Shown: piece by piece, positions 1 through 64,000 of the stretch
Position numbering within the stretch: position 1 is the first letter of the stretch
Layout: every line of letters begins with the position of its first letter
Assembly: GCA_913058495.1 (NCBI GenBank)
Contig: CAJXQC010000004.1
Coordinates: 62,001 to 126,000 of the forward strand
Length of the DNA stretch: 64,000 nucleotides
Direction: 5' to 3'
Origin: an uncultured Balneola sp.
GTDB taxonomy: Bacteria > Bacteroidota > Rhodothermia > Balneolales > Balneolaceae
Notes under the pieces: model-generated
What the model was told of the DNA's origin: nothing
What the model saw: the letters and a program-made list of their open reading frames with translations, nothing else
Databases searched by the model: none
Position numbers and translations under genes: made by a program

Positions 1-1
1 T

Positions 2-439
2 AAAGATATGCCTGTTAATGAACCTGTAAATGCAGATCAAAATGAAGAAACTTTAGCTCAAACTGATAGTTCTGAGACAATTAGCCCCGACATTGATCTC
101 GAAAAACAAAGAAGGGATTCGCTCACTCAAGTTTATAAAGATGAGCTTTACAAAGACTATCAGACGAAAGCCAACAGAATTACTACACTTTATATTCTTG
201 CTCAGCAAAAATTTTATAGTGCTGAGTATCAGGACGCTCTATTTTTAATAAACCGTGCTTTACAGGTAAAGGAAACTGCTGATCTGTTAGCTTTGAAAGG
301 AAGTATTTATTTGGGATTGGGTTCTGTTGAAAACTTCGTGGCTTTTTGGAGAAGGGCTCTCGAAATGGATGCAAACTTACCCATTCCTCCTTCTCCAGCC
401 ATTGTTGAAGAATTAAAGAGGCAAGGCTTAATAGAATGA
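2..439 (+). CDS. TPR-like protein, probably 5'-truncated by the window edge
   Basis: The reading frame is open to the left edge: the two codons before the ATG at 8 are sense codons. The gene may therefore start upstream, perhaps with a signal or lipoprotein peptide, or at ATG 8 (143 aa). The visible protein starts with an acidic Asn/Glu/Thr-rich stretch and then has helical repeat sequence with TPR spacing (LYILAQQKFYSAEYQDALF, followed by LLALKGSIYLGLGSVENFV). It ends 35 bp before a MotA-like channel gene and a MotB/OmpA-like gene on the same strand, so an operon and a scaffolding role for that envelope complex are likely. The TPR call is moderate because only about two repeats are visible; no specific function can be assigned. 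Confidence 0.6.
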   Translation, partial: KDMPVNEPVNADQNEETLAQTDSSETISPDIDLEKQRRDSLTQVYKDELYKDYQTKANRITTLYILAQQKFYSAEYQDALFLINRALQVKETADLLALKGSIYLGLGSVENFVAFWRRALEMDANLPIPPSPAIVEELKRQGLIE

Positions 440-474
440 AAACACTTAAAAATTTATTAAACCATAACTAAGAC

Positions 475-1272
475 ATGCGCACATCATTTTTAAACATTTT
501 TTGTTTCTTAGTTTCATTATCCATTTTAATATGGGGAGCCCTTCTTGTGGTTGGGTTTGCTCAATACAATATGATTCCATCTAAATATGAATTTCTGAAC
601 CTTCCCAGCCTAGCCATTGTATTTGGAGGTATATCAGCAAGCGTATTTATCAGTTATCCATTTAAAAAAGTCATAGTAGCATTACGCGAAAGCACTCGAC
701 TTTTTTCTCAAAGCAATATAGATGATCAATTACTTGAAAAGGATATTGAAAAAGTTTTAGAATGGCAGAAAAGAATACGGATCGATAAAATTAAAGCCGT
801 TTCTGAATTAAGTGAAGAGTATGGAAATCGTTTTGAGGGGTATCTTTTTTCAATTTTAGATACTAATTATTCAACTGAAGATCTTCGTGAGTTAGCAGAA
901 ATAAATATTCAGGAAACATTCACACGGCAACATCAGATCAATCAAATAATAGCGAGTATGGGTAAAACAGCTCCTGTCTTCGGTATGCTGGGTACACTAT
1001 TTGGACTTATTGTTATTCTATCCGGTTTTAATGAGATGGATTCACTGTTAACAGGACTTGCTGCTGCATTGATGACTACACTCTATGGAATAGTAATTGG
1101 GAACTTCATCTTTATTCCAATGGCAAAAAAGATGAATAATATTGCTTCTCTTCAATTTTTCAGAGAAAAACTGATATTGGAAGGTATTCTGTTGATTCAA
1201 CAACAAAAATCTTCACTTCAGATCTACGACAAACTCAAAGCTCATATGCATAGAACGAGCCAACAATTTTAG
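475..1272 (+). CDS. MotA/TolQ/ExbB-family proton channel protein
   Basis: This 265-aa inner-membrane protein has four predicted membrane segments: about residues 5-27, 43-62, 165-185 and 195-215. The last two carry the family pattern GKTAPVFGMLGTLFGLI and LMTTLYGIVIGNFIFIPMAKK. A charged cytoplasmic region lies between segments 2 and 3, as in MotA. It is followed after 11 bp by a MotB-like protein with a peptidoglycan-binding domain, so the pair should form a proton-driven stator-like complex. No flagellar gene is in the window, so a flagellar role is not supported. A gliding, envelope-energising or secretion role is possible but is inference. The MotA-type call rather than ExbB rests mainly on the MotB-like partner. 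Confidence 0.85.
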   Translation: MRTSFLNIFCFLVSLSILIWGALLVVGFAQYNMIPSKYEFLNLPSLAIVFGGISASVFISYPFKKVIVALRESTRLFSQSNIDDQLLEKDIEKVLEWQKRIRIDKIKAVSELSEEYGNRFEGYLFSILDTNYSTEDLRELAEINIQETFTRQHQINQIIASMGKTAPVFGMLGTLFGLIVILSGFNEMDSLLTGLAAALMTTLYGIVIGNFIFIPMAKKMNNIASLQFFREKLILEGILLIQQQKSSLQIYDKLKAHMHRTSQQF

Positions 1273-1283
1273 GGTAGCGGAAA

Positions 1284-3008
1284 TTGAGTTTAGACCAGAC
1301 AAATAACACTAAAAATTCACTGTATCCTAAGCAGGAAATTGAAAATGAAGATGACGACAGTTGGCAAGTAAGTTATCTTGATATTATAACCATTCTCCTT
1401 GGTTTTTTGATCATTTTACTTTCTTTCTCAGACTTAAATGATGGTGAGCCCTTTTCTGTTTCTGAATTGTTCAAATCTTCTTTGAATGAAACCGAGTTTA
1501 TCACTACACCCATTGAAAACATTAAAGAAGAACTTGAAGGATTGCTGGCTCCTGAAATTGAACAAGGTAAACTTGAAATATTCAGAGAACTAAATGATGT
1601 CCGAATCAGATTTAAAAGCGACGATCTTTACAGTTCCGGAAGTGCAACTCTGGAAAACGAAGCATCAGAAATACTTAACCGTGTTTTAGCAGCTTTCAGG
1701 ATTATATCTTATGACGATTTTGAAATAGACGTTGAAGGCCACACAGATAACGTCCCTATTTCTTCTGCTAACTTTGATTCGAATTGGGAGTTATCTACCT
1801 CAAGAGCATCCAATATTGTAAAATATTTCAGTGAAATGGGGATTGCACAGGAACGTTTAAAAGCATCCGGTTATGCTGACTCCAGACCTTTGGTTGAATT
1901 TGATGAACAAGGCAATCCTTATCCTGCAAGCAAGGACAGAAACCGAAGAGTTGTTCTCCGGTTATTCTATTCAAGTCCGGAACAAATGGCAAAAGCAGAT
2001 TCCATAGCTACTGAACAGTCAGCCACAGAAACTGAATTGATACCAAGTGAAGAATCGAATGAAACTCTAGTTAGTGAAGAAGAAACAGTAGCAACAAATA
2101 GTTCTTATGATTTAGCAGAAACAGATGAACAAACTGAAGATGAGCCGAATGAAAATCCCAGTGTTCAAGCAACCGAAGAAATTCCTGCACCCATCACTCC
2201 CCCAACAAACCCTGTTTCAAAACCGGAGATCAGAAATGCCAGTGCGGGAAATTTTGAAAACGGATGTAGATATTCAGTTCAGGTCGGAGGCTTTGAATCC
2301 TTTTTTAACAGTTTAGATTTTTCCAAAGAAGCTGAACAAAAAACCGGTTACGAATTTGAGATAATGTATAATAACTCCATGTTCTCAACCAGAACAGCGA
2401 GCAGTAGCTCATTTTCTGAAACAATGGCTTTACAAAATACTATCGAAGAGAAACTTGGCGGAAACCAAATATCTGGATTAGTCCAGCAATGCTATAATAA
2501 CGGAAAGGAACGGCCTCAGACTCTTAAATATCAAATTCAGTTGGCTTTCTTCCAAAATGAACAAGGAGCTATTTCATTTAAAGAAATGCTTGCTCAGGAA
2601 TATGACATTGAATCAGTTGTAGAAGAAAAATCTCTTCAGGCATACACAGTACTAACTGCTTCAATAAATGATATTTCAACAGCCTTGCGGAGATTGGATA
2701 CTATACAAAATATTGAATTACTTAAAGATGCTTTTATAAAGTATGATCCGACTACGGTCTCAGAATATATGTTTAGTTACCAGATACAGCTGGGTTCTTT
2801 TTCTTCTAAGCAAGAAGTAGATCAACTTTCCGAACGACTTAGAAGCGAAATGAATGTACAAAGCAGTATCAGAACCTTCAGCAATGGACGCTATTATCTA
2901 CTGACAAGGCCATATTCGGGTTGGGATGAGATTAACGAACTTTATACTATTCTCGATCGTGATAGCTCAGAATTATCTCCTGTTATATATCTAAATGAAC
3001 GGATATAA
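1284..3008 (+). CDS. MotB/OmpA-type protein with three SPOR-like C-terminal repeats
   Basis: 574 aa, starting at a TTG. The N-terminus has the MotB plug pattern WQVSYLDIITILLGF, with one membrane helix and the expected proton-binding aspartate at residue 33. Residues about 100-227 form an OmpA/MotB peptidoglycan-binding domain (VEGHTDN, LSTSRASNIVKYF, KDRNRRVVLRLF). A Glu/Thr-rich linker runs to about 320. Three SPOR-like modules follow at about 329-392, 414-487 and 497-574, with openings YSVQVGGF, YQIQLAFF and YQIQLGSF. SPOR domains bind denuded glycan strands, so the protein has two kinds of wall-binding module behind one proton-coupling helix. That arrangement is longer than a usual MotB (about 250-310 aa). 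It pairs with the channel gene 11 bp upstream. Confidence 0.8.
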   Translation: MSLDQTNNTKNSLYPKQEIENEDDDSWQVSYLDIITILLGFLIILLSFSDLNDGEPFSVSELFKSSLNETEFITTPIENIKEELEGLLAPEIEQGKLEIFRELNDVRIRFKSDDLYSSGSATLENEASEILNRVLAAFRIISYDDFEIDVEGHTDNVPISSANFDSNWELSTSRASNIVKYFSEMGIAQERLKASGYADSRPLVEFDEQGNPYPASKDRNRRVVLRLFYSSPEQMAKADSIATEQSATETELIPSEESNETLVSEEETVATNSSYDLAETDEQTEDEPNENPSVQATEEIPAPITPPTNPVSKPEIRNASAGNFENGCRYSVQVGGFESFFNSLDFSKEAEQKTGYEFEIMYNNSMFSTRTASSSSFSETMALQNTIEEKLGGNQISGLVQQCYNNGKERPQTLKYQIQLAFFQNEQGAISFKEMLAQEYDIESVVEEKSLQAYTVLTASINDISTALRRLDTIQNIELLKDAFIKYDPTTVSEYMFSYQIQLGSFSSKQEVDQLSERLRSEMNVQSSIRTFSNGRYYLLTRPYSGWDEINELYTILDRDSSELSPVIYLNERI

Positions 3009-3009
3009 A

Positions 3010-3037
3010 AAAAGCCCTGATTTTCATCAGAGCTTTT
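3010..3037. terminator. Bidirectional intrinsic terminator
   Basis: An inverted repeat (AAAAGCCCTGA, 6-nt loop, TCAGAGCTTTT, one internal mismatch) overlaps the stop codon of the MotB-like gene. It has A-rich sequence on the left and a T run on the right. It lies between two convergent genes and can serve both. Confidence 0.7.
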
Positions 3038-3063
3038 AAATTCAGAATTAAAATAACCGTCGC

Positions 3064-4332
3064 CTAGAGCAACATTGATAATGGGTTTTCCAGTAAATTC
3101 TTAACTGTATTTAAGAATTGAGCTGCTTTGGCTCCATCAACAATTCTATGATCACTTGAAAGAGTGATCTTCATACGCTTACCAGGAACTACAGCTCCGT
3201 TTTCTACCACAGGAACATCGCGGATAGCACCAACAGCAAGGATACAAGCATTTGGAGGATTAATGATAGCTGTAAACTCTTCTATGCCAAACATTCCCAA
3301 ATTCGAGATAGTGAAAGTGCTTCCTTCCATTTGTTCAGGTTGAAGTTTACGATCTCTTGCCAATCCGGCTAATTCTCTGGTTTCGGATGAAATCTCTGAC
3401 AGCCCTTTTTTGTCGGCATGAGTGATAACAGGAGTCATTAAACCTTCATCAATAGCTACAGCAACCGCTACATGAACGTCTCCGTGCTCTTTGATCACAT
3501 CGTCATGCCATGAACTGTTTATCGCTTGATGGCGAGTTAAAGCAATTGCACAGGCTTTTACTACGATATCGTTGAAACTGATCTTTACATCATTTGCTTC
3601 ATTCATTGAAGAACGAGCTGCCATTGCAGCCTTCATATCAATGTCTATAGTCTCGTAAAAATGCGGATTGGTGAATTTGCTTTCAGAAAGTCTTCGGGCA
3701 ATCACTTTTCTCATTTGAGAAACTTTCACTTCCTTGCTTTCTAAGTTCTCGAAAGATTTAGATGAAGTTGAAGAACTCGATGGTTTAGATGAACTACTTC
3801 CACCTTTATAATCTTCAATATCTTTTTTAACAACTCTGCCATCAGGACCTGAACCCTGAACAGAAGTGAGATCAATACCTTTATCTTCAGCCATCTTCTT
3901 AGCTAATGGAGAAGCTTTTACCCTTCCTTTATCAGATTCGGATGAAGTCTCTTTTGATTCTGTTTTTTGCTCTGACTTATCCTCTTCTTTTTCTTCAGAC
4001 TCTTTTTCTTCTTTTTTATCTGAATCTTCGGACTTAGAACTTTCAGAACTTCCGCCCCCTCCTACACCGTCAAGAATATCAGAAATATCTTCACCTTCTT
4101 CACCGATCACAGCGATTAGTCCACCTAGAGGAACTGCATCTCCTTCCTGAGGAATGATCTTTAAAAGCGTTCCGTCGTCAAAAGCTTCCACATCCATGGT
4201 GGCTTTATCAGTTTCAACTTCAGCGATGATATCACCGGCAGAAATTTTGTCGCCTTCTTTAACATTCCATTTAGCGATCACACCTTCTTCCATAGTGTCG
4301 CTCAGCTTCGGCATTTCTATCTTAATAGCCAT
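3064..4332 (-). CDS. pdhC: Pyruvate dehydrogenase E2, dihydrolipoamide acetyltransferase
   Basis: The 422-aa E2 core transfers acetyl groups from E1 to CoA through a swinging lipoyl arm. A single lipoyl domain (about 1-78) carries the lipoylated lysine in VETDKATMDVE (Lys43). A very Ser/Glu/Lys-rich linker (about 93-138) leads to a peripheral-subunit-binding domain (SPLAKKMAEDKGIDL, GSGPDGRVVKKDIEDY). The catalytic domain ends with the DHRIVDG motif. It is the last gene of an E1 alpha-E1 beta-E2 operon with short gaps (23-24 bp). A branched-chain E2 is an alternative, but the E1 subunits and the lipoyl motif favour pyruvate. The E3 gene is not in the window. Confidence 0.92.
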   Translation of the reverse strand: MAIKIEMPKLSDTMEEGVIAKWNVKEGDKISAGDIIAEVETDKATMDVEAFDDGTLLKIIPQEGDAVPLGGLIAVIGEEGEDISDILDGVGGGGSSESSKSEDSDKKEEKESEEKEEDKSEQKTESKETSSESDKGRVKASPLAKKMAEDKGIDLTSVQGSGPDGRVVKKDIEDYKGGSSSSKPSSSSTSSKSFENLESKEVKVSQMRKVIARRLSESKFTNPHFYETIDIDMKAAMAARSSMNEANDVKISFNDIVVKACAIALTRHQAINSSWHDDVIKEHGDVHVAVAVAIDEGLMTPVITHADKKGLSEISSETRELAGLARDRKLQPEQMEGSTFTISNLGMFGIEEFTAIINPPNACILAVGAIRDVPVVENGAVVPGKRMKITLSSDHRIVDGAKAAQFLNTVKNLLENPLSMLL

Positions 4333-4356
4333 AATTTCTTCGAATTAGTAAGTTAA

Positions 4357-5340
4357 TTAATTTCTGTAGGTAACCTGATTTACTGCATCTACTACCTGTT
4401 TTACGGATGGGTACCATAGATCAAATAGATTTTTAGCAAATGGAGCACAAACATCAGGAAGTGTTACACGCTGAACCGGTGCATCCAAATAATCAAAAGC
4501 TTCGCGTTGAATTAAGAATCCAACTTCAGCGGCTAATCCACCAAACGGATGAGCTTCATCCAGAATTACACATCTGTTTGTTTTCTTGATCGATTCAATG
4601 ATCAGCGGAAGATCCAGAGGTTTTACTGTCCTTGGATCAATAATTTCACATTCTACATTATCTTTTGCCAGCTCTTTTGCTGCTTGCACTGCTAAGTGAT
4701 ACATCTTTCCGTGAGCTACTAAAGTCACATGTTCGCCTTCCCGTTTGATCTTTCCTTTTCCAATCGGAATGATGTAATCCTCTTCATCAGATACTTCTCC
4801 TTTCAAGCCGTACATTTGCTCTGATTCCATAAACAAAACCGGATTATCATCGCGAATAGCTGATTTAAGCAATCCTTTTGCGTCATCTGGTTCGGAAGTA
4901 TAAATAACTTTCAATCCTGGAAAGTGAGCGTACATGGAATCGTAAGCAACAGAGTGTGTAGCTCCTAACTGCCCAGCTGAGGCGTTAGGACCCCTGAATA
5001 CGATCGGACAATCAATTTGTCCACCGGTCATATACTTAACCTTAGAAGCGTGATTTATGATCTGATCTGCTGCTAATACTGCAAAGTTGAAGGTCATGAA
5101 TTCTACAATTGGTCTTAAACCATTCATTGCAGCTCCCACTCCGATACCGGCAAAGCCAAGCTCAGAAATTGGAGTATCGATCACTCTTTTATATCCGTAT
5201 TTGTCGAGGAGTCCTTCGGTTGTTTTGTAAGCGCCGTTATATTCAGCTACTTCCTCACCCATTATCAGGACTTTCTCATCTTTTGCCATTTCTTCATCGA
5301 TGGCAGCTTTAATTGCTTCTCTAAATTGTAATTCAGCCAT
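4357..5340 (-). CDS. pdhB: Pyruvate dehydrogenase E1 component, beta subunit
   Basis: This 327-aa transketolase-fold subunit forms the thiamine diphosphate site together with E1 alpha. It carries typical E1 beta sequence: MGEEVAEYNGAYKTTEGL near residue 27, RVIDTPISELGFAGIGVG, EFMTFNFAVLAADQIINHA, and a C-terminal domain with IIDPRTVKPLDL and LDEAHPFGG. Length and motif order match the family without visible defects. It sits between E1 alpha and E2 with gaps of 23-24 bp, indicating translation from one transcript. Branched-chain 2-oxoacid dehydrogenase beta is the main alternative. Confidence 0.93.
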   Translation of the reverse strand: MAELQFREAIKAAIDEEMAKDEKVLIMGEEVAEYNGAYKTTEGLLDKYGYKRVIDTPISELGFAGIGVGAAMNGLRPIVEFMTFNFAVLAADQIINHASKVKYMTGGQIDCPIVFRGPNASAGQLGATHSVAYDSMYAHFPGLKVIYTSEPDDAKGLLKSAIRDDNPVLFMESEQMYGLKGEVSDEEDYIIPIGKGKIKREGEHVTLVAHGKMYHLAVQAAKELAKDNVECEIIDPRTVKPLDLPLIIESIKKTNRCVILDEAHPFGGLAAEVGFLIQREAFDYLDAPVQRVTLPDVCAPFAKNLFDLWYPSVKQVVDAVNQVTYRN

Positions 5341-5363
5341 TATTCTATTCTTTGAAATTCTTT

Positions 5364-6464
5364 TTAGGTATGGAAATAAGGATCGTCTTCAACAAACATA
5401 TCCTCGTAGAGTTCTTCATCTTTCGGGAAGTCAGAATTATCTGCAAATTCAACTGCATCTAATACTTCCTGCTCTACTTTTTCTTCGATCTTTTCAAGCG
5501 CCGCTTCTTTGGCGATGTCATTTTCGAGAATATATGTTTTCAGTCTTTCGATCGGATCGATCTTCTGATATTCTTCCAGTTCCTCTTTAGTTCTGTACTT
5601 TTGAGGATCAGACATTGAATGTCCACGGTATCTGTACGTTCTGATCTCAACAAACCAAGGTTCTGAGTTTTTGCGCACGTCATCAGCGATCTCTTTCATC
5701 TTTTCATACACAGAGAACACATCCATACCGTTGATCACAGCACTTTTCATTCCGTAACCATCAGCTCTGTCCACAATATCAGCAACAGTATGACGTCGGG
5801 CAGCTGTTCCCATAGAATATCCGTTGTTTTCTACAACAAAAATTGCCGGAAGCTTCCAAAGTTGAGCAATATTAAAAGTTTCGTGTAGTGCTCCCTGATC
5901 TACAGCACCATCACCAAAGAAACAGGTAGAAATTCGGCCGTTCTGCTCATACTTATTAGCGAATGCAAGACCACCGCCTATTGGGATATGTCCACCAACG
6001 ATTCCATAACCGCCCCAAAAATGATTTTCTGCTTTAGCGAAATGCATTGAACCACCTTTACCTCTGGAACATCCTGTTGCCTTACCAAAAAGTTCAGCCA
6101 TTCCTTCACTTGGAGTAATTCCTCTGCAAAGTCCCCAACCGTGGTCACGATATGCTGTAATGATATCGTCATCATCATTCAATGCAAAAGTTGTTCCTGT
6201 TGAGATCGCTTCCTGACCAATATAAAGGTGAAGAAATCCACCAAACTTTCCTTTTTGATACTGCTGCATTGCTCTTTCTTCAAAACGACGCTGCAAATAC
6301 ATTTGCTCATACATCGCTTTTAGCTTTGCAGCTGAAAGACCAAGATCTTTATGTTTGGATTTTGTAGCAGCCGGAAGATCAACCCCTTTCTGTACTGCTC
6401 CTGATTTTTCATCTCCAATTCCTCTTGGAGCAAATTCAACGTTACCGCTTTTCTTTTTTGCCAT
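5364..6464 (-). CDS. pdhA: Pyruvate dehydrogenase E1 component, alpha subunit
   Basis: 366 aa. It decarboxylates pyruvate with thiamine diphosphate and passes the acetyl group to the E2 lipoyl arm. The ThDP/Mg motif is visible as GDGAVDQGALHETFNIA followed by VVENNGYSMGT. The loop YRYRGHSMSDPQKYR is characteristic of E1 alpha. Other diagnostic stretches are LQRRFEERAMQQYQKGKFGG and GRGKGGSMHFA. The first 45 residues are a basic, low-complexity lead with no signal peptide. It is the first gene of the pdh operon, about 90 bp downstream of the alaS stop on the same strand, so it may have its own promoter or be cotranscribed with alaS. Confidence 0.94.
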   Translation of the reverse strand: MAKKKSGNVEFAPRGIGDEKSGAVQKGVDLPAATKSKHKDLGLSAAKLKAMYEQMYLQRRFEERAMQQYQKGKFGGFLHLYIGQEAISTGTTFALNDDDDIITAYRDHGWGLCRGITPSEGMAELFGKATGCSRGKGGSMHFAKAENHFWGGYGIVGGHIPIGGGLAFANKYEQNGRISTCFFGDGAVDQGALHETFNIAQLWKLPAIFVVENNGYSMGTAARRHTVADIVDRADGYGMKSAVINGMDVFSVYEKMKEIADDVRKNSEPWFVEIRTYRYRGHSMSDPQKYRTKEELEEYQKIDPIERLKTYILENDIAKEAALEKIEEKVEQEVLDAVEFADNSDFPKDEELYEDMFVEDDPYFHT

Positions 6465-6553
6465 AGTTCGTTTTTTATAACCTTAACCCTTCAAAAATGG
6501 GCTTGAATATATTCAATTTTAGGAAGTTTTCGTAATTCTCTGGAGTACAAGTG

Positions 6554-9229
6554 TTAAATGGTATTTAAAATGATTTCATTCACTTTAGATAAAGCTTCTT
6601 CGAGTTTTTCAGGTTGTCGCCCGCCTGCAGTAGCAAGACTTGGTTGTCCACCACCACCACCGCCTACTAATCGTCCAAGCTGTCCAACTAAGGCTCCTGC
6701 CTTCAATCCTTTTTCTTTTATCAGATCGTCAGTGACTGATACCATCAGATATACTTTTCCTTCTTCTTCATCTTTCGATCCTAATACAGTAACTGTATTT
6801 GCAGAAGATTTTTCGAGTGCATCGTAGCCCAGTTGCTTTAACACATCCATATCTGCGCCCGGAATTTCTCCTTTTACAAGAGTGATATTTCCGTCTAATG
6901 ATTCCGGATTCGAAAATAATTCAGTTAGTTTAGCTCCTGTGTTCTGAAGATTCTGAGCCGAAAGTTCTTTTTCTAAAGCTTTCTTTTCTTCCTGAAGTTT
7001 CTTGATGTCAGCTACCAGATCGGTGCTTTGTCCAATTACTCCTTTAATTTCTTTTAAAAGTGATTGTTCATTCCTCAATATCTGATCTGCTGCTTTACCG
7101 CACACAGCTTCAATTCTTCTCACACCTGCTGCTACCGAAGTTTCCTGAGTAAATCTGAAATAACCGATCTCACCGGTAGCTTTTACATGAGTTCCACCAC
7201 ATAGTTCTCTGGAGAATTCAGGATCAAAAGTGATAACACGAACTTCATCTCCGTACTTTTCTCCAAAAAGCATCATCGCTCCCATTTCTTTAGCTTCTTC
7301 GATAGGAATATTTCTCTGTTCATCTAACGGGATGTTTTCCTGAATTTTTTCATTTACTCTCTGCTCAATCACTTTGAGTTCTTCATCGGTAACCGCTTCA
7401 AAGTGAGAGAAATCAAATCGTAAATGATAATCATCTACCAAAGAACCTTTTTGAGCTACATGATCGCCCAGTTCCTCTCTTAATACTGCATGAACTAAAT
7501 GAGTAGCAGAATGGTGTTTCTGAATTTCTTTTCTTCTGGATGTATCAACCTGAGCAATCCAATCTCCGGACAGATCATCAGGTAGGTTTTCTGTATAATG
7601 AACAAATTCTCCGTTTACTTTTTGTACATCAGTAACATGAATGTATTCATTTCCATTTGTTACTAAACCTGTATCAGCTACTTGACCTCCGCTCTCTGCA
7701 TAAAATGGGGTCTTAGCAAGCTTGAAAGCAAAACGTTTTCCTTCTTTTCTGAACGAAGTAAATTCTGTTTCTACTTTAAGCTCATCATATCCAACAAAAA
7801 GTGTTTCGCTGACTTCTTTACTATTAACTAATACCCAATCACTAGCCCCACTCTGGTCCACAGAAAACTTACCAGCAGCTCTTGCCCGATCTTTCTGTTC
7901 TTTCATCAATTCGTCAAATCGATCTACATCAACTTCGATTTCTTCTTCTCTAGCCATTAGCTGAGTCAGATCGATTGGAAATCCGTACGTGTCATGAAGT
8001 TTAAAAGCGTCGTCACCGGAAATAATTTCTTTGCCTTTTGAGACTTCTTTAAATAATTGAATTCCCTGCCCAAGTGTTTTCAAGAAACTCTTTTCTTCTG
8101 ATTTGATCACGTTGATCACGTATTCCTTCTGAGCTTGCATTTCCGGAAATACATCCTTGAATTGATCAGCTAGAACATCAACCAACTTATAGAAAAATGG
8201 TTCTTTGAAGCCCAGTTTATCCCAACCATATCTGATCGCACGCCTTAAAATTCTTCGAATAACATAACCACGGCCATCATTCCCGGGAGAAGCACCGTCA
8301 GCGATGGAGAATGCTACTGCACGAATATGATCTGCAATTACTCTCATTGCGATATCTTTCTCACTGTCAGAGCTTGAATATTTTGTTCCGGCTAGTTCTG
8401 AAATTTTATCCAATAACGGAGTGAAAATATCTGAATCGTAATTAGATGTTTTTCCCTGAAGGACAGCGCAAACTCTTTCAAAACCCATTCCGGTATCCAC
8501 GTGCTTAGCAGGAAGAGGTTTTAAAGAACCATCTGATTGTCGATTGAATTGAATAAATACCAGATTCCAGATCTCCATCACTCGTGGATCGTCTGCGTTT
8601 ACTAAAGTAGCTCCATCTACTTTTTTGCGCTCTTCTTCCGATCTGAGATCAATGTGAATTTCTGAACATGGACCACATGGTCCGGTGTCTCCCATTTCCC
8701 AAAAATTATCTTTCTTGCCACATTTCAGAATATGAGCATGATTTATAGAAGTTTCGCTTTTCCAAAGATCAATTGCCTCTTCATCAACCGGAAGTCCGTC
8801 TTCATCATCGCCACCAAAAACAGTAGCGTATAATTGATCGGGATTTAAGTCCCATTTATCAACCAATAATTCCCAAGCCCAACCAATTGCTTCTTTTTTG
8901 AAGTAGTCACCAAACGACCAATTACCCAACATCTCAAATAAAGTATGATGGTAAGTATCATATCCTACCTCTTCCAGGTCATTGTGTTTTCCGCTTACAC
9001 GAATACACTTTTGGGTATCTGCAGCACGATTCCATTCTTTCCCTTCATGAGAAAGCGTCTTCTCTTCCCCTAGAAATATAGGTTTGAACTGGTTCATCCC
9101 TGCATTTGTAAATAACAGCGTAGGGTCATTTTTAGGAGCTACCGGTGCACTATCGACTATGGCATGCCCTTTATCTTTAAAAAAATCGAGAAATTCCTGA
9201 CGTATTTGGGATGAAGTCTTACTGGACAT
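6554..9229 (-). CDS. alaS: Alanyl-tRNA synthetase
   Basis: About 891 aa, normal for AlaRS, which charges tRNA-Ala. The class II catalytic core is at the N-terminus (RQEFLDFFKDKGH, FTNAGMNQFKPIF, HDTYGFPIDLT). The editing domain has the zinc-binding HSATHLVHAVL and CGGTH motifs. The C-terminal C-Ala region has the glycine-rich segment VGGGGGGQPSLATAGG. A TTG immediately precedes the ATG at 9229; the ATG is the more likely start. No clear Shine-Dalgarno sequence is visible. It stands alone between a DUF502 gene transcribed away from it and the pdh operon downstream. Confidence 0.97.
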   Translation of the reverse strand: MSSKTSSQIRQEFLDFFKDKGHAIVDSAPVAPKNDPTLLFTNAGMNQFKPIFLGEEKTLSHEGKEWNRAADTQKCIRVSGKHNDLEEVGYDTYHHTLFEMLGNWSFGDYFKKEAIGWAWELLVDKWDLNPDQLYATVFGGDDEDGLPVDEEAIDLWKSETSINHAHILKCGKKDNFWEMGDTGPCGPCSEIHIDLRSEEERKKVDGATLVNADDPRVMEIWNLVFIQFNRQSDGSLKPLPAKHVDTGMGFERVCAVLQGKTSNYDSDIFTPLLDKISELAGTKYSSSDSEKDIAMRVIADHIRAVAFSIADGASPGNDGRGYVIRRILRRAIRYGWDKLGFKEPFFYKLVDVLADQFKDVFPEMQAQKEYVINVIKSEEKSFLKTLGQGIQLFKEVSKGKEIISGDDAFKLHDTYGFPIDLTQLMAREEEIEVDVDRFDELMKEQKDRARAAGKFSVDQSGASDWVLVNSKEVSETLFVGYDELKVETEFTSFRKEGKRFAFKLAKTPFYAESGGQVADTGLVTNGNEYIHVTDVQKVNGEFVHYTENLPDDLSGDWIAQVDTSRRKEIQKHHSATHLVHAVLREELGDHVAQKGSLVDDYHLRFDFSHFEAVTDEELKVIEQRVNEKIQENIPLDEQRNIPIEEAKEMGAMMLFGEKYGDEVRVITFDPEFSRELCGGTHVKATGEIGYFRFTQETSVAAGVRRIEAVCGKAADQILRNEQSLLKEIKGVIGQSTDLVADIKKLQEEKKALEKELSAQNLQNTGAKLTELFSNPESLDGNITLVKGEIPGADMDVLKQLGYDALEKSSANTVTVLGSKDEEEGKVYLMVSVTDDLIKEKGLKAGALVGQLGRLVGGGGGGQPSLATAGGRQPEKLEEALSKVNEIILNTI

Positions 9230-9418
9230 CAATTTGAATTAAAAAATCGGTTGAAAATTAAGATGGTGAAGATAAAAAAAATCTGCTTCACACTCGATGT
9301 TAGATTTATGTTTAATGAATTATTTGAAAAATTGGGAATCAAAAAGCTGAAATAAACATTTTGTGCTTTCATGAATTAGTAACGACATTTATTCAGATTT
9401 TAAACTTATCAGACAGCT

Positions 9419-9994
9419 ATGAAAACTATTCTCAATTTTTTCTTCCGTGGTATGCTAATTGTGTTTCCTGTTGGCGCCACCATTTATTTAGTTTCTATAG
9501 CCATCGGTTGGGCAAATGAATCTCTAAATTATCTGTTTTACAGCTGGTTTGATTATAATATTCCCGGCTTAGGAATAATTACCGGCTTTATAGCCATCAC
9601 TCTTATTGGTTTTGTGTTTACCAGAGCTTTCACAAAACCCATTGTTCATTTGTTCGAAAAACTACTTACCAGAACCCCTTTGGTGAGCATTATTTACAGC
9701 TCATTAAGAGATCTCACCGAAGCTTTTGTTGGAGATAAAAAGAAATTCACAGCCCCTGTTGTTGTAGATTTCGGAGTTCCGGGCGTAAAACGCTTAGGTT
9801 TTATTACACAGGAATCTCTTACTGATCTTGGACTTGAAGATGAGGTAGCTGTCTATTGTCCTCATTCTTACAATTTCTCCGGAAACCTATATATAGTGGA
9901 TAAAATTCACGTAAAACCGATCAAAAAAGATCCGGCTACTTTTATGAAATTTGTGGTTTCCGGTGGTGTATCAAATTTAAATAAGCTAGAGTGA
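9419..9994 (+). CDS. DUF502 family membrane protein
   Basis: 191 aa with two hydrophobic segments, about residues 5-28 and 48-68. They are joined by IPGLGIITGF and followed by the DUF502 pattern LFEKLLTRTPLVSIIYSSLRDL and later a GFITQESL-type soluble region. DUF502 proteins are conserved two-helix membrane proteins of unknown biochemical role in many bacteria. The gene is transcribed away from alaS, and its stop codon runs into a 7-bp tandem repeat separating it from the convergent ferredoxin-NADP reductase gene. Family membership is fairly clear; function is not known. Confidence 0.85.
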   Translation: MKTILNFFFRGMLIVFPVGATIYLVSIAIGWANESLNYLFYSWFDYNIPGLGIITGFIAITLIGFVFTRAFTKPIVHLFEKLLTRTPLVSIIYSSLRDLTEAFVGDKKKFTAPVVVDFGVPGVKRLGFITQESLTDLGLEDEVAVYCPHSYNFSGNLYIVDKIHVKPIKKDPATFMKFVVSGGVSNLNKLE

Positions 9995-9997
9995 TAC

Positions 9998-10031
9998 TCA
10001 CTTTTCACTTTTCACTTTTCACTTTTCACTT
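9998..10031. repeat. 7-bp tandem repeat (CTTTTCA, four full copies)
   Basis: Four perfect copies of CTTTTCA lie between the stop of the DUF502 gene and the stop of the convergent FNR gene, with partial units on each side. The last partial unit overlaps the FNR stop codon. This is simple-sequence DNA with possible copy-number variation. Confidence 0.9.
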
Positions 10032-10953
10032 AATATACTTCTTCGAATGTTCTTGACGAAGGCTTAATATTCTTTTTAAGGTCTTCCCATTGCCATTCTG
10101 AAGGTGGAACTTCAGCCAGATCACCACGAACCTGCAAATATTCCAAATGCCCTTGAAGAGCCAGATTCTGATAGATACCCGTTTCCATTCCTTTCATTCC
10201 ACAGATATAGATTAGCGTATTTTCTTTTTCAAGAATTGGGTTCAAAGTATCAGAATGATCATTGATCACACTTTGAACATAATATTTACTTCCGTCACTG
10301 CGTCGGTCTTCTCTGGATACACAACTCAAATAATGAAAATTAGAGTGCTTCTCAGACATTTCTTTAATGAAATCAGGATATAGAATATCGGTTCTGTAGG
10401 CGCAACCAAATACCAGAGCTACATCGCCTTTATAGCCTGATTCAAACAATTCCATGATCATACCTCTGAAAGGAGCAATACCTGTGCCTGTTGCAAAAAA
10501 CACATAATTGAAATCCTGAGCATTTTCCGGTAGCAGATATCTTTTACCACTTGGCCCTGTAAGTTGAACTTTATCACCCGGCTTCAGGTCAGAAAGATAG
10601 TTTGAAGCAACTCCCAGATAGAGTTTTCCATCTATTTCATCTATAGATCTTTTAACTGTAGTGGAAACCAAATGCGATTTTCCGCCTTCTCCTTTTGTGG
10701 GAGATGAAACCGAATATAAACGCAATTTATGCGGACGTCCTTTTTCAGTCTCACCGGGAGGAAGTACTCCAACAGATTGTCCAACTCTGATCCTGTCAAC
10801 CAGGTCAGTACCCGAAATATCAAAAGTAATATGTCGAACAATATTAGGGCTGTTTTCTGCCGTGCAAACATAATTTTCTACAATTGTTGCTTCTACAGGG
10901 TCTTTCGGTGAGTAAATATTCAGTTCTACTTCCGGGAGGATAATCTCTGCCAT
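10030..10953 (-). CDS. Plant-type ferredoxin-NADP+ reductase
   Basis: About 307 aa when started at the ATG at 10953 (MAEIILPEVE). An upstream ATG at 10977 would put the start at the U-tract of the preceding gene's terminator, so the inner ATG is preferred. The FAD-binding motif RLYSVSSP is near residue 90, the NADP-binding FATGTGIAPFRGM lies mid-protein, and LVFGCAYRTDILYPD, YICGMKGMETGI and a C-terminal aromatic residue (EEVY) are typical of plant and cyanobacterial FNR. It should be a cytosolic flavoprotein moving electrons between NADPH and ferredoxin or flavodoxin. No ferredoxin gene is adjacent, so the direction and partner are unknown. Confidence 0.85.
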   Translation of the reverse strand: MAEIILPEVELNIYSPKDPVEATIVENYVCTAENSPNIVRHITFDISGTDLVDRIRVGQSVGVLPPGETEKGRPHKLRLYSVSSPTKGEGGKSHLVSTTVKRSIDEIDGKLYLGVASNYLSDLKPGDKVQLTGPSGKRYLLPENAQDFNYVFFATGTGIAPFRGMIMELFESGYKGDVALVFGCAYRTDILYPDFIKEMSEKHSNFHYLSCVSREDRRSDGSKYYVQSVINDHSDTLNPILEKENTLIYICGMKGMETGIYQNLALQGHLEYLQVRGDLAEVPPSEWQWEDLKKNIKPSSRTFEEVY

Positions 10954-10976
10954 TCCAATAATTAGATTTAAATGCA

Positions 10977-11010
10977 TAAAAAAATCCGGTACTCTGATTG
11001 AATACCGGAT
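10977..11010 (-). terminator. Intrinsic terminator of the beta-barrel gene
   Basis: Read on the minus strand, ATCCGGTA, an 11-nt loop and TACCGGAT are followed directly by seven T. It lies just after the outer-membrane protein gene and just before the FNR start. Confidence 0.8.
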
Positions 11011-11033
11011 CTGTAAAGTAAGGTTTTTCTAGT

Positions 11034-11606
11034 TTAGAAATAAAACGTTAATCCTGCGGATATAACATTACCACTAAACTCAGTATCGTCGAGGTCATCT
11101 CCCTGATCGTCCAAGAATAAATATCTGTAATCAACATTTAAACCGGCACTCTCATTAAGAGGAAGATCAAGTCCAAATCCCAAATGATAACCAATATTAA
11201 ATTCTGCGTCATCACCAGGAGAAACGAATCCACCATCGTAGTCATAAAAAGTATAATAAGCCCCTAAACCGGCAAGACCATACGGTTGGAAATTAGAAGC
11301 TAAAGGTACATGCATTAATAATGTAGCAGTAACCGGAATTTGCTTGATGGTTAAATCACCATTTGTGGTTGAGTAACTTTGTTCTCCTCTGTACTCAGCG
11401 GCAAATTCGAATCCGAATACTTCTCCACGGGTTCTGGTCTGAAATCCTATGAACATGGTTCCATCATCTGCATCAGGAGCTTTGTAGTACCCGATCTTTG
11501 GTCCAATTCCCGATCTGTCTTTAGTTGGAGCCGATGTTTGTGCGTTTGTATGAGATGAAAATGTCAATAAAACTGCTAGTGTTAGCGTAGATATAAAAAG
11601 TTTCAT
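11034..11606 (-). CDS. Outer-membrane beta-barrel protein
   Basis: 190 aa with a signal peptide (LTLAVLLTFSSHTNAQ, cleavage near residue 22). The rest alternates hydrophobic and polar residues, with Gly and aromatics as in small 8-stranded barrels: GPKIGYYKAP, FGFEFAAEYRG, YGLAGLGAYYTFYDY, FNIGYHLGFGLDLP. The last residue is Phe in ISAGLTFYF, the usual outer-membrane insertion end. It resembles the OmpW/OMP_b-brl class, but the substrate or role cannot be read from the sequence. It is a single-gene unit with a terminator downstream. Confidence 0.8.
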   Translation of the reverse strand: MKLFISTLTLAVLLTFSSHTNAQTSAPTKDRSGIGPKIGYYKAPDADDGTMFIGFQTRTRGEVFGFEFAAEYRGEQSYSTTNGDLTIKQIPVTATLLMHVPLASNFQPYGLAGLGAYYTFYDYDGGFVSPGDDAEFNIGYHLGFGLDLPLNESAGLNVDYRYLFLDDQGDDLDDTEFSGNVISAGLTFYF

Positions 11607-11693
11607 AATTAGTATTAGTTGTTGTTAGATAATACTTTAATGGATATAGGGCTTGTTAAGTTCCATTAAATAATACTAATACTACTCCTACAG

Positions 11694-12377
11694 CTACTGA
11701 TTACTGATTCTGTCTCTCACTAACTCATCGATGGTTGGTCTTTCACCTCTTTGTTCAATCAGTCTGGCTGCTGTTCTGTCTGTCACTTCCACTCCACTCA
11801 TTCGCATGAGATTTTCTTTGGTCAATTCCTCTTTTGTATATCCCAAATCCATCATTCTGCTTGTAAAATATGCAGTAACACCCGCTCTTCTTGTTTCGGC
11901 TAATTCTTCAATAGACAGAGTATACCCAAGCTCTTTCATCATTCGGGCGTAATCTGCGCTCACTCCTGCATTTTGAAATTCTACGAGTTGATTTAATGTA
12001 ATATCTGTATAGCCAATATCATGTAATTTTTGAGTTTCTGTAGCAGTCACCCCTTCCCTTCTGAGATCTATTAGCTCTTCTCTGCTGAGTTCCCCGTAAC
12101 CCATGTCTGTCATCCAGGTTCCCATTCCTTGTAACAGTTCTTCATTAGGCTCATTTATTGCTTGCTCAATTCTGTCAATCGGATTATCAATACCGCTAAA
12201 ATCTATTCTGGAACCGACATAGAAAGTAAGAGTAGCTATAAATGCAAAAAGAAGTATATAGTTTGAAAGTTTACCGGAGTTTGAATTCTTATCTAAAGAA
12301 CCCTGATTGAGTTGAGAAACCGAATCATCCTCAAGATCTTTAAGATCATTTTTTAAATTTCTGAATTTAGTACTCAT
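11694..12377 (-). CDS. Single-pass membrane protein with four 29-31-residue helical repeats
   Basis: 227 aa: a charged cytoplasmic N-terminus of about 38 residues, one membrane helix (YILLFAFIATLTFYVGS), then a repeat region of roughly residues 88-215. Each of the four repeats starts with a GY pair and holds a GVT or GVS motif: MGYGELSREELIDLRREGVT, IGYTDITLNQLVEFQNAGVS, LGYTLSIEELAETRRAGVT, LGYTKEELTKENLMRMSGVE. Similar repeats are known in bacterial membrane proteins, often near sensor or peptidase genes, but their ligand is unknown to me. It follows the CheY-like gene on the same strand after 65 bp, so a signalling link is possible but unproven. Confidence 0.75.
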   Translation of the reverse strand: MSTKFRNLKNDLKDLEDDSVSQLNQGSLDKNSNSGKLSNYILLFAFIATLTFYVGSRIDFSGIDNPIDRIEQAINEPNEELLQGMGTWMTDMGYGELSREELIDLRREGVTATETQKLHDIGYTDITLNQLVEFQNAGVSADYARMMKELGYTLSIEELAETRRAGVTAYFTSRMMDLGYTKEELTKENLMRMSGVEVTDRTAARLIEQRGERPTIDELVRDRISNQ

Positions 12378-12442
12378 AATCGCCCTTTTTAATTTCTAAA
12401 ACCGGTACGAGAGTATAACTAAAAAGATGCGATTTTTTATGA

Positions 12443-12808
12443 TCAAGCAATCAACTTTAATGACTTATCCAAGTCACCTATTGTAAATGGTTTAACGATC
12501 AGGTCAGCAAAATCGGTATCTTTTGCACGTTCAAAGTTTAAACGGTCTGAGTTTCCTGTTAGATAGATTACTTGTGAATCTACAGTTTCCTTGATCTTTG
12601 CCACTGTATCAATACCATCCATTTCTCCTTTCAGACGAATATCCATAAGCAGAATATCGGGTTTTTCTTGATTAGCAATAAGAATGGCTTCTTCACCTGA
12701 AACGGCTTTCCCAACCACAGTATGACCAAGTTCTTTAATCATATTTTCTACTACCAGTGAAATGATCATATCATCTTCCACTATTAGTACTTTTTTACTA
12801 TTGCTCAT
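12443..12808 (-). CDS. Single-domain CheY-like response regulator
   Basis: 121 aa, only a receiver domain. It has the acidic pocket (VEDD near residues 10-13), the phosphoryl-accepting Asp in LLMDIRL, the conserved Thr in YLTGNSD and the Lys in VKPF. With no output domain it must act by protein contact or in a phosphorelay. No histidine kinase is encoded nearby; the downstream repeat membrane protein is the closest candidate partner. The receiver sequence resembles those that follow PAS kinases, but no pairing can be shown here. Confidence 0.92.
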   Translation of the reverse strand: MSNSKKVLIVEDDMIISLVVENMIKELGHTVVGKAVSGEEAILIANQEKPDILLMDIRLKGEMDGIDTVAKIKETVDSQVIYLTGNSDRLNFERAKDTDFADLIVKPFTIGDLDKSLKLIA

Positions 12809-12887
12809 TATTTGAACCTATTTTTAAACCCTTATCGAACCTTTTTTTGAAACCTTAAATTAATGTACAAAATTTATTAGCCTCTTT

Positions 12888-13730
12888 TTACAATAATTTA
12901 ACGTCTAGAATTTCTCCGTTTACCGTATTAATAAAAATATTCCATCTCACTTCTTCAGTATCATCCTGTAATAGCTTGATCACCCATGCTTTATGGATTT
13001 CCAAACCTTCATCAACTTCAATTGCCACAAATTTCAATTCCGGTTCTCCCGATAAGTGCTTTTCAGTTATTGCCTGCTCAAAAATTTGATTTTTCGAATT
13101 TGCGTACCTGACTTTCATACCAATAACTTTATCCATGGCGGCAACAGATCCAAAGTCTACAAAACCAGGATCCGTGACAGGATACCAGTTTCCCCAGATT
13201 CTGTTTACCCCATTAATATCAAGGTAAACCAAAATTTGAGTGTCCATTACTTCAATGCCATTAACTATTTGAGGCTGAAAGGTAAACTTCCATTGCAATG
13301 GGACACTATTGATATTCCCTTCACATATTGTACAACCATTCAATGGAGTGATATCCTCTAAAATTAAACTCTCTATACTTTCAACCCCGGTAAACTCCTC
13401 GTTTTCTTTCAGCACTTGTTTTGCCACAGATAAAAGATCATTACTAAAGGGTGCTTCCTGCTTTATTTCATTCCTGTTTAAGCAAGGATTTACATCATTC
13501 GGAAAAAGAACCCGACTAAAACCTGTTAAACCATATTCATTAAGTGTTGAACAAATCTGGTCATTATTCTTTTCATGGTATTTTTGGTTTAGAACCTGAA
13601 TATCTGAAATATTTAACCTTTCTATAAAAACCGGGTATTCATCAACTTTATCATTAGGAGATAAAGATTCACAGCCCGAAAAAAAGGCTGTAAAGAATAT
13701 AAATAGGTAAGCAAATTCTTTTCTAATCAC
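12888..13730 (-). CDS. Predicted lipoprotein of unknown function
   Basis: 280 aa with a lipoprotein signal (FIFFTAFFSGCES, lipid Cys near residue 20). The body has a CTICEG pair of cysteines in the middle and ends in a segment resembling PepSY-type domains (HKAWVIKLLQDDTEEVRW, NTVNGEILDVKLL). This C-terminal similarity is weak. It stands 79 bp upstream of the CheY-like gene on the same strand and is transcribed away from the D-amino-acid oxidase gene. I do not recognise a specific family; cell-envelope location is the only firm prediction. Confidence 0.7.
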   Translation of the reverse strand: MIRKEFAYLFIFFTAFFSGCESLSPNDKVDEYPVFIERLNISDIQVLNQKYHEKNNDQICSTLNEYGLTGFSRVLFPNDVNPCLNRNEIKQEAPFSNDLLSVAKQVLKENEEFTGVESIESLILEDITPLNGCTICEGNINSVPLQWKFTFQPQIVNGIEVMDTQILVYLDINGVNRIWGNWYPVTDPGFVDFGSVAAMDKVIGMKVRYANSKNQIFEQAITEKHLSGEPELKFVAIEVDEGLEIHKAWVIKLLQDDTEEVRWNIFINTVNGEILDVKLL

Positions 13731-13830
13731 TGTGATTTGTCCTTATCAGAAGTTACCGAAACACCAGATTTACCACAATAGTGTAATCAAAGTTCTTTAC
13801 CTTAACGCATTATATTTTTTTAAGCTTAAG

Positions 13831-14979
13831 ATGAAAAAAAGAGTCGCAGTTATTGGTTCGGGAATTTCAGGCTTAACAACAGCTGTGTTGTTACAACAGA
13901 ATGGATTTCAAGTATCAATTTATACAAAAGAGCCCCCTTTAAAAAAGGCTAAAAACCCTTATTTTGGCAGTCAGTTCCCTTCCGCCTCTGTAATTCCTCA
14001 CTCTGTATCTCACCCCGAAATACACAAAATATTCGAAATGAGTCAGCTTCTTTTTTCAAAGCTGTATGACTTCTCTTTTCCCGGATTAACAATACATGAA
14101 CATTACGAACTTTTCGGTTTTGAAAATACTGAACCCGATTATGCTCGTTCCATACCAGGCTATAAAGCTTTATCAGATTTGAACTGGACACCGGAACATC
14201 CGGATATACCATTAAAAAGTGGGTGGAAGTTTGATTGTTTTTTTGCTGACTGGACAATTTATTTTCCACAACTTGTACGTAGTTTTTTACAAAATAACGG
14301 GACTTTTATATCCCAATCAGTTAATCTTAATTCATATGTCTCAATCAACGAAGACATCATAATCAATTGTTCCGGTCTTGGTTCAGCTCTATTGAAAGAA
14401 GAAGACAGCAAACCATTAATTTTAAAAGGACACTTATTAAAGGTTAGCAACACCGTGGATTTAAAATCACCATCAGGAAATACTGTGTCTTATAATTTTA
14501 GTCCCGGATCTGATATATATGCGGACTCTTTTAAGACTCCTTTCGATGTGTACTGCTATCCCCGTAAAAATGATTGGGTTCTCGGAGGAAGCCGGTTTAA
14601 AGGAACTCTGGATAAAAAAGGTGATTGGGTTTCCGAAGATGAACTCTCACATGAGTTTCCGACCAAAATTGAATCTATTAATTCAGAAATCATAAAAAAT
14701 ACATTTGGGATAGATCTTTCAAAGTTTAAAGAAAGAGAATATCAGTATTCATTTCGATATGTCCGGAATAAAGAGCATGGTCTACGATTAGAAACGGATA
14801 ATGCTCCAGACAAATTAGTCGTTCATAATTATGGTCATGGTGGAGCCGGAGTTACACTTAGCTGGGGATGTGCTTTTCATGTACTTCAAATACTCTGTAG
14901 AAAATTAAATATCGGAAATACTGAAGCCGACCTTCAAAAAGTTTTGGACAGCTTACCGGAAGGATTAACTAAACACTGA
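13831..14979 (+). CDS. FAD-dependent D-amino-acid oxidase family protein
   Basis: About 382 aa from the ATG at 13831 (MKKRVAVIGSG). An upstream in-frame ATG at 13732 would add 33 residues ahead of the FAD-binding fold and is unlikely. The Rossmann motif VIGSGISGLTTAVLLQQNGF opens the protein, NCSGLGSALL lies in the middle, and the C-terminus has the DAAO signature HNYGHGGAGVTLSWG. DAAO deaminates neutral D-amino acids with O2, giving the keto acid, ammonia and H2O2. It may use D-Ala freed from peptidoglycan, since wall-active enzymes are abundant nearby, but that is inference. Its end overlaps the convergent MerC-like gene by 11 bp. Confidence 0.85.
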   Translation: MKKRVAVIGSGISGLTTAVLLQQNGFQVSIYTKEPPLKKAKNPYFGSQFPSASVIPHSVSHPEIHKIFEMSQLLFSKLYDFSFPGLTIHEHYELFGFENTEPDYARSIPGYKALSDLNWTPEHPDIPLKSGWKFDCFFADWTIYFPQLVRSFLQNNGTFISQSVNLNSYVSINEDIIINCSGLGSALLKEEDSKPLILKGHLLKVSNTVDLKSPSGNTVSYNFSPGSDIYADSFKTPFDVYCYPRKNDWVLGGSRFKGTLDKKGDWVSEDELSHEFPTKIESINSEIIKNTFGIDLSKFKEREYQYSFRYVRNKEHGLRLETDNAPDKLVVHNYGHGGAGVTLSWGCAFHVLQILCRKLNIGNTEADLQKVLDSLPEGLTKH

Positions 14980-15358
14980 CCTTTGATTTAGACTTGTAGT
15001 TTAACCAGTGCCCTGTTATTAAAAGTATGCTACCTAATAATGTAATACCTGCTTCTCCGTATTCACCCAGTATTTCATTGAAATACCAAGCCAGAAATAT
15101 TATAAAAAGACCTGTGAGTAATAGTATGGTTATTCTTGGAGATTGATGCCGTTGTCTCAATGACAGATATACTGCAGGCGCTATAGCTACAAAGAAAATA
15201 AAATGCGTATACTCATGAAATTCCTCAAAAGCAGGCCATAAAGGTATTAAAGCAACTATAACCGGAACCAATAAACAATGAATAGCACAGATTCCAGATA
15301 AGCCAATTCCTACCCTGTCCCAAAATCCGGGTTTAGCTCTTTTAGATTCTTTTTTCAA
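14969..15358 (-). CDS. MerC domain membrane protein
   Basis: 129 aa with four hydrophobic segments. The MerC hallmark is the N-terminal pattern GIGLSGICAIHCLLVPV, in which paired Cys and His residues could bind a metal. No merA, merR or merP gene is present, so a mercury operon is not supported; stand-alone MerC-domain proteins are common in Bacteroidota and their substrate is uncertain. The gene is convergent with the D-amino-acid oxidase gene, overlapping it by 11 bp. Confidence 0.8.
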   Translation of the reverse strand: MKKESKRAKPGFWDRVGIGLSGICAIHCLLVPVIVALIPLWPAFEEFHEYTHFIFFVAIAPAVYLSLRQRHQSPRITILLLTGLFIIFLAWYFNEILGEYGEAGITLLGSILLITGHWLNYKSKSKVSV

Positions 15359-15535
15359 ATTATGGTAGTCAGCTTAAAATTTTCTGAATGATTTGAAGCC
15401 TTAAAGATATTAATATATCTACTGAGTTATTCATCGAATTTATCTCTTTATTAAAATAAGATTGTTTATGTAATCTTAACTCTTCCTCTTTCGTTGATGC
15501 TTACATTATACATTGAGAGTTTAAATAAATGTTTG

Positions 15536-16402
15536 ATGAAAAAAATTCTGAAATTTATAAAATGGATAACTATATCCTTCGGAGTTCTTATTGTTATAGG
15601 GTTGATTTATATTCATAATCTCGACTTTTCGTTGAATGAAGAGGCTATTGAGAATGCTTTTGCGGATTTGCACTATAGCCCAAAAGAAAATTTTATCATG
15701 GTTGATGATAGAACAATTCATTACGTAGCAATCGGTGATACATCCAACCCAACTGTTCTTTTTGTTCATGGATCACCCGGTTCCTGGGATAACTTTCTGG
15801 GCTTTATGCGTCACGCGGATTTACTGAACAATTTCAGACTTGTATCTGTAGACAGACCGGGATTCGGGAAATCCGAGAGTGGAATGCCTGAACGCTCTTT
15901 ACAACAACAAGCTATGCTGATTAACAGCGTGCTTGAAGTCGAGGGTTCTTCCTCCATTCTGGTAGGTCATTCTTATGGAGGTCCGGTAATTGCAAAAATG
16001 GCAATTGATTATCCTGACAAAGTTGACGGGCTTATTTTTGTAGCAGCCTCCATTGATCCTGAGCTTGAAAAAACGAAGTGGTTTCAAATTCCTGTACACT
16101 ATAAAATACTTTCATGGATTTTACCTGACATGCTTTATTCAACAAATGAGGAAATCCTGGCTTTAAAAGAGGAACTTAAAAAAATGGAGCCTCACTGGAA
16201 TAAGATTACCCAACCAACTTCCATCATACAAGGAAAAAATGACAACCTTGTTCCTTATGAAAACGCCTTATTTGGAGAAAGAGTGCTTACTGATACAGAA
16301 CCTAATTTAGTCATTAGAGATATCAATCATTTTATCCCATGGGAGAATCCTAATCTGATCATTCAAGAGACCCAGAGAGTGGATTCCCTGATAAATCATT
16401 AA
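15536..16402 (+). CDS. Alpha/beta hydrolase, membrane-anchored
   Basis: About 288 aa from ATG 15536 (MKKILKFIKW). An in-frame ATG 42 bp upstream is less likely because the basic-hydrophobic signal anchor begins at MKK. After the anchor (about 7-27) comes a standard fold: oxyanion motif LFVHGSPGSWDNF, DRPGFGKSES, nucleophile elbow VGHSYGGPV (Ser) and a C-terminal catalytic His in INHFIPWENP, with a lid of about 60 residues. It probably hydrolyses an ester or similar bond at the inner membrane or periplasmic face. The substrate cannot be predicted. It is a single-gene unit with a hairpin downstream. Confidence 0.88.
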   Translation: MKKILKFIKWITISFGVLIVIGLIYIHNLDFSLNEEAIENAFADLHYSPKENFIMVDDRTIHYVAIGDTSNPTVLFVHGSPGSWDNFLGFMRHADLLNNFRLVSVDRPGFGKSESGMPERSLQQQAMLINSVLEVEGSSSILVGHSYGGPVIAKMAIDYPDKVDGLIFVAASIDPELEKTKWFQIPVHYKILSWILPDMLYSTNEEILALKEELKKMEPHWNKITQPTSIIQGKNDNLVPYENALFGERVLTDTEPNLVIRDINHFIPWENPNLIIQETQRVDSLINH

Positions 16403-16430
16403 TAACCCAACCTGGTAAAAATTTTGAAAG

Positions 16431-16452
16431 GTCACAATGTTCTCAATGTGAC
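16431..16452 (+). terminator. Weak terminator-like hairpin
   Basis: GTCACA, a 10-nt loop and TGTGAC are followed by TTTG. The hairpin sits 28 bp after the hydrolase stop. The T tract is short, so termination is only probable. Confidence 0.45.
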
Positions 16453-16535
16453 TTTGAACAGACTTAGCGTTATTATTCCTGCTCCGTCTAAAAGTGGCAG
16501 AAAATGCCCTAATAAAATTAATTCTAAAAATAGAA

Positions 16536-18461
16536 ATGTCTCAATTTAGTACGAATCCTGAGTCACAGAAATTTGAAAAGATACCAACTTCGATTTTTTC
16601 GAATGCAAAAGATGCTTCCATTCATGTAGCGCATCAAATTGCAGATCTCATTAAAGAAAAATCTAAAAATGGTGAGCAAGCTGTTTTAGGTCTAGCTACC
16701 GGTTCAACACCAACGCAGGTCTATGATGAGTTGGTAAGATTACATCGTGAAGAAGGCTTGAGTTTTAAAAATGTGGTAACCTTTAACCTTGATGAATACT
16801 ACCCTATGGATCCTGATTCTATCCATAGCTATGTGTATTTCATGAAAGAATATTTATTCAATCATATTGATATCAAACCTGAAAATGTGCATATCCCTGA
16901 CGGCACATTAGAAAGAGAAGATATTTACACTTTTTGTCAGGACTACGAAGAAAAGATCAACAATCTGGGCGGGCTTGATATCCAGGTTCTTGGAATTGGT
17001 CGTACCGGTCATGTTGGTTTTAACGAACCGGGTTCGGCAATCACATCTAAAACAAGATTAATTGCTTTAGACAGCCTTACCATTTTAGATGCTGCCAGCG
17101 GCTTTTTTGGTGTTGAAAATGTTCCAAAACGAGCCATTACAATGGGTGTTGGAACGATCATGAATGCCGATAAAATCTTTTTGATGGCTTGGGGGGAGTC
17201 AAAAGCCTCAATTATCCACAAAACTGTTGAAGGGGAACAAACTCCTCATATTCCAGCAACATTTCTTCAGCAACATGATAATGTAGAAATAATACTGGAT
17301 GAAGCTTCCTCAGCTGAATTGACCAGAGTTAAAACGCCATGGCTTGTTGGTCCTATTGATTGGGATGGTACCATGCTGAGAAAAGCAGTTGTTTGGTTAA
17401 GCCTTTATTTAGAAAAACCAATTCTGAAGCTTCGTGAAGAAGATTATAGTGAACATGGCATGAATGATGTTCTTACTGCTATAGGAAGTGCTTATAATGT
17501 AAATATTAGAATTTTTAACGAAGTACAGCATACTATTACAGGCTGGCCGGGTGGGAAGCCAAATGAAGATGACACCTACAGACCGGAACGAAAATCACCA
17601 TTTCCAAAAAGAGTATTAATTTTTAGCCCTCATCCTGATGATGATATTATATCGATGGGTGGAACTTTTATACGTCTTGCAGATCAAGGTCATGAAGTTC
17701 ATGTAGCTTATCAGACATCCGGAAATATTGCGGTTTTTGATGACGAAGCATTACGGTTTGCTGATTTTGTAATGGATTATCATAATAAATTTGGCTCAGG
17801 CTCTGATAAAATCAGTAAGCTCTATGAAGAAGTAAGAACTTCCATCGAAAACAAACAGCCCGGTCAAGTTGATTCCGAGAGTGTGATGACAATCAAAGGC
17901 ATGATCAGACGAGGTGAAGCAAAAGCAACTGCCCGTTATGTAGGTTTACCTGATGAGCACATTCATTTTCTGGATCTCCCTTTTTATGAAACCGGGAAAG
18001 TACGGAAAAACCCTATTGGCCCTGAAGATATAAGAATTACAAAAGATCTGATTTCCGAGATCAAACCACATCAGATTTATGCTGCAGGAGATCTGTCTGA
18101 TCCTCATGGAACTCACCGGGTTTGTTTAAATGCCGTATTTGATTCGTTAAGAGAATTAAAAAACGAATCTTGGATGAAAGATTGTTGGATCTGGCTATAC
18201 AGAGGTGCATGGCAGGAATGGGGAATTGAAGAAATTGAAATGGCCGTTCCTTTAAGTCCGGAAGAAACTGACCGGAAAAGAACGGGAATATTCAAGCATC
18301 AATCCCAAAAAGACAGACCCTTATTCCCCGGAACAGATAAAAGGGAATTTTGGCAAAGAGCTGATGACAGAACAAAAACTACAGCTCAACTTTACGACAA
18401 ACTGGGACTTGCAGAATACGAAGCAATGGAAGCTTTCGTAAGATGGAAAGAACTGGATTAA
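16536..18461 (+). CDS. nagB: NagB-type glucosamine-6-phosphate deaminase fused to a PIG-L/LmbE deacetylase domain
   Basis: About 641 aa from ATG 16536 (MSQFSTNPES); an upstream GTG at 16494 is less likely. The N-terminal half is NagB-like: GLATGSTPTQVYDEL, FNLDEYYP (catalytic Asp), GIGRTGHVGFNEPGS. In canonical NagB this last motif has Asp where Thr is found here (GIGxDGHxxFNEP); the catalytic His and Glu remain. The C-terminal half (from about residue 365) has the PIG-L zinc motif FSPHPDDDIISMGGT and DPHGTHR. NagB converts GlcN-6-P to fructose-6-P plus ammonia; PIG-L enzymes deacetylate GlcNAc groups. Two-domain proteins of this type are known in Bacteroidota. Neighbouring muropeptide genes support amino-sugar catabolism, but which reaction each domain performs is inferred. 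Confidence 0.88.
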   Translation: MSQFSTNPESQKFEKIPTSIFSNAKDASIHVAHQIADLIKEKSKNGEQAVLGLATGSTPTQVYDELVRLHREEGLSFKNVVTFNLDEYYPMDPDSIHSYVYFMKEYLFNHIDIKPENVHIPDGTLEREDIYTFCQDYEEKINNLGGLDIQVLGIGRTGHVGFNEPGSAITSKTRLIALDSLTILDAASGFFGVENVPKRAITMGVGTIMNADKIFLMAWGESKASIIHKTVEGEQTPHIPATFLQQHDNVEIILDEASSAELTRVKTPWLVGPIDWDGTMLRKAVVWLSLYLEKPILKLREEDYSEHGMNDVLTAIGSAYNVNIRIFNEVQHTITGWPGGKPNEDDTYRPERKSPFPKRVLIFSPHPDDDIISMGGTFIRLADQGHEVHVAYQTSGNIAVFDDEALRFADFVMDYHNKFGSGSDKISKLYEEVRTSIENKQPGQVDSESVMTIKGMIRRGEAKATARYVGLPDEHIHFLDLPFYETGKVRKNPIGPEDIRITKDLISEIKPHQIYAAGDLSDPHGTHRVCLNAVFDSLRELKNESWMKDCWIWLYRGAWQEWGIEEIEMAVPLSPEETDRKRTGIFKHQSQKDRPLFPGTDKREFWQRADDRTKTTAQLYDKLGLAEYEAMEAFVRWKELD

Positions 18462-18471
18462 GCAGTTCTTT

Positions 18472-19560
18472 TTAACGGTTAATCAATTTGGGCTCAATTA
18501 AAACTTTAGAAGGCACTTTGTACTCACTTTCCTCAAATATAATTTTGAAATTTTTAAAAAGAACTTTTCCCAGTTCTTTTGAGTCAATACCAATTGTATT
18601 TAGGGAAGCATCATGCTCCTGGGTTTGTTTTACATTACCAAAACCAAGAATAGAAATATCCTGGGGAAACTTATATCCTTTTTCAATAAGAGCATTTTTA
18701 AAACCCCTGGCTACTTCGTCGTTAGAAGCAAAAATGGCATCGATTTCTGAGTTCACAAGGTCTAAGACTATTCCGATGTTATATCCATCTTCATATGTGG
18801 AACCTTTATTTTTGAAGGAATTTCGAATAACAACACAGCGTCCACTCGCTCCTTGTTCTTCGAGTTCATCCAAAAAACCTTCCAGTTTTAAATCATCAGA
18901 TTTGTATCCGTTTTCATCCAAAACGATGCAAATCTTTTTTTCGGATTTCTTCAACAATTCAAGTGCAGCTAACCGACCAACTTTATAATTATCTATGGTA
19001 ACTATTGGAACATTTGAATCATAAATATCATGGCAAAAAAAAGCGGGAATCTGTTTCAGGATCTTGTTGTATAACTTTACCCCGAATACAGATTTTCTGG
19101 AAGTTCCCAGTATTAAACCATCAACCTCCTTGTTTGAAACAAGCTTAGAAATTAGTTCCTCATGAGCATTGATGGTATCAGAAACATGAACTTCCAATTC
19201 CTTTCCAAGTTTTTTGGTCAGTTTTTCCACTTCGGTAAGGATGTCAAAAAAATTAGCGTCATTATAATTAATAAGTGCAAAAACGATCTTGTTGGCAGGT
19301 TGTCTTTGTTCCTCATTAAACTTTAAATGTTTTTTATTTATGAATGTACCTTTTCCAACTCTACTAACCAGATATCCTTTATCATTAAGCAACTGCATTG
19401 CCTTTTTGATTGTGGACATACTTACATCATACATCTCGGTGAGTTGTAAATAATTAGGTAACCTTCCACTTTTTCCAAAATGATCATCAAGAATTTTCTC
19501 AATAAGGTCTTCAGTAATTATCTCGTAAAGATGTTTATTCGTATCGTTTTTATCGATCAT
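18472..19560 (-). CDS. GntR-type DNA-binding domain with LacI-type ligand domain, transcriptional regulator
   Basis: 362 aa. Residues about 8-75 form a GntR winged helix (GRLPNYLQLTEMYDVSMSTI, AMQLLNDKGYLVSRVGKGTF). The rest is a periplasmic-binding-protein fold as in LacI/GalR (VDGLILGTS, CHDIYDSNVPIVTIDNYKVG, IFASNDEVARGF). This AraR-like architecture senses sugars. It is convergent with the NagB-PIG-L gene (10 bp apart) and divergent from the AmpG-like permease gene, so it is a good candidate regulator of this salvage island with an amino sugar or muropeptide as effector. The effector is inferred from context only. Confidence 0.88.
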   Translation of the reverse strand: MIDKNDTNKHLYEIITEDLIEKILDDHFGKSGRLPNYLQLTEMYDVSMSTIKKAMQLLNDKGYLVSRVGKGTFINKKHLKFNEEQRQPANKIVFALINYNDANFFDILTEVEKLTKKLGKELEVHVSDTINAHEELISKLVSNKEVDGLILGTSRKSVFGVKLYNKILKQIPAFFCHDIYDSNVPIVTIDNYKVGRLAALELLKKSEKKICIVLDENGYKSDDLKLEGFLDELEEQGASGRCVVIRNSFKNKGSTYEDGYNIGIVLDLVNSEIDAIFASNDEVARGFKNALIEKGYKFPQDISILGFGNVKQTQEHDASLNTIGIDSKELGKVLFKNFKIIFEESEYKVPSKVLIEPKLINR

Positions 19561-19569
19561 TCTAACTCA

Positions 19570-19791
19570 ATGAATTTTTCTAAATCTATTTATCCAATAC
19601 TAACAAATAATTGGATTAAAATGTGCTCTATTGTTAAAGAATTTGAGCTAAAATCTAAAAACTTCTCAGATACTTGCTCTAACCTTTGGGAAGCCATCTA
19701 CGGTACAAATGGAGTTTATTTAATAAAAGTAAAAGCAGAAAACAGTTCGGGAAGTTTTACCGATATTCAGAAAGTAACATTAATAAAATAG
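19570..19791 (+). pseudogene. Possible remnant of a secreted protein's C-terminal sorting domain
   Basis: A 73-codon open frame ends 13 bp before the AmpG-like gene. Its first half is unremarkable, with no signal peptide. The last 25 residues (NGVYLIKVKAENSSGSF, then TDIQKVTLIK) resemble the end of type IX secretion sorting domains, where a GVY/GIY strand is followed by a final strand ending near Lys. No complete domain or catalytic part precedes it. It may be the leftover end of a decayed gene, or a chance frame in the intergenic region. Confidence 0.35.
19592..19616. promoter_or_regulatory. Inverted repeat, candidate operator of the GntR/LacI regulator
   Basis: ATCCAAT, 11 bp and ATTGGAT form a perfect 7-bp inverted repeat 31 bp upstream of the regulator's ATG. 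The position suits autoregulation or control of the divergent transport gene. No second copy was noticed nearby, so this is a candidate only. Confidence 0.35.
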
Positions 19792-19804
19792 AAGGAATCC
19801 GTTT

Positions 19805-21100
19805 ATGAGTTTTATTGCCACTTTTAAGAAGAATCCCTGGTCTTGGATTCCGACTCTTTATTACACACAAGGAATTCCTTATGTGATGGTAGTTACTGTT
19901 TCTGTGATCATGTATAAAGATCTTGGGATTGAAAACTCTCAAATTGCTTTGTATACCAGTTTACTTTCTCTTCCATGGGCTTTTAAACCCGCCTGGAGTC
20001 CTTTTATTGACATTTTCAAAACAAAAAGATGGTGGACTTACCTGATGCAGGGCTTGATAGGTGTTTCTTTTGCGGGCGCTGCAATTACTTTAAATACTCC
20101 CTTTTTCTTTCAAGGTTCACTGATCTTCCTGTTCATCGTTGCTTTTTGCTCCTCTACTCATGATATAGCAGCTGACGGTTTCTATATGCTGGCTCTGGAT
20201 GAAGAAGATCAATCGTTCTTTGTGGGTATCAGGTCTACATTTTTCCGTCTGGCAATGATAAGCGGCGAAGGTTTATTTGTAGTACTTGCCGGTATTATTG
20301 CAACATCATCCGGTAGCGTAGCATTTTCATGGGTTTCTATTTTGGGTATAGTAGCCCTGCTTCTTTTTGTTATGTCGGCTTACCATGGATTTATGCTACC
20401 AAAGCCTGCGGGAGATTATCCGGTTCGTAACGAAGGTGAAAATCCGTTTAAAGCAGTTCTAGAAACTTTTGTGGATTTCTTTAAGAAGGACCAAATTCTT
20501 TTAGCAATTCTTTTTGTTATGCTTTACCGCTTTGGGGAAGGGCAACTGGTAAAACTTGCAGCGCCGTTTCTATTGGATGCCAAAGAGCTTGGCGGACTAG
20601 GACTTACTGTAACCGAAGTTGGTGTGATCAATGGAACTTTTGGATTGATCGCGCTTACTTTAGGTGGAATTTTAGGTGGTATTGTAATTTCCAGACATGG
20701 CTTAAAAAAGTGGCTATGGCCGATGATCATTTCTATGAATTTGCCCAATGCTGCCTACTGGTTTTTAGCACATTATCAACCAGAATCATACCTAACAATA
20801 AGCAGTTTAGTAGCACTTGAAAAATTTGGCTATGGATTTGGGTTTGCTGCATTCCTTATGTACCTGATCTATATTGCCAGAGGTAGTTACAAAACTGCTC
20901 ACTATGCCTTCGGAACAGCTTTGATGGCATTTGGAATGTCAATTCCGGGTTCCATAAGTGGTTTTATACAGGAAGCTGTTGGTTATGAAAAATTCTTCAT
21001 CTGGGTATTGGTATCAGCAATCCCAATACTAATTGTAACCCCATTTATAAAAATTGAAAACGACTTTGGTAAGAAAAAAGAGAAACCGACTACCTCGTAA
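19805..21100 (+). CDS. AmpG-like MFS permease
   Basis: 431 aa with about 12 membrane segments. It has the features of the AmpG/PAT branch of the major facilitator superfamily: an N-terminal YTQGIPYVMV, SLPWAFKPAWSPFID, then STHDIAADGFYMLAL. AmpG imports GlcNAc-anhydroMurNAc muropeptides in Gram-negative bacteria, and homologues in oral Bacteroidota take up muramyl sugars. NagZ, NamZ, amidases and NagB-PIG-L nearby make a muropeptide or amino-sugar cargo likely. The upstream gap contains a candidate operator and the regulator is divergent. The cargo remains an inference from context. Confidence 0.8.
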   Translation: MSFIATFKKNPWSWIPTLYYTQGIPYVMVVTVSVIMYKDLGIENSQIALYTSLLSLPWAFKPAWSPFIDIFKTKRWWTYLMQGLIGVSFAGAAITLNTPFFFQGSLIFLFIVAFCSSTHDIAADGFYMLALDEEDQSFFVGIRSTFFRLAMISGEGLFVVLAGIIATSSGSVAFSWVSILGIVALLLFVMSAYHGFMLPKPAGDYPVRNEGENPFKAVLETFVDFFKKDQILLAILFVMLYRFGEGQLVKLAAPFLLDAKELGGLGLTVTEVGVINGTFGLIALTLGGILGGIVISRHGLKKWLWPMIISMNLPNAAYWFLAHYQPESYLTISSLVALEKFGYGFGFAAFLMYLIYIARGSYKTAHYAFGTALMAFGMSIPGSISGFIQEAVGYEKFFIWVLVSAIPILIVTPFIKIENDFGKKKEKPTTS

Positions 21101-21162
21101 AAAAGGAACTAAAATAAACTTCGTAATTATACATTAAGAGCATACAACAAAACTATTTAACT

Positions 21163-22125
21163 ATGAGATTCAAGAAATATACATCATTGGCGTTTTTACT
21201 TTTAATTGCTGCATTTGCAGGTTTTAAAGTACAAGCTCAACCCCAGCCTGTCGGGGAACCTCAAATCCTATTAAAGCAGGACGGAATTAACTTTCAGGCA
21301 CCGGTTTGGTCACCTGATGGAAATACTATTGCAGTAACTGCAGACCGTTACCTCGGAATCTGGCTTGCTAATGCAGATGGCTCAAATTTGAAACAATTAA
21401 CAGATGAAGATGCCGGATATGGTTTAAGCTGGTCTTTGGATTCAAAGTCAATTCTTACAAGACTCAATACTGTTCAAAATCGCCGCAGAAACCATGCAAT
21501 TGTAATTTATCACACTGATGGTAAAGACCCTCAATTGGTTTCGGAATTTCGCCCTAAAATGGAAGCTCTGCCTAAGTGGGCTCAATACGGGGAGAAAGTG
21601 GTTCTTATTCAAAACGACCAAATTGAAACATTTGATTCCTGGCTAGATATGCCTGATCAATTCAAATCTAAACCAAGCCAGGCTTTTTATGTATTAAAGA
21701 GCAACGAAATTGCAAAAGGTATGATCCCGACTAATTCTACCGAAAATATTTCTCCTTTTGAGGATGCAACTTATTTAAATCTGGAAGTTTCTCCTGATGG
21801 CCAAAAACTCGCTTTTGAAGTGTATGGAAGTAACCTGTATGTGATGAATGTGGATGGTTCTGAGCTGGTGGATCTTGGAAAAGCAAACCGACCTGATTGG
21901 TCGCCGGACAGCCGATATGTTGTTGCCTCCGTAAGCGAAGATAATGGATACAACATTACCAAAGGTGACTTATTTGCTTTAAGTATAGATGGAAACCATA
22001 GAATCAATCTTACAGATCAGACTGATCTGATTGCTCAAAATCCTGACTGGTCATCAGATGGATCAAAAATTGCTTTCGATGTACCTAATGAAGGTGCTAT
22101 TTATGTCATCAATATTCAGCAATAA
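21163..22125 (+). CDS. Periplasmic TolB-like beta-propeller protein
   Basis: 320 aa with a signal peptide (LAFLLLIAAFAGFKVQAQ, cleavage near residue 26). It has several PD40/WD40-like blades: PVWSPDGNTIAVTADRYLGI, GLSWSLDSKSILTRL, LEVSPDGQKLAFEVYGSNL, RPDWSPDSRYVVASVS, NPDWSSDGSKIAFDVP. Proteins of this type bind other proteins or sugars in the periplasm; no catalytic motif is visible. It lies between the permease gene and the secreted amidase gene with gaps of 62 and 20 bp, so it may work with them on wall fragments. That link is inferred from position. Confidence 0.8.
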   Translation: MRFKKYTSLAFLLLIAAFAGFKVQAQPQPVGEPQILLKQDGINFQAPVWSPDGNTIAVTADRYLGIWLANADGSNLKQLTDEDAGYGLSWSLDSKSILTRLNTVQNRRRNHAIVIYHTDGKDPQLVSEFRPKMEALPKWAQYGEKVVLIQNDQIETFDSWLDMPDQFKSKPSQAFYVLKSNEIAKGMIPTNSTENISPFEDATYLNLEVSPDGQKLAFEVYGSNLYVMNVDGSELVDLGKANRPDWSPDSRYVVASVSEDNGYNITKGDLFALSIDGNHRINLTDQTDLIAQNPDWSSDGSKIAFDVPNEGAIYVINIQQ

Positions 22126-22145
22126 GCTTAAGAGAAATAAAAACC

Positions 22146-24704
22146 ATGAATTTTAGATCAGTAAAACACATAATGAAATCATTCGCGCTTTATTCCCTGC
22201 TGAGTATTGTTTTAATCAGCTTTTCTACATCAACACAAGCACAACAAATTACAGGTCTTGAAGGGGTTTCCATCTTTATAGATCCCGGACATAGTGAAAC
22301 AGAAAACCAAGGACTTTACGGGTATTCAGAAGCTGAAAAAGTGCTTAGAATTGGATTAGCTCTTCAGGAAATGTTACTTACTCAAACTGACATTGATACT
22401 GTATATATTGCAAGAACAAATGATTCTCAGCAAGTTCCGTTGGGACAAAGAGATGATCTTGCAAATGCTACCGGAGCTGATTTTTATTACTCTATTCATA
22501 GTAATGCTCCAAACGTCACGAATAATTACACACTTACCCTTTATGGAGGATGGAGATCAAATGGAAGTACAGTAGAAAAATCCCCAAATGGTGGCAAGGC
22601 TTACGGAGATGCACTGATTGTAGAACTTACTGATGCGATGAGAATCCCTACCATTGGTAATTTTGCAGACCGGAATTTTTATTTGGGAGGTAGTGTGACA
22701 AATCACTCCAACAAATTTCCTTATTTATTTGTGAACAGAACTACAAATATGGCTTCACTACTAAGTGAAGGTGGTTTTCATACTGTTCCTTTTCAGCAAA
22801 AAAGAAATTTAAATACCGAATATAAACGACTAGAGGCACAGGCTGCATTCTGGAGTTTCCTTGAGTATTTTGGAGTTAGAGATCAACAACCTGTAGTTGG
22901 AATTACTACCGGAGTTATATCTGACGCTGATGACGGAGAAGCGCTTAATGGAGCAACCATTTCAATTGATGGTCAGGACTATACCACCGATACTTTTGAG
23001 TCTTTGTTTAATCAGTATTCTTCTGATCCTGAAGAACTTAAAAATGGATTCTACTATTTGGAAGAGATTACAAACGGTAGTCAACAAGTGATTGTTAGTG
23101 CAGACGGTTTTTATTCTGATACTGCTACTGTAGATGTTCTTACAGATGATTTTACCTTTCATGATGTTAGCTTGGTTTCAGCTACCCCTCCTTCTATCAC
23201 CGAACTTGATGTAACAGACACGCTTTTAGTTAATCCCGGAGAAAATCTCGTACTTCAGTTTAGTAGAAAAATGGTTAAATCTACGGTAGAAGATGCCCTT
23301 TCATTTACCCCGGCTGATAGTATCAGATTAGTCTGGAAAGATGATTCAAGACTTGAGATCATCACTAATGAACTTGAATTTGAAAGTAACTATGTATTGA
23401 AAATAGATTCTACAGCTATCGATCAGTCTTCGTATATGCATCAATTGGATGGAAATAGTGATGGTGTAGGCGGAGATTCTTTCGTGCTTAATATCGAAAC
23501 CGGAAATGCTGATATCCAATCTCCGATCGTTTCTGATATAAGACCAACAAATACTCAGTTTAACGAGCTTAAGCCAATAGCTTCAGCAACTTTTAATGAG
23601 TTCCTGGATACTTCTAATTTGAGCTCCAGTATTGAGATCAAAAAAGGAACATATTCTGTTCCCGGAACAGTAAAATACTATGAAGTATTAGGAAAAAGCG
23701 TAATCAATTTCTTCCCTTCTCAAAGATTGGATGAGAGTACAAATTATATACTAACACTAAATGGATCGATAAGTGATACCGTTGGCAACGCTCTTGGTTC
23801 TGATATTAACAGAACATTCCCAACTACAGATCAGGAAATTAGCAATCAGGTTGACGTTGATAAAATGGAAGGTTTGACCAGAAATGAAATTTCGGGTGGA
23901 GCAGGTGCATGGTGGTCTCCAACAGCTTCGGGAAGTACATCCGGAATTGTTGCTGAAGAAACCAATTTGCAAATTGAAACAGATATCGTAAACCTGCTTA
24001 CGAACAGTAATCAATCTCTGCGGATAAATTATGGCTGGAGAACTTCTGATTCTGAACACCTTATCCGGGAATACAGAGGACAAACAACAACCCCTAAATT
24101 CAGTAATTCCAGAATTCTTCAATCATATGTGTTCGGAGATGGAAATGGTAATAAATTCCGATATGTAGTTCGCGATGGAAACGGAGAACTGGAAGCCAGT
24201 GAATGGTATACCGTTGACTGGCTAGGCTGGAAATTAATTTCCTGGGACATGGCTAATGATGAAGTAGTTCCATGGGTAAATGGTAATGGAACGCTGAATG
24301 GCACATTGTATCTGGACAGCTATCAGCTAACTTATACGCCAGGACAACCGTCTACCGGATTTATTATTTTTGATGACCTCAGAGCCGTTGAAATGGGTCT
24401 GGCAACTTCTAACGAAGAAGAACTTCTTGCGGATATTCCATCCAACGTAGAATTGAACCAGAATTACCCGAATCCTTTTAACCCAAGTACTAACATTACT
24501 TTTGGATTACCTCAGCAAAGCAAGGTAAATATAACTGTATATGACATGTTGGGAAGAAAAGTAGTTACTGTTTTCTCAGGATCTAAGTCTCAAGGGTTCC
24601 ATTCTGTTCAGTTTGATGCTTCCAACCTTTCCAGTGGAATCTATATCTACCAGCTGAGAACAGATTTCGGTATGATATCCAAGCAGATGACTTTGTTGAA
24701 ATAA
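22146..24704 (+). CDS. Secreted N-acetylmuramoyl-L-alanine amidase with sorting domain
   Basis: 852 aa. After a signal peptide (LSIVLISFSTSTQAQ) comes an Amidase_3 domain (about 38-245) with the zinc ligands in FIDPGHSE, SEAEK, YYSIHSNAP and the glutamate motif LLSEGGF. Next are a carboxypeptidase-regulatory-like domain (about 258-345), Big_5-type Ig-like segments (about 350-560), an unassigned region, and a C-terminal sorting domain (about 775-852: NQNYPNPFNPSTNITFGL, VYDMLGRKV, SSGIYIYQL). The tail predicts export across the outer membrane by type IX secretion. The enzyme cleaves the lactyl-peptide bond of peptidoglycan, so this form probably works outside the cell. An in-frame ATG at 22173 is an alternative start. 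Confidence 0.88.
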   Translation: MNFRSVKHIMKSFALYSLLSIVLISFSTSTQAQQITGLEGVSIFIDPGHSETENQGLYGYSEAEKVLRIGLALQEMLLTQTDIDTVYIARTNDSQQVPLGQRDDLANATGADFYYSIHSNAPNVTNNYTLTLYGGWRSNGSTVEKSPNGGKAYGDALIVELTDAMRIPTIGNFADRNFYLGGSVTNHSNKFPYLFVNRTTNMASLLSEGGFHTVPFQQKRNLNTEYKRLEAQAAFWSFLEYFGVRDQQPVVGITTGVISDADDGEALNGATISIDGQDYTTDTFESLFNQYSSDPEELKNGFYYLEEITNGSQQVIVSADGFYSDTATVDVLTDDFTFHDVSLVSATPPSITELDVTDTLLVNPGENLVLQFSRKMVKSTVEDALSFTPADSIRLVWKDDSRLEIITNELEFESNYVLKIDSTAIDQSSYMHQLDGNSDGVGGDSFVLNIETGNADIQSPIVSDIRPTNTQFNELKPIASATFNEFLDTSNLSSSIEIKKGTYSVPGTVKYYEVLGKSVINFFPSQRLDESTNYILTLNGSISDTVGNALGSDINRTFPTTDQEISNQVDVDKMEGLTRNEISGGAGAWWSPTASGSTSGIVAEETNLQIETDIVNLLTNSNQSLRINYGWRTSDSEHLIREYRGQTTTPKFSNSRILQSYVFGDGNGNKFRYVVRDGNGELEASEWYTVDWLGWKLISWDMANDEVVPWVNGNGTLNGTLYLDSYQLTYTPGQPSTGFIIFDDLRAVEMGLATSNEEELLADIPSNVELNQNYPNPFNPSTNITFGLPQQSKVNITVYDMLGRKVVTVFSGSKSQGFHSVQFDASNLSSGIYIYQLRTDFGMISKQMTLLK

Positions 24705-24726
24705 CAATTTAGAACGATCAATTCGG

Positions 24727-24752
24727 CAGGGACAGTTCATGAATTGTCCCTG
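24727..24752. repeat. 26-bp palindrome with TTCATGAA core
   Basis: The arms pair perfectly apart from one G:T pair around the core TTCATGAA. It lies 22 bp after the amidase stop, with a larger palindrome of the same core 11 bp further on. Confidence 0.8.
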
Positions 24753-24763
24753 TTACCACAAAC

Positions 24764-24805
24764 AAATCCCGTAGGGGGAATTCATGAATTCCCCCTACGG
24801 GATTT
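24764..24805. repeat. 42-bp perfect palindrome with ATTCATGAAT core, possible terminator
   Basis: All 21 base pairs match about the centre at 24784/24785 and there is no loop. The arms contain CCCGTAGGGGG and its complement. A T run on its right side could make it act as a terminator for the amidase gene. It is too perfect and too long for an ordinary terminator and looks like a dispersed palindromic repeat. Confidence 0.85.
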
Positions 24806-24813
24806 TATATATA

Positions 24814-24840
24814 GGGTCATCCCGAACTTGTTTCGGGATC
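24814..24840 (+). repeat. Left palindromic repeat of the GIY-YIG unit
   Basis: A 27-bp element containing a perfect hairpin: ATCCCGAA, a 5-nt loop and TTCGGGAT. It matches the reverse complement of 25201-25227 at 24 of 27 positions. The GIY-YIG gene starts 37 bp after it. Confidence 0.88.
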
Positions 24841-24877
24841 TTTGTAAGGAATTGCTCTTGAAACAGTCTTACTTCCT

Positions 24878-25171
24878 ATGAACAAAGGCTATGTGTACTT
24901 TCTTACTAACTATCGAAGAACTACGATTTATATCGGAGTCAACAATAACATACATTTACGAGTGTGGAAACATAAATTGGGAGAAGGCTCTTTATTTACT
25001 TCAAAGTATAAGCTAACCATTCTTATATATGCGGAAGAATACGATAATATAAGTGATGCTATAGCAAGGGAGAAGCAGCTAAAGAATTGGCATAAACAGT
25101 GGAAATGGAATCTGGTAAAGCAAAACAATCCAAAGTTAGAAGATTGGTATGATACCTTAAGAGGATGGTAA
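24878..25171 (+). CDS. GIY-YIG nuclease domain protein
   Basis: 97 aa, a single GIY-YIG domain of the small UPF0213/YhbQ-like type. The GIY-equivalent YVYFLTN and YIGVNNN motifs are at residues about 5-23, followed by a conserved Arg in HLRVWKHK and the catalytic Glu in AIAREKQLKNWHKQWKW. It should cut or nick DNA with one metal ion. The gene is framed by inverted copies of a palindromic repeat, 37 bp before the ATG and 29 bp after the stop, forming a compact unit of 414 bp. That layout suggests a nuclease linked to spread or maintenance of the repeats, analogous to REP-associated transposases, but the activity is inferred. A role in DNA repair is the alternative. Confidence 0.9.
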   Translation: MNKGYVYFLTNYRRTTIYIGVNNNIHLRVWKHKLGEGSLFTSKYKLTILIYAEEYDNISDAIAREKQLKNWHKQWKWNLVKQNNPKLEDWYDTLRGW

Positions 25172-25200
25172 ACAAGAACAGACTAAAAATCTTTACGTAA

Positions 25201-25227
25201 GATCCCGAAATAAATTCGGGATGACCT
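25201..25227 (-). repeat. Right palindromic repeat of the GIY-YIG unit
   Basis: An inverted copy of the left element, with its own hairpin: ATCCCGAA, a 5-nt loop and TTCGGGAT. It lies 29 bp after the GIY-YIG stop codon. Confidence 0.88.
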
Positions 25228-25422
25228 GCTTGCACTATTGATGTTGGTATAAAGAAATTTTGTAAACGAATTATAAAACATCTACAAAGATGGCCTATTA
25301 ATGTGATTTTGTGTTTATCAAAAAGGTTCTGATATGATATAATTAGCATCAAAAAAATACAATCAAATCCGCCATTTAGAATTATTGGCACGAACTCCGA
25401 GGTCTTGTTCTTATCTCGACAA

Positions 25423-25517
25423 CCAAAATCCGACAGACTGAGAAGTAGCTATCCATCATTTCGCTGAAAGCGGGGTGATGGAGCTAGTGGAAATAATCTA
25501 AAGGTCGGTGTAGTTGG
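25423..25517. other. Possible structured RNA or remnant in a 427-bp gene-free gap
   Basis: The gap 25172-25598 has no convincing gene. Within it, nested inverted repeats can form a long folded element: CCAA with TTGG, CCGAC with GTCGG, TAGCT with AGCTA, CCATCA with TGATGG, and CGCT with AGCG around a GAA loop. The order of pairs is consistent with one stem interrupted by internal loops. No known riboswitch or ncRNA family could be recognised. It lies 3' of the amidase gene on the minus strand and beyond the GIY-YIG unit. It may be an ncRNA, a 3' UTR structure or repeat debris. Confidence 0.3.
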
Positions 25518-25598
25518 AGGCTTTTTCTGTAATAGACAGAATTATAAACAAGTCAATTTTTTATAAGTGAATTATCCCTACAGGGTTTAATAATGTCC

Positions 25599-27419
25599 TT
25601 ACTTTTCCGGCATTTCTGACACTGACTCAATAAAAGAGTGTTCCAGATAAAACTGCTCTAAACCTGCAACGATCTGCTCAGCTATCTTATGCTGAAAATC
25701 AGAATCTGTAAGCAAGATCTCTTCTTCAGGATTTGATATAAATGCCGTTTCAACCAGCACATTCGGAAACTCTATCGGAGCGTTTAAAGAAAAATTGAAG
25801 CTACCGGTTAATCCATAGTCATCTAATCCCAGAGATGTCATTCTGCCGTACATGATCTCAGCTAAAGGCTTAAACGCAATGTGCTTATAAAACGAACCTG
25901 TTCCTTTTATTTCCAAAGGATCACTGCCATAACCTATTGAATTAGTGTGGATACTTACCAAAAGATCAGCTCTTGTTTCAATCGTCATTTCTCTTCTCTC
26001 TGACATGTAAACATAACTATCATCTGTTCTTGTCATTATAACTTCGGCACCGGCTTCTTCAAGCTGGGCCTTCAACAACTCAGAAATTTGTAGAGTTACG
26101 TCCTTTTCCTGATAACCCGCTGCTCCCAATGAACCGTTATTGCTTCCACCATGTCCTGCATCTACCGCAATTACTCTTCCTGTTAATGGCTTTAAAACAC
26201 TTGTAAGAGTCGGAGGTCTTTTAATTCTGATATCCATGATGGCTCCCCAGCCGTAATCAATGGAATAGCCCCAGTTTTGCGTGTTTTTTAGTTTGATCGT
26301 TAAGCGGAACCTGTCATTTTCAACTTGTTCCCAGTCAACACTTTCAATGCCTTCAGAAGTAAGATATTTGATCTTCCAGTTTGTATTAGAAGTAGCTCCA
26401 AAGATATCTACAATGATCTTATTAGGGTCGATCTCCTGAGTAGTTATATAAGGTAATTTTTCTGAAAGTGTAACTCTTATCAGATCATGTCGTGCATTCC
26501 CTGATACCCGAATATTGCCCGTTAGAGAAGAAACAGGTTCCAGCTCTTCATCCGTTAGTTCAACAAAACGTCTTGGAATCCATGCATCCAGACTTTCTGA
26601 AAGTCGTACTTTATACATGCCCTGCTGCATTCCGGTAATATTAAGCTTAACGCCCTCTGGGATGGTTCCATATTTTGTACCGCCCAATCGATCGGTTCCC
26701 AATCCTACATTCAGATAAGCATCATCGGTACTAACAACTCCGACAATTGGTTCCGGCAAGAAACTTACCTTAAAAGTACTTACTCTTTTGTGATAACCGA
26801 GTAATCCCTTTTTAATTTTGAAGGTTATAGCAGCATCTTTGACCGCGTCTCCTTCCCTCACATAATAAGTTCCTCTGTAAACACCTTCTTTACCTCCAAC
26901 CAATTTTGGAGACACTTCTTTCATCTTAATGTTATCAGTAAATCCGTTTATGTTGAAATAAGCATCTTCTCCGGGTTTACCTTGAAATTGAACATGTAAT
27001 GCTTCTCCGGGTTCAAGCCAGGTATCACTGCCCGGCTCAACCATTAATTCTGATATTATATTTTTACTCAGATCAGGTTTTTTGGGTTCCGGTTGAACCA
27101 ACATCATAGTGTCTGAAAGACTTTCCCCACCCATTTCTACTCTGAAAATAATATCTGTTGTATCACTGTCATGTTCGATCATCGCAATAAAAGCACCGGA
27201 GGAATACACTTTCGCTCTTCTTCCATTGATGTATGCCGTTGCACCCGGATTAGTGTTAGCAGCAACTCTGTATCTCGAAAAAGAGTACACAACAGTATCC
27301 TGTTCAGGAATTACAATATTGAGATATAGAGAATCATTCTGCGATTCTTCCATATCCTGTCCTACTGTAACAGCATTTATAAAAATAAAACTTAAGAAAA
27401 GTAGCCCGATCTGCTTCAT
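25599..27419 (-). CDS. N-acetylmuramoyl-L-alanine amidase with SH3-like and AMIN-like domains
   Basis: 606 aa with a signal peptide (LFLSFIFINAVTVGQ). After an N-terminal region of about 200 residues there is an SH3-like segment (about 230-290, DAYLNVGLGTDRLGG) and an AMIN-like beta region (about 295-400). The C-terminal Amidase_3 domain (about 405-595) has the zinc ligands in VDAGHGGSNNGS, QEKD and VSIHTNS and the catalytic Glu in LVETAFISNP. It should cut peptide stems from MurNAc in the periplasm. It lies just downstream of namZ on the same strand (4 bp gap), so amidase and exo-muramidase are probably cotranslated. Unlike the amidase at 22146-24704 it has no sorting tail. Confidence 0.9.
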   Translation of the reverse strand: MKQIGLLFLSFIFINAVTVGQDMEESQNDSLYLNIVIPEQDTVVYSFSRYRVAANTNPGATAYINGRRAKVYSSGAFIAMIEHDSDTTDIIFRVEMGGESLSDTMMLVQPEPKKPDLSKNIISELMVEPGSDTWLEPGEALHVQFQGKPGEDAYFNINGFTDNIKMKEVSPKLVGGKEGVYRGTYYVREGDAVKDAAITFKIKKGLLGYHKRVSTFKVSFLPEPIVGVVSTDDAYLNVGLGTDRLGGTKYGTIPEGVKLNITGMQQGMYKVRLSESLDAWIPRRFVELTDEELEPVSSLTGNIRVSGNARHDLIRVTLSEKLPYITTQEIDPNKIIVDIFGATSNTNWKIKYLTSEGIESVDWEQVENDRFRLTIKLKNTQNWGYSIDYGWGAIMDIRIKRPPTLTSVLKPLTGRVIAVDAGHGGSNNGSLGAAGYQEKDVTLQISELLKAQLEEAGAEVIMTRTDDSYVYMSERREMTIETRADLLVSIHTNSIGYGSDPLEIKGTGSFYKHIAFKPLAEIMYGRMTSLGLDDYGLTGSFNFSLNAPIEFPNVLVETAFISNPEEEILLTDSDFQHKIAEQIVAGLEQFYLEHSFIESVSEMPEK

Positions 27420-27423
27420 TGAT

Positions 27424-28677
27424 TTACTTGTATAGATAATATTGAGATGATTTTTTTCTGAATGACTCTACGTCTTTATTTAGATATTCCTGAATATCAG
27501 AAACTTTATATGATTCTTTAAACCTGTTTCTTATTTCATTAGTACCGGAAACCTTGTCAAACATTGACCAACGATTCTTTCCTTCTTCAAAGATGTCTAT
27601 TTCAGGATACATTTGCTTATGAATCTGCATAAAATAGTATTGTAAACTCATTAAATGCGCTTGTGTGTAATCTGAAAAATGGATCTGTACTCCGTGCAAG
27701 GTTTTACCCTGATCTCTTCCATAAAATGGTTTGAAAACGATCGGGCGAAATTCTACACCAGGAATATTGAGCGCGTTCATATTTTCTGCAAGCTTTCTTT
27801 CATCAATCCATTCTGCTGCAAAAACCTGAAACGGAAGTGTGTACCCAACTCCTTCAGAGAAAACTCCCAATTCTCCCATTATTCCTGTAGAAACATAAAA
27901 ATATGCTGAATTTGCATGCGGAATATGAGGCGATGTCGGTACCCACTGTAAGCCCGTTTCTTCGAAAGTCATAGAGCGGTGCCATCCTTCCATTTCCACA
28001 ACGGTAAGATCTGCTTTTTTCCCTTCTCCAAGCCATCCTTCTTCGTTGATCATAATTGCAACTTCACCCGGCGTCATTCCATACACATAAGGAATCGGAT
28101 ATTGACTCACAAAAGAGAAATAACCTTCCTCAGCGATATTTCCTTCTATCTTGTTTCCACCAAGAGGGTTTGGCCGATCCAGAACTACAAATTCGATATC
28201 ATGTTCCGCAGCAGCTTCCATAGCTAAACCCATTGTACTGATGTAAGTATAAGATCTGACTCCAATATCCTGAATATCATATACAAGCACTTCCACACCT
28301 TCCAGCATTTCTTTGGTCGGCTTTCTGGTTTTTCCATACAGAGAATACACAGGAACCTGAGTTACAGGGTCTACATAATCATCAACCTTGTCTCCTGCCG
28401 CAATCTCTCCGCGCGCTCCGTGTTCCGGACCGTACAAAGCAACAAGTTCAATGTTCTCTGCCTCGAAGAGAATATCGATAGTTGGCTTTAATGAAGAACT
28501 CAGCCCTGTGGCATTAGTTATGAGTCCTACTTTCTTACCATTCAGCACATCAAAATTATTGCTTTTGAGGACTTCAATGCCTGTTTTGATTGATTCGGTT
28601 TGTTTTTGGTTCTGAGCACAAGCAACTCCAAAGAGAAACAGGAGCGTTAAAAAAACCAACGGACTTTTGATATTCAT
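27424..28677 (-). CDS. namZ: DUF1343 family exo-beta-N-acetylmuramidase (NamZ-like)
   Basis: About 417 aa from the ATG at 28677 (MNIKSPLVFLTLLFLFGVAC). An in-frame ATG 30 bp upstream is less likely because the hydrophobic signal begins after the inner Met. The signal ends in GVAC, a plausible lipoprotein site. The body has DUF1343 motifs: GKKVGLITNATGLSS, ALYGPEHGARGE, LVYDIQDIGVRSYTY, FVVLDRPNPLGGNKIEG. DUF1343 enzymes (GH171) such as NamZ release MurNAc from glycan ends. It is divergent from nagZ across 100 bp, and an amidase follows. Together these can break wall fragments to GlcNAc, MurNAc and peptide. Confidence 0.85.
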   Translation of the reverse strand: MNIKSPLVFLTLLFLFGVACAQNQKQTESIKTGIEVLKSNNFDVLNGKKVGLITNATGLSSSLKPTIDILFEAENIELVALYGPEHGARGEIAAGDKVDDYVDPVTQVPVYSLYGKTRKPTKEMLEGVEVLVYDIQDIGVRSYTYISTMGLAMEAAAEHDIEFVVLDRPNPLGGNKIEGNIAEEGYFSFVSQYPIPYVYGMTPGEVAIMINEEGWLGEGKKADLTVVEMEGWHRSMTFEETGLQWVPTSPHIPHANSAYFYVSTGIMGELGVFSEGVGYTLPFQVFAAEWIDERKLAENMNALNIPGVEFRPIVFKPFYGRDQGKTLHGVQIHFSDYTQAHLMSLQYYFMQIHKQMYPEIDIFEEGKNRWSMFDKVSGTNEIRNRFKESYKVSDIQEYLNKDVESFRKKSSQYYLYK

Positions 28678-28777
28678 ATATAGCTTTTTATTACATTTTA
28701 TTTTCAAATCGGGTTGAAGTTAAACCATCTGAAGTTGAACTTCTGTAACTAATTATTAAATTGATTTTACGAACACA

Positions 28778-29842
28778 ATGAAGGTTAATAAGCCTGTAAT
28801 AAAAGACTTATCTCTGAAAGAAAAAATTGCTCAATTATTCCTGATCGGATTTCATGGAAATGAATGCAATCCTGACTCAGAAATCTCGAAATTGATCAAA
28901 AATATTAAGCCCGGTGGCGTCATTCTTTTTGATAAAGATATGGTGTTCAATAAACCGGTTCATAATATCAAATCACCTGAACAGCTGAAAAAATTAACTT
29001 CTCAACTGCAGGAAACTTCAGAAACACCCTTATTTATTGGTATTGATCAGGAAGGCGGACTCATAAACAGATTAAAGCCCGAATATGGTTTTCCGGTAAC
29101 CAAGTCTCATCAGGAACTGGGAAACATAGATGACACGACTGTTACGCAGCAAGAAGGATTATTGATCTCTGAAGTTCTGAAACAACACGGCATCAATATC
29201 AATTTCGCTCCTTGTGTGGATCTGGCTTTAAATGCTGACAGTTCCATCATTGCAAAAAGGGAACGTTGCTTTGGATCGACTTCATCAGAAGTTAATAAAC
29301 ATGCGGAAGCTTATGTTCGGGGACATCAGGAAAATGATGTGCTTACAGCTTGTAAACATTTTCCGGGACATGGAAGCGCAGCAGGCGATACACATGCCGG
29401 TTTTGTGGATGTGACTGATACCTGGGAAAGTGACGAACTTGAGCCATACAAATATATGATTCAAAAAGATCTTTGTCCTGTGATAATGACCTCACATATT
29501 TTCAATGGTAATTTTGATACTGAATACCCGGCAACACTTTCCAAAAAAACCATTCAGGATTTGCTGAGGGATAAACTTGGCTTTGATGGCGTTGTAATCT
29601 CAGATGATATGCAGATGAGAGCAATTTCTGATCATTATGGTATGAAAGAATCACTGAAACTTGGATTAGAAGCAGGAATAGATGTGTTCTGTTACGGAAA
29701 TAACCTTCTTAAAGAACAAATAGATCTGGCAGATGCAATAAGTACTATTGAGGAATTAGTGGAGAATGGAGACATCACTGAAGAGAGAATTGATAATTCT
29801 GTAAACAGAATTTTATTATTAAAAAAAATGATCTCATTTTAA
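28778..29842 (+). CDS. nagZ: GH3 beta-N-acetylhexosaminidase (NagZ)
   Basis: 354 aa without a signal peptide, so probably cytoplasmic. Glycoside hydrolase family 3 motifs are present: GIDQEGGLINRLKP, the NagZ-type KHFPGHGSAAGDTHAGF with its Asp-x-His dyad (about residues 190-208), and the nucleophile region VISDDMQMRAISDHYG (Asp near 276). NagZ removes terminal GlcNAc from muropeptides. Its location beside namZ matches known muropeptide recovery clusters, with imported substrate likely coming through the AmpG-like permease. It is convergent with tatD, with 6 bp between stops. Confidence 0.92.
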   Translation: MKVNKPVIKDLSLKEKIAQLFLIGFHGNECNPDSEISKLIKNIKPGGVILFDKDMVFNKPVHNIKSPEQLKKLTSQLQETSETPLFIGIDQEGGLINRLKPEYGFPVTKSHQELGNIDDTTVTQQEGLLISEVLKQHGININFAPCVDLALNADSSIIAKRERCFGSTSSEVNKHAEAYVRGHQENDVLTACKHFPGHGSAAGDTHAGFVDVTDTWESDELEPYKYMIQKDLCPVIMTSHIFNGNFDTEYPATLSKKTIQDLLRDKLGFDGVVISDDMQMRAISDHYGMKESLKLGLEAGIDVFCYGNNLLKEQIDLADAISTIEELVENGDITEERIDNSVNRILLLKKMISF

Positions 29843-29848
29843 TTTAAA

Positions 29849-30610
29849 TCAGCTCAAGCTAAACAACCCTTTTGCATTTTGGGTGGTCTCTTCAATTACT
29901 TCTTTAACACTGATCCCAAAAATATCAGCTAATTTCTCGGCCGTGTATTTCATGAAAGCAGGTTCATTTCGTTTTCCCCTCTTCGGAGTAGGCGATAAAT
30001 ACGGAGCATCTGTTTCTAAAACCATTTTTTCTAATGGAAGCTCCGCCACTGTTTTATCTACTCCCCCATTCTTGAAGGTAACAACGCCTCCTATTCCCAA
30101 GTGGAATCCCAGGTCGATAGCTCGCTTTCCTTCTTCCACAGTACCGTTAAAACAATGCCAGATTCCTTTTAGAGAACCATCTTGTTCCTGTTCGATGATA
30201 TGTAGAAGATCATCTGTACTTTCACGGTTGTGAAGTATAATTGGTTTGTTAATTTTCTTAGCAATCCTGCAATGAGCATGTAAACTTAACTTCTGCTCTG
30301 TAATATGATCCTTACTCCAGTAGTAATCCAGACCCGTTTCACCTACTCCGATAATTTCATCATCGGAACACAATTCTAACAATCTATTTTCAAAACCATC
30401 CTCTAACTCTTCTACATCACAGGGATGAAGTCCGGCCATTTTATGAAATTCGATTCCTTCAAAACTCAGCGAATCCATTTGTTTCAAAGAGCCAAAATCT
30501 ATTGCAGGCATCAGAATAGTTTTAATTCCAGCTTCAACCGCTCTTTTATAAACTTCCTCTCTATCCTCATCAAAGTCTTTCAAATAGATATGTGAATGGG
30601 TATCGATCAT
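29849..30610 (-). CDS. tatD: TatD family metal-dependent DNase
   Basis: 253 aa, a TIM-barrel hydrolase. It has the metal-binding DTHSHIY at the N-terminus, the GETGLDYYW motif, HNRES, GIWHCFNGT and the C-terminal ETDAPYLSP. Length and motif order are normal. TatD enzymes are cytoplasmic 3'-5' exonucleases or D-aminoacyl-tRNA deacylase-like hydrolases; the true substrate is not predictable. It ends only 6 bp from the convergent nagZ and follows the barstar-like gene by 35 bp on the same strand, so the two may be cotranscribed. Confidence 0.93.
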   Translation of the reverse strand: MIDTHSHIYLKDFDEDREEVYKRAVEAGIKTILMPAIDFGSLKQMDSLSFEGIEFHKMAGLHPCDVEELEDGFENRLLELCSDDEIIGVGETGLDYYWSKDHITEQKLSLHAHCRIAKKINKPIILHNRESTDDLLHIIEQEQDGSLKGIWHCFNGTVEEGKRAIDLGFHLGIGGVVTFKNGGVDKTVAELPLEKMVLETDAPYLSPTPKRGKRNEPAFMKYTAEKLADIFGISVKEVIEETTQNAKGLFSLS

Positions 30611-30645
30611 TTTGATGAACTTATTTTAAAACTCAAAGTAGATTT

Positions 30646-30987
30646 TTAGACATTTTTTCTGTGAAAAGACAATGTAAGAACCGGAGGCTCTCCAACTTCG
30701 ATTCTTCTGTGATTGACAAAGGCAGAGCACTCGACAATAGCTTCATAAATCTCTTTATTTCTTTTGGCTAATGATGTAACATTATTCAATTCCAGTATCA
30801 AAGTTTCTCCGGGCTCAACATGAATTGTTGTCATTCCATCTTCAGGGGAATCTAATGATTCCATACAATCGATCCAGGCGTCCATATTTCTACCGTAAAA
30901 ACTTGGGAATCCAAACTTGCTCGAGAAGACTTCATGAAATGAGTTCCAATCAAGAATATCATCAGAATTTATTTTGACGATCTTCAT
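30646..30987 (-). CDS. Barstar family protein, orphan ribonuclease inhibitor
   Basis: 113 aa. The barstar (barnase inhibitor) signature is FPSFYGRNMDAWIDCMESL, preceded by SFHEVFSSKFG. The domain covers most of the protein. Barstar binds and blocks barnase-type RNases. No barnase-like or toxin gene is adjacent: neighbours are tatD and an RND transporter. It may therefore be an immunity protein against rivals' toxins or have another role. The sequence is chromosomal in character and lacks a signal peptide. Confidence 0.8.
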   Translation of the reverse strand: MKIVKINSDDILDWNSFHEVFSSKFGFPSFYGRNMDAWIDCMESLDSPEDGMTTIHVEPGETLILELNNVTSLAKRNKEIYEAIVECSAFVNHRRIEVGEPPVLTLSFHRKNV

Positions 30988-31005
30988 ATCAAAGTATTCT
31001 CAAAA

Positions 31006-33513
31006 TCAGTATCTGATCCAGTCTTTATCTTCCAGCCATTGAATTAAAGCCGGCAAAAAGGTCAATGAAGTCAATAATGTCATTCCAATTCCGATCACTG
31101 CCATAACGCCCAAAGATTGTAATCCCGGGTGACTTGTAAATATCAATCCTGCAAAACCAAGCATGGTAGTTATAGATCCCATCGAAATATGCTGACCTGT
31201 GCTGGAAAGTACTGCCCACATGGAATTTTTGCCTTCATCCCGATATCTGTGAGCCAGATGAACTCCACTGTCTTCTCCAATTCCCAAAATGGCTGGGAGA
31301 ACCACCAGGTTATAAAAATTAAATTGCAGATCGAATATCATCATGATTCCGAACAGCCAAAGTAAACCTACCACAAGGGGTAACATGGAAATTACCGACC
31401 ACCTGAACGAACGGAAGGTAAAGATCATAAACAAGTAAATGATAATGAACGTTGCTCCAACCATATACGGACTTTCTGTCCGCATAAGATCAAGCATGGA
31501 AGCTGCAACTATAGATGTACTGGCTGCATAATATGTTTTCCCATTGTCCAGAGTTACTGATCCGATATCGTCCTTAAAAGCGATGGATTTCTTTCCGTCA
31601 GAAAGTCCAACAGAAGGATAAATGATCACAAATCTTCCGACTTCTCCGTCTTTGGTTATAAATTTTGACTTGAGGTACGGAGGGATTTGATCGATCGTTA
31701 ATGGCTCTCTTGTCTGAGCTGCTCTTCGCAGTTTATCGAGGTCTTCATCTTCCTTATTTCTGATGAATGTATTGTCTAACAATTCCCGGACTCTGGCGAT
31801 TTTCTGTAGTTTTCCCTCTTCCTCTTCTTCCGTGGCCGGAAACCGATCCTGAAGTGCTTCAATACTTAATATTGTAGGAGAACTTGTGTCAGCTTCCATT
31901 TTTTGGTTTAACACTTCAACCAAATTTTCAACTTCACTATCAGAATCTGCAATGATGTAAGCCGGATTTCTTTTATCTGAACTTCCAACCTGACCGGCTA
32001 CTTCTCTGAATTTTTCGTAAGACGGATAGGTTGGTTCTAACTTTCCGAAATCATATTGAAAACTTAAAGTTCCGCTAAATCCTACCACAATTGCTGACAG
32101 GACCAAACCTGCCACAACCGTTGTTCTTGCATACGGGTATTTTTTATTTTCCATTGAATTGGAAGTTGATTCCTTTTTTGAAAATAAAACCCAGTTAAAT
32201 TTCTCAAAGATCACCAACAAGGAAGGAAGCACATAGAGCATTGCAAATAGAGCAAGCATAATTCCTGTCCCGGAAATAAAGCCGAATTCCGAGAACCCTC
32301 TGAAATCCGCGAACATCAGAACGTAAAGAGCAGAAGCTGTTGTAAATGCACTTACAAAAATTGCTTCACCGGTTTTATCGTTTGTAGTTAAGATCGCTTC
32401 TTCAACGGAAAGTCCGGATGAACGTAATTCTATGTATCTGGCGTAATAATGGATACCATAATCGATACCCAGCCCGAATAATATCACGAACAGAACTGAG
32501 GTCATTGTATTTAGCATTCCCAAATAGAAATAGGTGATCCCAAATGTCCATACCAGACTCATGATGAGAGGAATACCAATGATCAACACCGGAACCGGCA
32601 TTCTGATCACATGACTCCAAATGCTGTGGTTTAGATCTTCATCCCTGCCTCTTCGATAGTGAATATATTTTTTTATAAAGAAGTACATCATAACCAGAAG
32701 CACTACGCTTGAAATACCTGTAGCAAAGCTTCCTAAAACGTCATTCATGATGGAAGTAAGTTCCTCAAGGTGCCTTTTTAAACGGCCTCCAAACTGAACT
32801 TCCATATCAGGATGATAAGAAGCCGGATTCATTGCGGTAAGAAGAGAATCGTATTTTGCAAACATGTCTTCAAGATACCGGATGTCACTTTTAGAACCGG
32901 TGGGAAAGAACTTCAATACCATGATGGTACTGTCTTCATTTATCGGATATTCAGAAGGAACCAACACGTCATAACTTTCTTTAAAGCTATCGGCTTTGTT
33001 CTCCTCATTGTCAGAAGTTTCTTCCTCGTCTTCTTCAAAATCGATAAAAAATGGATTCGCTTCTTCTCTGGCATTATCGATCTCTTCCTGAAGCCAATCC
33101 GTTATCTCTTCCAGCTCTTCATCACTGGCCAGATACAAGGCATTATCCTTGATGATATCTGTATCTTTTCGAAACTCTGCTCTTTTAAAATATTTGTCGT
33201 TGTATCTGGGGTAAAACAGTTCAAGTGTTTTTGGAATCAGATCTTCTGCAAACTTCTTATTAGCTTCAAAACTGGGTGATTTGATAGCCACCTGCATTTC
33301 TGTTTCACCACCAACCGTATTCTTTAACTTATCAAGAGCTAACACATTCGGGTGGTTCTTTGGTAAAAGATTTGCAATGTCTGTGTCTATCTTTAGCTGA
33401 ATAGAATAATACCCACCAACTACAGCTAATAACAGACAAACACCAAGAACTAAAAATGGATGTTTAATATTTAATTTTAACAATGGCTGAAACAGCCGAA
33501 GAATTTTTTTCAT
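31006..33513 (-). CDS. RND/MMPL superfamily transporter, HpnN-like
   Basis: 835 aa. One N-terminal helix (FLVLGVCLLLAVVGGYYSI) is followed by a periplasmic domain (KIDTDIANLLPKNHP), then repeated blocks of five membrane helices in two halves, as in MmpL/HpnN transporters. The first half has VILFGLGIDYGIHYYARYIE; the second has a matching ILGIGEDSGVHLAHRYRDEG with its acidic proton-relay residue. HpnN-type proteins export lipids such as hopanoids to the outer membrane. No hopanoid gene lies nearby, so the cargo is undetermined. It is followed closely (18 bp) by the barstar-like gene. Confidence 0.87.
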   Translation of the reverse strand: MKKILRLFQPLLKLNIKHPFLVLGVCLLLAVVGGYYSIQLKIDTDIANLLPKNHPNVLALDKLKNTVGGETEMQVAIKSPSFEANKKFAEDLIPKTLELFYPRYNDKYFKRAEFRKDTDIIKDNALYLASDEELEEITDWLQEEIDNAREEANPFFIDFEEDEEETSDNEENKADSFKESYDVLVPSEYPINEDSTIMVLKFFPTGSKSDIRYLEDMFAKYDSLLTAMNPASYHPDMEVQFGGRLKRHLEELTSIMNDVLGSFATGISSVVLLVMMYFFIKKYIHYRRGRDEDLNHSIWSHVIRMPVPVLIIGIPLIMSLVWTFGITYFYLGMLNTMTSVLFVILFGLGIDYGIHYYARYIELRSSGLSVEEAILTTNDKTGEAIFVSAFTTASALYVLMFADFRGFSEFGFISGTGIMLALFAMLYVLPSLLVIFEKFNWVLFSKKESTSNSMENKKYPYARTTVVAGLVLSAIVVGFSGTLSFQYDFGKLEPTYPSYEKFREVAGQVGSSDKRNPAYIIADSDSEVENLVEVLNQKMEADTSSPTILSIEALQDRFPATEEEEEGKLQKIARVRELLDNTFIRNKEDEDLDKLRRAAQTREPLTIDQIPPYLKSKFITKDGEVGRFVIIYPSVGLSDGKKSIAFKDDIGSVTLDNGKTYYAASTSIVAASMLDLMRTESPYMVGATFIIIYLFMIFTFRSFRWSVISMLPLVVGLLWLFGIMMIFDLQFNFYNLVVLPAILGIGEDSGVHLAHRYRDEGKNSMWAVLSSTGQHISMGSITTMLGFAGLIFTSHPGLQSLGVMAVIGIGMTLLTSLTFLPALIQWLEDKDWIRY

Positions 33514-33563
33514 TTAGTAAAAGCCGGAATTTCTTTAAGCATTCAATTTACCGAAAAGATAAC

Positions 33564-34292
33564 TCACTTTTGAACTGATTTTAAGATAAAATCATCGTAG
33601 TCTGCTTTTACACTGCTTTTCGTATTATTCCCATCACTTAAAATAAGTAGTGCAAGAGGCCTGCTTGGTGGTTCATCCCCAAAAAGTCTTTTATAGTCTT
33701 CCACGATATTTCTTTCAAAAGTATGCCATTCCCCAAGGTTTTTATCCCCAGTCCCAATTACAATAATTTTTTGGTTTCCGTAAAATTTTGAAAGTTCTGT
33801 ACCAACAGGGAGTGTAGAGCTCCAGGTATATCTAATTGTTTTGGGTACTTTTTTAAATAATACTCTACCCAGATCAAACGCGATGTACACACTTGCAGCT
33901 ACATCATTTTTATCTCCATCATCCTCATTTCCGCCTATAGGTATCTCATGGATTCTAAGCTTCCAACTTAAAATCGGTGTTCGGTGAATATTCACTTCGT
34001 CATTTTCCAGTAAAGGATAACTCAGATGTTTCCCCCTGTTCCCTTCAAATTGTAAAAATTTATCTCCGTCTTCCATTTTGATGGCATAATTGTAGGTCTC
34101 TCTGAGTTTACCTTCATAGTAAATTGGTTTCGCTTCTCCCTTTTGGTTATACCATGAAGATGGAAGGTTACCAATCTCCTCTTTTTCGAAGTCTTCTATA
34201 AGAACTATTTTTTCTGAATCAGATTGAGCCTCTATACTATTAGACAAGAAGAAGCACATTAAAATTATTGCAATTGCTCTGATTATTAGCAT
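33564..34292 (-). CDS. DUF3047 family secreted protein
   Basis: 242 aa with a signal peptide (IILMCFFLSNSIEAQSD). It shows the DUF3047 pattern: IEDFEKEEIGNLPSSWYN, SWKLRIHEIP, NDVAASVYIAFD, IRYTWSSTLPVGTEL and GEWHTFERNIVEDYKRLFG. These proteins are periplasmic with unknown biochemistry, but they look like jelly-roll carbohydrate-binding folds. It lies upstream of the RND transporter gene on the same strand, with a gap of 50 bp. An operonic link is possible. Confidence 0.82.
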   Translation of the reverse strand: MLIIRAIAIILMCFFLSNSIEAQSDSEKIVLIEDFEKEEIGNLPSSWYNQKGEAKPIYYEGKLRETYNYAIKMEDGDKFLQFEGNRGKHLSYPLLENDEVNIHRTPILSWKLRIHEIPIGGNEDDGDKNDVAASVYIAFDLGRVLFKKVPKTIRYTWSSTLPVGTELSKFYGNQKIIVIGTGDKNLGEWHTFERNIVEDYKRLFGDEPPSRPLALLILSDGNNTKSSVKADYDDFILKSVQK

Positions 34293-34402
34293 TGTGTTAT
34301 TAAGCTTTTTTGCTGTAATTTTCTGTTTATAAACAAAGATACTTTATATCTGTACAATGTCTTAACTTGTATGAACCAAAAACATTTTGTTTTAATTTCT
34401 TA

Positions 34403-34894
34403 ATGTCAGCAAAGAAAAAATCTATACAAATAACACTAATCAGCTTTTTATTCTATGGCTTATTGGTGGCCACTCATGAAGGAGAATATTGGCCGTTTAG
34501 TATTTATCCTATGTTTTCGAAAGCAGGTAATCCATGGACAAGAGCTTTGGTCAGGGATGTAAGTAATTCAACTCCTGAAAACCTTTGGAATACTACTACC
34601 ATTGACGAACTAAATGGTAACCCTGTGTCCATGAAGTCTATAGGTGTTGACCAAATTGATTATTCCAATTTTGTGTCAAAAACTAAAGATTGGGATACAA
34701 AAAGGATTAAGGCACTTCGAAATATGTTAGGTGAAGAATATCTTACAACAAAAGATTGGATGATATACAAAGTGCACGGGAAACTAATTGGAGAAGACAG
34801 TGTAGTTGTCGAAACTGTTCCCATATTACTTTTTAAAAGTGATACCACCTTATTTAACCCCAATTTTTCAAGCGAATACTTTTTTTCGGAATGA
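34403..34894 (+). CDS. Conserved hypothetical membrane-anchored protein paired with HTTM
   Basis: About 163 aa from ATG 34403 (MSAKKKSIQ); an in-frame ATG 36 bp upstream is less likely. One N-terminal helix (QITLISFLFYGLLVATHEG) is followed by a soluble domain with EYWPFSIYPMFSKAG near residue 30. I do not recognise the family by name. The stop codon overlaps the start of the HTTM membrane protein gene (ATGA), so the two are translationally coupled and likely work together. Confidence 0.75.
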   Translation: MSAKKKSIQITLISFLFYGLLVATHEGEYWPFSIYPMFSKAGNPWTRALVRDVSNSTPENLWNTTTIDELNGNPVSMKSIGVDQIDYSNFVSKTKDWDTKRIKALRNMLGEEYLTTKDWMIYKVHGKLIGEDSVVVETVPILLFKSDTTLFNPNFSSEYFFSE

Positions 34895-35787
34895 ATTTAG
34901 GCAAACTGATTACTGAAAACCTGTTTGGCAAGCCTGACCAGCTCACCAGCGCACATCGATTTTACTTTAAATTATTTGAGCTATACATAGTTTATGAAAC
35001 TATCAATTTGGCATGGGAATGGGGGTTATATACTTTAAAAATAAGTGATGTTGTTTTGCCTTTGGGAATTGCAAACCTCATCGACATATCCTTTATGCAT
35101 GATAATTACTTGCCTATTATTAATGCAATAGCGATCAGTATACTCCTTGTATTGAGTTTTTTCAGGAAGGGATCTAAGTGGCAATATGCTGTTGTTTTTG
35201 TTCTTTTGCATTTTCAATATGTAGCCAGATTTTCTATTGGAGAAATACCTCATAGTGCTAATCTGGTTGGAATGGCAATATTCAGCTTTGCTGTTGGATT
35301 GGCTGCATTCCAAAATGAGTTACACAGATATCGTTTTATAATTGGGTTTACTATTTTTTATATCGGTTTAGGATATTTTTCAGCTTCTATTTCTAAGCTT
35401 ATTGGAACCGGTCCAAACTGGATAGATGGCAGGCATTTATGGCTGTGGATAGCCGAAAAGAGTACTGATATTCTCTCTCGTGAGGGCCAGTTCAATTATA
35501 ATTTCGTTCAGATAACTGCCTTAAAAAGTATTCCCGCTGCTACTTTTATGCTTTTTATCGGAATTGCAACCGAGTTCTTTGGTATATTGATCTGGTTTAG
35601 AAAACTCCGTCCTTACGTTGCTTTAGCTTTAATAGGCATGCATTTTGGAGTGATGATGAGTATGAATATTCGGTTTGATTCCTTTATGATCGAGCTTATA
35701 ATACTTGGGTTTCCTTTTCCTGAACTATATCTAAAATACGGCGATCAAATTAAATCTTATTTTTCGGGGAGAGAAATAAGTATATAA
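34891..35787 (+). CDS. HTTM domain integral membrane protein
   Basis: 298 aa with about seven to eight membrane segments. The pattern YFSASISKLIGTGPNWIDG, with an aromatic-rich strip around residues 165-190, is typical of HTTM proteins (horizontally transferred transmembrane domain, related to the membrane part of vitamin K-dependent carboxylase). No carboxylase-like lumenal domain is present. Its start overlaps the upstream gene by 4 bp. Function is unknown; a lipid, quinone or redox substrate is a guess from family relation only. Confidence 0.78.
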   Translation: MNLGKLITENLFGKPDQLTSAHRFYFKLFELYIVYETINLAWEWGLYTLKISDVVLPLGIANLIDISFMHDNYLPIINAIAISILLVLSFFRKGSKWQYAVVFVLLHFQYVARFSIGEIPHSANLVGMAIFSFAVGLAAFQNELHRYRFIIGFTIFYIGLGYFSASISKLIGTGPNWIDGRHLWLWIAEKSTDILSREGQFNYNFVQITALKSIPAATFMLFIGIATEFFGILIWFRKLRPYVALALIGMHFGVMMSMNIRFDSFMIELIILGFPFPELYLKYGDQIKSYFSGREISI

Positions 35788-35797
35788 AACTATACAT

Positions 35798-36637
35798 ATG
35801 ATAAAATTCTTTAAAAAACTTCTTTGGGAAGACCTGAAGATTAAGAGATCTGATATTAAAATTATTTTCTCCTTTACAATTCTTGCGAGTACCCTGATAA
35901 TAACAGCCGGTTTTTTCTTAGATCTTCTCAGTATATCTGTTTTGCTATCATTTTTTACTTTTTTTCTTTTTTCAGGTTTTTATCATGCACATGGATTAGT
36001 TGAAGAATCAATACAGCATACTCAGCAAAAAAATCAAACTCTTTTCTCTATTTATAATACAATAGAGCCAAAGATTCCCCTTCCCTTAATGACTGGTTGG
36101 GCCGCTACCCCCGAGCTTATCTATACCATACTAAAAGAAATCTCTTTTCAAAAACCTATAACTATTTTTGAGATTGGCAGTGGCTCCTCAACTATTATTT
36201 CTTCTCTTTTTTTAAAAAAAATGGGGAATGGAAAAGTGATTTCTATAGATCATGATGATAAATATTACGGACAAAATAAAGCCGGACTGGAAACATATGA
36301 AGTAGATCATATAGCAGAATTGTACCATGCTCCTTTAAAAAAGTATACTATCAAAGATTCAGAATATCTTTGGTACAATTTAGAAAATGTCCCGATCCCC
36401 GATAAAATAGATTTGCTCGTTATAGATGGACCTCCTTTTAAGCTAAACCCAAATGCAAGATATCCTGCATTACCACTGTTGTACAAACACCTCAATGATA
36501 AAGCAGTAATTATATTGGATGATGCGGACAGAAAAGATGAAGGATTTATTGTTCGTAAATGGGCAGAAGAACATCCCGAGCTTACGATCGAATTTATCGG
36601 ATCAGAAAAAGGAGTGGCAATCCTACGGAAAAATTAA
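35798..36637 (+). CDS. Membrane-anchored class I SAM-dependent methyltransferase
   Basis: 279 aa. Two hydrophobic segments (about 25-45 and 47-65) are followed by a cytoplasmic Rossmann-fold domain with the SAM motif IFEIGSGSSTIISSLFLKK, the acidic SIDHDDKYY and the motif-4 region LLVIDGPPFK. It resembles the Methyltransf_24 group. A substrate is not evident. It lies 10 bp after the HTTM gene and overlaps the end of the convergent flippase gene by 4 bp. A sugar- or lipid-modifying role fits the surface-polysaccharide neighbours, but that is inference. Confidence 0.82.
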   Translation: MIKFFKKLLWEDLKIKRSDIKIIFSFTILASTLIITAGFFLDLLSISVLLSFFTFFLFSGFYHAHGLVEESIQHTQQKNQTLFSIYNTIEPKIPLPLMTGWAATPELIYTILKEISFQKPITIFEIGSGSSTIISSLFLKKMGNGKVISIDHDDKYYGQNKAGLETYEVDHIAELYHAPLKKYTIKDSEYLWYNLENVPIPDKIDLLVIDGPPFKLNPNARYPALPLLYKHLNDKAVIILDDADRKDEGFIVRKWAEEHPELTIEFIGSEKGVAILRKN

Positions 36638-38160
36638 TTCTTAGCCCAAAAGAATTTTAAGGTAATTGCGTTAAGAAAATTCTTCCAATCTGATCTGGTG
36701 ATAAGTTTAAAAACAGATCCCAATAGTAAGTACACTGCAATATATGCTGTGGCTGAATACATAAATATAGTTCCGGGAGTAAATTCAGACATAACTGACA
36801 TTTCCTTCACAAAGTAAACCGGAATTGCTATTACAAGCGAGAGCATAACAATTTTACAATACTTTTTTATAGGCAATACCTCATAGAAAGGTACATCAAG
36901 ATGAGTACCGATTTTTCTTAATGTAAAAAACCAGTTTATAATGTTTGCAGCCAGAGTTCCTGCTGCGGTTCCGGTAATTCCAAAAAAGTAGGTTGCAGGA
37001 ACACTAAAGATAATATTCAGAATTAACAGGGAAATACTTAGATTCAAAATACCTTTTGTATCGCCAAATGACTGTAAAGCACTCCCATAGTGAGCAACTC
37101 TTATTAAGGTGATTAAATTATAGATCTGAAATGGTAAAACAGCTCTAGCATAATCTGTTCCTTCAGTTTCATAAAGTATAGGTATTATTTCTTTTGCAAG
37201 TACAACTGAAATTATTACTAAAGGAATGATCAAAATAGCAACCTTCTCGATGCTTTTATGCCACAATTCAATAAGATCCTTGAATTTCGAGTTTAGTTGA
37301 AAACCAACGTATCTGCTAATTAAAACAGAACCCACTGCAAATGGAATAACACGTAAAATTGGAATTTCATTAGCCCCAACATTATAATTTGCAACCAGAA
37401 TTTCACCAAAGAAAGTAATTACTATTATTTTATCTATAGACTTATTGAATTGACTTACCAACGAAGAAATCCCTAGAGGAATTGAAAAATTAACCTGATC
37501 TCTTATACTAGTATGCTTTGTCTTTAAAGGCCCCTCAGGAATTACCAATGAAACCCAAATAAAAGACCCCAGAAATCTGATAATTGAGTAAGAAAGCAAA
37601 CCAAAGATTACAATACTGAGTGAATATCCCAATAGTAAGGGAACAACAACTGCACTGAATGAAAGTAAACTCGTTAAAATTTGATACCAACCTGCTTCTT
37701 TCTGTCTACCTAAGGCCAACAAAATGTTATTCACAGGCCAGGTTGGAATCTCAAAGACAACTATTACAGCTATGTAGGGTAAAAGGTCCTGTATGACCTT
37801 AATACTTTCGGGCTTAAACTCAGTTAAAAGCTCCGGTACAAAGAACTTAAAAACCACAATACCAATTGCTGCCAGAGTAGCTGTAATAAAAAGTATTGCC
37901 GTTGTTTGAAAGGCAAATGCTCTTCTATAACTTTTCGAAAGTTTCTCAAAATAGTAAAAGATACTCTCAGGAAACCCTAATGTAGCTATATTTTTTGCTA
38001 CCTCGTATACAATTAACAGAGTACTAAGGATGGCAAACTCTGTTTCTGAAATCAGATTTACAATTATAACAATTATAGACCAGTCAATAAGAGCGGTAAG
38101 TATTCGTGAAAATACAACAACTGTAACTTTATCAGCTAAGGATCCTTTATTTTCACTCAT
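36634..38160 (-). CDS. Wzx/MATE-type polysaccharide flippase
   Basis: 508 aa with about 12-14 membrane segments and the usual MATE/MviN-type pattern: TVVVFSRILTALIDWSI at the start, GFPESIFYYFEKLSKSYRRA, and the polysaccharide-synthesis type AGTLAANIINWFFTLR. It should flip lipid-linked oligosaccharide across the inner membrane. It starts 8 bp inside the end of the adjacent glycosyltransferase gene (start overlap), indicating cotranslation. The polysaccharide type is not identifiable. Polymerase and export genes (wzy, wza, wzc) are not in the window. Confidence 0.88.
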   Translation of the reverse strand: MSENKGSLADKVTVVVFSRILTALIDWSIIVIIVNLISETEFAILSTLLIVYEVAKNIATLGFPESIFYYFEKLSKSYRRAFAFQTTAILFITATLAAIGIVVFKFFVPELLTEFKPESIKVIQDLLPYIAVIVVFEIPTWPVNNILLALGRQKEAGWYQILTSLLSFSAVVVPLLLGYSLSIVIFGLLSYSIIRFLGSFIWVSLVIPEGPLKTKHTSIRDQVNFSIPLGISSLVSQFNKSIDKIIVITFFGEILVANYNVGANEIPILRVIPFAVGSVLISRYVGFQLNSKFKDLIELWHKSIEKVAILIIPLVIISVVLAKEIIPILYETEGTDYARAVLPFQIYNLITLIRVAHYGSALQSFGDTKGILNLSISLLILNIIFSVPATYFFGITGTAAGTLAANIINWFFTLRKIGTHLDVPFYEVLPIKKYCKIVMLSLVIAIPVYFVKEMSVMSEFTPGTIFMYSATAYIAVYLLLGSVFKLITRSDWKNFLNAITLKFFWAKN

Positions 38161-39427
38161 TCTCTATCAGCTTTTTAAAAATGTCAACCAATTGTAGAGT
38201 AGTTTGCTTTGCGTTAAAATTGTTTATTTCAACCTGATTGCTAATTCCTTGATAAGGTAACTCTTTATTTGATAGCTTTAACAAAACACATTCCGCTAAA
38301 AAATTTGCTGCCTCATTTCTTTCATTTCCAATAAAATGTACCCCAATCTTGGTTTTTTCTACAATTTCCCCCACTTCATTATTAGGTGCCAGAGAAAATA
38401 CAGGAGGCTTACAAATCAAATAGTCAATTAGCTTTGCCGGTACTATATCATTTCTTTCCGGATGTGTACTCAAAAGTAAAAGATCAAACTGATTTGCAAG
38501 ATTGATTACTTTTTCATTAGGTACCATTGAAATAGTTTTAAAATGATCTTCAAGATCAAGCTTTTTTACGTACTCAAGATCTTCTCCAACTAAGTCTCCA
38601 AAAGAGTATATATATACTGATTTTAACTTCTCAGGATCATTTTCTTGCAAAGTTTCCAGTACTCTCAAAATATCCGTTGCCGTTGATAGTTCTCTGAACT
38701 TTCCAAGAAATAGAATATTTAACTTTTCTTTGGGTAGTTCAAGTGTGTGAGAAGTAACATCCGACTCATAGAAACTCCTGTCAAAACTATTATAAATAGT
38801 TTTAGTCTTATTCCTTATAACCGGATAGTGCTGAGTATACTTTTTTTCAGTCGCTTTGGCAGTAAATGTTATGTAACCGGCTTCTTGCATTATTTTTCTC
38901 TCAAACTTCTTGTCTACTATAGTAGCCGGCCACTTTCTACTTTTATAACGAATATTGCAAAGTGTCCAGGGGTCTCTCATATCAGCAACCCAGGGAGTAT
39001 TAAGAACTTTTGAAACTTTAGCCGCTAAATAATTAGCCGACCAGGGATCACTTGTGCTCCAGACTAAGTCCGGATTAAAGTTCCTTGAAAAATCTAGAAT
39101 ATTCTTTTTTTCCTTTATAAAAAGCGGAAACCAGGTATCAAGCGGAAATCTGTTATCAATAAATTCTGATAGTGAAAACTTTTTTATAGAATCTCTTTTT
39201 TGTAAATCATTTTTTTTTGAAAAAGGAATCCCAACCTGAAGCAAAGGAACTCCTTCTAAAACTTTGATCTCTTTCTCGGTTAAACTTCTATTTTCTTCTT
39301 TTATACAAATAACAGCAGGTGACCATCCTAGTTCTTTGAGATATGTAACGAATCTAAATGGTCTAATACTACCAACGCGTCTTCTGGGAGGGAAATATGG
39401 AGCAATTAAGAGTACTTTATTAGACAT
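38153..39427 (-). CDS. Glycosyltransferase family 4-type protein
   Basis: 424 aa. The N-terminus has the GT4 beginning LLIAPYFPPRRRVGSIRPFR, with a donor-binding Rossmann region in the second half (LNILFLGKFREL, YIYSFGDLVGEDLEYV, PAKLIDYLICKPPVFSLAP). This GT-B enzyme should transfer a sugar from a nucleotide donor. It has the same fold as the glycosyltransferase at 51034-52335. It overlaps the flippase start and lies just downstream of the Wzi-like gene, within a surface-polysaccharide group. Donor and acceptor are unknown. Confidence 0.88.
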   Translation of the reverse strand: MSNKVLLIAPYFPPRRRVGSIRPFRFVTYLKELGWSPAVICIKEENRSLTEKEIKVLEGVPLLQVGIPFSKKNDLQKRDSIKKFSLSEFIDNRFPLDTWFPLFIKEKKNILDFSRNFNPDLVWSTSDPWSANYLAAKVSKVLNTPWVADMRDPWTLCNIRYKSRKWPATIVDKKFERKIMQEAGYITFTAKATEKKYTQHYPVIRNKTKTIYNSFDRSFYESDVTSHTLELPKEKLNILFLGKFRELSTATDILRVLETLQENDPEKLKSVYIYSFGDLVGEDLEYVKKLDLEDHFKTISMVPNEKVINLANQFDLLLLSTHPERNDIVPAKLIDYLICKPPVFSLAPNNEVGEIVEKTKIGVHFIGNERNEAANFLAECVLLKLSNKELPYQGISNQVEINNFNAKQTTLQLVDIFKKLIENE

Positions 39428-39475
39428 TCTTTGACGAGTATATTTACTTTAATTAATCAGAGAGTTTTAAAACAA

Positions 39476-40939
39476 CTATAATATTTGTGTCTTAAAACCT
39501 ATTACGATACCGAATCTTTTACCCAGTTCCCCAAAATCATAATTGAGTATTAACGATGCTTCAGTTTCATTTAACTCACTAATTCTATATATGAATTCGC
39601 TGGAAAAATAATAGCTATCTTTTCTAAGCTCTGAAAGCGGAATTAATTCTACATCATCTTCCGGCTCATAATTACATCTACCGGGCTCTGCCAATTGATC
39701 AAAACAATTTCCATAATTCCTGCTATATGTTGCTCGTTGTGAAAAAGCGATATTTTCATTGATTCTACCTTTTACCCCTACATGATGAGCTACCAACACA
39801 TTATTAACAGATCTGGAAATCCCATCTCTATCAAATTCTAGTTTGATTAGTGGATTTCCTAATACATATCCATGGTTACTGAATCCTGATTGGTATATAT
39901 AGTGATTATAATAGTCCGCTCTTCCATAGGGTTCAAAATCCTTAGCGTCTTGTCTTTTCGTATTTACATGGTCATAAACAATATAATCCAAAATTCTATT
40001 TTCTTTAAAATCAATTGTTGCATTCCATTGACCATCCCACGGACTTCTGTGTCGGGAAGCAGGTCTGTCTTCAATAAAAAATAGTTTTGAGATTTGAAAA
40101 TCAAAGCTTTCAAATTCATATGACATAGCATAATCATATCCTGAAACTGAATTCCCTAATCTGTTTTTTTGCTCTCCGGGTAGTGCATTATTGCCACCAC
40201 TATTATTAAAAACTATTCTCCCGTAATCTCTAAAACCTGAAGGAAGCTTTCCCAATCTGGGACTGTTTCCTCCCCAAAAGGCGTTATGTATAATCCCTGC
40301 TGACAATCTGTACTTTCCTACATGTATTTGCACATAAAAATCTTTTGAATGAAAAAGGACATCACTTACATATCTGTTATCCGGAGTAATATAATCTCCA
40401 AAACTAAATTTATACTTTATATATCCCTTTAATAAAGGAACTGATAAAAACCTTTTAGCCCGAATATTGTACCCCGTGAAAGCATTAGCGTTACTTCCCA
40501 CCAAAAGGGAACCTATTGTATACTCTTTATTTTGACCTAGGACTTGTGTTCGGTAAAAACGACCAATTTTCATATCGAAATTCTCAATCTCAAACTTGGC
40601 AAAAAACCGAGGAAAAAATATAGTACTTGAATTAGAAGCTCTTATAAAAAGTTCTGACTCAAAACCTGCTTGAAGGTTAGAGAATAGTTTTTTTGAAGGA
40701 GAGGAAATATTAAATGAATTAATAACATTTGTAGAGTTGCTTTGAATCAACCCATGCTGATTTGCCCATCCCCAGAATGGAGTTTCTTGATTAACCCCGT
40801 TAAGTATGAAATTGGAAGTGTATGTTACTTTAAAACTTTCTCGTTCTTGTCCAAGAAGGTTATGTTTAACAATAAATAGACAAAAAAAAATCAATCCTGC
40901 ACGCACAACTCTTAGCAGAATTCTGTTCGTAAAAATCAT
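39476..40939 (-). CDS. Capsule assembly Wzi-family outer-membrane beta-barrel
   Basis: 487 aa with a signal peptide at the N-terminus (VVRAGLIFFCLFIVKHNLLG). The body has many amphipathic strands and Wzi-type stretches: NGVNQETPFWGWANQHGLIQ, SAGIIHNAFWGGNSP, FFIEDRPASRHRSPWDGQW, NHGYVLGNPLIKLEFDRDG. Wzi proteins help anchor capsular or exopolysaccharide at the outer membrane. Ends in GFKTQIL, so the terminal residue is not the usual aromatic. It overlaps the upstream glycosyltransferase stop by 4 bp. A role in retaining the polysaccharide of this cluster is likely. Confidence 0.82.
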   Translation of the reverse strand: MIFTNRILLRVVRAGLIFFCLFIVKHNLLGQERESFKVTYTSNFILNGVNQETPFWGWANQHGLIQSNSTNVINSFNISSPSKKLFSNLQAGFESELFIRASNSSTIFFPRFFAKFEIENFDMKIGRFYRTQVLGQNKEYTIGSLLVGSNANAFTGYNIRAKRFLSVPLLKGYIKYKFSFGDYITPDNRYVSDVLFHSKDFYVQIHVGKYRLSAGIIHNAFWGGNSPRLGKLPSGFRDYGRIVFNNSGGNNALPGEQKNRLGNSVSGYDYAMSYEFESFDFQISKLFFIEDRPASRHRSPWDGQWNATIDFKENRILDYIVYDHVNTKRQDAKDFEPYGRADYYNHYIYQSGFSNHGYVLGNPLIKLEFDRDGISRSVNNVLVAHHVGVKGRINENIAFSQRATYSRNYGNCFDQLAEPGRCNYEPEDDVELIPLSELRKDSYYFSSEFIYRISELNETEASLILNYDFGELGKRFGIVIGFKTQIL

Positions 40940-41973
40940 CTATTACTTTTCTCTATAAAATTTTCACTTCGCTCTGAACTCATGCTATTTCCTTTTTTTG
41001 ATCCACTTACAAGTTGCTTCCAATTTGACTCGGCAAAAGAATAAAACGGGGTTTTTTCATGAAGCCATCCAAAATGTAAACAGTATGGTGTTGTAATTAA
41101 GTAGTCACCTTTCCCCGGAAATAAAGATAAAATCCTCAGAAATAGCTTTCTTAAAGTTGATGATTTAAGCCCTCTCAATGAATATGCAAAATCATTGCAA
41201 TAATATTTACAAGCCACGTATTCAAATTCTTCGTCATGTTCTGTCAGGTCAGATATATAGTCCAATTGTGCACTATTGTGCCCTTGCAACCATGGATAAA
41301 CAGGATTATTTAGCTTTGACATCGCCATGGCTAAACTCCATTCGCATGATTCTTCACTCCTGCCATGCTCCATTTTCCTGCTTTTGAAATGGGTCTCTTC
41401 TTTTCTATCAAGCATTTCTGAAGCTAGGGTACAAACTTTTTTAGTCTGAGAATAATCTCTGGCAAATATTACTCCGGATTGTACTCTGCTTAAATAAGAA
41501 AGGCCGAACTTTTTTAAAGTCCTTTTTCTTTTTCCTAAAAAGATATCCTTAAGAACTCCTGCACCTTTAGCAGCTCCGAAAAAATTATCTGAAACAAGAG
41601 TACCGGTAATAGTAAAATCAAAAACTCCTAAAGATTGCCATAAGGAATTAGGATTTTTACACCAAATAATATCACTATCCAAATATAAGTTCCTTTCGAA
41701 GATCATGAACTTATACACATTGTGTTTAAAACCAACTATTGAACAATTATCTTCAGGAAGTACTTGTATAGTTGCAAAAATTGAACTTAGTCCTTTTTCT
41801 TCAAGAATGTCCTTCTGCTTTTGACTGCATAATAGGGCCACTGGTCTTTTAGTGTCATGTCTTCGAAGTGAAGTTACCGACGCCAAAGTGTGTTTTAAGT
41901 ATTTTGGATGCCCATAACTGACATAAACATATCCCTCTTTCGCCAGTTTCTCGTTTTGTAAAGACTTTAACAC
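40936..41973 (-). CDS. GT-A type nucleotide-sugar transferase
   Basis: 345 aa. The sugar-nucleotide site is suggested by MIFERNLYLDSDIIWCKN, with a DxD motif (DSD), preceded by YVSYGHPKYLKHTLASVTSL. Other parts match uncharacterised glycogenin- or GT8-like proteins (GHNSAQLDYISDL, YCLHFGWLHEKTPF). A transferase acting on the surface polysaccharide is likely. It is the first gene of the minus-strand group GT-A, Wzi, GT4, flippase, with 4-8 bp overlaps for two of its three junctions, showing tight operon organisation. Confidence 0.78.
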   Translation of the reverse strand: MLKSLQNEKLAKEGYVYVSYGHPKYLKHTLASVTSLRRHDTKRPVALLCSQKQKDILEEKGLSSIFATIQVLPEDNCSIVGFKHNVYKFMIFERNLYLDSDIIWCKNPNSLWQSLGVFDFTITGTLVSDNFFGAAKGAGVLKDIFLGKRKRTLKKFGLSYLSRVQSGVIFARDYSQTKKVCTLASEMLDRKEETHFKSRKMEHGRSEESCEWSLAMAMSKLNNPVYPWLQGHNSAQLDYISDLTEHDEEFEYVACKYYCNDFAYSLRGLKSSTLRKLFLRILSLFPGKGDYLITTPYCLHFGWLHEKTPFYSFAESNWKQLVSGSKKGNSMSSERSENFIEKSNR

Positions 41974-42012
41974 TTATTGTAAGTTTAATTATTTTCTGTA
42001 AATATAGGAGTT

Positions 42013-42600
42013 TTAGGCCTTAGAAGCTCGTTTCCTGAGCGTCGACAAAAGCGAATCAAAGCCTTTCCTCTTTATTATACGCTGAAACTGCCTGTTATAA
42101 GACTCTGCAGTAGAAACTTCATCCAATATTAGATCAGTTATTACCCATTCATTTCCTTCTTTTACCATAGTGTAATCAACTGGAGTCCTTATATCATCCA
42201 GTTCTGCGTACGTTTTTACCATAGCTTCATTTCCGTCGACAGTAATGGAGTTATAGGTAACTTCAGCTCTGTAGATATCTAATTTATTTAAAGATTGATC
42301 TCTGACTATTGTGGCAAATAATTCAACAAACTCTGTTTGAATATCAGTACTCAAAGTATCATAAGTATCTTCAAGTGCATATTTAGCCATAGATTCGAAA
42401 TCGATAACCCCATTGATTATATCTTTTATTTCAGCTCTTTGTTCATCACTATATTCAGAGCCTTCAGGGCCTAATAAATTTTTTACCTGCTGGTCTCTCT
42501 CTTCCAATAATGTTTTAATTTCTTGCTCAGGCGTTTGAGCTTCAGCGATTGTTACTATAGCTAGCGCCCATAGCAATACGGAAAATATTCTTCGTCTCAT
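42013..42600 (-). CDS. MlaC/Ttg2-family periplasmic phospholipid-binding protein
   Basis: 195 aa with a signal peptide (LLWALAIVTIAEAQ). It matches the MlaC fold: IINGVIDFESMAKYALED, TEFVELFATIVRDQSLNKL, DYTMVKEGNEWVITDLILD and a C-terminal NRQFQRIIKRKGFDSLL. MlaC carries phospholipids between outer- and inner-membrane Mla complexes. No mlaA, B, D, E or F genes are adjacent in the window; a TolC-like gene precedes it by 2 bp. That TolC pairing suggests a linked export or lipid-transport role, but the complex cannot be defined here. Confidence 0.85.
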   Translation of the reverse strand: MRRRIFSVLLWALAIVTIAEAQTPEQEIKTLLEERDQQVKNLLGPEGSEYSDEQRAEIKDIINGVIDFESMAKYALEDTYDTLSTDIQTEFVELFATIVRDQSLNKLDIYRAEVTYNSITVDGNEAMVKTYAELDDIRTPVDYTMVKEGNEWVITDLILDEVSTAESYNRQFQRIIKRKGFDSLLSTLRKRASKA

Positions 42601-42602
42601 TT

Positions 42603-43982
42603 TTAATTATTTTGATTTAATAGCTGTAACGGAATACCCGCAGCATTATTTAATTTTGCCAGAGAAGTATTAAACTCAAAAATACTTTCTTTTTCTTTAA
42701 GTCTTAACTCTAATTCCATTTTCATTGCATCAATAAGATCTTTTACTTCACCTATACCAAAATCATAATCTTGTTGTTCCATCCTTAACCATTGTTTAGT
42801 GGTAAGTAAAGCTTCATCAGTTTTTACTACTTTAACTTCTGCTACTGCAGCCTTTTGATAAGCCTGATTAACTTCTAAAAGTATACCATCCTTAGCGGCT
42901 TCTGACAGATAATCCATTTTCTTTATTTCTATCTTAACTCGCTCTAACTGTGTTTTAGCCTGAAAGAAATTAAGATTCTGACGTATCGTTAGTCCCACCG
43001 CTGTATTTAAAGTGTTTTCAGGTGTACTGATAAACGGATTAGGTTGCCTTGGCCTAATAGGAGTAGATGCAAAAGTAGCTGTAAATCCTAAATAAAGGCC
43101 CGGGAGATTACTTGCTTTTTGATAATCAATATATTTCATCAAAGCTTCTTTACCGGTATCAATCCCTCTTAACTCATTTCTATTTAAAAAAGCACTGTTT
43201 TGATAATAATCTAAACCCGAAAGTTCTGAACTCAAAGGGTCTAGATATCTGACTGAAGGTGTATATACCGTTCCGTTCTCATTCCTTAACAGATACTGCC
43301 AGGTTTGTTTAACAAAAACCAAACTCTCGTCTACTTCTGCTTTTTGAATACCGAACTGAGCTTTAAATACCTTGAATTTATATACATCTGTTTCGTCTAT
43401 ATCATCTCCTTCTTCCTGAGCATCATCGAGAGAGTTTTCAATCTGATCGATCTTTTCCTCAGCATCTTTTAACAAACGTTCAATTTCAAGAGCAAGTACA
43501 TAACTATAGTACAATTCGAATAACCGAACTTCTAGATCTTCCTTTTTTGCTTGAAATTCAAACTCTGTTGCTTTAACTGCTTCTTCTGCTGCAGATACCG
43601 CTTTGTTTACAGATCCCCACGTAAATACCGGCTGAACTCCACTAATTCTCAACCGATTAAAAACCCCAACTTTATCCCAATCATTTTTTGCATCAGGATC
43701 CAGATAGATTTGTTCTTCCGGAAAATTACCCGGCGATGAGACTCCGGGAACAAGAGCATGCTCGGATCTAAAAGATAAGCTTGGTAAAAAACGTTGGTCT
43801 GTCGCTAAATCGACTCTGTTTTCAGCTAAATCAATGTTAGTCTTTTCGTACTTAACCTGCCCCGAATTATTTAATCCAATATCAATAAAATCCTGCAGGG
43901 AGATTTCCAAAGTATCTTGTGCAAAACTTGAACCAGCAGATACAATGATGAAAAAGATGAAAATGGAAAAGATTTTTTTCAT
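42603..43982 (-). CDS. TolC-family outer-membrane efflux protein
   Basis: 459 aa with a signal peptide (IFIFFIIVSAGSSFAQ). Two repeated coiled-coil halves characterise the OEP family: LEISLQDFIDIGLNNSGQVK, AENRVDLATDQRFLPSLSF, then a second half with TAVGLTIRQNLNFFQAKTQL and LLEVNQAYQKAAVAEVKVVK. Glu-rich helices between fit the alpha-barrel. It should form a trimer spanning the outer membrane and periplasm. No inner-membrane pump or adaptor gene is nearby. The mlaC-like gene follows immediately, so the two probably share a transcript. Confidence 0.9.
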   Translation of the reverse strand: MKKIFSIFIFFIIVSAGSSFAQDTLEISLQDFIDIGLNNSGQVKYEKTNIDLAENRVDLATDQRFLPSLSFRSEHALVPGVSSPGNFPEEQIYLDPDAKNDWDKVGVFNRLRISGVQPVFTWGSVNKAVSAAEEAVKATEFEFQAKKEDLEVRLFELYYSYVLALEIERLLKDAEEKIDQIENSLDDAQEEGDDIDETDVYKFKVFKAQFGIQKAEVDESLVFVKQTWQYLLRNENGTVYTPSVRYLDPLSSELSGLDYYQNSAFLNRNELRGIDTGKEALMKYIDYQKASNLPGLYLGFTATFASTPIRPRQPNPFISTPENTLNTAVGLTIRQNLNFFQAKTQLERVKIEIKKMDYLSEAAKDGILLEVNQAYQKAAVAEVKVVKTDEALLTTKQWLRMEQQDYDFGIGEVKDLIDAMKMELELRLKEKESIFEFNTSLAKLNNAAGIPLQLLNQNN

Positions 43983-44031
43983 AGAATTTTTTTGAGCTTG
44001 TAACGCAACAAAATATCAATTATTTAAATAA

Positions 44032-44054
44032 AAATAGCCCTTAACGGGCTATTT
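44032..44054 (-). terminator. Intrinsic terminator after tRNA-Ser
   Basis: AAATAGCCC, a 5-nt loop and GGGCTATTT form a perfect 9-bp stem. Read on the minus strand it is followed by a T-rich tract, 8 bp past the tRNA. Confidence 0.85.
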
Positions 44055-44062
44055 AAAAAATG

Positions 44063-44147
44063 CGGAGAGTGAGGGATTCGAACCCCCGGTACCTTGCGGC
44101 ACAACGGTTTTCAAGACCGCCGCATTCGACCACTCTGCCAACTCTCC
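44063..44147 (-). tRNA. tRNA-Ser(UGA)
   Basis: On the minus strand an 85-nt tRNA can be folded. The acceptor stem pairs GGAGAGT with ACTCTCC, and the discriminator base is G. The anticodon stem CGGTC/GACCG-type context encloses the loop TTGAAAA, giving anticodon TGA (UGA). The extended variable arm (TGCCGCAAGGTACC region) marks a class II tRNA, as expected for Ser. The T arm has GGTTCGAATCC. A full CCA is not encoded; the 3' end reads G then CA. The gene lies between tolC-like and atpG genes. Confidence 0.95.
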
Positions 44148-44181
44148 GTCGAAATATTCATTAAAATAAAACTGAAACTAA

Positions 44182-45072
44182 TTATTCACTAAGTGCTTGT
44201 GCACCTGAAACAATCTCAGAAATTTCAGTTGTAATAGCACTTTGTCTTGCCTGGTTATACTTCAGCTTCAGGTCACGCTCTAATTCTTTTGCATTTTCCG
44301 TAGCACTATCCATTGCAGACATCCTCGCACCTTGCTCAGAAGCATTAGATTCAAGTATAGCTTTCCACAATTGAGTGTTCAAATGCAGTGGCATTAGCTT
44401 TTCCAAAATTGCTTCAGAATTCGGCTCGTAAATATAGTCAATAGAAGTTTTAGAATCACCCTCTGATTTCACTCTAAAACTATCGGGATCAATAGGTAAA
44501 ACTTTATCGATCTTTCTGTTTTGAGCTATCACAGATTTGAACTCATTAAATACGATATAAACTTCATCATAAGTATTTGCTACAAAATCTTTGGTAGCTG
44601 ATTCCATAATTGCTGAAGTAGGATCATATTCAATAGTGTCAAAGAATCCCGGAAAAGATTCAACTACATTATAACTTCTCTTCTTAAAATGAGCTGTAGC
44701 TTTCTTTCCAATCGTTACAAGAGAAACAGTTCCTGCTTCTAATTGATTCGAAAAGTTCTTCGCTAAACTTTTTTCTAGCTCTTTGAAAAGATTGTTGTTG
44801 AATCCACCACAAAGTCCACGGTCAGAACCTACTACAATAAACAGTAGGTTTTGATTAGTTTCAGATTTCTCAACCAAAGGACTCGAAATGTTTCCACTAT
44901 CTGCTAAACGACCAACAACATTCTGAATCTTAGCAGCGTAAGGACGGGTTTTAGTCATCCGCTCTTGTGCCTTCCTAAGTTTAGCCGCAGCAACCATTTT
45001 CATGGCTTTAGTAATTTGCTGTGTACTATTTACAGAACTAATTCTGTTTCTTATGTCGCGTAAATTAGCCAT
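44182..45072 (-). CDS. atpG: ATP synthase F1 gamma subunit
   Basis: 296 aa, the rotor stalk of F1. Family ends are clear: NLRDIRNRISSVNSTQQITK near the start, KMVAAAKLRKAQERM, FIVVGSDRGLCGGFNNNLFK, and the C-terminal helix LKLKYNQARQSAITTEISEI with VSGAQAL. It couples rotation driven by the c-ring to the alpha/beta hexamer. It is the last gene of the atp operon, 3 bp after atpA. Beta and epsilon genes do not follow, unlike the usual order. They must lie elsewhere, as in many Bacteroidota. Confidence 0.96.
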   Translation of the reverse strand: MANLRDIRNRISSVNSTQQITKAMKMVAAAKLRKAQERMTKTRPYAAKIQNVVGRLADSGNISSPLVEKSETNQNLLFIVVGSDRGLCGGFNNNLFKELEKSLAKNFSNQLEAGTVSLVTIGKKATAHFKKRSYNVVESFPGFFDTIEYDPTSAIMESATKDFVANTYDEVYIVFNEFKSVIAQNRKIDKVLPIDPDSFRVKSEGDSKTSIDYIYEPNSEAILEKLMPLHLNTQLWKAILESNASEQGARMSAMDSATENAKELERDLKLKYNQARQSAITTEISEIVSGAQALSE

Positions 45073-45075
45073 AGA

Positions 45076-46692
45076 TTAAGCTTCTTGTCCTGCCAGAACT
45101 TGATCAATTACTGTTGATGCTGAATCGAGCACTTTTGTTCCAAATTCATCACTAAGAACACCTGATTTAGCTAAAGCTTCCATCTCAGAGCTATACTTAG
45201 AAAGTACAGTTTCAAGGAATTGAGTTTCAAACTCGCTAATTAGATCAACAGGCAATTTATCAAGAAGTCCTGCATCGTTTACTTTCAGCAGAACGATCTG
45301 TCTTTCAACCTGAAGTGGCTGATAAACATCTTGTTTCAACAGCTCTACCGTTCTTTCACCTTTTCTCAATTGAGCTTGTGTAGCAGCATCAAGATCAGAT
45401 CCGAATTTAGCAAAAGCTTCTAATTCACGATACTGAGCCAAATCAAGCTTCAATGTACCTGATAGCTTCTTCATCGATTTAACCTGAGCAGATCCACCTA
45501 CACGAGATACAGAAGTACCAACGTCAATTGCAGGACGAATACCGGAGTTAAATAAGTCAGTATCCAAAAATATCTGACCATCAGTAATAGAAATTACGTT
45601 TGTCGGGATGTAAGCAGAAACGTCACCTGCTTGTGTTTCAATAACAGGAAGTGCTGTCAGTGATCCACCACCTTTTACCATCGGCCTTAAGCCTTCAGGT
45701 ATGTTGTTCATTGCCTGAGCTACTTTATCATCATTAATAATCTTAGCAGAACGCTCAAGTAAACGACTGTGAAGATAGAATACATCACCTGGATAAGCTT
45801 CACGTCCCGGAGGTCTTTTCAGAAGTAGAGACATCTCACGATATGCAACAGCTTGCTTAGAAAGATCATCATAAATTACTAATGCGTGACGACCAGTATC
45901 ACGGATATATTCTCCAACAGCTGCACCGGCAAATGGCGCAATGTACTGCATAGGTGCTGAAGAACTTGCAGGAGCAGATACAACAACTGTGTAATCCATT
46001 GCTCCGTTTTCTTCAAGAACTTGCTTAATACCTGCAACAGTTGACCCTTTTTGACCAATTGCTACATATATACAGAAAACAGGCTTCTCTGAATCCTGAG
46101 TTGCTTTCTGATTTAGAATGGTGTCAATTGCAACAGATGTTTTTCCGGTTTGACGGTCACCAATAATAAGCTCACGCTGCCCTCTACCAATTGGGATCAA
46201 AGAATCAATTGCTTTGATACCTGTTTGTAACGGTTCGGCTACCGGCTCACGGTAAATTACACCCGGAGCTTTACGCTCTAGAGGCAACTTTACAGTATCG
46301 CCCGTAATTGGACCTTTACCATCAATTGGATTTCCAAGTGGATCAATAACACGACCTAAAACACCTTCACCTACATTAATAGATGCAATGTCTTGAGTTC
46401 TTTTAACAGTATGGCCTTCTTTTACAGAACTTGAAGAACCGAACAACACGATACCCACGTTGTCTTCTTCAAGGTTTAGTACCATTCCTGTAATGTTATT
46501 ACCATTTTCATCTTTAGAATCCGGTAATTCCACAAGCTCACCCGCTTGCACTTTAGAGAGGCCATAAACACGTGCAATACCGTCACCTACTTCAAGTACG
46601 GTACCTACATCATAAACATCAGCTTCGTTGTCGAAACCGCTTAGTTGTTTACGTAATATGGCTGAAACTTCGTCTGGTCTGACTTGGCTCAT
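45076..46692 (-). CDS. atpA: ATP synthase F1 alpha subunit
   Basis: 538 aa. The nucleotide-binding region has the P-loop GDRQTGKTS (about residue 180), then [14 protein letters not shown] and the visible signature LERSAKI with [41 protein letters not shown] follows near residue 370. Alpha subunits carry regulatory, non-catalytic nucleotide sites in F1. Length is slightly longer than the E. coli form (513 aa). It lies between atpH (35 bp upstream) and atpG (3 bp downstream). Confidence 0.97.
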
Positions 46693-46727
46693 TGTATTAT
46701 TAATTTCTAAATCTTTTCAAATTCTGA

Positions 46728-47276
46728 TTATTCCATCGATGACTCGAGGAATCGTGTTTCAAGCTGTTCTAGCTTATGCTTAACTGTAGCATCAATTACA
46801 TTATCATCAATTTTTACTGAAATCCCACCTCTCAGGTCCTCTTGTTCTTTAAGATCAAGATTTACTGTTTTTGAAGTAGTTCTTTCAAGCATTTTAGTCA
46901 GTTCAGTAATCTGTCCTGTTTTTAATGCTTTCGCAGTTTTTACTTCAATTGTTATGATTCCGGCATGAACATTGTAAACATCTATAAACGCAGTGGCAAC
47001 TTCATCAAGAATATCTTCTCTACCCTTATTAGTAAGTAAAACAATAAACTGAGAAACTTCTTTAGATACTTTACCATCAAAAATTGAAGATAAAGCATTC
47101 CGTTTATCAGCCGGTTTTACCACAGGGCTTTTAAGAAAAATTCTTAATTCCTTAGAGCCTTCGATTGTCTCTTTGATAAGATGAATATCTTTCAAAGTAT
47201 TCTCAATCGAATTCTGCTCATCAGCACTTTCAAGAAGTGCTGTTGCGTAACGTTTTGCTGCTTTTGATACCAACAT
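46728..47276 (-). CDS. atpH: ATP synthase F1 delta subunit (OSCP)
   Basis: 182 aa. It starts with LVSKAAKRYATALLESADEQ, the OSCP-family opening, then IHLIKETIEGSKELRIFLKS and PADKRNALSSIF. The C-terminal half has GIITIEVKTAKALKTGQITEL and GGISVKIDDNVIDATVKHKL. It joins the F1 head to the b-subunit stalk. It lies between atpF and atpA with gaps of 9 and 35 bp. Confidence 0.95.
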   Translation of the reverse strand: MLVSKAAKRYATALLESADEQNSIENTLKDIHLIKETIEGSKELRIFLKSPVVKPADKRNALSSIFDGKVSKEVSQFIVLLTNKGREDILDEVATAFIDVYNVHAGIITIEVKTAKALKTGQITELTKMLERTTSKTVNLDLKEQEDLRGGISVKIDDNVIDATVKHKLEQLETRFLESSME

Positions 47277-47285
47277 CAGCTAAGC

Positions 47286-47801
47286 TTAGTTTTTAGACAG
47301 GTCGGTAATAAAATTATCGACCAGCTTGTTGTTCTTATCGTTATCTAGTTCCGCGTCGATGATCACAGAAGCAGATTTGATTGCTAATTGAGCAACTTCA
47401 TTACGAAGTTCCAATAACGCCTGCTTCTTTTCCTGCTCAATAGAAGCTTTCGCTTGTTCTATTATTTGAGCAGCTTCATCTTTTGCTTTCGAAATTCGTT
47501 CTGAACGAAGGAGTTCCGCTTCTTCTAAAGCTTCCTTTCGGATTTTTTGAGCTTTAGCTTCAGCTTCACGGAGCGCTTTCTCGTTATCTTTCGATACTTC
47601 CTCAGCTCTCGCTAATGCCTTCTCAGCAGATTCCAAAGAATCTTTGATCTTCGCTTCGCGAGAAACAAGAGCTTCCATGATTGGCGGAACTGCATACTTC
47701 ATCATCACCAGAATAAATGCGATCATGGATATCAGTATCCACAATGCAAACCCCGGATTGAATGACAATAAGCCTCCTCCGCCTGCTAAAAGAAAAGTCA
47801 T
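47286..47801 (-). CDS. atpF: ATP synthase F0 b subunit
   Basis: 171 aa. One N-terminal membrane helix (about 13-37, FALWILISMIAFILVMMKYA) is followed by a long, Glu/Lys/Ala-rich coiled coil (EAKIKDSLESAEKALARAEE, EAKAQKIRKEALEEAE) that dimerises as the peripheral stalk. Length is typical. It follows atpE by 13 bp and precedes atpH by 9 bp. Confidence 0.95.
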   Translation of the reverse strand: MTFLLAGGGGLLSFNPGFALWILISMIAFILVMMKYAVPPIMEALVSREAKIKDSLESAEKALARAEEVSKDNEKALREAEAKAQKIRKEALEEAELLRSERISKAKDEAAQIIEQAKASIEQEKKQALLELRNEVAQLAIKSASVIIDAELDNDKNNKLVDNFITDLSKN

Positions 47802-47814
47802 TTCTTATCCTTTA

Positions 47815-48048
<234 letters not shown>

Positions 48049-48081
48049 TTATTTGTTAGAGTTTATATGAGTTTAATTTCT

Positions 48082-49143
48082 TTACGATACATGCTCAACA
48101 TGATATTCTTCTTCATCATGATGATGATCTTCTGCCGCCATCCCAATAAATACAGCTGAAAGAAGAGTGAAAATGTATGCTTGTAACAATCCTACAAAAA
48201 CCTTTAGAGCATACAGAACAACAGTTAGTGTCACCGAAACTACACTAATACCGTACGCGCCTACTGTGCCAAATAGTTCAGCAAAAATGAAGATCAACCC
48301 TAAGATTGCGATGATCATGATCTTTCCTGAAAGCATGTTTGCAAAAAGTCGAATTGCAAGTGCGAATGGCTTTGTGAAAACCCCTAAGATCTCAACCGGA
48401 GTTAAAATTGCTCTTACCCATGTAGGCACTCCAGGAAACCAGAAAATGTGTCCCCAATAATCTTTAGTACCACTGAATTGAGTAATTACAAAAGTCATTA
48501 ACGCCAATGTAGCAGTTACAGTAAGATCAGCTGTTGCTGTTGCTGCCCATGGTAATAAACCAAACAGGTTCATGAATGCAATCCCCATAAACATGGTAAA
48601 GAAATACGGTACGTATTTGTCTGCTTTGTGATCATCAATGTTTGCACGAGCAACATCGTCACGTATAAAGACAAATAATACTTCAAAAATATTTTGCAGT
48701 GTGCCTTTAGGCTCTACGTCTTTTCCTACACCCTTCTGGTATCTGCGAGACATCGCAATTGTAAACCAAACAGCTAAAATCATTCCAAACCAGAAATACA
48801 TCAAGTGAGAGGTAATGGACAAATCAAAAGCAATTTTACCGCCATTCGTAGCAACAAGCACTTCATCAACTACTTCGAAGTAATCTGATTTAGCAGCAGA
48901 TTTTGTACTTAAGTAAGCTTTGAATGATGTATTACCTTCAGCATCTTCTAGAAAGATCAACCTTGGTAAATATATCTTTCCACCATTTATAAAATGAGGA
49001 ATCTTTAAATAGTCGTGGTCAGCAACAGTACCCATTACGTCCAGAGGTGAACCGCCTTCTTTCTCTTCTGCTGCAAAAGTGTTTGAAGTACTAACCGATA
49101 AAAATAAGAGTGTCAGAAATACGCGACGCAGGGTCTGGATCAT
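48082..49143 (-). CDS. atpB: ATP synthase F0 a subunit
   Basis: 353 aa. A signal-peptide-like N-terminus (LLFLSVSTSNTFAAEEKE) and a periplasmic extension of about 110 residues precede the channel domain, as in Bacteroidota a-subunits. The helices include WFGMILAVWFTIAMS, WVRAILTPVEILGVFTKPFA and the key Arg in LAIRLFANMLSGKIM (about residue 264). The C-terminus is His-rich (DHHHDEEEYHVEHV). It forms the proton half-channels with the c-ring and follows the AtpI-like gene by 3 bp. Confidence 0.95.
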   Translation of the reverse strand: MIQTLRRVFLTLLFLSVSTSNTFAAEEKEGGSPLDVMGTVADHDYLKIPHFINGGKIYLPRLIFLEDAEGNTSFKAYLSTKSAAKSDYFEVVDEVLVATNGGKIAFDLSITSHLMYFWFGMILAVWFTIAMSRRYQKGVGKDVEPKGTLQNIFEVLFVFIRDDVARANIDDHKADKYVPYFFTMFMGIAFMNLFGLLPWAATATADLTVTATLALMTFVITQFSGTKDYWGHIFWFPGVPTWVRAILTPVEILGVFTKPFALAIRLFANMLSGKIMIIAILGLIFIFAELFGTVGAYGISVVSVTLTVVLYALKVFVGLLQAYIFTLLSAVFIGMAAEDHHHDEEEYHVEHVS

Positions 49144-49146
49144 TAC

Positions 49147-49515
49147 TTAATTGCTGCTTTTATTTTGTAGTAGTTGATTGAAAAAAATCATTTCCGTTAT
49201 AGACTGATAAAGATAGGAAATTATGAAACTAACTGTAAAGTAGATTTCATCAATTTTTGTCAGTCCGAGTAAAATTCCCATGGCTGCTAACACAAGTAGA
49301 AATCTGATCACCATAGAGAAGAAAAAAACCTTCAAAAATAGCTTAGAATCAGCATTCCAGAAATTATCGAGTATCCAGGCACTGCTTAAAACGAAAATGA
49401 GACTTAAAAGAAAACCACAAATTACCGCTACAGCTGGATCAACAGGTAAAAAAAACGGAGAGATCAGCGCGAGTATGAGCGGGATCACGTTAAATTTTGC
49501 GAGCTTTTTTATCAC
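49147..49515 (-). CDS. AtpI-like ATP synthase accessory membrane protein
   Basis: 122 aa with four hydrophobic segments (about 11-30, 33-50, 62-82, 90-112). Small four-helix proteins at this place, just before atpB, act as AtpI-type assembly factors for the c-ring. Sequence identity to AtpI is low, so the assignment depends mainly on position and topology. Its start overlaps the AtpZ-like gene by 4 bp (ATGA). Confidence 0.65.
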   Translation of the reverse strand: MIKKLAKFNVIPLILALISPFFLPVDPAVAVICGFLLSLIFVLSSAWILDNFWNADSKLFLKVFFFSMVIRFLLVLAAMGILLGLTKIDEIYFTVSFIISYLYQSITEMIFFNQLLQNKSSN

Positions 49516-49727
49516 TTTTTCCGGTCGTGACCTCCATCACTTTGAGCAATTTTAAATATTAAAACGAAGAATAAAATAATCCCTGTTACGGCACCAAGTA
49601 GCACTCCATATGGTGAAGAATTCAGAAACTTGTCTGCTAAATAACCAAGTCCAATAGGTATTAAAAGAGTTGCTGCAATTTCAGCACCAAGAGCCAGGTA
49701 TTTAGTGTATTCTTCCGGAAGGCGCAT
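49512..49727 (-). CDS. AtpZ/AtpI family protein (F1F0 ATPase gene 1 type)
   Basis: 71 aa, two membrane helices joined by a short loop (YLADKFLNSSPYGVLLGAV), as in the ATPase_gene1 family (PF09527). Such proteins are thought to help Mg/Ca handling or ring assembly of ATP synthase. It is the first atp-linked gene, 3 bp after the bactofilin stop and overlapping the next gene by 4 bp. Confidence 0.8.
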   Translation of the reverse strand: MRLPEEYTKYLALGAEIAATLLIPIGLGYLADKFLNSSPYGVLLGAVTGIILFFVLIFKIAQSDGGHDRKK

Positions 49728-49730
49728 TGG

Positions 49731-50171
49731 TTACGCCTTAGCTCCTTTTAGCTTGGTCTCTTCTGCGTAGTCAGCATCATTGTTTTGAGACAGGTTTTTC
49801 ACATCAGATCCCATCTTACAGGTTCCGTTAATTTGTGCACCCTCTTCAACAACCAGTGTTTTTGTGAAAATATTTCCATCGATAATTGCTTCCTTTCTTA
49901 GGATAAGCCGACTGCTTACTTTCACATCTCCTTCAACTTTACCTGCTATGTCTGAGTCTGATGATGAGACATTTCCTTTTACTAATCCATTATTGGTAAG
50001 TATTATCTTACCCTTTGAAACTGCTTCCCCAACAATAGTGCCACTTACTCTTATATCAGAGTTGGCATGCAGATTTCCTTTAATTTTAGTGCCTTCATTT
50101 ATAATATTTACTGAAGGAGACTGACTTGTAGAATTGCTCACGGTATTACTCTTTTTATTTTTGTTAAACAT
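49731..50171 (-). CDS. Bactofilin
   Basis: 146 aa. The N-terminal tail (about 1-25) is Asn/Ser-rich, and the bactofilin beta-helix core has repeating strands: GTKIKGNLHANSDIRVSG, IVGEAVSKGKIILTNNGLVK, GKVEGDVKVSSRLILRKEA, IIDGNIFTKTLVVEEGAQ. Bactofilins polymerise without nucleotide into filaments that position cell-wall enzymes. It follows the M23 endopeptidase gene (5 bp gap), a pairing known from other bacteria, and runs into the atp operon (3 bp gap). Confidence 0.93.
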   Translation of the reverse strand: MFNKNKKSNTVSNSTSQSPSVNIINEGTKIKGNLHANSDIRVSGTIVGEAVSKGKIILTNNGLVKGNVSSSDSDIAGKVEGDVKVSSRLILRKEAIIDGNIFTKTLVVEEGAQINGTCKMGSDVKNLSQNNDADYAEETKLKGAKA

Positions 50172-50176
50172 ACTTA

Positions 50177-51037
50177 TTAATAAATTAAATAGGCTAATGG
50201 ATTTTGTGATATTCCATTTTTCCAGATTTCAAAATGAAGATGAGGTCCTGAGCTGGAAACACCTGTGTTCCCTATAAGTCCCAGCACATCTCCTTTTAAT
50301 ACTTTTTCCCCTTTCGTTTTATACAGCTTTGAACAATGCTTGTATGTACTAACAAGTCCGTCCTTATGTTGCACAGATATTACATATCCAAAATCAATTG
50401 TCCAACTGCTGGATATGACTGTCCCATCAGCCACATTCATAAATATTTCATTTTCTTTAGTAGCAATATCTATTCCGAAATGCCCTTCAAGAGGTTCATA
50501 ACCTCTGGTTCTGGTTCCCTGTGCGGGAGTTCGGGTTGGAAAATCCGGAGCATTGGCTAAAATATTTGCGGATACAAGATTTCCATTATCAAATTGCTCA
50601 AACACATTCAGATTGTCAAAATTCTGTGATAAACCCGGGTTATTATCTCTTTCATTGGCTACAGAAACGGAAGTCAATCTTTCATTTAAGGCCAGAGTTG
50701 TGTCCTGATTAAGTCTGATAACTTCTTTTATCTCTCTTAATTGCTGATCTCTTACATCCAAAGAATCCTGAAGTGAAAGTATACGCTCCGAGATATTTTG
50801 AATTTCTCTTCTTATTTCAACTTCATCCGTATTGTATAACAAACCACCCAGCGGTGTAAGCATAAAAACCAAAGCTACTATAATTGAAAAAATAATGGAC
50901 AGTACTGTAAAGCTGATAAACAGATTGTTTGGTTTTAATCTGTAGGAATCATCCTGCCCAGGCTTGGTGTCGTCAAGTAAAATTATTTCTACTGTCTTAT
51001 GACGATCTTTAAAAAGTCTTTTTATAAACGACTTCAT
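50177..51037 (-). CDS. M23 family metalloendopeptidase (LytM type)
   Basis: 286 aa. A basic N-terminal tail is followed by one membrane helix (about 32-60), then a coiled coil (about 75-125), then the M23 domain (about 180-286). Zinc ligands are complete: HFGIDIA (His and Asp) and HLHFE near residue 267, with the upstream His in YKHCSKLYKTKGEKV. It should cut peptide cross-links of peptidoglycan while tethered to the inner membrane. The bactofilin gene follows by 5 bp, so filament-directed wall cutting is likely. The gene's start overlaps the glycosyltransferase stop by 4 bp. Confidence 0.92.
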   Translation of the reverse strand: MKSFIKRLFKDRHKTVEIILLDDTKPGQDDSYRLKPNNLFISFTVLSIIFSIIVALVFMLTPLGGLLYNTDEVEIRREIQNISERILSLQDSLDVRDQQLREIKEVIRLNQDTTLALNERLTSVSVANERDNNPGLSQNFDNLNVFEQFDNGNLVSANILANAPDFPTRTPAQGTRTRGYEPLEGHFGIDIATKENEIFMNVADGTVISSSWTIDFGYVISVQHKDGLVSTYKHCSKLYKTKGEKVLKGDVLGLIGNTGVSSSGPHLHFEIWKNGISQNPLAYLIY

Positions 51038-52335
51038 AGTTTCGGATTTTCTTGATTCTTCACAATCTCGTCAAAAAACACAGCCAATTCACCTGCTAAT
51101 TTCATTCTGTCATATTTTTGAACTTGTTCAGTAGATGCTGTTGGTAGCTTATTCTGTTTCCACAAAAGAAATATTTCTTCAATTTTTTCTGTTACATCCC
51201 GGATTACATTCGGAGGTGTATGATATCCAATTTTATATTCATTCAGTAGTGCGGATGCTTCTCCTGTATGAACCAAACCTAATACCGGTTTTTTTGTTCC
51301 AATATACTCAAAGAGTTTCCCTGTTTTGATCTGTTGCAAATTTTCTGAAAAATTAGAAATCATCCATAAAATATCAGCTTTTAACAAATTTGCTACCGAA
51401 ACGTCGTGTGGCAGGTAACCATAATCAGAAACTGATCCCTCCAGATTGAGTTCTTTGATCAACTTCTTAATTCTTAAATCCAGTCCTCCCTGAAAATGTA
51501 AATGTATTTTGTTTTTGAAATCAGGGTTTTTCTCACAAAGAGTATAAATTGCTTTCAGGAAAACATCTGGCTGATTCGATTCATAGAAAAGACCACTGTA
51601 TAGCCAGTTCATTTTTCCTTTTCTATATTGTAAGTTTGATATACCGTTCTTCAAAAAGTCTTCCGGATCATAACCATGAGGAATTACCTTAAGATTTACA
51701 GCTTCTTCCCCGGAAATTTTACCAATACAGTCAGCCGCATAATCGTCCAAAGCGATAACACCTGAAGACAGATTTAACCAGCCCTTTTCCATCTCCTGTT
51801 TTTTCCTGACTCTGCTCTCTGATTCTCCGGCATCAAAATGATTTCCTGTAAATAAATCCCGATAGTCTAAAACAAAAGGGAGGTTTGTTGCTTTGCTTAA
51901 TTCCTGTGCTACTAAATGATTACTGAATGGGGGTGCAGAGCTAAATATGAGATCAATTTCCCGGTTTTGAATAATTGCTTTACCATCGCTTACTGCAGGC
52001 TTTACCCATCCTTTTTTATTATCAGGAAAATATAACAGCTTTGAAATCTTTCTAAGTACTTTTGCTAGACTTCCTGTTATCAAACCTGTGCTTTTCTTCC
52101 GCCCTCCCAATTTATGAAAAGGAGTTTTTGCTTGTACTCTGTGGATTTCCAGATCTAAACGATCAAGTTCTTTTTTAAGAGATTCATCAAAAAACTGATA
52201 CGCTCCCGGTTCAGGGCATAAAATGATGGGATTCCAACCAAATTTTTTTAAATACTTGGCGAACTTTAATGATCTCTGTACACCACTTCCACCCATGGGC
52301 GGAAAATAGTATACGATAAAGAGAACATTTTTCAT
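51034..52335 (-). CDS. Glycosyltransferase family 4-type protein
   Basis: 433 aa. The start (FIVYYFPPMGGSGVQRSLKF) and the second half (IPHGYDPEDFLKNGISNL, WMISNFSENLQQIKTGKLFE, YIGTKKPVLGLVHTGEAS) show the two-domain GT-B fold of GT4. Same class as the enzyme at 38153-39427, but in the guaB-to-atp transcription block, away from the polysaccharide cluster. It overlaps the M23 gene by 4 bp and follows guaB by 13 bp. Sugar and acceptor are unknown. Confidence 0.88.
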   Translation of the reverse strand: MKNVLFIVYYFPPMGGSGVQRSLKFAKYLKKFGWNPIILCPEPGAYQFFDESLKKELDRLDLEIHRVQAKTPFHKLGGRKKSTGLITGSLAKVLRKISKLLYFPDNKKGWVKPAVSDGKAIIQNREIDLIFSSAPPFSNHLVAQELSKATNLPFVLDYRDLFTGNHFDAGESESRVRKKQEMEKGWLNLSSGVIALDDYAADCIGKISGEEAVNLKVIPHGYDPEDFLKNGISNLQYRKGKMNWLYSGLFYESNQPDVFLKAIYTLCEKNPDFKNKIHLHFQGGLDLRIKKLIKELNLEGSVSDYGYLPHDVSVANLLKADILWMISNFSENLQQIKTGKLFEYIGTKKPVLGLVHTGEASALLNEYKIGYHTPPNVIRDVTEKIEEIFLLWKQNKLPTASTEQVQKYDRMKLAGELAVFFDEIVKNQENPKL

Positions 52336-52348
52336 TTGGTTAGCAGCA

Positions 52349-53824
52349 TCAAACCGAGTAGTTCGGTGCTTCTTTTGTTATTTGGACTGAATGGGGATGA
52401 CTCTCTTTATATGAAGCCGCAGAGATCTGAACAAATTCAGCCGTTTTCATACCATCAATATTCTCGGCTCCGCAATATCCCATTGCTGCTCTTAATCCAC
52501 CAGTCATTTGATGAACTACTTCGCCTAGATATCCTTTAAATGGAACGCGACCTTCAATACCTTCCGGAACCAGTTTATTGATATCATCTTCCACATCCTG
52601 AAAATAGCGATCTTTTGAACCCTTTTTCATTGCTCCGATACTTCCCATACCACGGTAAGATTTATACTTACGCGATTCATATATAATAGTCTCTCCCGGA
52701 CTTTCATCCACACCGGCAAACATAGATCCCATCATTACAACATCAGCTCCTCCGGCAATCGCTTTTGGAATATCTCCGGTTTGTTTGATTCCGCCATCTG
52801 CAATTAACCCGATTCCTTTGCTTCTGCAAAATTCAGCAACTTCCATAACTGCGCTTAGTTGAGGAACACCAACACCGGTAACTACTCTGGTAGTACAAAT
52901 TGATCCCGGTCCAACACCAACTTTAACAACGTCTGCCCCGGCCTGAACCAGCGCTTCTGCAGCCGCTCTAGTTGCAATATTTCCGCCAATCACATTTAAT
53001 TGTGGGTATTCTGCTTTTATTTGAGACACAGTTTGAAGTACTCCATCGGAATGTCCGTGAGCAGTATCAACAGTAATAACATCAACTCCGGCATTTACTA
53101 AGGCTTCTACCCTTTCCATTGTATCAGCAGTAACACCAACAGCAGCTCCAACTCTTAATCTTCCTAAACTATCTTTACAAGCATTCGGGAAGTTCATTTT
53201 CTTTTCTATATCCTTGAAAGTGATCAACCCAACCAACTTATTCTTTGAATCTACAATCGGTAGTTTTTCCACTTTAAAGTGCTGAAGAATCTTCTCTGCC
53301 TGTTTAAGAGTAGTACCTTCTTTTGCTGTGTACAGATCTTCTTTTGTCATGATTTCGCCCAGCTTTTTCGTCATATCTGATTCAAAACGAAGATCACGGT
53401 TTGTAACGATACCGATTAAAATCCCAGCTTCATCTACTATTGGTATTCCACCAATCTTATGCATACGCATAAGTGAGCGAGCGTCTTTTACTGTAGAATT
53501 TTCATCAAGAGTAACCGGATCGACGATCATTCCACTTTCGCTTCTTTTCACCAATCGAACCTGTTCTGCTTGTTCTTCTATGGTCATATTCTTGTGAAGC
53601 ATGGCAATTCCGCCTTCCCGTGCAAGAGCAATTGCAAGGCGGTATTCAGAAACCGTATCCATTGCTGCACTAACAATAGGTATATTCAATTTAAGAGTTG
53701 GAGTAAGTTGAACACTTAAATCTACATCTCTTGGTAATATTTTTGAATAATTAGGTACTAATAAGACGTCATCATAAGTAAGCCCTTGTCGGGTGATGCG
53801 TTCAAAAGGAGAAGAATCGTTCAT
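52349..53824 (-). CDS. guaB: Inosine-5'-monophosphate dehydrogenase
   Basis: About 491 aa (start [10 protein letters not shown] at 53824; an ATG 9 bp upstream is also possible). It has the IMPDH barrel opening [15 protein letters not shown], a CBS pair in the middle (about 95-205; [30 protein letters not shown]), [10 protein letters not shown], and the catalytic loop [15 protein letters not shown] (Cys near 307). It oxidises IMP to XMP with NAD+, the committed step to GTP, in the cytoplasm. It is the first gene of the long minus-strand block running to atpG. Confidence 0.97.
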
Positions 53825-53949
53825 TTTATACATGAAACAAAAAATTTGGCTTGCAGTTTTTCAAAGATAAGGATATCTGTATGGAAGTGCTTGTAGTTTA
53901 AACTATTTTTTAAGCTTTCCGTAGATTCTTTAGAATTTAATACAACTTT

Positions 53950-54711
53950 ATGGGCAACGATCATATCTATACAAAAAAAGAGATCAGTAAAATTCTCAAA
54001 AAAGCTTCTGAAATTCAGACGCAAAAAGATCTCTATGGTGACAGAGATGGGCTCTCGGAGCAGGAAATTCTGGAACTGGCTAATGAAGTTGGTATTGACA
54101 GAGCATCTCTTTTGGAGGCCATACATATTCATGATAAACCTGATTTTGATCAGGAATTTAAGTGGAGTAAAGTAACCTCTAAATTACAGGAAGTAACCTA
54201 TGTTGACGGGGAAATGTCTTCAGAGCAGTGGGAAGATGTTGTTCAGGAGATCAGAAAAGTGACCGGAGGAATCGGCAAGTCCGGAAAAATTGGAAAGTCT
54301 TTTGAATGGGAGCAAAGAAGGCGTGAATTTGGCTATAAGCATATTTCACTAACTCCTAAAGATGGGAAAACTAAAATTCAGTATGTCCATAACTGGACTG
54401 CAATGAAGGTCCCACTTTTATTTATCCCTGCATTTTTGGGTTCTGTTTTTATGTTAGTTGCTTTAAAAGGAATCGGACTGCCTAAATCCACGGCTGTAAT
54501 GTTTGCACCATTAGGTGGCTTGGTTGCCTTTACAGGAGGACTCACCTATCTGAAATACCATTACAACAAGGAAAAACGACGTCTTAAGAATATGATCAGC
54601 GCTATTTCAAAAAAGATAAGCTCTTCCGGAAATGCGAAGATCTCTATAGAAGACGAAGATGTTTATTCCAGTGAAAATACCGCCAACAAATCCGGAAACA
54701 GAACCCACTGA
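53950..54711 (+). CDS. Hypothetical two-helix membrane protein
   Basis: 253 aa, unrecognised family. The N-terminus (about 5-60) has a helical motif seen in several bacterial proteins, YTKKEISKILKKASEIQ followed by GLSEQEILELANEVGID, where an acidic helix ends in a GID turn. A charged middle is followed by two membrane helices (about 154-175 and 182-203) and a charged C-terminal tail. It is divergent from guaB, with about 115 bp between. No function can be assigned. Confidence 0.6.
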   Translation: MGNDHIYTKKEISKILKKASEIQTQKDLYGDRDGLSEQEILELANEVGIDRASLLEAIHIHDKPDFDQEFKWSKVTSKLQEVTYVDGEMSSEQWEDVVQEIRKVTGGIGKSGKIGKSFEWEQRRREFGYKHISLTPKDGKTKIQYVHNWTAMKVPLLFIPAFLGSVFMLVALKGIGLPKSTAVMFAPLGGLVAFTGGLTYLKYHYNKEKRRLKNMISAISKKISSSGNAKISIEDEDVYSSENTANKSGNRTH

Positions 54712-54731
54712 ATTGTCGGCGGTTTAAAACT

Positions 54732-55079
54732 TCATGCAAGAGATTTCACTTTCAACGCTTTAATAGCAGCTTCCAGAGAGCAAATTCCATCCTGAAAACT
54801 GCTTACCCAAAAGTGAACCGTATTTCTTCTTTGCTGAACAAACTGATCACAGCTGGAAAAATAGCGTTTTAATTCCTGAACCATGAAACGAACGTCATCA
54901 TAGATCTCGATCTTCAATTCATCAGGTAAATCTCCCCAGCCCATTAATTCAAAAGTCTGCTGCATTTCTATAAACTCTTGTTTGCTTTCTTTTTTGATGC
55001 GATTTAAAAGCGGAGCAACAAAAAGTTTAGTTTCTGATTTTTTAGAAATTGCCGGAGTTGTAAGTGTATGAAGTGTCAT
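54732..55079 (-). CDS. Hypothetical small protein
   Basis: 115 aa, mostly helical and soluble, no signal peptide. Features seen are ELMGWGDLPDELKIEIYDDV and QRRNTVHFWVSSFQDGICSL. I do not recognise a family. An 18-bp palindrome lies 47 bp upstream, so it may be under control of a specific regulator, possibly of the Crp/Fnr type. It is convergent with the membrane protein gene at 53950-54711. Confidence 0.55.
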   Translation of the reverse strand: MTLHTLTTPAISKKSETKLFVAPLLNRIKKESKQEFIEMQQTFELMGWGDLPDELKIEIYDDVRFMVQELKRYFSSCDQFVQQRRNTVHFWVSSFQDGICSLEAAIKALKVKSLA

Positions 55080-55126
55080 GATAGTTGGGTTTTGTTTTAT
55101 TGTTTACCCAAACTTAATCATACAGA

Positions 55127-55144
55127 GTGACAGCATAGTGTCAC
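55127..55144. promoter_or_regulatory. Palindrome GTGACA-N6-TGTCAC, candidate Crp/Fnr-type operator
   Basis: A perfect inverted repeat of 6 bp arms lies 47 bp upstream of the small gene's ATG. The GTGA...TCAC arms resemble sites of Crp/Fnr regulators. It also sits 25 bp 3' of the MarR gene, but no T run follows on that strand, so an operator is favoured over a terminator. Confidence 0.4.
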
Positions 55145-55169
55145 CCTATTAAAAATAAATTTCCTTCTA

Positions 55170-55601
55170 CTATTTTACACCATTGATAGAGTTTAATGCC
55201 TCAATAAGTAATTCAATTTCTGTATTTTTCTTATAAGGAAATAAATCTAAAGCCTTTTCCTCTGCTGATTCTGTTGCATAGCCATGAACTTTCTTCCCGC
55301 TATTTGTCAATCTAATTTTACTCTTCTTGATATCCACAGGGCTGTCTTCAGGCTCAATAAGTCCGATTTTTTCGAGTTTTGGTAGCTTACGGGTCAGATC
55401 TGTAGTTGAAATTCCAGCTTGTATAGCAAGTTCAGCTCTTTCCATTTGATGGTTTTTTGCTTTATTCAACACATGAAGGATAATATAATCATCCAATCCA
55501 ACTCCATTTATGCCCAATCTTGCATCAAATCTTCTTCTGATTTTTGATTCTATTATTGAAAGGTCTATGAAAAATTGAAGTTTTGCGCTTAATTCGTTCA
55601 T
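55170..55601 (-). CDS. MarR-family transcriptional regulator
   Basis: 143 aa. The winged-helix part is visible as VGLDDYIILHVLNKAKNHQM, RAELAIQAGISTTDLTRKLP (recognition helix) and KLEKIGLIEPEDSPVD with the wing KSKIRLTNSGKKV. MarR proteins act as dimers that repress promoters and respond to small molecules. A palindrome with suitable spacing lies 39 bp upstream in the divergent gap with the exbD-type gene. Ligand is unknown. Confidence 0.9.
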   Translation of the reverse strand: MNELSAKLQFFIDLSIIESKIRRRFDARLGINGVGLDDYIILHVLNKAKNHQMERAELAIQAGISTTDLTRKLPKLEKIGLIEPEDSPVDIKKSKIRLTNSGKKVHGYATESAEEKALDLFPYKKNTEIELLIEALNSINGVK

Positions 55602-55639
55602 GTGTTTAAAATTAAGTTATAGTAATCACTCACATATTC

Positions 55640-55655
55640 TAGCATTAAGATGCTA
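55640..55655. promoter_or_regulatory. Inverted repeat TAGCAT-N4-ATGCTA, candidate MarR operator
   Basis: A perfect 6-bp-arm palindrome in the divergent gap between the marR-type and exbD-type genes. The position would let the MarR protein control itself and the neighbouring gene. Confidence 0.4.
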
Positions 55656-55716
55656 AGGTATCGCCTTTAAATAATGAGTTTATAGATAGTACAACTTTAT
55701 AATTAAAGGAGTTACT

Positions 55717-56256
55717 ATGTTTAATAATAAACCAATCCGTGAAAAAGCTACTATAAACGGTTCTTCAATGGCTGATATCGCTTTTCTGCTACTCATCTTT
55801 TTCTTAGTTACTACAACCATCAATGTAGATACCGGGATATCTTTAGTACTGCCTCCTCCTATTCAAGATGACAGACCTCAAGTACATGAAAGAAATCTTA
55901 TGAATATTCTTGTAAATGCAGAGGGGTTGATCCGAATGGATGACAAACCTGTATCGATCGAAGAAGTAAAACCACTTCTCAGTGAATTCATCAATAACAG
56001 AGGAAAAGATCCTGAACTGTCAGATTCTCCCCAAAAAGCAATTATATCCTTAAAAACTCAGCGAGAAACACCATACAAGGTTTATATAGATATGCTTGAT
56101 GAAGTTATGGGAACTTACAAAGAACTCAGAAATGAGGCCGCTATTTCAGAATTCGGAATTGAATTCAAATCGCTTGTTAACAACAGTACGCAAAAACAAT
56201 TGATTATAAGAATGTATCCCAAAAATATTTCGGTCGCGGAAACAGCTGAAAACTAA
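55717..56256 (+). CDS. ExbD/TolR-family biopolymer transport protein
   Basis: 179 aa. The single N-terminal helix has the key Asp in GSSMADIAFLLLIFFLVTTT, followed by a periplasmic domain (SLVLPPPIQDD, NILVNAEGLIRMDDKPV). ExbD works with ExbB as a proton-driven motor for TonB or Tol. No ExbB gene is adjacent, so the partner must be elsewhere. A clear AAAGGAG Shine-Dalgarno sequence lies 5 bp before the ATG, unusual in this window. The end overlaps folD's stop by 4 bp (convergent). Confidence 0.9.
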   Translation: MFNNKPIREKATINGSSMADIAFLLLIFFLVTTTINVDTGISLVLPPPIQDDRPQVHERNLMNILVNAEGLIRMDDKPVSIEEVKPLLSEFINNRGKDPELSDSPQKAIISLKTQRETPYKVYIDMLDEVMGTYKELRNEAAISEFGIEFKSLVNNSTQKQLIIRMYPKNISVAETAEN

Positions 56257-57146
56257 TCAACAGGATAAATACTCTTCTTGGCAGCAAGGAGAGTATTTTT
56301 CATCAGCATTGCTACCGTCATAGGTCCTACACCACCCGGAACCGGGGTGATCCAGCTGGCTTTTTTCTTTACGGATTCAAAATCTACATCTCCAACTAAC
56401 TTATACCCTTTTTCGGAAGTCTCATCAGCCACTCTGTTTATTCCTACATCCACAATAACAACGCCTTCTTTCACCATTTCTGCTTTTACCAGATGAGGCT
56501 GACCCGCAGCTACGATCAAAATATCCGCATTAATGGTATGCAAGGTAAGATCTTTGGTATATTTATGACAAATAGTTGTAGTTGCTTTTCCTGAGGAATT
56601 CTCTCTGGAAAGCATCGTTGCCATCGGTGATCCTACAATATTACTGGCACCAATAACAACTGCATGTTTAGCTTTCACTCCAATGCTGTAATGTTTGAAT
56701 AATTCCATCACACCGGCAGGAGTACAACTTTTAAAGCAAGGTTGATCCAATGATAATCTGCCCACATTCATAGGATGGAACCCATCCACATCTTTTCGGT
56801 GATCTATGGTTTCAATCACATCATGAGAACTTAAATGTGACGGTAAAGGAAGCTGAACTAAAATTCCATCAATAGAATCGTCAGTATTGTATTCCCGGAT
56901 CAAAGCTTTAAGCTCCTTCGCAGAGATCGTATCCTGTAATATTTCCGTTTTGGTTTCAATACCAACATCCTCGCAGGCTTTCGTTTTGGCGCCGGTATAC
57001 ACTCTTGAAGCAGGATCATCACCAACCAACACTACTTGCAGAAACGGAGCTCTGTTGCCTTTAGCTTTCCAGTCAGAAACATCTTCTCTCACACGATCTC
57101 TGACCAGTTCTGCTACTTTTTTACCATCAATGATTTCTGCACTCAT
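56253..57146 (-). CDS. folD: Bifunctional methylenetetrahydrofolate dehydrogenase/cyclohydrolase
   Basis: 297 aa. Motifs: QVVLVGDDPASRVYTGAKTK (active-site Tyr/Lys region), DGILVQLPLPSHLSS, KDVDGFHPMNVGRLS, AVVIGASNIVGSPMATML (NADP site) and TPVPGGVGPMTVAMLMKNTL. It interconverts methylene-, methenyl- and formyl-tetrahydrofolate in the cytoplasm, feeding purine synthesis. It starts 1 bp after the response-regulator stop. Confidence 0.97.
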   Translation of the reverse strand: MSAEIIDGKKVAELVRDRVREDVSDWKAKGNRAPFLQVVLVGDDPASRVYTGAKTKACEDVGIETKTEILQDTISAKELKALIREYNTDDSIDGILVQLPLPSHLSSHDVIETIDHRKDVDGFHPMNVGRLSLDQPCFKSCTPAGVMELFKHYSIGVKAKHAVVIGASNIVGSPMATMLSRENSSGKATTTICHKYTKDLTLHTINADILIVAAGQPHLVKAEMVKEGVVIVDVGINRVADETSEKGYKLVGDVDFESVKKKASWITPVPGGVGPMTVAMLMKNTLLAAKKSIYPVD

Positions 57147-57147
57147 G

Positions 57148-58521
57148 CTATCGCTCTATATTATATTTTTTCATTTTGTTGTAGATGTGGCTGCGTTGTA
57201 AGCCCACCGCATCAGCAGTTTGTGAAATATTCCAATCGTTCTTTTCGAGTTGTTTTACTAAAAATATTCGCTCTGCAGTTTCTTTAAAATCCTGGAAGTT
57301 ATCTGTCTCATCTGCTAGTCCGCCAAGATCTTTTCCATCTATTTCTTTCGACTTTAAAACACTTTCAACTGATTTTTTATCGATCAAGCCATCTGAAGAC
57401 AAGATACCTAATCGTTCTACTGCATTATATAGTTCACGAACATTTCCTGTCCATTTTCTTTTCTTGAGTGCTTTTAATCCCGAATCATCAAATTCTACAG
57501 ATGAAAAACTGATGTCAGTTGATTTTAGCTTTTCAAGACAGGATCTGGCAATTAAAGGAATATCTCCGGCTCTTTCATTTAAACTGGGAACTTCGATAGG
57601 AATTACACTGATTCTGTGAAAGAGATCTTCTCTGAAGTTTCCTTCTTTAATTTCTGATTCAAGATCTTTATTCGTAGCGGCTAGAATCCTTACATCGACT
57701 TTGATTGATCCATTTCCTCCAACCCGCGTAATGGTATTTTCCTGGAGAGCCCGAAGCACTTTTGCCTGAGCTTCTAAACTCATATCACCTATCTCATCCA
57801 GAAAAAGTGTTCCTCCATCAGCTTGCTCGAACTTACCAATTCTTTGCTCATTAGCGCCGGTAAATGCCCCTTTTTCGTGGCCAAAAAGTTCGCTTTCCAA
57901 TAATTCAGAAGGAATTGCTGCACAGTTTACTTCTACAAATACTTCTCCACTTCTCGGGCTTTTTTCATGGATCCATTTTGCTACCAACTCTTTTCCGGTT
58001 CCGTTTTCGCCCGTGATCAAAACTCTGGATTGAGTCGGAGCTACTTTATTGATCATTTCTTTGATCCTGTTAATAGCTTTGCTCTCTCCAACGATCTCCT
58101 GAATCTTTGGAAGCTTTTTTCTGATCTGCCTTACTTCTTTTGCCAGATCCTGTTGCGAAAGTGCATTTCTGACTGTGAGAAGTAATCTGTTCAGATCAGG
58201 TGGCTTTTCAAGAAAATCGAAAGCTCCCATTTTTGTAGCTTCTACTGCAATATCAATGGTGCCATGACCAGAGATCATGATTACGGGAAATTCAAAACCA
58301 GCCGTTCTTATTTGTCGAAGCGTTTCGATGCCGTCAATTCCTTTCATTTTGATATCCAGAAACAACAAATCGAAATCATTTTTGGAGATCAACTCTAAAG
58401 TTTCCGTACCACTTTCAGCCAGAGAAACTTCATAATCTTCGAATTCAAGAATTTCCTTCAGAGTGTTTCGAATACCTCTTTCATCGTCTGTAACTAAGAT
58501 ATGTGGTTTAGATTTCGACAT
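57148..58521 (-). CDS. Sigma-54-dependent response regulator, NtrX type
   Basis: 457 aa. The receiver domain (about 1-125) has VTDDERG, the phospho-Asp in LLFLDIKM and Lys in LEKPP. The AAA+ core has the Walker A GENGTGKELVAKW, the sigma-54 contact loop GAFTGA and LFLDEIGDMSLEAQAKVLRA. The C-terminal Fis-type helix (ISQTADAVGLQRSHIYNKMK) closely matches NtrX proteins. It should activate sigma-54 promoters after phosphorylation. No histidine kinase is encoded nearby. It lies between the dacB-type and folD genes with gaps of 12 and 1 bp. Confidence 0.93.
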   Translation of the reverse strand: MSKSKPHILVTDDERGIRNTLKEILEFEDYEVSLAESGTETLELISKNDFDLLFLDIKMKGIDGIETLRQIRTAGFEFPVIMISGHGTIDIAVEATKMGAFDFLEKPPDLNRLLLTVRNALSQQDLAKEVRQIRKKLPKIQEIVGESKAINRIKEMINKVAPTQSRVLITGENGTGKELVAKWIHEKSPRSGEVFVEVNCAAIPSELLESELFGHEKGAFTGANEQRIGKFEQADGGTLFLDEIGDMSLEAQAKVLRALQENTITRVGGNGSIKVDVRILAATNKDLESEIKEGNFREDLFHRISVIPIEVPSLNERAGDIPLIARSCLEKLKSTDISFSSVEFDDSGLKALKKRKWTGNVRELYNAVERLGILSSDGLIDKKSVESVLKSKEIDGKDLGGLADETDNFQDFKETAERIFLVKQLEKNDWNISQTADAVGLQRSHIYNKMKKYNIER

Positions 58522-58533
58522 GGCTGAATCTAA

Positions 58534-59973
58534 TCAATATTTTTCATACAGATATTGCAAAATCTGCTGATGAGAATTATCTACGGAACGTACTTTTCCT
58601 GCAAAATGATTGGTCGCTAAACTGAATACAATTTGTTTTCCTGATCGGGTAGTCATGTAACCACTTAGTGTCCTCACCCCACTGACATACCCTGTTTTTG
58701 CACGGATATTATTATACAATTCTGTTCCTTTAAACCGATGGGCAATGGAACCGTCAATTCCTGCAACCGGAAAGCTGTCATAAAAAACATCCCATTCATT
58801 ATGGGATTTCATCGAATACAGCAACGTGCTGATGTTCCCTGTTGTGGTATAATTCCCCATTGCTAAACCGGAACCATCGTTCATTTTCACCAAATTGGTA
58901 TCTACTCCTTGTTCCGTCAGAAAAGTTCGGACTTCTTTAATACCGTTTTCGAATGTACCCGGAATTCCCTGCTCTTCAGCTGCCAGAGTTTTCAGCATCA
59001 TTTCTGTGTAGAAGTTATCGCTTTCCTTATTTGCCCATTTTATAAGTTCTGAGAGTGGCTTGGAAGAATGAGAAGCCAGGATAATATCTTCATCATAATT
59101 TTTTGGAGTAAGTTCAAATTCAAAAACTTCTTGAGATCTTGTTCTATAGCCTTCATTAATTAAAAAACTTTCGAATGAGCCAACAAAAAAATGCTCTGCC
59201 CCTGAAATAGATAATGACTCCTTTTCTATATAACCTTCAGGTAATGAGCTCCTTAATAGAATCCTATTACTACCAGGATATCTTCTATAATATTCATCGT
59301 AATCATTACTCCGTGGAGAGATTTTTTGTTCATTTATGAACTCTGCAAATGCAGCGTATTTTGGAAGCCAACTTATTGATGGTTTTTCTCCCACTCCATT
59401 GTCAGCATTTACTGTTAAATCAATTGCATTATTATTGAATGAAAGAGGACTTATTTCAACTCCATAATAAAAACTTAAGTCTTCCCAACTCCACCCTTTA
59501 GGATAAATTTCATCATCAAAGTAACTTATGTCAGATTGTATTTCTCCATTTATTACTTTAATTCCAAAATCAAAAAATTGGGATACAAACGAATTGAAAA
59601 CATAGTCTTGGTCTCCATCGTACAAAAACCCACTTATACTTGGATCACCAGAACCTTTGATAGTTAAATAGCCTTGCCAGGTCGAATCTACAAGCTCACC
59701 GTCTCCATAAATATTGGTGGTGTATCTGAAATCACTTCCTAACCGATCCAAAACTGCTGCCAGTGTATATAATTTCTGATTGGATGCAGGGATGATAAGT
59801 TTATCAGAATTGAAGTTTTCCAGTTTATTACCGGATTCATCCAGAACAGTTAATGACCAAAATGCTTCCTGATTGGGCAACGTTTCCAATAGCTGCTCAA
59901 GATCCTGTGCCGATAATGAAACAGATACAATAAACGAGAAAAATATAAGCACTAAGGTTCTTAACAATCTCAT
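58534..59973 (-). CDS. dacB: D-Ala-D-Ala carboxypeptidase/endopeptidase, PBP4 type (S13)
   Basis: 479 aa with a signal peptide (LVLIFFSFIVSVSLSAQ). Active-site motifs of the S13 class are visible: SNQK (Ser64, Lys67), a second-motif ESDN (in NKESDNFYTEM), and KTG in RAKTGYVSG near residue 425. It removes terminal D-Ala or cuts cross-links in the periplasm. D-Ala it frees could feed the D-amino-acid oxidase in this window, though that is a guess. It follows the PtsN-like gene by 1 bp. Confidence 0.93.
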   Translation of the reverse strand: MRLLRTLVLIFFSFIVSVSLSAQDLEQLLETLPNQEAFWSLTVLDESGNKLENFNSDKLIIPASNQKLYTLAAVLDRLGSDFRYTTNIYGDGELVDSTWQGYLTIKGSGDPSISGFLYDGDQDYVFNSFVSQFFDFGIKVINGEIQSDISYFDDEIYPKGWSWEDLSFYYGVEISPLSFNNNAIDLTVNADNGVGEKPSISWLPKYAAFAEFINEQKISPRSNDYDEYYRRYPGSNRILLRSSLPEGYIEKESLSISGAEHFFVGSFESFLINEGYRTRSQEVFEFELTPKNYDEDIILASHSSKPLSELIKWANKESDNFYTEMMLKTLAAEEQGIPGTFENGIKEVRTFLTEQGVDTNLVKMNDGSGLAMGNYTTTGNISTLLYSMKSHNEWDVFYDSFPVAGIDGSIAHRFKGTELYNNIRAKTGYVSGVRTLSGYMTTRSGKQIVFSLATNHFAGKVRSVDNSHQQILQYLYEKY

Positions 59974-59974
59974 T

Positions 59975-60445
59975 TTATCCCGGAAAATATTTTTCTTCTT
60001 CTTCCTGAAATGCTTCTAGTATTTGTTGGGAACTTTCGCAACTAAAAACCTGCTCCCGGAATGTTCCACTATTCATTAATCTTGAAATCCTGCTTAGCAA
60101 CTTAATATGAATACTGTTCTTTTCATTCGGTCCTACCAATAAAAATACCAATCGAACCGGAGTGTCATCAACAGAGTTAAATTCAAGTGGTTCTTTAAGA
60201 ACAGCAAAAGCGCCGTGGTTTTCTTCTACAAGCTCTGTCTTACAATGCGGAATGGCTAAGCCTTTTCCCACGCCTGTTGACATCACCTGCTCTCTCTCCC
60301 ACACTGCGTCTTTAACTTCCTGTAAATGCTCAGCGCCTATCTTTTCGCTTAAAGAATCTACCAAAACTGAAATCAATTCCTGTTTATTACTTACTTCAAG
60401 CTCAGAAAGAATAGTTTCGGGTTTCAATAATGAGAATAGGTTCAT
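59975..60445 (-). CDS. PTS EIIA-type protein, PtsN-like
   Basis: About 156 aa from ATG 60445 (MNLFSLLKPETIL); an in-frame ATG 66 bp upstream adds residues without family similarity. The EIIA-Fru/Ntr fold has the phospho-His in KGLAIPHCKTE. The rest (WEREQVMSTGVGKGL, LVFLLVGPNEKNSIHIKLLS) matches PtsN, which has regulatory rather than transport functions. No other PTS gene is in the window. It opens an operon with the PBP4, NtrX-type and folD genes. Confidence 0.88.
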   Translation of the reverse strand: MNLFSLLKPETILSELEVSNKQELISVLVDSLSEKIGAEHLQEVKDAVWEREQVMSTGVGKGLAIPHCKTELVEENHGAFAVLKEPLEFNSVDDTPVRLVFLLVGPNEKNSIHIKLLSRISRLMNSGTFREQVFSCESSQQILEAFQEEEEKYFPG

Positions 60446-60564
60446 CTGTAGCTTGTTAAATATTGGGATTTCAAGTCTTGGAATATAGCCAGTTGAACGG
60501 GAATCAATCAAAGATTATTTGTTTGATTTTGGGCAACTCCGATACTAAATCCTTAAACTAGGGT

Positions 60565-61233
60565 ATGGATTGGTTACAAGGCACAATTACTATTTTTAAA
60601 AAGGATCTGAAGACAGAGTTCAGAACCCGGTTTGCATTCAATATGGTGATAGCCTTTGTAATATCTGCTCTTCTTCTGATCATGTTCACACTAAAAGCTC
60701 AGGAACTTAATCCAACTCCAAAAAGTGGTTTAATTTGGATCATCGTTTTATTTGCAGCTCTTTCATCGTTGGGAAGAAGTTTTATTTCTGAGACAGATAA
60801 AAACACCTACAACCTGTTGCGAATTTATGGCTCGGGCACATCTGTGTTTTCTGGAAAGCTGCTTTACAACATCGCTTTTAGTTTTGTAATTAATACTTTC
60901 ACGTTCGGTATTTATATTTTTTTGGTTGATCTTACAATTGTTTCCTGGAGTTCTTTTTTAACGATCCTGATTTTTGGAACCATTGGGTTATCAGGTGTTT
61001 CTACAATGATCGCTGCTATCGTTTCTCAAGCTGACAGAAAAGGAGCTATTTTTTCAGTACTGACCATTCCGCTTTTTATTCCATTTATTCTGTTACTGAC
61101 AAGCATCACAAAAAGTGCGTTTATTGACGGATCTTCAGAAGGATTTACAAACGATTTTTCTGCATTAATTGGTTTTATTGGAGTTACTATAACAGCCGGA
61201 ATTTTACTATTTGAATACATTTGGGAGGAATAA
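60565..61233 (+). CDS. ccmB: Heme exporter protein B, CcmB
   Basis: 222 aa, six membrane segments, with the CcmB pattern FKKDLKTEFRTRFAFNMVIA, LIWIIVLFAALSSLGRSF, KLLYNIAFSFVINTFTFGIY and QADRKGAIFSVLTIPLFIP. CcmB is the membrane part of the ABC transporter for cytochrome c maturation. The ATPase ccmA and other ccm genes are not adjacent here. The stop is immediately followed by the TTG of the delta' gene with no gap. Confidence 0.9.
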   Translation: MDWLQGTITIFKKDLKTEFRTRFAFNMVIAFVISALLLIMFTLKAQELNPTPKSGLIWIIVLFAALSSLGRSFISETDKNTYNLLRIYGSGTSVFSGKLLYNIAFSFVINTFTFGIYIFLVDLTIVSWSSFLTILIFGTIGLSGVSTMIAAIVSQADRKGAIFSVLTIPLFIPFILLLTSITKSAFIDGSSEGFTNDFSALIGFIGVTITAGILLFEYIWEE

Positions 61234-62418
61234 TTGAATATTTCGTTCGGAAATAATCGTCTAGTTGGACAAAAAAGAGCCAAAAGCCAGATCGAGAGAA
61301 TGCTTACTTCGGGAAGGGTTAGCCATGCTTATCTGATTTCAGGAGCTCCGGGAGTTGGAAAAACCGCTTTTGCTTTAGCCTTTGCCGAAGCAATAAATGG
61401 AGTTAGTAATATTTCAGATTTAGGAGAGTATCAGAATTCCAAAAAGTCGTCTTGGTTTTCCCATCCTGATATCCATGTATTTATTCCTAAGCCTACTTCA
61501 GCTAAAGCAGAAGAACTAAGAGAAAGACTCGAATTACTTTCGGAAGATCCATATGAGATCATAAACTTCGCTCAGCGTCCTTCTCTTCATGACGACAGTT
61601 CCTCCAAAAACTTACAGGCATTTTATCCCATCGATTATTTCAGAGATGAGATCAGGCCGGTGGCAAAACTCCGCCCCAACGAAGGAGATCGTGTTGTAGT
61701 AATTATGACACAAGTTGAAACGATGAGAAAGGAAACAGCAAATGCCTTTCTTAAATTACTGGAAGAACCTTCAGATCGTCTGATGTTTATCCTGACCACA
61801 GAAAGTTATGAAAGCCTTCTCCCCACTATTACTTCACGATGCCAACATATTCCTTTAGGAACTTTAACGCAGCTAGAAGTTGAACAAGGGTTAACAGATA
61901 TTGATAAAATTTCTCCCGAGGATGCTGCGTATTTAGCCCGTGTTTCCAATGGAAATTATGCCGCAACCCGCTTTTTTGATATAGGTAAACTGAAACAGAA
62001 TCGTGAGGAAGTTGTAAAATTTCTTCGCTATTCTTTCAGTCAGGACGCAACGGCTCTTTCAAAGATCTCGCAAGACTGGCAAAGTTCAAATAGTATTGAA
62101 GGAATGATTGCGATTACCAATTTACTGGAAATGTATATTCGTGACTTGATTATCTTCAAAGAAACTGAGAATGAAACATTGATAACTAACGTTGATCAAA
62201 TAGATTCCATAAAGAAATTCGTGGAAGCTTTAAGTGAAGCTAAACTGGAAAAAATGCTTTCCCATATTGATGAATGCCGCCCAATGCTCAGACAGAATGT
62301 TTCTCCAAAATTAATATTCGTTGTTCTCTCATTCAGGTTTTCAGCATTAATGAGAGGTTTAGAACCTTATATACCGGAAAGTGAAAACTGGAAACATTTA
62401 CCTGCATTTGTAGAATAA
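61234..62418 (+). CDS. holB: DNA polymerase III delta' subunit (clamp-loader ATPase)
   Basis: 394 aa, started at TTG. The strong GGAGGA Shine-Dalgarno sequence (61224-61229, inside the ccmB end) supports this start. The RFC-like domain has RVSHAYLISGAPGVGKT (P-loop near residue 40), later VIMTQVETMRKETANAFLKL and LEEPSDRLMFILTTES, the region where delta' and tau/gamma bind DNA clamps. It is part of the replisome in the cytoplasm. It overlaps dapF by 1 bp. Confidence 0.88.
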   Translation: MNISFGNNRLVGQKRAKSQIERMLTSGRVSHAYLISGAPGVGKTAFALAFAEAINGVSNISDLGEYQNSKKSSWFSHPDIHVFIPKPTSAKAEELRERLELLSEDPYEIINFAQRPSLHDDSSSKNLQAFYPIDYFRDEIRPVAKLRPNEGDRVVVIMTQVETMRKETANAFLKLLEEPSDRLMFILTTESYESLLPTITSRCQHIPLGTLTQLEVEQGLTDIDKISPEDAAYLARVSNGNYAATRFFDIGKLKQNREEVVKFLRYSFSQDATALSKISQDWQSSNSIEGMIAITNLLEMYIRDLIIFKETENETLITNVDQIDSIKKFVEALSEAKLEKMLSHIDECRPMLRQNVSPKLIFVVLSFRFSALMRGLEPYIPESENWKHLPAFVE

Positions 62419-63245
62419 TGACCGGAATTAAGTTTTATAAAATGGAAGGCGCCGGTAATGATTTTGTGATTATCGACAACAGAGAACTTCAGTTCTCAAT
62501 TGAGGAGATCATTGCCTTTACTCCCGTCCTATGTCACAGACGATTTGGTATCGGAGCAGATGGACTAATTGCTTTAGAAAGCCCACAAATTAAAGGAGTT
62601 GATTATACCATGACTTACAGGAACGCAGACGGCAGTGATGCAGGAATGTGCGGAAACGGAAGCCGTTGCTTAGCATTATTTGCTTCTACTCATGGTTTTG
62701 GATCAACACAAACCTTTAATGTTCACAATTCGGTATATAAAGCTGAAGTTGATCTGCAACAGAACTTGGTTTCTGTGAGTTTTCCTGATGTTTCATTGCC
62801 CGCAAATATTAAAGTTGATAACCAACAACTTGTACAGGTATATACCGGCACAGAACACATTGTTAGTTTTGTAGCTTCGGATCAACTGGACAAAGAACCT
62901 GAATTGGTAACCATTGGATCAGCAATCAGAAACCATGATTCTCTTAATCCTCCCGGGACAAATGTAAATTTTGTATGTAAAACTGATCACTCTGCTATTC
63001 GATTACAAACATATGAACGAGGTGTAGAAGATTTAACTTTAGCATGCGGAACCGGAGCTATTGCATCTGCGATTGCAGCTCATTTCTCTTCACAAAATAA
63101 CCAGACCAATAATAATTATTTAGTGAGAGTTGAAGGTGGCGATTTGAATGTATCTTTTAAATTCAATGCTGATAAAAAAATATATACGAATATTGAACTT
63201 TCAGGACCTGCTAATTTCGTATTTGAAGGAAAGGTTAATGTATAG
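62418..63245 (+). CDS. dapF: Diaminopimelate epimerase
   Basis: 275 aa. The two catalytic Cys are in MCGNGSRCLA (about residue 77) and ACGTGAIASAIA (about residue 210), with MEGAGNDFVIIDNR at the N-terminus. It converts LL- to meso-diaminopimelate for peptidoglycan and lysine. Its start overlaps the holB stop and its end overlaps the next gene by 8 bp, showing a tight operon. Confidence 0.96.
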   Translation: MTGIKFYKMEGAGNDFVIIDNRELQFSIEEIIAFTPVLCHRRFGIGADGLIALESPQIKGVDYTMTYRNADGSDAGMCGNGSRCLALFASTHGFGSTQTFNVHNSVYKAEVDLQQNLVSVSFPDVSLPANIKVDNQQLVQVYTGTEHIVSFVASDQLDKEPELVTIGSAIRNHDSLNPPGTNVNFVCKTDHSAIRLQTYERGVEDLTLACGTGAIASAIAAHFSSQNNQTNNNYLVRVEGGDLNVSFKFNADKKIYTNIELSGPANFVFEGKVNV

Positions 63246-64000
63246 ATTTCCCTTGCTGTTTCTTCTAATTTGTTGTTTATCATGTTCGGGATCTTCTGAT
63301 CTGTCTACTCGTTATTCCGACCCTGTCAACGATCAGGATCAAGGTTTACTATTAGTATCTAATCAATTACCGGCTCCCGATTCATTTCAAAGCATTCAAC
63401 TTTACAGAAAAGGAAATATTGACAATCCTCCTATCATCACTCTCAATAACAGAGAAAAGCTGGTGCTGGAATTTGATGAGCTCACTTCTATTTCTGCTCA
63501 GTTCAGGATCACTTTTGAGCATTTTGATCAAAACTGGAATCCGAGCAATATACCTGAAGCCTGGTACCTGGACGGATTTAATGAATTGATAATTTCGGGT
63601 GGTGAGAAAAATACATTATCAAAACCCAATTTTTTCCATTATAAAACTGAGTTTCCCAATAACGTTCTGAAATTTACAACAAGTGGCAACTACTTACTGA
63701 ATGTGTATGATTATTCATCAAATACCAAGCTGTTCAGTATACCCTTTTTTGTAACAGAACAGGCTGGTGAAATTACTTCACGGGTTGAAACTCTTTTTAA
63801 TTCGGGGAATAATTTTTCTGCTTCAGATCAACTTTTTTCAGTTTATGAATATCCGAAGGAGGTAGAGTTTCCGCAATTTGACCTTGCTTTCAGCTTTGTT
63901 CAGAATCGTTTTTGGGGAAATGCGAAATCAACATCAACTTTTGATATAACCACCCCTGGTAAAGTCAGGTATTATACGCCGAGAAGTAATTCTTTCCCGG
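63238..64000 (+). CDS. Type IX secretion plug protein (DUF5103), 3'-truncated by window end
   Basis: About 254 residues are visible, and the frame runs to the window edge. It has a lipoprotein signal (PLLFLLICCLSCSGSSD), then DUF5103 sequence: SIQLYRKGNIDNPPIITL, KLVLEFDEL, AWYLDGFNELIISGG, TSGNYLLNVYDYSS. This family forms the plug of the type IX outer-membrane translocon (PorV/SprA complex). It matches the sorting tail of the amidase at 22146-24704, so T9SS is probably active in this organism. It overlaps dapF by 8 bp. Confidence 0.85.
   Translation, partial: MYRFPLLFLLICCLSCSGSSDLSTRYSDPVNDQDQGLLLVSNQLPAPDSFQSIQLYRKGNIDNPPIITLNNREKLVLEFDELTSISAQFRITFEHFDQNWNPSNIPEAWYLDGFNELIISGGEKNTLSKPNFFHYKTEFPNNVLKFTTSGNYLLNVYDYSSNTKLFSIPFFVTEQAGEITSRVETLFNSGNNFSASDQLFSVYEYPKEVEFPQFDLAFSFVQNRFWGNAKSTSTFDITTPGKVRYYTPRSNSFP

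Follow-up and report, generated by a model that had tools for sequence, protein, structure and literature searches.

The window analysed here, a 64,000-nucleotide stretch of DNA from an uncultured Balneola sp., probably harbours a REPtron-like autonomous REP unit: a GIY-YIG nuclease gene enclosed by its own GTCA/CGTC palindrome in inverted copies. We put the probability of this reading at about 0.77. Sequence comparison establishes the pairing of gene and repeat; it covers the structure of the unit, variation in its copy number and in its presence or absence, two-ended derivatives, covariation and co-occurrence of nuclease and repeat, and recurrence of the pairing with CGTC REPs in Proteobacteria.

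The home genome (G000; 3.4 Mb in 47 contigs, with Balneola as nearest named relatives) has a repeat of the form GGTC-ATCCCGAA-N5-TTCGGGAT-CTT, found in inverted copies on both sides of the gene. In the window, the left REP hairpin (24,816–24,840, forward strand; letters GTCATCCCGAACTTGTTTCGGGATC) reads GTC-ATCCCGAA-CTTGT-TTCGGGAT-C, and the right one (25,201–25,225, reverse strand) GTC-ATCCCGAA-TTTAT-TTCGGGAT-C; both turn their GTC tag outward. Between them lies a forward-strand gene of 97 codons (24,878–25,171) that begins 37 bp past one hairpin and stops 29 bp short of the other, exactly as the preliminary description had it. That description also gave each element as a hairpin with 8-bp arms, which agrees with the 8-bp stem and 5-nt loop found here; the two elements are indeed inverted relative to each other, but their identity is 25/27 rather than 24/27, with both differences in the loop. 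Folded as single-stranded DNA, each hairpin has a z-score of about −4, and 0/200 shuffles were equally stable. Among the 57 open reading frames of the window, the GIY-YIG gene is the only one with such hairpins on both sides. The left-end tail, which is also the 5′ leader of the gene (24,841–24,877, forward strand; TTTGTAAGGA...GTCTTACT), is kept in close units, and a ‘CTTTGT’ tail is present on gene-free REP copies as well. The right-end tail (25,172–25,200, forward strand), which reads CTTACGTAAAGATTTTTAGTCTG inward from the right REP, likewise occurs on gene-free copies.

GIY-YIG enzymes cleave DNA, and homing endonucleases are found among them. The identity first assigned to the protein holds: it matches PF01541 with E=1.3e-11 and 45.1 bits, against a curated cut-off of 22.6 bits. 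Residues Y7, Y18, G20, R28, H32, E65, K69 and N84 are conserved in the window protein; the catalytic ones, Y7, Y18, R28, E65 and N84, are present in 116–121 of 122 related proteins. The predicted structure is a confident, complete, single GIY-YIG domain (pLDDT 92.6); among solved structures, UPF0213 and Slx1, a structure-selective nuclease, come closest to it. The nuclease is probably active. No relatives were found among 50,697 phage records.

A REP-like element should have further copies in its genome, and this one has dozens: 45 with at most three mismatches, against none for a reversed-pattern control. This number is a lower bound, since contig ends near repeats suggest assembly breaks. 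Contigs 1, 2, 4, 22, 30, 36, 37, 40, 41 and 43 all end about 260 bp or less from a repeat copy, which suggests that longer identical repeats broke the assembly there. Substitutions in the stem are compensated (CCCGA/TCGGG and CCTGA/TCAGG), as expected for a hairpin under constraint. An example of a non-cognate hairpin reads CGTCATTCCCGCG...

Gene units of the home genome are all framed by repeats: one is intact, one (contig 10) keeps both repeats and has lost gene residues 39–61 in frame, and two (contigs 22 and 24) hold decayed remnants of the GIY-YIG gene. Many other copies form outward-facing pairs, 58–259 bp apart and mostly gene-free. Their inner tails are of two kinds: CTTTGT... matches the gene unit at its left end, CTTA[CAT]... 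at its right end. Twelve distinct outward-tag pairs were found, and all 8 typable ones, including 81-bp pairs without a gene, combine one left-type with one right-type end; the gene-free pairs therefore resemble gene units shortened by internal deletion, which keep both of their ends in the manner of REPINs or MITEs. By analogy, solo palindromes and outward-facing pairs would be non-autonomous derivatives, standing to the gene unit in the relation that REPs and REPINs have to RAYT (TnpA-REP). Elsewhere in the genome (L042:1843-2157; C3:127851), no repeats surround one GIY-YIG paralogue, which has matches in congeners; it carries the same leader (TTTGTAAGGAAT...GTCTTACTT) and is possibly a domesticated copy.

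The framing proposed for the window gene proved consistent among related GIY-YIG genes; in about a third of these, no flanking repeat is detectable. In 76 out of 107 full-length related genes, the two 250-bp flanks share a strong inverted or direct repeat; the next windows out do so in 7 out of 105. A 14-mer starting with GTCA is common to both flanks in 83/122 genes vs 6/120 distal controls. Among distant paralogues, a direct repeat often comprises an entire palindrome pair whose GTCA tags face outward (one such reads CGTCATCGCGAGGAG...CTCCTCGCAATGACG), so that a scan for inverted repeats alone missed these paralogues. Where hairpins were detected, the nearest tag points outward in 40/51 cases upstream and 31/43 downstream, and the modal spacing between upstream hairpin and gene is 38 bp. 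At locus L179, two GIY-YIG genes in tandem are separated and flanked by REP-like direct repeats that are nearly identical and about 150 bp long.

Repeat sequence follows protein clade. Protein distance and repeat distance are correlated (Mantel r=0.45, 0/2000 permutations), also at protein distances of at least 0.3 (r=0.29, 0/2000) and, for pairs beyond 0.45, with r of 0.11 (31/2000). In 49 comparisons on genes with paralogues, the nearest protein from a foreign genome came with the more similar repeat in 42 and with the less similar in 3, and 4 were ties. The presence of the repeat tracks that of the enzyme as well. Of the 58 relatives compared, 13 have a close nuclease (about 50% identity or more), and every one of these carries the window-type repeat, in 3–81 copies; of the 45 without one, 4 do. 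Those four are the congeners G003 and G004, an assembly only 86% complete (G009, with 22 repeat copies) and a genome with a single copy. Fisher p-values ignore shared ancestry; counted by genus, the figures are 6/6 vs 2/27. Since protein and repeat covary, recognition of the repeat by the nuclease gains support; covariation and co-occurrence together suggest that the enzyme recognises or spreads these palindromes.

A rival explanation is that RAYT/Y1 transposases move the REPs, two of which happen to enclose the GIY-YIG gene as a passenger. The home genome does encode 7 Y1 proteins, and GTAG REPs are, on the established model (PMC8266576), disseminated by TnpA-REP. However, none of the seven Y1 loci has the window-type repeat, which disfavours Y1-driven movement; one has GTAG-type palindromes instead. 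Di Nocera et al. (PMC3733652) report no Y1 gene flanked by CGTC REPs, and passenger status would leave unexplained the tracking of protein clade by repeat, their co-occurrence and the same pairing in Proteobacteria. We regard it as very improbable. A GTAG-type palindrome of a separate repeat family lies next to the window unit (24,764–24,805, no strand assigned; core GTAGGGGGAATTCATGAATTCCCCCTAC), so that the GTAG and GTCA REP systems meet at this locus; similar GTAG palindromes are also found near one home-genome Y1 protein (L294). Rfam returned only sub-threshold, microRNA-like matches for the neighbouring palindrome.

Syntenic genomes, whose empty sites had been named as a check on mobility, include some that lack the whole unit. 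The unit fills the window site in G006, G007 and G001 as well; in G003 the site is empty. The idea that G003 preserves a clean site from before insertion of the window copy was rejected: G003 has palindrome P once where the others have P-unit-P, and deletion by recombination between palindromes is as likely. The GTAG-type palindrome (GTAGGGGGAATTCATGAATTCCCCCTAC) is single-copy at this empty site. Altogether, the window site is an old insertion common to several species and wrapped in further repeats, and hence not the cleanest example of mobility. A gene-free segment of about 280 bp next to it (25,287–25,567), flanked by short direct repeats, is present in G000 and G006 and absent from G001 and G007; similar sequence recurs beside other home-genome REPs, for example at C39:23420.

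Behind polA lies a second site, which the unit occupies in four species; in G000 a relic is left there, and in G003 the site is empty. G006 has several copies of the close nuclease gene. G007 has four full-length close copies, which are 93–97% identical and one of which contains a stop codon, besides several fragments; near-identical copies occupy unrelated sites of this one genome. Its contig 17 copy is absent from G000, G001, G003 and G006. Two small REPIN sites, p5a and p18, vary in presence among relatives; their junctions are unreadable because the intergenic sequences have diverged too far. For the same reason, no clean target-site rule was found for the core unit.

A free-standing homing endonuclease gene, which copies itself by gene conversion into a single cognate site, would account for a window site common to several species, and homing endonucleases do exist among GIY-YIG enzymes. 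The occupation of many unrelated sites in one genome, by close copies or fragments, does not fit a single cognate site, and homing predicts neither dozens of hairpin derivatives per genome nor covariation with a repeat. We find this explanation scarcely credible.

In some Balneola copies the unit is wrapped in an outer 26-bp terminal repeat, which is a separate, MITE-like multicopy family (TGTAGATGTTAG.TAATTCG.TGACA) with 1–48 copies per Balneola genome. The window has one copy of it (25,261–25,286, reverse strand; TGTAGATGT...TTTACA), with the left partner missing. The insert on contig 17 of G007 includes this outer repeat together with a 5-bp duplication (GAAAT) and sits in the head of another GTCA repeat. 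More generally, ends of the outer element very often lie directly against the first five bases that follow GTC in GTCA repeats (GTC|ATNCC), and its junctions carry 5-bp duplications (loci L089, L092, L093 and L040); going by these junctions, the outer element targets REP heads. The core unit itself ends in inverted REPs, but unlike a classical insertion sequence it showed no target duplication that could be made out; the 5-bp duplication belongs to the outer element. Since one Balneola lineage moved the unit within a larger terminal-repeat element, some of the jumps are not the core unit’s own.

Could the outer element then be the true mobile element of this lineage, with the REP and GIY-YIG core as its rider? 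Its clean insertion in contig 17, similar junctions elsewhere and its copy numbers across the genus all speak for this. Against it, most GIY-YIG units, namely those at the polA site, in other genera, in Bacteroidota and in Proteobacteria, have unique sequence directly outside their REP tags; the outer family abounds in G003, a genome without a close nuclease; and copy L094 suggests a recent insertion of the core unit without outer repeats. We judge the rider explanation distinctly unlikely.

The pairing on which our preferred reading of an autonomous unit rests recurs far from Balneola. A paralogue search of a plasmid collection matched Sphingobium, Sinorhizobium, Shinella, Rhizobium, Azospirillum lipoferum, Neisseria, Aeromonas and others; several of these taxa are named as hosts of CGTC REPs by Di Nocera et al. 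2013 (PMC3733652). Two PLSDB records labelled ‘plasmid’ have the size of chromosomes and probably bear the wrong label: NZ_CP119140.1 (2.2 Mb, Neisseria gonorrhoeae) and CP090106.1 (3.7 Mb, S. meliloti pSymB). In alpha- and gamma-proteobacteria, the small nuclease gene is framed by perfect CGTC-tagged REPs. Tagged hairpins lie on both sides within 160 bp at 10 of 15 GIY-YIG loci, or at about 8 of 12 independent ones, some of the 15 being orthologous; the control, 200 kb from four of the same replicons, gave 0 of 155 open reading frames. The Neisseria gene lies within an array of dRS3-like copies. Around the GIY-YIG genes of Spirosoma and Planktothrix, no tagged repeat was found.

In A. lipoferum 4B, the gene and two palindrome pairs lie between sufB and sufC, a site at which three other Azospirillum have neither gene nor palindromes. 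Two Sphingobium strains lack the unit at a site occupied in others, and one of them retains a single palindrome. In both genera, gene and REPs are either both there or both missing at a site. Loci L263 and L276 comprise the A. lipoferum sufB–sufC gene and a GIY-YIG locus of Shinella sp. PSBB067, which overlaps a sufBC match and has a different REP type.

Such joint presence or absence is hard to reconcile with the idea that REPs merely favour insertion around GIY-YIG genes, or that the enzyme is a REP-cleaving host factor of repair or regulation, with no joint mobile unit. Slx1-like nucleases, the nearest fold, are structure-selective and act on branched DNA, and some orthologues, such as the one at C3:127851, keep the gene without the repeats. 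Yet both unit ends are retained in gene-free pairs, several near-identical copies occupy unrelated sites in G007, and the spacing of hairpin and gene is stereotyped. We consider this alternative unlikely.

We propose that the nuclease would recognise the GTC-tagged hairpin, formed in single-stranded or cruciform DNA, and cut beside it; host repair or replication would then join or copy the fragment at a new site. GIY-YIG enzymes hydrolyse DNA without a retained covalent link, hence the need for host functions in joining. Solo REPs and REPINs would be substrates of the same nuclease in trans. We infer the cutting, its position and the joining step by analogy, from the structure-selective habit of Slx1 and from TnpA-REP, which cuts single-stranded tagged hairpins (PMC8266576). 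The nuclease would thereby have a role in REP spread.

Whether GIY-YIG nucleases constitute a second, independent class of REP-mobilising enzymes, which cut GTC hairpins and spread the entire GTCA/CGTC superfamily of palindromes in Bacteroidota-related bacteria and Proteobacteria, we regard as an even bet. On that reading, a hydrolytic GIY-YIG nuclease would be the sole enzyme of a DNA-only mobile element. As the same pairing recurs in several bacterial groups, the GIY-YIG enzyme is the best candidate for the missing partner that spreads CGTC-class palindromes, a large class that has been known for long. If the pairing is functional, the missing enzyme of CGTC REPs is named, REPs have gained unrelated nucleases as partners on at least two occasions, and a small protein that can be purified, with a defined hairpin as its substrate, is at hand. 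A full-text literature search found no link between GIY-YIG enzymes and REPs; preprints and most subscription papers were outside its reach, so that priority is uncertain. A REP survey of 2025 (PMC12306157) mentions neither RAYT nor a nuclease.

Among known GIY-YIG proteins, the domains of UPF0213/YhbQ type, Slx1 and UvrC share the single small fold and the same kind of catalytic residues; their genes are housekeeping or uncharacterised, whereas the gene described here is multicopy, decaying and bound to repeats. Homing endonucleases such as I-TevI have the same catalytic domain and a role in the mobility of their own DNA, but the present enzyme has no separate DNA-binding domain and no intron, occupies many sites and has a cognate hairpin family.

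For the repeats, the nearest counterpart is the CGTC class, which includes dRS3 and RPE-4/RPE-6. According to the survey (PMC3733652), CGTC REPs have an unpaired CGTC head (or TGTC/CCTC), a stem of 8–9 bp starting with AT, a loop of 4–5 nt and, in most but not all cases, a CCA tail; they form four published families, occur in species of five phyla, predominantly as opposite-orientation (HH) dimers where paired, and lack a dedicated transposase. The repeats described here share the tag, the AT-starting stem (8 bp, ATCCCGAA), the loop (5 nt) and the occurrence of paired copies, and the proteobacterial loci are an exact match, with CGTC or TGTC heads and mostly CCA tails. Balneola heads are GGTC, CGTC or AGTC, of which GTC is invariant, and the tail is CTT; we therefore class the Balneola repeats as CGTC-like, outside the four published families, membership being compatible with a CCA tail that is only usual. 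The survey found no enzyme associated with CGTC REPs; its count of REP-carrying genes excluded hypothetical open reading frames below 120 aa, and the nucleases described here have about 95.

As a whole, the unit most resembles the REPtron (RAYT/TnpA-REP with GTAG REPs, BIMEs and REPINs), which bears out the suggested REP/RAYT-like layout with a GIY-YIG enzyme in place of the Y1 transposase. It differs in its unrelated GIY-YIG nuclease of about 95 aa, with no Y1 HUH gene between the REPs, in a GTCA/CGTC rather than GTAG tag, and in that no covalent tyrosine intermediate is expected. Like the REPtron, it combines a small enzyme gene framed by inverted tagged hairpins with solo and paired derivatives genome-wide, and the clade of its enzyme matches the type of its repeat.
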